From NCBI GenBank assembly GCA_018814505.1, contig JAHIZQ010000056.1, positions 1-10,910 on the forward strand: a DNA stretch of 10,910 nucleotides. Direction: 5' to 3'. Below the pieces are notes generated by a model. That model worked only from the letters and a program-made list of their open reading frames with translations, was not told where the DNA came from and ran no database searches. Shown piece by piece: positions 1 to 10,910 of this stretch. Both the position numbers and the translations under genes were made by a program. Origin of the DNA: Candidatus Omnitrophota bacterium. Lineage in GTDB: Bacteria > Omnitrophota > Gorgyraeia > Tantalellales > Tantalellaceae. The first letter of the stretch is position 1. Every line of letters starts with the position of its first letter.

Positions 1-1
1 A

Positions 2-415
2 AACGGGCAGATTGACCGGAAGAAACTTGCGAGCGAAGTATTTTCTAGTAAAACCAGGTTAGAAGAACTTTGCCGCATAATGCATCCGGAGATAATGGCT
101 CGCATAAAAAAGGAAGTTGAGCTGGTTAATGGCGGAGTTGTTGTAATTGACGCGCCACTTTTAATAGAATCAGGTCTAAACGGTTATGTTGACATTGTTG
201 TTCTGGTTTCAACAACCGAAGAATTGCAGATAAAACGGGCTGTAAGCCGTGGTATCTCTGAGATGGAGGCGAAAGGTATCATTTTAAATCAAATGCCTCT
301 TTCAAAAAAGGCTGGATATGCCGATTATATTATAGATAACACAAAAAACTTGAGTAATCTGAAAAAAGGAGCGGAACTGACATGGAAAAGGATAAAAGAA
401 AAGAAAAAGAGCTAG
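2..415 (+). CDS. coaE: Dephospho-CoA kinase, 3' part (5' end outside window)
   Basis: This is the C-terminal 137 residues of dephospho-CoA kinase, which phosphorylates the 3'-hydroxyl of dephospho-CoA in the last cytosolic step of coenzyme A synthesis. The reading frame is open from base 2, upstream of the first ATG at 80, so the gene continues off the left edge and its ATP-binding P-loop is not visible. Family landmarks seen are N-G-x-I-D-R-x-x-L-A at the very start, then V-F, a H-P pair before a charged helix, [11 protein letters not shown] (the conserved substrate-site PLL-E segment), R-x-x-x-R-G-I-S, and A-D-Y-I-I-D-N near the end. The C-terminus is lysine rich. The last 34 bases overlap the start of rho in another frame, which suggests cotranscription. 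Identification is firm; only completeness is limited by the window. Confidence 0.93.
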
Positions 416-1662
416 ACATAGTGCAATTGAAAAACATGAGGATTTCTGAGCTAGCGGAACTTGCGAAGAAACTAAAAATCAATGGGATAAGCGGAGTAAA
501 AAAACATGACCTGATTTTTAAAATTTTGCAGGCAAAAATCGAGAAAAACGGGCTGGCATATGGTGAAGGTGTGCTTGAAGTGCTGGATGATGGTTTTGGT
601 TTTTTAAGAAGTCATGACTATAATTATTTGCCTTGCCCCGACGATATTTATGTGTCACCGTCGCAGATTCGTCGATTTAATCTGAAAACGGGCGACACTG
701 TAAGCGGCCAAATACGCCCCCCAAAAGAAGGTGAAAGATATTTTGCTCTTCTAAAAGTGGAAGCCGTTAATTTTGAAAACCCTGAAGTGGCTAAAAACAA
801 TATACTTTTTGAAAATTTAACGCCCTTGTATCCTGATGAAAGGTTTATTTTAGAGACCACGTCGAATGACATTTCTATGCGGGTAATGGATTTATTAACA
901 CCTGTTGGAAAAGGGCAAAGAGGCCTTATTGTTGCGCCTCCGTATAGCGGAAAAACTGTTTTTTTGCAGAAATTTGCCAATAGCATTACAACTAATTACC
1001 CGGAAGTGAAACTTATAATTCTGCTTATAGACGAAAGGCCGGAAGAAGTTACGGATATGCAGCGTTCCGTAAAAGCGGAAGTTGTAGCTTCGACATTTGA
1101 TGAACAGGCCCAAAGGCATACTCAGGTTGCAGAGATGGTGCTTAAAAAAGCCAAGAGGCTGGTTGAGCACAAGTACGATGTTGTCATTTTGCTAGATTCA
1201 ATCACGCGATTGGCGCGTGCGTATAATACAGTTGTACCACATTCAGGCAAAATTCTTTCAGGCGGTGTTGATGCCAATGCTTTGCATAAACCTAAACGTT
1301 TTTTTGGGTCAGCGCGTAATGTTGAGGAAGGTGGTAGTCTTACAATTATTGCTACAGCTCTTATTGACACCGGTAGCCGTATGGATGAAGTTATTTTTGA
1401 GGAATTTAAAGGAACGGGTAATATGGAAATTCAGCTAGACAGGAATCTTTTTCAGCGAAGAATATATCCCGCAATTGATATTAGAAGATCAAATACCCGA
1501 AAAGAGGAACTTTTGGTTGACGATGACGAACTGAAAAAAGTGTGGCTGATGAGGAAAGCTTTAAGTGATCTTGATTCAGTTGAAGCAATGCAATTACTGA
1601 TTGACCGGTTAAAAAAGAGTAAAACAAATGACGAATTTTTGAAAAATATGAGTAAAGCATAA
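382..1662 (+). CDS. rho: Transcription termination factor Rho
   Basis: Hexameric RNA-dependent ATPase/translocase that ends transcription in the cytoplasm. At 426 residues it is close to the E. coli length (419) and has no large insertion. The N-terminal helical Rho_N segment spans about 12-50. The cold-shock RNA-binding domain spans about 58-128, with D-G-F-G-F-L-R-S at 70-77 and [13 protein letters not shown] at 87-99. The RecA-like ATPase domain has [12 protein letters not shown] at 181-192 (Walker A), I-L-L-I-D-E-R-P at 213-220, V-I-L-L-D-S-I-T-R at 268-276 (Walker B), the Q-loop G-K-I-L-S-G-G-V-D at 289-297, and the [10 protein letters not shown]-loop at 341-349. One oddity is Tyr188 where most Rho proteins carry Lys or Arg in the P-loop. 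The ATG at 382 follows AAAGGAG (365-371) at good distance, so this start is preferred although it lies inside coaE. Confidence 0.98.
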
Positions 1663-1742
1663 AAGTATGATAAAAACATTCAAAACCACATTGTTGCATT
1701 TAAATATTTGTTTATGAGTTTGTAAAAAAACGCGGAAATCAT

Positions 1743-1824
1743 ATTATGTACTTGAATTTTTATGGAATTTTAGTATAATGTATGTTCGTAATATTGATGT
1801 AACCGTATTAAAATTATGTACTTG
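1743..1824 (+). repeat. 12-base direct repeat flanking the rpmE promoter region
   Basis: The same 12 bases, ATTATGTACTTG, occur at 1743-1754 and at 1813-1824, start to start 70 bases apart. The first copy runs into the -35 box of the predicted rpmE promoter and the second ends just before the rpmE ribosome binding site. The exact repeat is seen directly. Its function is unknown; a regulator site or a chance repeat in A+T-rich DNA are both possible. Confidence 0.55.
1752..1779 (+). promoter_or_regulatory. Predicted sigma70-type promoter for rpmE
   Basis: TTGAAT at 1752-1757 and a perfect TATAAT at 1774-1779 are separated by 16 bases, so transcription would start near 1786 and leave a leader of about 60 bases before rpmE. 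The 185-base gap between rho and rpmE (1663-1847) otherwise holds only A+T-rich sequence and the 12-base repeat; I see no convincing intrinsic terminator after rho. The call rests on consensus match only. Confidence 0.65.
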
Positions 1825-1847
1825 TTTATAAAGGGGAGGGGCAAAAA

Positions 1848-2084
1848 GTGAAAAAAGATATACATCCGAGGTATATAGAAAGCACAATTGTTTGTGCGTG
1901 TGGAAACACTGTGCATACACGCTCAACTAAGCAGAGCATACATGTGGAAATTTGTTCTCAATGCCATCCGTTCTATACCGGAAAACAAAAACTAGTTGAT
2001 TCCGCGGGAAGAGTTGAACGGTTCAAGAAACGTTATTCCACACAAAATGTAGAAAAGAAATCAGATACTTCCACTGAAGTGTAA
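1848..2084 (+). CDS. rpmE: 50S ribosomal protein L31, zinc-binding type
   Basis: L31 (bL31) is a small protein of the large ribosomal subunit located at the subunit interface. The 78-residue product begins M-K-K-D-I-H-P, as the family does, and has C16-x-C18 plus C36-x-x-C39 followed by H-P-F-Y-T-G, then [10 protein letters not shown]. The four cysteines mark it as the zinc-containing form, as opposed to the cysteine-free paralogue made under zinc starvation. The C-terminal tail of about 12 residues (K-K-S-D-T-S) is extended and hydrophilic. Translation starts at GTG 1848, 8 bases after a strong AAGGGGAGG site (1831-1839). It has its own predicted promoter upstream and a strong hairpin directly downstream, so it may be an independent transcription unit between rho and prfA. 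Confidence 0.96.
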
Positions 2085-2100
2085 AATAAAATTGATTAAG

Positions 2101-2150
2101 CAGACCTTGTTGTAAAATGAAGAGATTTTGTGACAAGGTCTGATCTTTAT
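2101..2150 (+). terminator. Long hairpin between rpmE and prfA, probable terminator or attenuator
   Basis: Bases 2101-2118 pair with 2125-2142 to make an uninterrupted 18-bp stem (ten Watson-Crick pairs starting CAGACCTTGT, then three G-U pairs, then five A-T pairs) with a 6-base loop GAAGAG. It is followed by ATCTTTATT, a moderately U-rich tail. It begins 16 bases after the rpmE stop and ends 13 bases before the prfA ATG. The pairing is read directly. Termination is inferred; readthrough would be needed unless prfA has a promoter here. TTGATT (2092) and TAAAAT (2113) are present, but with only a 15-base spacer. Confidence 0.72.
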
Positions 2151-2155
2151 TACAA

Positions 2156-3235
2156 ATGTTTGAAAAATTTGAAGAAAAAAAATTAGAATATAAGAAATTG
2201 GAAAAAGAACTGTCTTCTCCAGAGCTTTTGTCCAATCGTGAGCAATATCGTTTGAAATCTAAAGAGTACGCGGATCTTAAGGGTATGCTTGTGCAATATG
2301 ACCAGTATTTGGCGTTGGTGAATGAAAAAAAGAGTTTGGAGAAGATGATCGAAGAAGAGAGCGTGGGTAGTGAATACTCTCTTTTGGCAGGGAAAGAACT
2401 GGAAAGTGTAAATATCGCGATAGCAGAAAAATCTAAACAATTAGAAGATATTCTCCTGGATGATGACAAAACCGAGTGTAGTCGTAATGTTATTATGGAA
2501 ATACGCGCGGGAACCGGTGGAACCGAGGCCGGGTTATTCGCGGCTGATCTTTATAAAATGTATGTCAAATATTCTGCGAGCAAGGGATGGAAAACTTCGG
2601 TAATTAGTTTGAGTGAAACGGAACTTGGCGGGATAAAAGAAGTTATTTTTGCAATTGAGGGGCGTAATGTTTTCAAATTTCTCAGGTTTGAGATGGGAAC
2701 TCACCGTGTCCAGCGCGTGCCTCAAACAGAAGCAAGTGGACGTATACATACTTCGGCGGCTACTGTTGCGGTATTACCTGAAGCGGATGATGTAGAAGTT
2801 GATATCCGCACGCAGGATTTGAAAATAGATTCGTACCGAGCTTCCGGTGCTGGTGGACAGCATGTAAATGTGACGGATTCAGCCATTAGGATAACTCACT
2901 TGCCGACCGGTATTATTGTTAGCTGTCAGGATGAAAGAAGCCAGCATAAAAATAAAGCTAAAGCGTTGAGGGTTCTTAAAGCGCGTGTATTGGAAAAAAA
3001 GCGCGAAGAACAAAGAAAAACAATATCTGATAACCGAAAAAAACAGGTAGGAAGCGGAGACCGGTCAGAAAAAATACGAACTTATAATTTTCCGGAAAAT
3101 CGCGTTACCGATCATCGTATAACTTTAACGGTTTATAATCTAGCAAATATCCTTGAAGGGGAAAAGGCGTTGGATGAATTTATTTCCGCCATTGAAGCGG
3201 AAGACAGAAAACTTAGATTAGGAACGGTAACTTAA
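2156..3235 (+). CDS. prfA: Peptide chain release factor 1
   Basis: RF1 recognises UAA and UAG stop codons on the ribosome and triggers release of the finished peptide. The 359-residue protein has the usual length. Its N-terminal coiled domain (about 1-105) starts M-F-E-K-F-E. Next comes R-A-G-T-G-G-T-E-A at 117-125, where many RF1 proteins have G-G-D-E-A. The stop-codon motif P-Q-T at 189-191 lies within R-V-Q-R-V-P-Q-T-E; P-x-T there indicates RF1, since RF2 has S-P-F. The catalytic G-A-G-G-Q-H-V-N is at 231-238, with Gln235 the expected PrmC methylation target. The domain-2 helix with R-S-Q-H-K-N-K-A-K-A follows. The start at 2156 is fixed by an in-frame stop at 2141-2143, yet no Shine-Dalgarno site is in range: the only AAGG lies inside the upstream hairpin. 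prmC follows after 2 bases. Confidence 0.97.
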   Translation: MFEKFEEKKLEYKKLEKELSSPELLSNREQYRLKSKEYADLKGMLVQYDQYLALVNEKKSLEKMIEEESVGSEYSLLAGKELESVNIAIAEKSKQLEDILLDDDKTECSRNVIMEIRAGTGGTEAGLFAADLYKMYVKYSASKGWKTSVISLSETELGGIKEVIFAIEGRNVFKFLRFEMGTHRVQRVPQTEASGRIHTSAATVAVLPEADDVEVDIRTQDLKIDSYRASGAGGQHVNVTDSAIRITHLPTGIIVSCQDERSQHKNKAKALRVLKARVLEKKREEQRKTISDNRKKQVGSGDRSEKIRTYNFPENRVTDHRITLTVYNLANILEGEKALDEFISAIEAEDRKLRLGTVT

Positions 3236-3237
3236 GA

Positions 3238-3915
3238 ATGAGTAGTAGTAGTGCGGTACCAGTGCAATATGAGCGGGGTAAAGAAGTTTTTATGGGTATG
3301 CAGGTGAAAGTAGATGAACGTGTTTTGATTCCGCGTCCGGAAACTGAGCAACTTGTGAGGATTGTTGCTGACATCTGTAAAAAGAAAAATAAAAAATATT
3401 CAAAAATACTTGAGTTAGGTACGGGTAGCGGCGTAATCGCGTTGGGGTTAACAGGGTTATTGGATAATTGTGAAATTATTGCAACGGACATTAGTGAATC
3501 TGCGTTAGAAGTAGCGCGGTATAATTTAAAAAAATTCGAACGAGAAGATAAGATAAAATTAGTTCTTTCAGATATGTTTTCGTCCTTTTCACAAGGGTAT
3601 GATGGTTTTTTCGACTCGATTGTGTCAAATCCGCCGTATGTTTCAAAAAAGGATTATGAAAAACTTGATCCCTGGGTTAAGGCCGAGCCTCGTATCGCGC
3701 TTTTTGCCGGAGAAGAAGGGATGGACTATTTAAATGTCATCATTTCCGGCGGAGGGAAGCTGTTAATCCCAGGTGGTTTTATCGCGGTAGAAGTTGGATA
3801 TGATCAGAGCGAAAAAGTAAAAAATAAATTTATCATAAACGATTTTATAAACATAACGAGTTTTAAAGATTCGGCTGGATATGAAAGGGTAATAGTAGGG
3901 TATAAAAATGGATAA
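3238..3915 (+). CDS. prmC: Release-factor glutamine N5-methyltransferase, lacking the N-terminal domain
   Basis: PrmC transfers a methyl group from S-adenosylmethionine to the glutamine of the GGQ motif in release factors; here its likely substrate RF1 is encoded immediately upstream. The Rossmann methyltransferase core is complete: I-P-R-P-E-T-E at 31-37, E-L-G-T-G-S-G at 59-65 (SAM motif I), T-D-I-S at 83-86, the catalytic S-N-P-P-Y at 130-134, and D-S-A-G-Y-E-R near the end. At 225 residues it is about 50-60 shorter than usual. It begins right at the core, after a serine run encoded by four AGT triplets, so the helical N-terminal domain that binds RF1 in E. coli is absent. The prfA stop is only 2 bases upstream, leaving no room for it. 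The only possible binding site, AGGA (3219-3223), is weak. It overlaps murA by 8 bases. Confidence 0.9.
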   Translation: MSSSSAVPVQYERGKEVFMGMQVKVDERVLIPRPETEQLVRIVADICKKKNKKYSKILELGTGSGVIALGLTGLLDNCEIIATDISESALEVARYNLKKFEREDKIKLVLSDMFSSFSQGYDGFFDSIVSNPPYVSKKDYEKLDPWVKAEPRIALFAGEEGMDYLNVIISGGGKLLIPGGFIAVEVGYDQSEKVKNKFIINDFINITSFKDSAGYERVIVGYKNG

Positions 3916-5173
3916 ATTGGTCGTTGAAGGCGGATGTAAATTAAATGGCAATGTATGTGTGAGCGGAGCGAAAAACGCGTGCCTTCCGATACTCGCGGCT
4001 GTTCTTTTGACAGATGATGAATGTGTGATTTCAAATGTGCCGGATTTAAAAGATGTAACGACCATGTTAAAGATTCTCGGCGCGTTGGGTCGACGAGTAG
4101 AACGCGAAGGGGCTGTGGTTCGTGTAAGCGCGGGCAGTGTTACTAATGTAACCGCGGCATATGAGTTAGTGAGTACAATGCGCGCTTCGATTGCCGTTTT
4201 GGGTCCGCTAGTGGCAAAATATGGCAGGGCAAAAGTTTCGTTTCCAGGAGGGTGTGTTATTGGGCCGAGGCCGATAGACTTGCATCTTAAAGGATTGCGG
4301 GCTCTGGGCGCGGAAATTAAGGTGCAGGAAGGATATATTCTGGCAGAGGTGAAAAGATTGAAAGGTAAAAGAATTTATCTGGGCGGGCATTTTGGGTCAA
4401 GTGTTCTAGCAACGGCTAATACACTTATGGCGGCGGTTTTGGCCGAAGGAAAGACTATTATTGAAAATGCGGCTTGTGAGCCGGAAATATCAGATTTGAT
4501 AAATTTTTTAATTTTAATGGGCGCGGAGATTTCGGGTAACGGTACTCCTACTTTAAAAATAAACGGCGTTTTAAAATTAAAAGGCGCGGAGTATTCGGTT
4601 ATTCCTGACAGAGTAGAAACGGGAACCTATATGATCGCCGCGGCCGCAACCGGTGGATGTGTGTTTATTGAAAATGCGAAGCCTGAGCATAACGCGGCAT
4701 TGATTGATAAATTATTGGAAGCTGGGGTTGTAGTTAAGGAACATTCTGGTGGAGTGGAAGTTTGCCGTGGCAAAGACAGATTAAACGCGGTTGATATTAC
4801 AACTTTAACTTATCCGGGGTTTCCAACGGATCTTCAGGCTCAGATGATGAGTTTGACCAGTGTAAGTAACGGAATTAGCGTTATTACGGAAAAAATATAT
4901 CCGGAAAGATTTATACACATTAGTGAACTTAACCGTATGGGGGCGAATATTTTACTTGAAGGAGCTACAGCAATAATAAAAGGGGTGCGGAGTTTAAGCG
5001 GAGCTCCAGTTATGGCGTCAGATTTAAGAGCTTCGGCGGCGTTGGTTATCGCGGCGTTGGTAGCGGAAGGTAAAACAGAGATTTCAAGAATTTATCATTT
5101 AGATAGAGGGTATGAACACCTTGAAGAAAAATTATCAGGTTTAGGCGCAAGAGTTAAAAGAATAGATGGTTGA
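3908..5173 (+). CDS. murA: UDP-N-acetylglucosamine 1-carboxyvinyltransferase
   Basis: MurA adds enolpyruvate from phosphoenolpyruvate to UDP-GlcNAc, the first committed step of peptidoglycan synthesis in the cytoplasm. The 421-residue length is typical. Key residues seen are S-G-A-K22-N23-A in the N-terminal motif, T-M-R-A-S-I at 90-95, P-G-G-C116 with the catalytic and fosfomycin-reactive cysteine, G-P-R-P-I-D-L-H at 119-126, P-D-R-V-E-T-G-T at 233-240, and F-P-T-D308-L-Q-A-Q with the catalytic aspartate. D-L-R-A-S-A-A-L at 372-379 and Y-H-L-D-R-G-Y-E-H at 396-404 complete the fold. The segment usually reading S-V-G-A-T-E-N is S-V-L-A-T-A-N here (165-171). Cys116 is kept, so it is not the naturally fosfomycin-resistant Asp type. 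The ATG at 3908 lies inside the end of prmC, suggesting translational coupling. Confidence 0.97.
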   Translation: MDKLVVEGGCKLNGNVCVSGAKNACLPILAAVLLTDDECVISNVPDLKDVTTMLKILGALGRRVEREGAVVRVSAGSVTNVTAAYELVSTMRASIAVLGPLVAKYGRAKVSFPGGCVIGPRPIDLHLKGLRALGAEIKVQEGYILAEVKRLKGKRIYLGGHFGSSVLATANTLMAAVLAEGKTIIENAACEPEISDLINFLILMGAEISGNGTPTLKINGVLKLKGAEYSVIPDRVETGTYMIAAAATGGCVFIENAKPEHNAALIDKLLEAGVVVKEHSGGVEVCRGKDRLNAVDITTLTYPGFPTDLQAQMMSLTSVSNGISVITEKIYPERFIHISELNRMGANILLEGATAIIKGVRSLSGAPVMASDLRASAALVIAALVAEGKTEISRIYHLDRGYEHLEEKLSGLGARVKRIDG

Positions 5174-5194
5174 TAGTTGATGTGAAAGATCGTA

Positions 5195-5281
5195 GGGGAG
5201 GCCCTTGTGTCCTCCCGTAATGGATACCAGTAAAAAAGCACTAGTAAAACAGTTGGCCTATTTACTAATAAGAGGAGGACA
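5195..5281 (+). promoter_or_regulatory. Candidate rpsP leader with competing helices over the ribosome binding site
   Basis: Two helices share the same middle strand. GGGAGG (5196-5201) can pair with CCTCCC (5211-5216) in a local hairpin. Alternatively TGTCCTCC (5208-5215) pairs perfectly over 8 bases with GGAGGACA (5274-5281), which contains the rpsP Shine-Dalgarno site. A further 7-bp stem, TAGTAAA (5242-5248) with TTTACTA (5261-5267), sits inside the second fold and would bring its strands together. This anti-SD / anti-anti-SD layout is typical of translationally controlled leaders. The complementarity is seen directly; regulation is inferred. No clear promoter is visible in the 112-base murA-rpsP gap. 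Confidence 0.5.
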
Positions 5282-5285
5282 AATA

Positions 5286-5525
5286 ATGGCGGTAGTTTTA
5301 AGACTGAAAACATTCGGGACGAAAAAAAAGCCTTTTTATCGTATAGTTGCGATAACAAAATCTACTAAACGAAATGGCAAATCTCTGGAAGAGCTTGGAT
5401 TTTATGATCCAAAAAAAGGTAAAGATCAGATAGGGTTGGATCGGGGCCGTGTTGAATATTGGATAAAGAACGGTGCCAAACCCTCTGAAACGGTAAAAAG
5501 CATTTTGAAACGGCTTGAAATATAG
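5286..5525 (+). CDS. rpsP: 30S ribosomal protein S16
   Basis: S16 (bS16) is a structural protein of the small ribosomal subunit. The 79-residue product starts M-A-V-V-L-R-L-K and contains F-G-T-K-K-K-P-F-Y-R-I-V (10-21), L-E-E-L-G-F-Y-D-P (35-43) and the A-K-P-S-E-T-V segment near the C-terminus, all typical of the family. The ATG at 5286 is chosen over an in-frame TTG at 5205 because it matches the family N-terminus and has a perfect AGGAGG (5273-5278) 7 bases upstream. The gene leads the rpsP-trmD-rplS-rnhB group. The upstream leader could fold to hide the binding site, so expression of the group may be controlled there. Confidence 0.97.
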   Translation: MAVVLRLKTFGTKKKPFYRIVAITKSTKRNGKSLEELGFYDPKKGKDQIGLDRGRVEYWIKNGAKPSETVKSILKRLEI

Positions 5526-5601
5526 TTAGTGGTTAGTAAGTCCGGTTTAGTATACTTAGATGCTAGAGGAATAAGAAGGGTTACGGTCATAAATCAATAA
5601 A

Positions 5602-6315
5602 ATGTGCATGAAGATTGATATACTTACACTTTTCCCGGAGATGTTTAAAGGTGTTTTTGAAGAGTCAATGATAAAAATTGCCAAAGAAAAATCTCTGGTA
5701 AAAATAGACATACATAATCTTAGACAGTGGACAAGTGATAAGCATAAAACAGCTGATGATAAGCCCTATGGCGGCGGGCCGGGCATGGTAATGAAAGTAG
5801 AGCCTGTTGATAAAGCTTTAGAAGAATTAACGAAATCAGTTAAGACGAAACCGATAGTGGTTTTGCTTACTCCGCAGGGTCAACGATTTAGCCAGACTGA
5901 GGCTAAAACTTTTGCAGAATATGCGCACATTATACTTGTTTGCGGGCATTATGAAGGTTTTGATGAAAGAATACGGAAACTGGTTAACGCGGAATTTTCG
6001 ATTGGTGATTATATTCTTACTTGCGGAGAAATTCCCGCTATGGTTTTTTGTGACGCGATAATACGCCTTATTCCCGGAGTTTTGGGAGATGCGAATTGTT
6101 TGATTGACGAATCTTTTGAAAACAACATTCTAGAATATCCGCAGTATACACGACCGGCGGATTATAAAGGCATGAAGGTGCCGGAGGTGCTTTTGTGCGG
6201 AGATCCAAAAAAAATTAACGCATGGCAGAAAGAACAGGCGACTATCAGGACAAAAATCAGGCGTCCCGATTTGCTGGATAACAATGATAGCTGTAAAAAA
6301 CAGGAGGAAAAATGA
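5602..6315 (+). CDS. trmD: tRNA (guanine-N1)-methyltransferase
   Basis: TrmD methylates N1 of guanosine 37 next to the anticodon in a subset of tRNAs, using S-adenosylmethionine, and so prevents +1 frameshifting. The 237-residue SPOUT-family protein has I-D-I-L-T-L-F-P-E-M-F at the start, Y-G-G-G-P-G-M-V-M at 56-64, L-L-T-P-Q-G-Q at 88-94, C-G-H-Y-E-G-F-D-E-R at 114-123, S-I-G-D-Y-I-L-T at 133-140, L-I-P-G-V-L-G at 156-162 and Y-P-Q-Y-T-R-P at 179-185. The knot region reads L-T-C-G-E where L-T-G-G-E is usual. The ATG at 5608 would match the family N-terminus better than 5602; neither has a well-placed binding site (AAGAAGGG ends at 5580, about 21 bases away), so the exact start is open. The stop overlaps the rplS start as ATGA. 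The gap from rpsP is 76 bases and holds no gene. Confidence 0.96.
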   Translation: MCMKIDILTLFPEMFKGVFEESMIKIAKEKSLVKIDIHNLRQWTSDKHKTADDKPYGGGPGMVMKVEPVDKALEELTKSVKTKPIVVLLTPQGQRFSQTEAKTFAEYAHIILVCGHYEGFDERIRKLVNAEFSIGDYILTCGEIPAMVFCDAIIRLIPGVLGDANCLIDESFENNILEYPQYTRPADYKGMKVPEVLLCGDPKKINAWQKEQATIRTKIRRPDLLDNNDSCKKQEEK

Positions 6316-6689
6316 AACCGGAAATAAGAGATATTGAAAAAAAATTTATACGATTAGATATGCCTAAAATAAATATTGGGGATACCGTTGATGTTCACTA
6401 TAGGATACAGGAGGAAAACAAAACTCGTGTTCAGGTTTTTAGCGGTATTGTTATCGGAGAAAAAGGTGGCGGTATGAAAAGAACGTTTACTGTGCGCCGG
6501 ATATCTTATGGTGAAGGAGTAGAACGTATTTTTCCAGTTAACTCCCCGGCAATAGAAAAAATAGTTGTCAAAAAGCACGGCAAAGTTCGTCGCGCGAAAC
6601 TTTATTATTTACGCCAAAAAGAAGGAAAAGGCGCCACAAAAGTTAAGGAAAAAATTGTCCAAAAGAAAAAAACCAAAACTTCCGAATAA
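6312..6689 (+). CDS. rplS: 50S ribosomal protein L19
   Basis: L19 (bL19) sits at the interface of the ribosomal subunits. The 125-residue product has the family's I-N-I-G-D-T-V-D-V segment (20-28), R-V-Q-V-F-S-G-I-V-I, F-T-V-R-R-I-S-Y-G-E-G-V-E-R-I-F-P, and the signature K-V-R-R-A-K-L-Y-Y-L-R. The C-terminal 20 residues are almost entirely Lys, Thr and Glu, a basic tail beyond the globular fold. Translation starts at ATG 6312, overlapping the trmD stop by 4 bases, with AGGAGG at 6302-6307, so it is probably coupled to trmD. Its 3' end contains the start of rnhB in another frame. Identification is secure. Confidence 0.97.
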   Translation: MKPEIRDIEKKFIRLDMPKINIGDTVDVHYRIQEENKTRVQVFSGIVIGEKGGGMKRTFTVRRISYGEGVERIFPVNSPAIEKIVVKKHGKVRRAKLYYLRQKEGKGATKVKEKIVQKKKTKTSE

Positions 6690-7314
6690 GGAACAGGACA
6701 CATTTTTTTACGAAAAGAAGGCTTTCAGTGCCGGGTATAAACGTGTAGCGGGAATAGATGAAGCCGGCAGGGGGCCTTTGGCCGGGCCCGTTGTCGCAGG
6801 TGCGGTTAGAGTTTGTGATGGTTCGTTTACTGAACGGATAGATGACTCTAAAAAGCTTAGTGTAAGGCAAAGAGAAAAAGCGTTTGTTGATATCTTGAAG
6901 CGGTGTGATGTTGGGATTGGGTGTGTTGACGTAGAGGAAGTTGACAGGGTAAACATTTATAATGCGACTTTACTCGCAATGCGAAAAGCAATTGATGATC
7001 TTAATGATGAGCCAGACTATTTATTAATTGACGGTAAAATGAATATCGATATTCATCAGCCGCGGACTTGTTTAATCGGAGGTGAAAGCCTTAGTGTTTC
7101 TATTGCGTGCGCTTCAATTATTGCAAAAGTTTATAGGGACAGGTTAATGATCGAGTTAGATTTGGAATATCCTCAATATGGTTTTAAAAAACATAAAGGG
7201 TATGGAACTCGTGAACATATAGAAGCTATTCGGAAACATGGGCTTTGTAGTGTTCACCGTAAAACTTTTGGTCCATTTGGAAGCCGTCGAAAAATAAAAA
7301 AACCGGTATTATAA
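6655..7314 (+). CDS. rnhB: Ribonuclease HII
   Basis: RNase HII cleaves the RNA strand of RNA-DNA hybrids and starts removal of single ribonucleotides from DNA. With the start chosen here the protein has 219 residues. It carries G-I-D35-E36-A-G-R-G-P (catalytic pair), D-S-K-K-L at 63-67, L-L-I-D126-G, S-I-A-C-A-S-I-I-A-K-V-Y-R-D at 149-162 and Y-G-F-K-K-H-K-G-Y-G-T near the C-terminus. The fourth metal-binding residue, normally Asp in a G-D-S/A context, is Glu144 here (G-G-E-S). The TTG at 6655 is preferred because AAGGAA (6645-6650) lies just upstream; no ATG or GTG occurs in frame before the D-E-A-G-R-G-P motif. An earlier TTG at 6565 would only add sequence overlapping rplS. It overlaps rplS by 35 bases and ends the housekeeping block. 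Confidence 0.9.
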   Translation: MSKRKKPKLPNKEQDTFFYEKKAFSAGYKRVAGIDEAGRGPLAGPVVAGAVRVCDGSFTERIDDSKKLSVRQREKAFVDILKRCDVGIGCVDVEEVDRVNIYNATLLAMRKAIDDLNDEPDYLLIDGKMNIDIHQPRTCLIGGESLSVSIACASIIAKVYRDRLMIELDLEYPQYGFKKHKGYGTREHIEAIRKHGLCSVHRKTFGPFGSRRKIKKPVL

Positions 7315-7315
7315 T
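7287..7315 (+). promoter_or_regulatory. Possible promoter for the fhs operon
   Basis: TCGAAA (7287-7292) and a perfect TATAAT (7310-7315) are spaced by 17 bases, overlapping the rnhB stop codon. Transcription would start near 7322 and give an fhs leader of about 194 bases that includes all the structured elements described below. The -35 match is only four of six. The same bases form the terminator-like palindrome at 7304-7321, so the two readings compete. Confidence 0.4.
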
Positions 7316-7328
7316 ATGCCGTTTATTT
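7301..7328 (+). terminator. Possible intrinsic terminator at the end of rnhB
   Basis: CGGTAT (7304-7309) pairs with ATGCCG (7316-7321), including one G-U pair, around a 6-base loop. It is preceded by an A-run and followed by TTTATTT. The stem is short and overlaps the rnhB stop codon. It would end the rpsP-to-rnhB transcript, but it coincides with the possible fhs promoter. Confidence 0.45.
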
Positions 7329-7335
7329 GTGTGTG

Positions 7336-7450
7336 AATAGAGAATATTTTACGATTATATTTAAGTCAGAAAGTAAAGCTGAAATTCGAACAGTACGTAT
7401 TTTGTGAAAATTATTCTCTATTGATTGTTTGACGGTGCTTTTCTGACTTA
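7336..7450 (+). promoter_or_regulatory. Structured fhs leader: two interleaved 11-bp inverted repeats
   Basis: AATAGAGAATA (7336-7346) is the exact reverse complement of 7412-7422. TAAGTCAGAAA (7362-7372) is the exact reverse complement of 7440-7450, and this second stem can extend by three more pairs beyond a 4-base bulge (7377-7379 with 7437-7439). The order A-B-A'-B' means the stems either form an H-type pseudoknot, with connecting loops of 15, 39 and 17 bases, or exclude each other. The element sits in the only long gene-free stretch before the one-carbon operon, directly followed by a terminator-like hairpin. I do not recognise it as a known riboswitch class. The pairing is read directly; an RNA regulatory role is inferred. 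Confidence 0.55.
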
Positions 7451-7492
7451 CTGCCGCAATTCGGGTTCAAGTAATTGTGGTAGTCTTTTCTC
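7450..7492 (+). terminator. Terminator-like hairpin upstream of the fhs ribosome binding site
   Basis: Bases 7450-7461 (ACTGCCGCAATT) pair with 7473-7484 over 12 positions including two G-U pairs, with an 11-base loop, followed by CTTTTCTC. It ends 12 bases before the AAGGAG of fhs. It shares base 7450 with the last pair of the preceding stem, so the two structures abut. This is the expected position of an attenuator that decides whether fhs is transcribed. Without testing, a purely structural hairpin is also possible. Confidence 0.55.
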
Positions 7493-7515
7493 GGAAAAAA
7501 GGAGATGATGTTATT

Positions 7516-9219
7516 ATGGGATACGGCATTGATCAAAGAATAGCTTCCACAATTAAATTAAAAGACATCAGTGAAATTGCAAGAAAAATCGGAATTGCCG
7601 ATAAGTATTTGACGAAATATGGCAAATATATTGCTAAAATTTCCGTGGATTCGTTAAATGAAATACTTAAGAAACGAAAAAATGGAAAGATGATTTTGGT
7701 TACGTCAATTACGCCGACACATTTGGGCGAAGGCAAGACAGTCAATACCATAGGGTTGGCAATGGCTTTAAACAAACTTGGGAAAAAAGCCATTTCCTGT
7801 ATTAGGCAGTCCTCTTTTGGGCCTTTTTTTGGAATTAAGGGAGGCGCTACAGGGGGAGGATGCGCTCAAATATTACCGGCCGAAGAGGTTACTATGGGGT
7901 TGACGGGAGACTCGTTTGCTGTAAGCAACGCGCAGAATCTTTGTTCCGCTTTTTTAGATAACAGTCTTTATTGGGGGAATCCCCTCAATATCGATAAAGG
8001 TAACATTTCTTGCACCCGAGTTCTTGATGTAAGCGATAGAGCTTTACGTAATCTCGCAATTGGAGGCGGAGGAAAATTTCACGGTGTAAATCGTAAGACA
8101 AGTGTTGAAATTACACAGGCCGGGGAATGCATGGGGGTATTGTCTCTTTCGGAAAATTTGAAAGATTTAAGGCAAAGGTTGGGGCGGATTGTTGTAGGGT
8201 TTACAATGAGTGGAAAGCCTGTTACGGCGGAAGATTTAAAAGTTGCCGGAGCCATGAGTGCGATTATGAAAAACGCGCTTAATCCCAACCTCGTACAGAC
8301 CAATGAGAATACGCCATGTTTTGTACATACGGGTTCTTTTGCGAATGTTTCACATGGTTCGAGTTCTGTAATAGCGGATAAATTGGCACTAAAACTTGCT
8401 GATTATACTGTTACCGAAAGCGGGTTTGGCGCTGATTTAGGTGCAGAAAAATTTATTGATATTAAATGCCGGAAATCAGGAATAAAACCGGATGTGATTG
8501 TAATAAACTGTTCTGTGCGGGCGTTAAAAGTTCATAGCGGAGATTTTGTTTTTAAAGGAAATTCAATGCCGGCTGAGCTTAAAAAAGAAAACCTGTCAGC
8601 CGTGGACAGAGGTTGTTCTAATTTGGAAAAACAGGTAGAAAACCTGAAGATGTTTGGTGTGCCCATAGTTGTATGCATAAATAAATTTGATTCGGATTCA
8701 CAAAAAGAATTGGACATAGTGGTTAAACGCGCTGAAGTTTTGAATGTTGCGGGCGTTGCGATAAGTGAAGTTTATAAAATGGGGAGTAAAGGTGCGGTTG
8801 AATTGGCGCGGGCAGTTATTAAAGCCGCAGGGGAAGAAGCATCTTTACGATATCTTTATCCCGTTGATATGAGTATTCGCGGTAAGATTGAACGTATCGC
8901 TAAATCTATGTATGGTGCGAATGAAGTCAAATATTCGGATTTAGCTTCAGCGAATATAGGGAGAATAGAAAAAAATAAATTTGAGATGTTTCCCGTTTGT
9001 ATGGCTAAGGCGCATCTTTCGCTTTCGAATAATCCTTTAAAAAAAGGCAGGCCGCGAGGATTTAAATTAAGTATAGAAGACGTTACTTTAGCGGCCGGAG
9101 CAGGATATATCGTAGTAAAATGCGAAGGTGTTAATGTAATGCCGGGTTTGCCGAAAAAACCCAGGGGCATAAATGTAGATGTTGATGTTAAAACCGGAAT
9201 GATTAAGGGGTTGTTCTAA
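7516..9219 (+). CDS. fhs: Formate-tetrahydrofolate ligase (divergent)
   Basis: Fhs uses ATP to join formate to tetrahydrofolate, giving 10-formyl-THF, the entry step of the Wood-Ljungdahl methyl branch. The 567-residue length fits the family (about 555-560). Conserved parts are T-P-T-H-L-G-E-G-K-T (66-75, P-loop), G-I-K-G-G-A (106-111), N-P-N-L-V-Q-T (256-262), E-S-G-F-G-A-D-L-G-A-E-K-F (301-313), F-G-V-P-I-V-V (380-386) and the C-terminal P-G-L-P. Several near-invariant motifs differ: R-Q-S-S-F-G-P for R-E-P-S-L-G-P (97-103), P-A-E-E-V-T-M-G-L-T-G-D for the usual P-M-E-D-I-N-L-H-F-T-G-D (121-132), A-G-E-C-M-G for A-S-E-I-M-A (202-207), and S-E-V-Y for S-E-V-W (417-420). The ATG at 7516 follows AAGGAGATGAT (7498-7508), an extended Shine-Dalgarno match. 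An earlier in-frame GTG at 7477 lies inside the upstream hairpin and is disfavoured. Confidence 0.93.
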   Translation: MGYGIDQRIASTIKLKDISEIARKIGIADKYLTKYGKYIAKISVDSLNEILKKRKNGKMILVTSITPTHLGEGKTVNTIGLAMALNKLGKKAISCIRQSSFGPFFGIKGGATGGGCAQILPAEEVTMGLTGDSFAVSNAQNLCSAFLDNSLYWGNPLNIDKGNISCTRVLDVSDRALRNLAIGGGGKFHGVNRKTSVEITQAGECMGVLSLSENLKDLRQRLGRIVVGFTMSGKPVTAEDLKVAGAMSAIMKNALNPNLVQTNENTPCFVHTGSFANVSHGSSSVIADKLALKLADYTVTESGFGADLGAEKFIDIKCRKSGIKPDVIVINCSVRALKVHSGDFVFKGNSMPAELKKENLSAVDRGCSNLEKQVENLKMFGVPIVVCINKFDSDSQKELDIVVKRAEVLNVAGVAISEVYKMGSKGAVELARAVIKAAGEEASLRYLYPVDMSIRGKIERIAKSMYGANEVKYSDLASANIGRIEKNKFEMFPVCMAKAHLSLSNNPLKKGRPRGFKLSIEDVTLAAGAGYIVVKCEGVNVMPGLPKKPRGINVDVDVKTGMIKGLF

Positions 9220-9221
9220 TA

Positions 9222-9812
9222 ATGGCGAAAGAATATCTGAAAACTACAATTGAGGAATATTTGACGGATATTGCTTCCCGGAGCGCAGTACCAGGAGGAG
9301 GAAGCGCTACCGCGCTTACCGCCGCGACAGCCGCGGGGCTAAATCTTATGGTAATGGCATATAGCAAAAAAAATGAAGTACGCGACAATGAAAAGCTAGA
9401 TGCACTTTACGCCGTTCAGAAAAAAGGTTTTAAAAAATTGCTGACTCTCATAGATAAAGATTGCGAAGTTTTCCGCGCGCTTATGGATAAATTAGCTAGT
9501 AAATCTTCTGCTGAACAGGAATACATAAACGCGGCACAAGTACCGATGGAAATATGCAGAGAAAGCGCAAATTGCCTACGAGCGGTAAGTTATCTTATAG
9601 AAAACGGAAATAAGAATTTGTTGACAGACGTTGGGTGCGCCGCGCATATGTTTAAAGCATCTTTTTATTCTGCGAAACTTAACGTGGAAATTAACCTTAA
9701 ACATATAAAAAATGACGCGCTTTGCAAAAATATTAGGTCAGAAATTAAGCAAATTGAAGAAGAAATAAACCGAATTTGCGATAATGCGTACGTTTTTTTA
9801 GCGAAAACGTAA
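9222..9812 (+). CDS. fchA: Methenyltetrahydrofolate cyclohydrolase (cyclodeaminase family)
   Basis: FchA interconverts 10-formyl-THF and 5,10-methenyl-THF and belongs to the formiminotransferase-cyclodeaminase C-terminal family, unrelated to FolD. The 196-residue, mostly helical protein has the glycine motif S-A-V-P-G-G-G-S-A-T-A-L at 21-32, a hydrophobic helix after it with M-V-M-A at 43-46, and a D-V-G-C-A-A segment at 135-140, followed by A-K-L-N-V-E-I-N-L, typical of the family. The C-terminal helix is charged. It starts 2 bases after the fhs stop, with AAGGGG (9205-9210) inside fhs as its binding site. Lying between fhs and a folD that lacks the cyclohydrolase lysine, it is the probable sole provider of the cyclohydrolase step in this operon. 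A role in serine or glycine one-carbon metabolism instead of acetogenesis remains possible. Confidence 0.9.
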   Translation: MAKEYLKTTIEEYLTDIASRSAVPGGGSATALTAATAAGLNLMVMAYSKKNEVRDNEKLDALYAVQKKGFKKLLTLIDKDCEVFRALMDKLASKSSAEQEYINAAQVPMEICRESANCLRAVSYLIENGNKNLLTDVGCAAHMFKASFYSAKLNVEINLKHIKNDALCKNIRSEIKQIEEEINRICDNAYVFLAKT

Positions 9813-9826
9813 ATTGTGGAGGCAGA

Positions 9827-10669
9827 ATGGCAAAATGTGTTAACGGTAGAGCGATAGCAAAAAGCAGTAATGACAAGGTAAGGGATGAAATACAATTGCG
9901 CCGTGCTAAAAAAGGGCGGTCGCCTAAATTGGTATCGCTTTCCGTGGGGTACAGCGAAGACGCGGAAATCTATATGAATATGCAAAAAAAAGTTTCAGAT
10001 TATGTTGGGGTTGAGTTTGTTTCACAAAAGCTTTCTGCGGATACGTCTCAGGATGAACTAATTGAACAGATTAAAAAATTAAACTTAGATAGCACGGTTA
10101 CTTCCATTATAGTACAAAAACCTTTACCGGAAAATATTGACCACAACATAGCGGTTTCAAGTATATTGCCTGAAAAGGACGCTGAAGGGATTACTCCATA
10201 CAATCTTGGCAGGATTTTCAGGAAAGAAGCGGATATTGTTCCCTGTACGCCGGGCGCTGTAATGAAAATATTGAAAAGTTGTAATGTTGATTTATACGGA
10301 AAAGAAGTTGTGATTATCGGTCATTCCGCGATAGTCGGAAAACCTCTAAGTCTTATGATGCTTAATGAAACAGCGACTGTTACGGTGTGTCATGTTGGAA
10401 CGGCGGAAAAAGGAAACATTATCGCACATACGCGTAAAGCTGACATTTTGATCGTCGCGGTGGGTAAAGCCGCCATGGTAAAACCCGATTGGATTAAAGA
10501 GGGAGCTGTTGTTATAGATGTTGGAATAAATAAGGTTGAGGATAAAATTCAGGGCGATGTTGATTTTTTGGAAACTGAAAAAAAAGCATCAATTATTACA
10601 CCGGTTCCGGGTGGTGTAGGTCCGGTTACCGTGTCTATACTTATGAGGAACGTTTTAAGAGCATATTAG
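9827..10669 (+). CDS. folD: Methylene-THF dehydrogenase (FolD), probably without cyclohydrolase activity
   Basis: FolD normally oxidises methylene-THF to methenyl-THF with NAD(P)+ and hydrolyses that to 10-formyl-THF; in the Wood-Ljungdahl direction it runs in reverse. The 280-residue product has V-Q97-K-P-L-P in the folate site, P-E-K-D118-A-E-G, V-P-C-T-P-G at 138-143, I-I-G-H-S-A-I-V-G-K-P at 163-173 (dinucleotide site, where G-R-S is usual), V-V-I-D-V-G at 228-233 and P-V-P-G-G-V-G-P at 259-266. The catalytic signature Y-x-x-x-K is changed: Tyr49 is kept but the residue four further on is Gln53, aligning without gaps to Lys54 of E. coli and Lys56 of human enzyme. The family knowledge is that this Lys is required for the cyclohydrolase half-reaction. 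The ATG at 9827 follows TGGAGG (9817-9822), 14 bases after the fchA stop. Confidence 0.95.
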   Translation: MAKCVNGRAIAKSSNDKVRDEIQLRRAKKGRSPKLVSLSVGYSEDAEIYMNMQKKVSDYVGVEFVSQKLSADTSQDELIEQIKKLNLDSTVTSIIVQKPLPENIDHNIAVSSILPEKDAEGITPYNLGRIFRKEADIVPCTPGAVMKILKSCNVDLYGKEVVIIGHSAIVGKPLSLMMLNETATVTVCHVGTAEKGNIIAHTRKADILIVAVGKAAMVKPDWIKEGAVVIDVGINKVEDKIQGDVDFLETEKKASIITPVPGGVGPVTVSILMRNVLRAY

Positions 10670-10677
10670 GAATCAAA

Positions 10678-10910
10678 ATGTCACAATTTAAAAAAGCACT
10701 TGAAAACGGAAAGTTTGTTATAACAACCGAGATAGGGCCGCCGAAAGGTGTGTCAATGGAATCGGTTTTTCGAGAACTAGAATGCGTTAAAGGTAGAGTT
10801 GACGGAGTGAATGTCACTGACCAGCAAAGTTCGATTATGCGTTTGGGATCAATAGCCGCTAGCAGGTTTCTTAATGATCACGGATATGAGGCAATATGTC
10901 AAATGACCTG
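10678..10910 (+). CDS. metF: Methylenetetrahydrofolate reductase, 5' part (runs off the window)
   Basis: Only the first 77 codons are present. The reading frame from ATG 10678 gives M-S-Q-F-K-K-A-L-E-N-G-K-F-V-I-T-T-E-I-G-P-P-K-G, then G-R-V-D-G-V-N-V-T-D-Q-Q-S-S-I-M-R-L and I-C-Q-M-T at the edge. This matches the N-terminus of MetF-type reductases found in anaerobes with the Wood-Ljungdahl pathway, where the T-x-E-I-G-P-P-K-G strand opens the TIM barrel and V-N-V-T-D-x-Q-S lines the folate/flavin site. The enzyme reduces methylene-THF to methyl-THF, the next step after FolD. AGGA at 10668-10671, overlapping the folD stop, is 6 bases upstream. The C-terminal half, and whether a MetV-like partner follows, cannot be seen. 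Confidence 0.88.
   Translation, partial: MSQFKKALENGKFVITTEIGPPKGVSMESVFRELECVKGRVDGVNVTDQQSSIMRLGSIAASRFLNDHGYEAICQMT

Follow-up and report, generated by a model that had tools for sequence, protein, structure and literature searches.

Interlocked inverted repeats between rnhB and fhs of an Omnitrophota bacterium: a possible lineage-specific leader RNA

The stretch of DNA analysed here (the window, 10,910 nucleotides) comes from an uncultured Omnitrophota bacterium, the assembly of which comprises 1,576,494 bases in 316 contigs and is 87.8% complete; judged by rnhB, its closest named relatives are Candidatus Omnitrophota, including Candidatus Aadella gelida. The ribonuclease HII gene, rnhB, is followed by fhs, the gene for formate-tetrahydrofolate ligase, and then by a cyclodeaminase-family gene, folD and a metF-like gene that leaves the window (Table 1). 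The stop codon of rnhB ends at 7314 and the ATG of fhs starts at 7516, and the 201-nt gap between them is the leader considered in this work. Regarding its composition, the G+C content of 32.8% is not raised, the mean for 42 intergenic regions being 34.9%; as for its coding content, it has only open reading frames of 20-41 amino acids, apart from the upstream extension of fhs itself.

Table 1. Coordinates of genes and sequence features in and around the rnhB-fhs leader
Feature	Position	Strand	Remarks
rnhB, ribonuclease HII, gene 5' of the leader	6565..7314	+	Pfam RNase_HII, 6.3e-35
Promoter-like site TCGAAA-17-TATAAT	7287..7315	+	10/12 matches
Arm A of stem S1	7336..7346	+	to 7350 with one mismatch
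Arm B of S2	7362..7372	+	perfect 11 bp with B'
5' arm of S3 (inner stem)	7386..7394	+	9 pairs with 7424-7432, including G-U; mean pair probability 0.985
Arm A' of S1	7412..7422	+	within the 7395-7423 loop of the S2/S3 hairpin
3' arm of S3	7424..7432	+	
Arm B' of S2	7440..7450	+	
Last hairpin	7450..7484	+	12 bp (7450-7461/7473-7484), two G-U pairs, 11-nt loop, -14.9 kcal/mol
U-rich tail CTTTTCTC	7485..7492	+	5 T in 8; weak U-tract
Ribosome binding site AGGAG	7500..7504	+	from sequence reading
fhs, formate-tetrahydrofolate ligase	7516..9219	+	Pfam FTHFS, 1.6e-221
Cyclodeaminase-family gene (FTCD_C)	9222..9812	+	downstream of fhs
folD	9827..10669	+	
metF-like gene, 5' part only	10678..10908	+	Pfam MTHFR, 1.4e-05; leaves the window

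The leader holds two perfect 11-bp inverted repeats in the interlocked order A-B-A'-B' (S1, formed by A and A', and S2, formed by B and B'), followed by a 12-bp hairpin and by the ribosome binding site of fhs; this arrangement had been described in a sequence-only reading of the window, and it is present as described. The arms of S1 can be extended to 14 paired positions of 15 (7336-7350/7408-7422). Base 7450 is common to B' and to the last hairpin, so that the two helices cannot both have their full length at the same time. The loop of the last hairpin (7462-7472) reads CGGGTTCAAGT, which we take to resemble the T-loop motif of tRNAs; no tRNA was predicted within the window.

As for the question of chance, dinucleotide shuffles of 7315-7515 were searched for perfect repeats of at least 11 bp with a span of up to 130 nt: one such repeat occurred in 56 of 10,000 shuffles and two in none of them, while the best interlocked pair in 20,000 shuffles had 9 bp and none reached 11 bp. 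The non-coding sequence of the source genome is itself rich in inverted repeats, with 33 of the same kind (at least 11 bp, span up to 130 nt) in 32.6 kb of sequence outside open frames in the sampled contigs and the window, and shuffles alone therefore exaggerate the significance. The real background consisted of 58 sampled stretches, 16 of which were entirely N, leaving 42 contigs and 331,541 usable bases, from which 3,249 windows of 201 nt were taken at a step of 100. The best interlocked pair had 7, 8, 9 or 10 bp in 414, 60, 5 and 1 of these, respectively, and 11 bp in none. The earlier claim of complementarity beyond chance is thus supported by both backgrounds. Extrapolating the tail of the distribution, about 0.3-0.6 interlocked cases of 11 bp would be expected per whole genome, a value that makes such a pair unusual at a named place and not impossible across the whole genome. 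It is possible, and we give this reading real weight, that the leader is ordinary A+T-rich intergenic sequence with an accidental complementarity that was noticed because much sequence was read, in which case the last hairpin would be at most a weak terminator, perhaps without any role. The tail extrapolation speaks for such an accident, as do the average G+C content and nested folding and the absence of the stretch from relatives of the family (see below); against it stand the failure of every shuffle and every real window to reach an 11-bp interlock, and the location of the pair in a leader and not in some random place.

In the best nested fold of the leader, S2 encloses S3 and is followed by the last hairpin, with mean pair probabilities of 0.84 for S2, 0.985 for S3 and 0.99 for the last hairpin; S1 has a pair probability of 0.003 in the nested ensemble, and forcing it gives -41.6 instead of -43.5 kcal/mol, 1.9 kcal/mol worse. 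When both A and A' are left free for S1, the remainder still folds, at -39.3 kcal/mol. Because A' lies in the loop of S3, S1 could be added as a pseudoknot without disrupting S2 or S3; the geometry would seem to allow the connectors that this requires, which measure 39 nt between A and S3, 17 nt between S3 and A', and 1 nt between A' and the 3' arm of S3. A walk along the transcript end in steps of 6 nt gave S1 as best for ends 7422-7440, and S2 and S3 from 7446 onward. The strength of the nested folding is ordinary: the z-score is -1.75 for 7322-7516 and -2.2 for 7315-7515, and the latter was matched or exceeded by 18 of the 84 strands of 42 intergenic regions. Since the S1 and the S2/S3 states both contain the last hairpin, it is not switched by them; no antiterminator was seen among the folds made of the leader. 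Sequestration of the ribosome site by pairing of 7439-7446 with 7491-7498 was rejected on a pair probability of 0.002, although most of these pairs are contained in the fold with S1 forced, which is worse by no more than 1.9 kcal/mol.

Regarding transcription signals, initiation from the promoter-like site, if it is one, would fall near 7322; the stretch 7000-7700 holds two promoter-like sites where shuffles have 2.9 on average, and the site alone is therefore no evidence. A small terminator-like hairpin lies at 7304-7321, immediately 3' of the end of rnhB or overlapping it, with the TATAAT box in its loop, and the end of the rnhB unit and the next promoter may overlap there. Terminator-like hairpins were surveyed at 273 sampled ends of open frames of at least 150 codons: hairpins with at least 6 T of 8 were found after 15 of the 273 ends versus 4 of 273 positions inside frames, and those with 5 T of 8, the number found after the last hairpin of the leader, after 23 versus 14. 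On these counts the last hairpin is close to background, and better terminators exist in this genome.

The sequence-only reading had recognized no known RNA class in the leader, and this agrees with Rfam 15, which gave no match in the window for any of its 4,227 families at the gathering score; up to an E-value of 5, the only match in 7280-7560 was the S15 leader, at 11 bits. Twenty fhs or rnhB loci from relatives likewise gave no match at the gathering score, and a control scan of 11 contigs of the source genome returned three tRNAs and no riboswitch. The THF and ZTP riboswitches control folate or purine genes and make use of pseudoknots; the leader resembles them in the type of gene and in the possible pseudoknot, and differs in that neither is matched in the window. 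The impression that no known class fits does not, nevertheless, settle the matter for this gene, for PMC11109978 reports the fhsA motif (WRC-63-1), which precedes fhs in Leptotrichia and combines a terminator-like hairpin with a possible pseudoknot. There it is ranked as a weak riboswitch candidate, with a folate as the speculated ligand, and 52 examples are given, seven from Leptotrichia and the others environmental (PMC11109978). By its description there, the fhsA motif is the published kind nearest to the leader: both lie 5' of fhs, directly upstream of it in the case of the leader, and in both a pseudoknot is possible and a first hairpin precedes a second one, which is terminator-like in the fhsA motif and may be so in the leader (PMC11109978). 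The second hairpin of the leader has 12 bp, with only 5 T in the next eight positions. The differences are that the proposed fhsA pseudoknot joins the terminator stem-loop with the preceding hairpin, while in the leader a 5' strand would pair with the first hairpin, in its loop, and that one comes from Leptotrichia and environmental DNA and the other from Omnitrophota; the comparison is one of descriptions, not of consensus sequences (PMC11109978). The shared gene, the hairpin before it and the possible pseudoknot would fit a genuine one-carbon riboswitch or attenuator, which might be a relative of the fhsA motif (PMC11109978); we consider it improbable, given the lack of Rfam matches in the window and in the 20 loci of relatives, the absence of the stretch from the testable family relatives, the weak U-tract and the lack of an antiterminator in the folds made. 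In the literature searched, no paper combined Omnitrophota and riboswitches.

As for conservation, rnhB lies directly upstream of fhs in all 17 relatives of the same family in which the start of fhs is readable, with gaps from -11 to 118 nt; three of these 17 starts were extrapolated from the match, and in the remaining one of the 18 other family genomes (G004) the sequence covers no more than the end of fhs. In further loci of the class, rnhB is upstream in 6 of 12, sometimes with intervening open frames. The fhs gene itself is 89% identical to that of a congener, an Omnitrophota MAG (P0002), and 77% to that of a JGI contig (P0003). A stretch like the leader occurs upstream of fhs in none of the 17 testable family relatives, all of them from other genera, the gaps being at most 118 nt versus 201 nt here. 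The sequence-only reading had named a lack of conservation at this place as an outcome that would refute it, and this is the outcome obtained, within those 17 relatives from other genera. In two of the relatives (G006 and G017), the rnhB/fhs junction carries other short repeats, namely GTAGGGGCAGGCCCCTGTGCCTGCCC and repeated CACGGG units, and the junction thus tolerates inserts.

Searches with the leader DNA gave a similar picture. Among 59 genomes, at E-values up to 0.001, it was found in its own genome only and there as a single copy, and it is part of none of the repeats of the sampled contigs; two short matches in its own genome had E-values of 0.1-0.2, and one of them (17 nt, contig 72) is coding-looking by eye. 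Up to an E-value of 1, matches were found in 16 of 19 family genomes, its own included, the foreign ones being 16-34 nt long and the best having an E-value of 0.0076. Across the phylum, at E-values up to 0.01, the DNA of 7315-7517 had matches of 21-57 nt in 17 of 284 other genomes versus about 3 expected, several of them over 7400-7432 (twice in G243, and in G231 and G158); this excess may be due, perhaps only in part, to the A+T-rich composition. Eleven matched places in 10 genomes were judged, by eye only; one of them (G252, 57 nt, 76%) could be where a gene for a secreted protein starts, and the idea that the leader might be a decayed gene start comes from this match.

Two covariance models were also used, R1 with S1 and the last hairpin and R2 with S2, S3 and the last hairpin; each was built from one sequence entered twice, which limits its reach, and in the phylum searches, including those with the leader DNA and with R3 (see below), few candidates were scored per genome, under stricter filters. 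R1 matched 4 of the 18 other family genomes at E-values up to 1, the best (G006, 0.0055) being a short repeated sequence by eye, and 5 of 284 other phylum genomes at E-values up to 0.05, versus 14 predicted by the E-values. R2 found no other genome in the family at E-values up to 1, with a second weak place in its own genome (0.63), and in the 285 phylum genomes only its own at E-values up to 0.1. The matches of R1 and R2 elsewhere are no more than chance, and there is no convincing structural homologue in the 19 family and 285 phylum genomes, the source genome counted in both.

The best foreign match of R1 (L199, in G162, a genome from the same class) turned out to belong to a dispersed intergenic element as one of its copies; the element has 31 matches in that genome at E-values up to 7e-10 (L199:1513-1610, L214-L242). 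In the copies read, the element is about 77-108 nt long, has two hairpins and mostly ends in TAGTAC and TAG; in appearance it is a mobile element or an RNA element. The loops of its two hairpins are complementary (TTAATTGTTAATA/TATTAACAATTAA), with 84.9% of the cells paired in 24 G162 copies; in the same copies, both hairpins have compensatory changes and 2 of the 13 loop-loop pairs are changed on both sides. In the whole structure the doubly changed pairs number six, a value that 58 of 500 shuffles also reached. A model of the element, R3, was built from 23 of 29 G162 stretches plus L199, six being omitted as partial, tandem or gapped; it matched in 12 of 285 phylum genomes at E-values up to 0.01 (L254-L265). 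Among 11 copies outside G162, the loop-loop match was 5-8 bp in nine and none in one, one being without a value, and these matches may be due to chance. Rfam gave no match at the gathering score in seven loci of the element or in L199.

The element and the leader share the interlocked order, the loop of one hairpin being complementary to that of the next in the G162 element; they differ in that the element is multicopy and has other arms, whereas the leader is single copy and has no significant R3 match. The L199 copy aligns with 7388-7438, and none of 2,000 shuffles aligned as well, before correction for the choice among 285 genomes. R3 had no match in the window at E-values up to 10 with default filters, its best unfiltered score there was 9.6 bits versus 8.3 on the opposite strand, and it found nothing at E-values up to 0.01 in the source genome or in 12 listed family members; the leader as a copy of the dispersed element was rejected on the window searches and the absence of copies from its own genome. 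A wider form of the idea is that the leader is a structured intergenic element, solitary or decayed, that was inserted at the rnhB/fhs junction and has no role in the control of fhs. The extra sequence, present in this lineage only among those checked, fits an insertion; so do the existence, in at least one other Omnitrophota genome, of a dispersed, interlocked two-hairpin element with compensatory pair changes and the fact that one of its copies is the best foreign R1 match and aligns with the leader. We nonetheless judge this unlikely in view of the R3 results in the window, the source genome and the 12 family members, and because the leader is single copy and in no repeat of the sampled contigs. 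As the G162 element is interlocked outside any fhs context, the A-B-A'-B' order alone is no evidence for a riboswitch.

On the whole, we tentatively prefer, and only weakly, the reading that the fhs operon has a lineage-specific 5' leader, acting in cis as a folded RNA. This reading is favoured by the 11-bp interlock that no shuffle and no genome window reached, by the location 3' of the rnhB stop and 5' of the ribosome binding site of fhs with a TATAAT box ending at 7315, by the high pair probabilities of S2, S3 and the last hairpin, by the order in which S1 precedes S2 and S3, and by the folding that persists with A and A' free. The lack of a homologue and of the stretch in the 17 family relatives, the ordinary nested folding and G+C content, the very low probability of S1 in the nested ensemble and the promoter count all disfavour it. 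The leader RNA is hardly ahead of the accident, with the solitary element, also a close rival, and then the one-carbon riboswitch behind. Of the earlier proposal, the structured leader keeps the backing of its excess complementarity and of the lack of an Rfam class; the sensor of folate, formate or another one-carbon signal with an attenuator has gained no positive evidence: the 17 relatives lack the stretch, no convincing structural homologue was found in the 19 family and 285 phylum genomes, the U-tract is weak, and the folds made show no antiterminator.

If the preferred leader RNA exists, transcription would be from the local promoter, an assumption of the proposal, and no ligand is proposed. 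According to the computed folds, S1 would form first, at transcript ends from 7422 to 7440; as B' emerges, S2 and S3 would replace S1, and A' would stay in a 29-nt loop. A could then pair with the looped A', giving a pseudoknot, with the 12-bp hairpin directly after it and then the ribosome binding site, and either this compact fold or the rearrangement from S1 to S2/S3 might set the level of synthesis, survival or translation of the fhs message. A more daring version, for which we see very little chance, is a narrowly distributed one-carbon control RNA of Omnitrophota in which the S1 pseudoknot would stack on the last hairpin next to the ribosome binding site and the switch between S1 first and S2/S3 would control fhs.

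In conclusion, a dispersed Omnitrophota element, that of G162, has interlocked inverted repeats as well, and this holds whether or not the leader is functional and calls for caution with the A-B-A'-B' order. If the leader is functional, it would be a further and separately arisen leader RNA on fhs, the gene through which formate enters the folate pool, and a leader RNA in Omnitrophota, a phylum for which the literature searched makes no mention of riboswitches.
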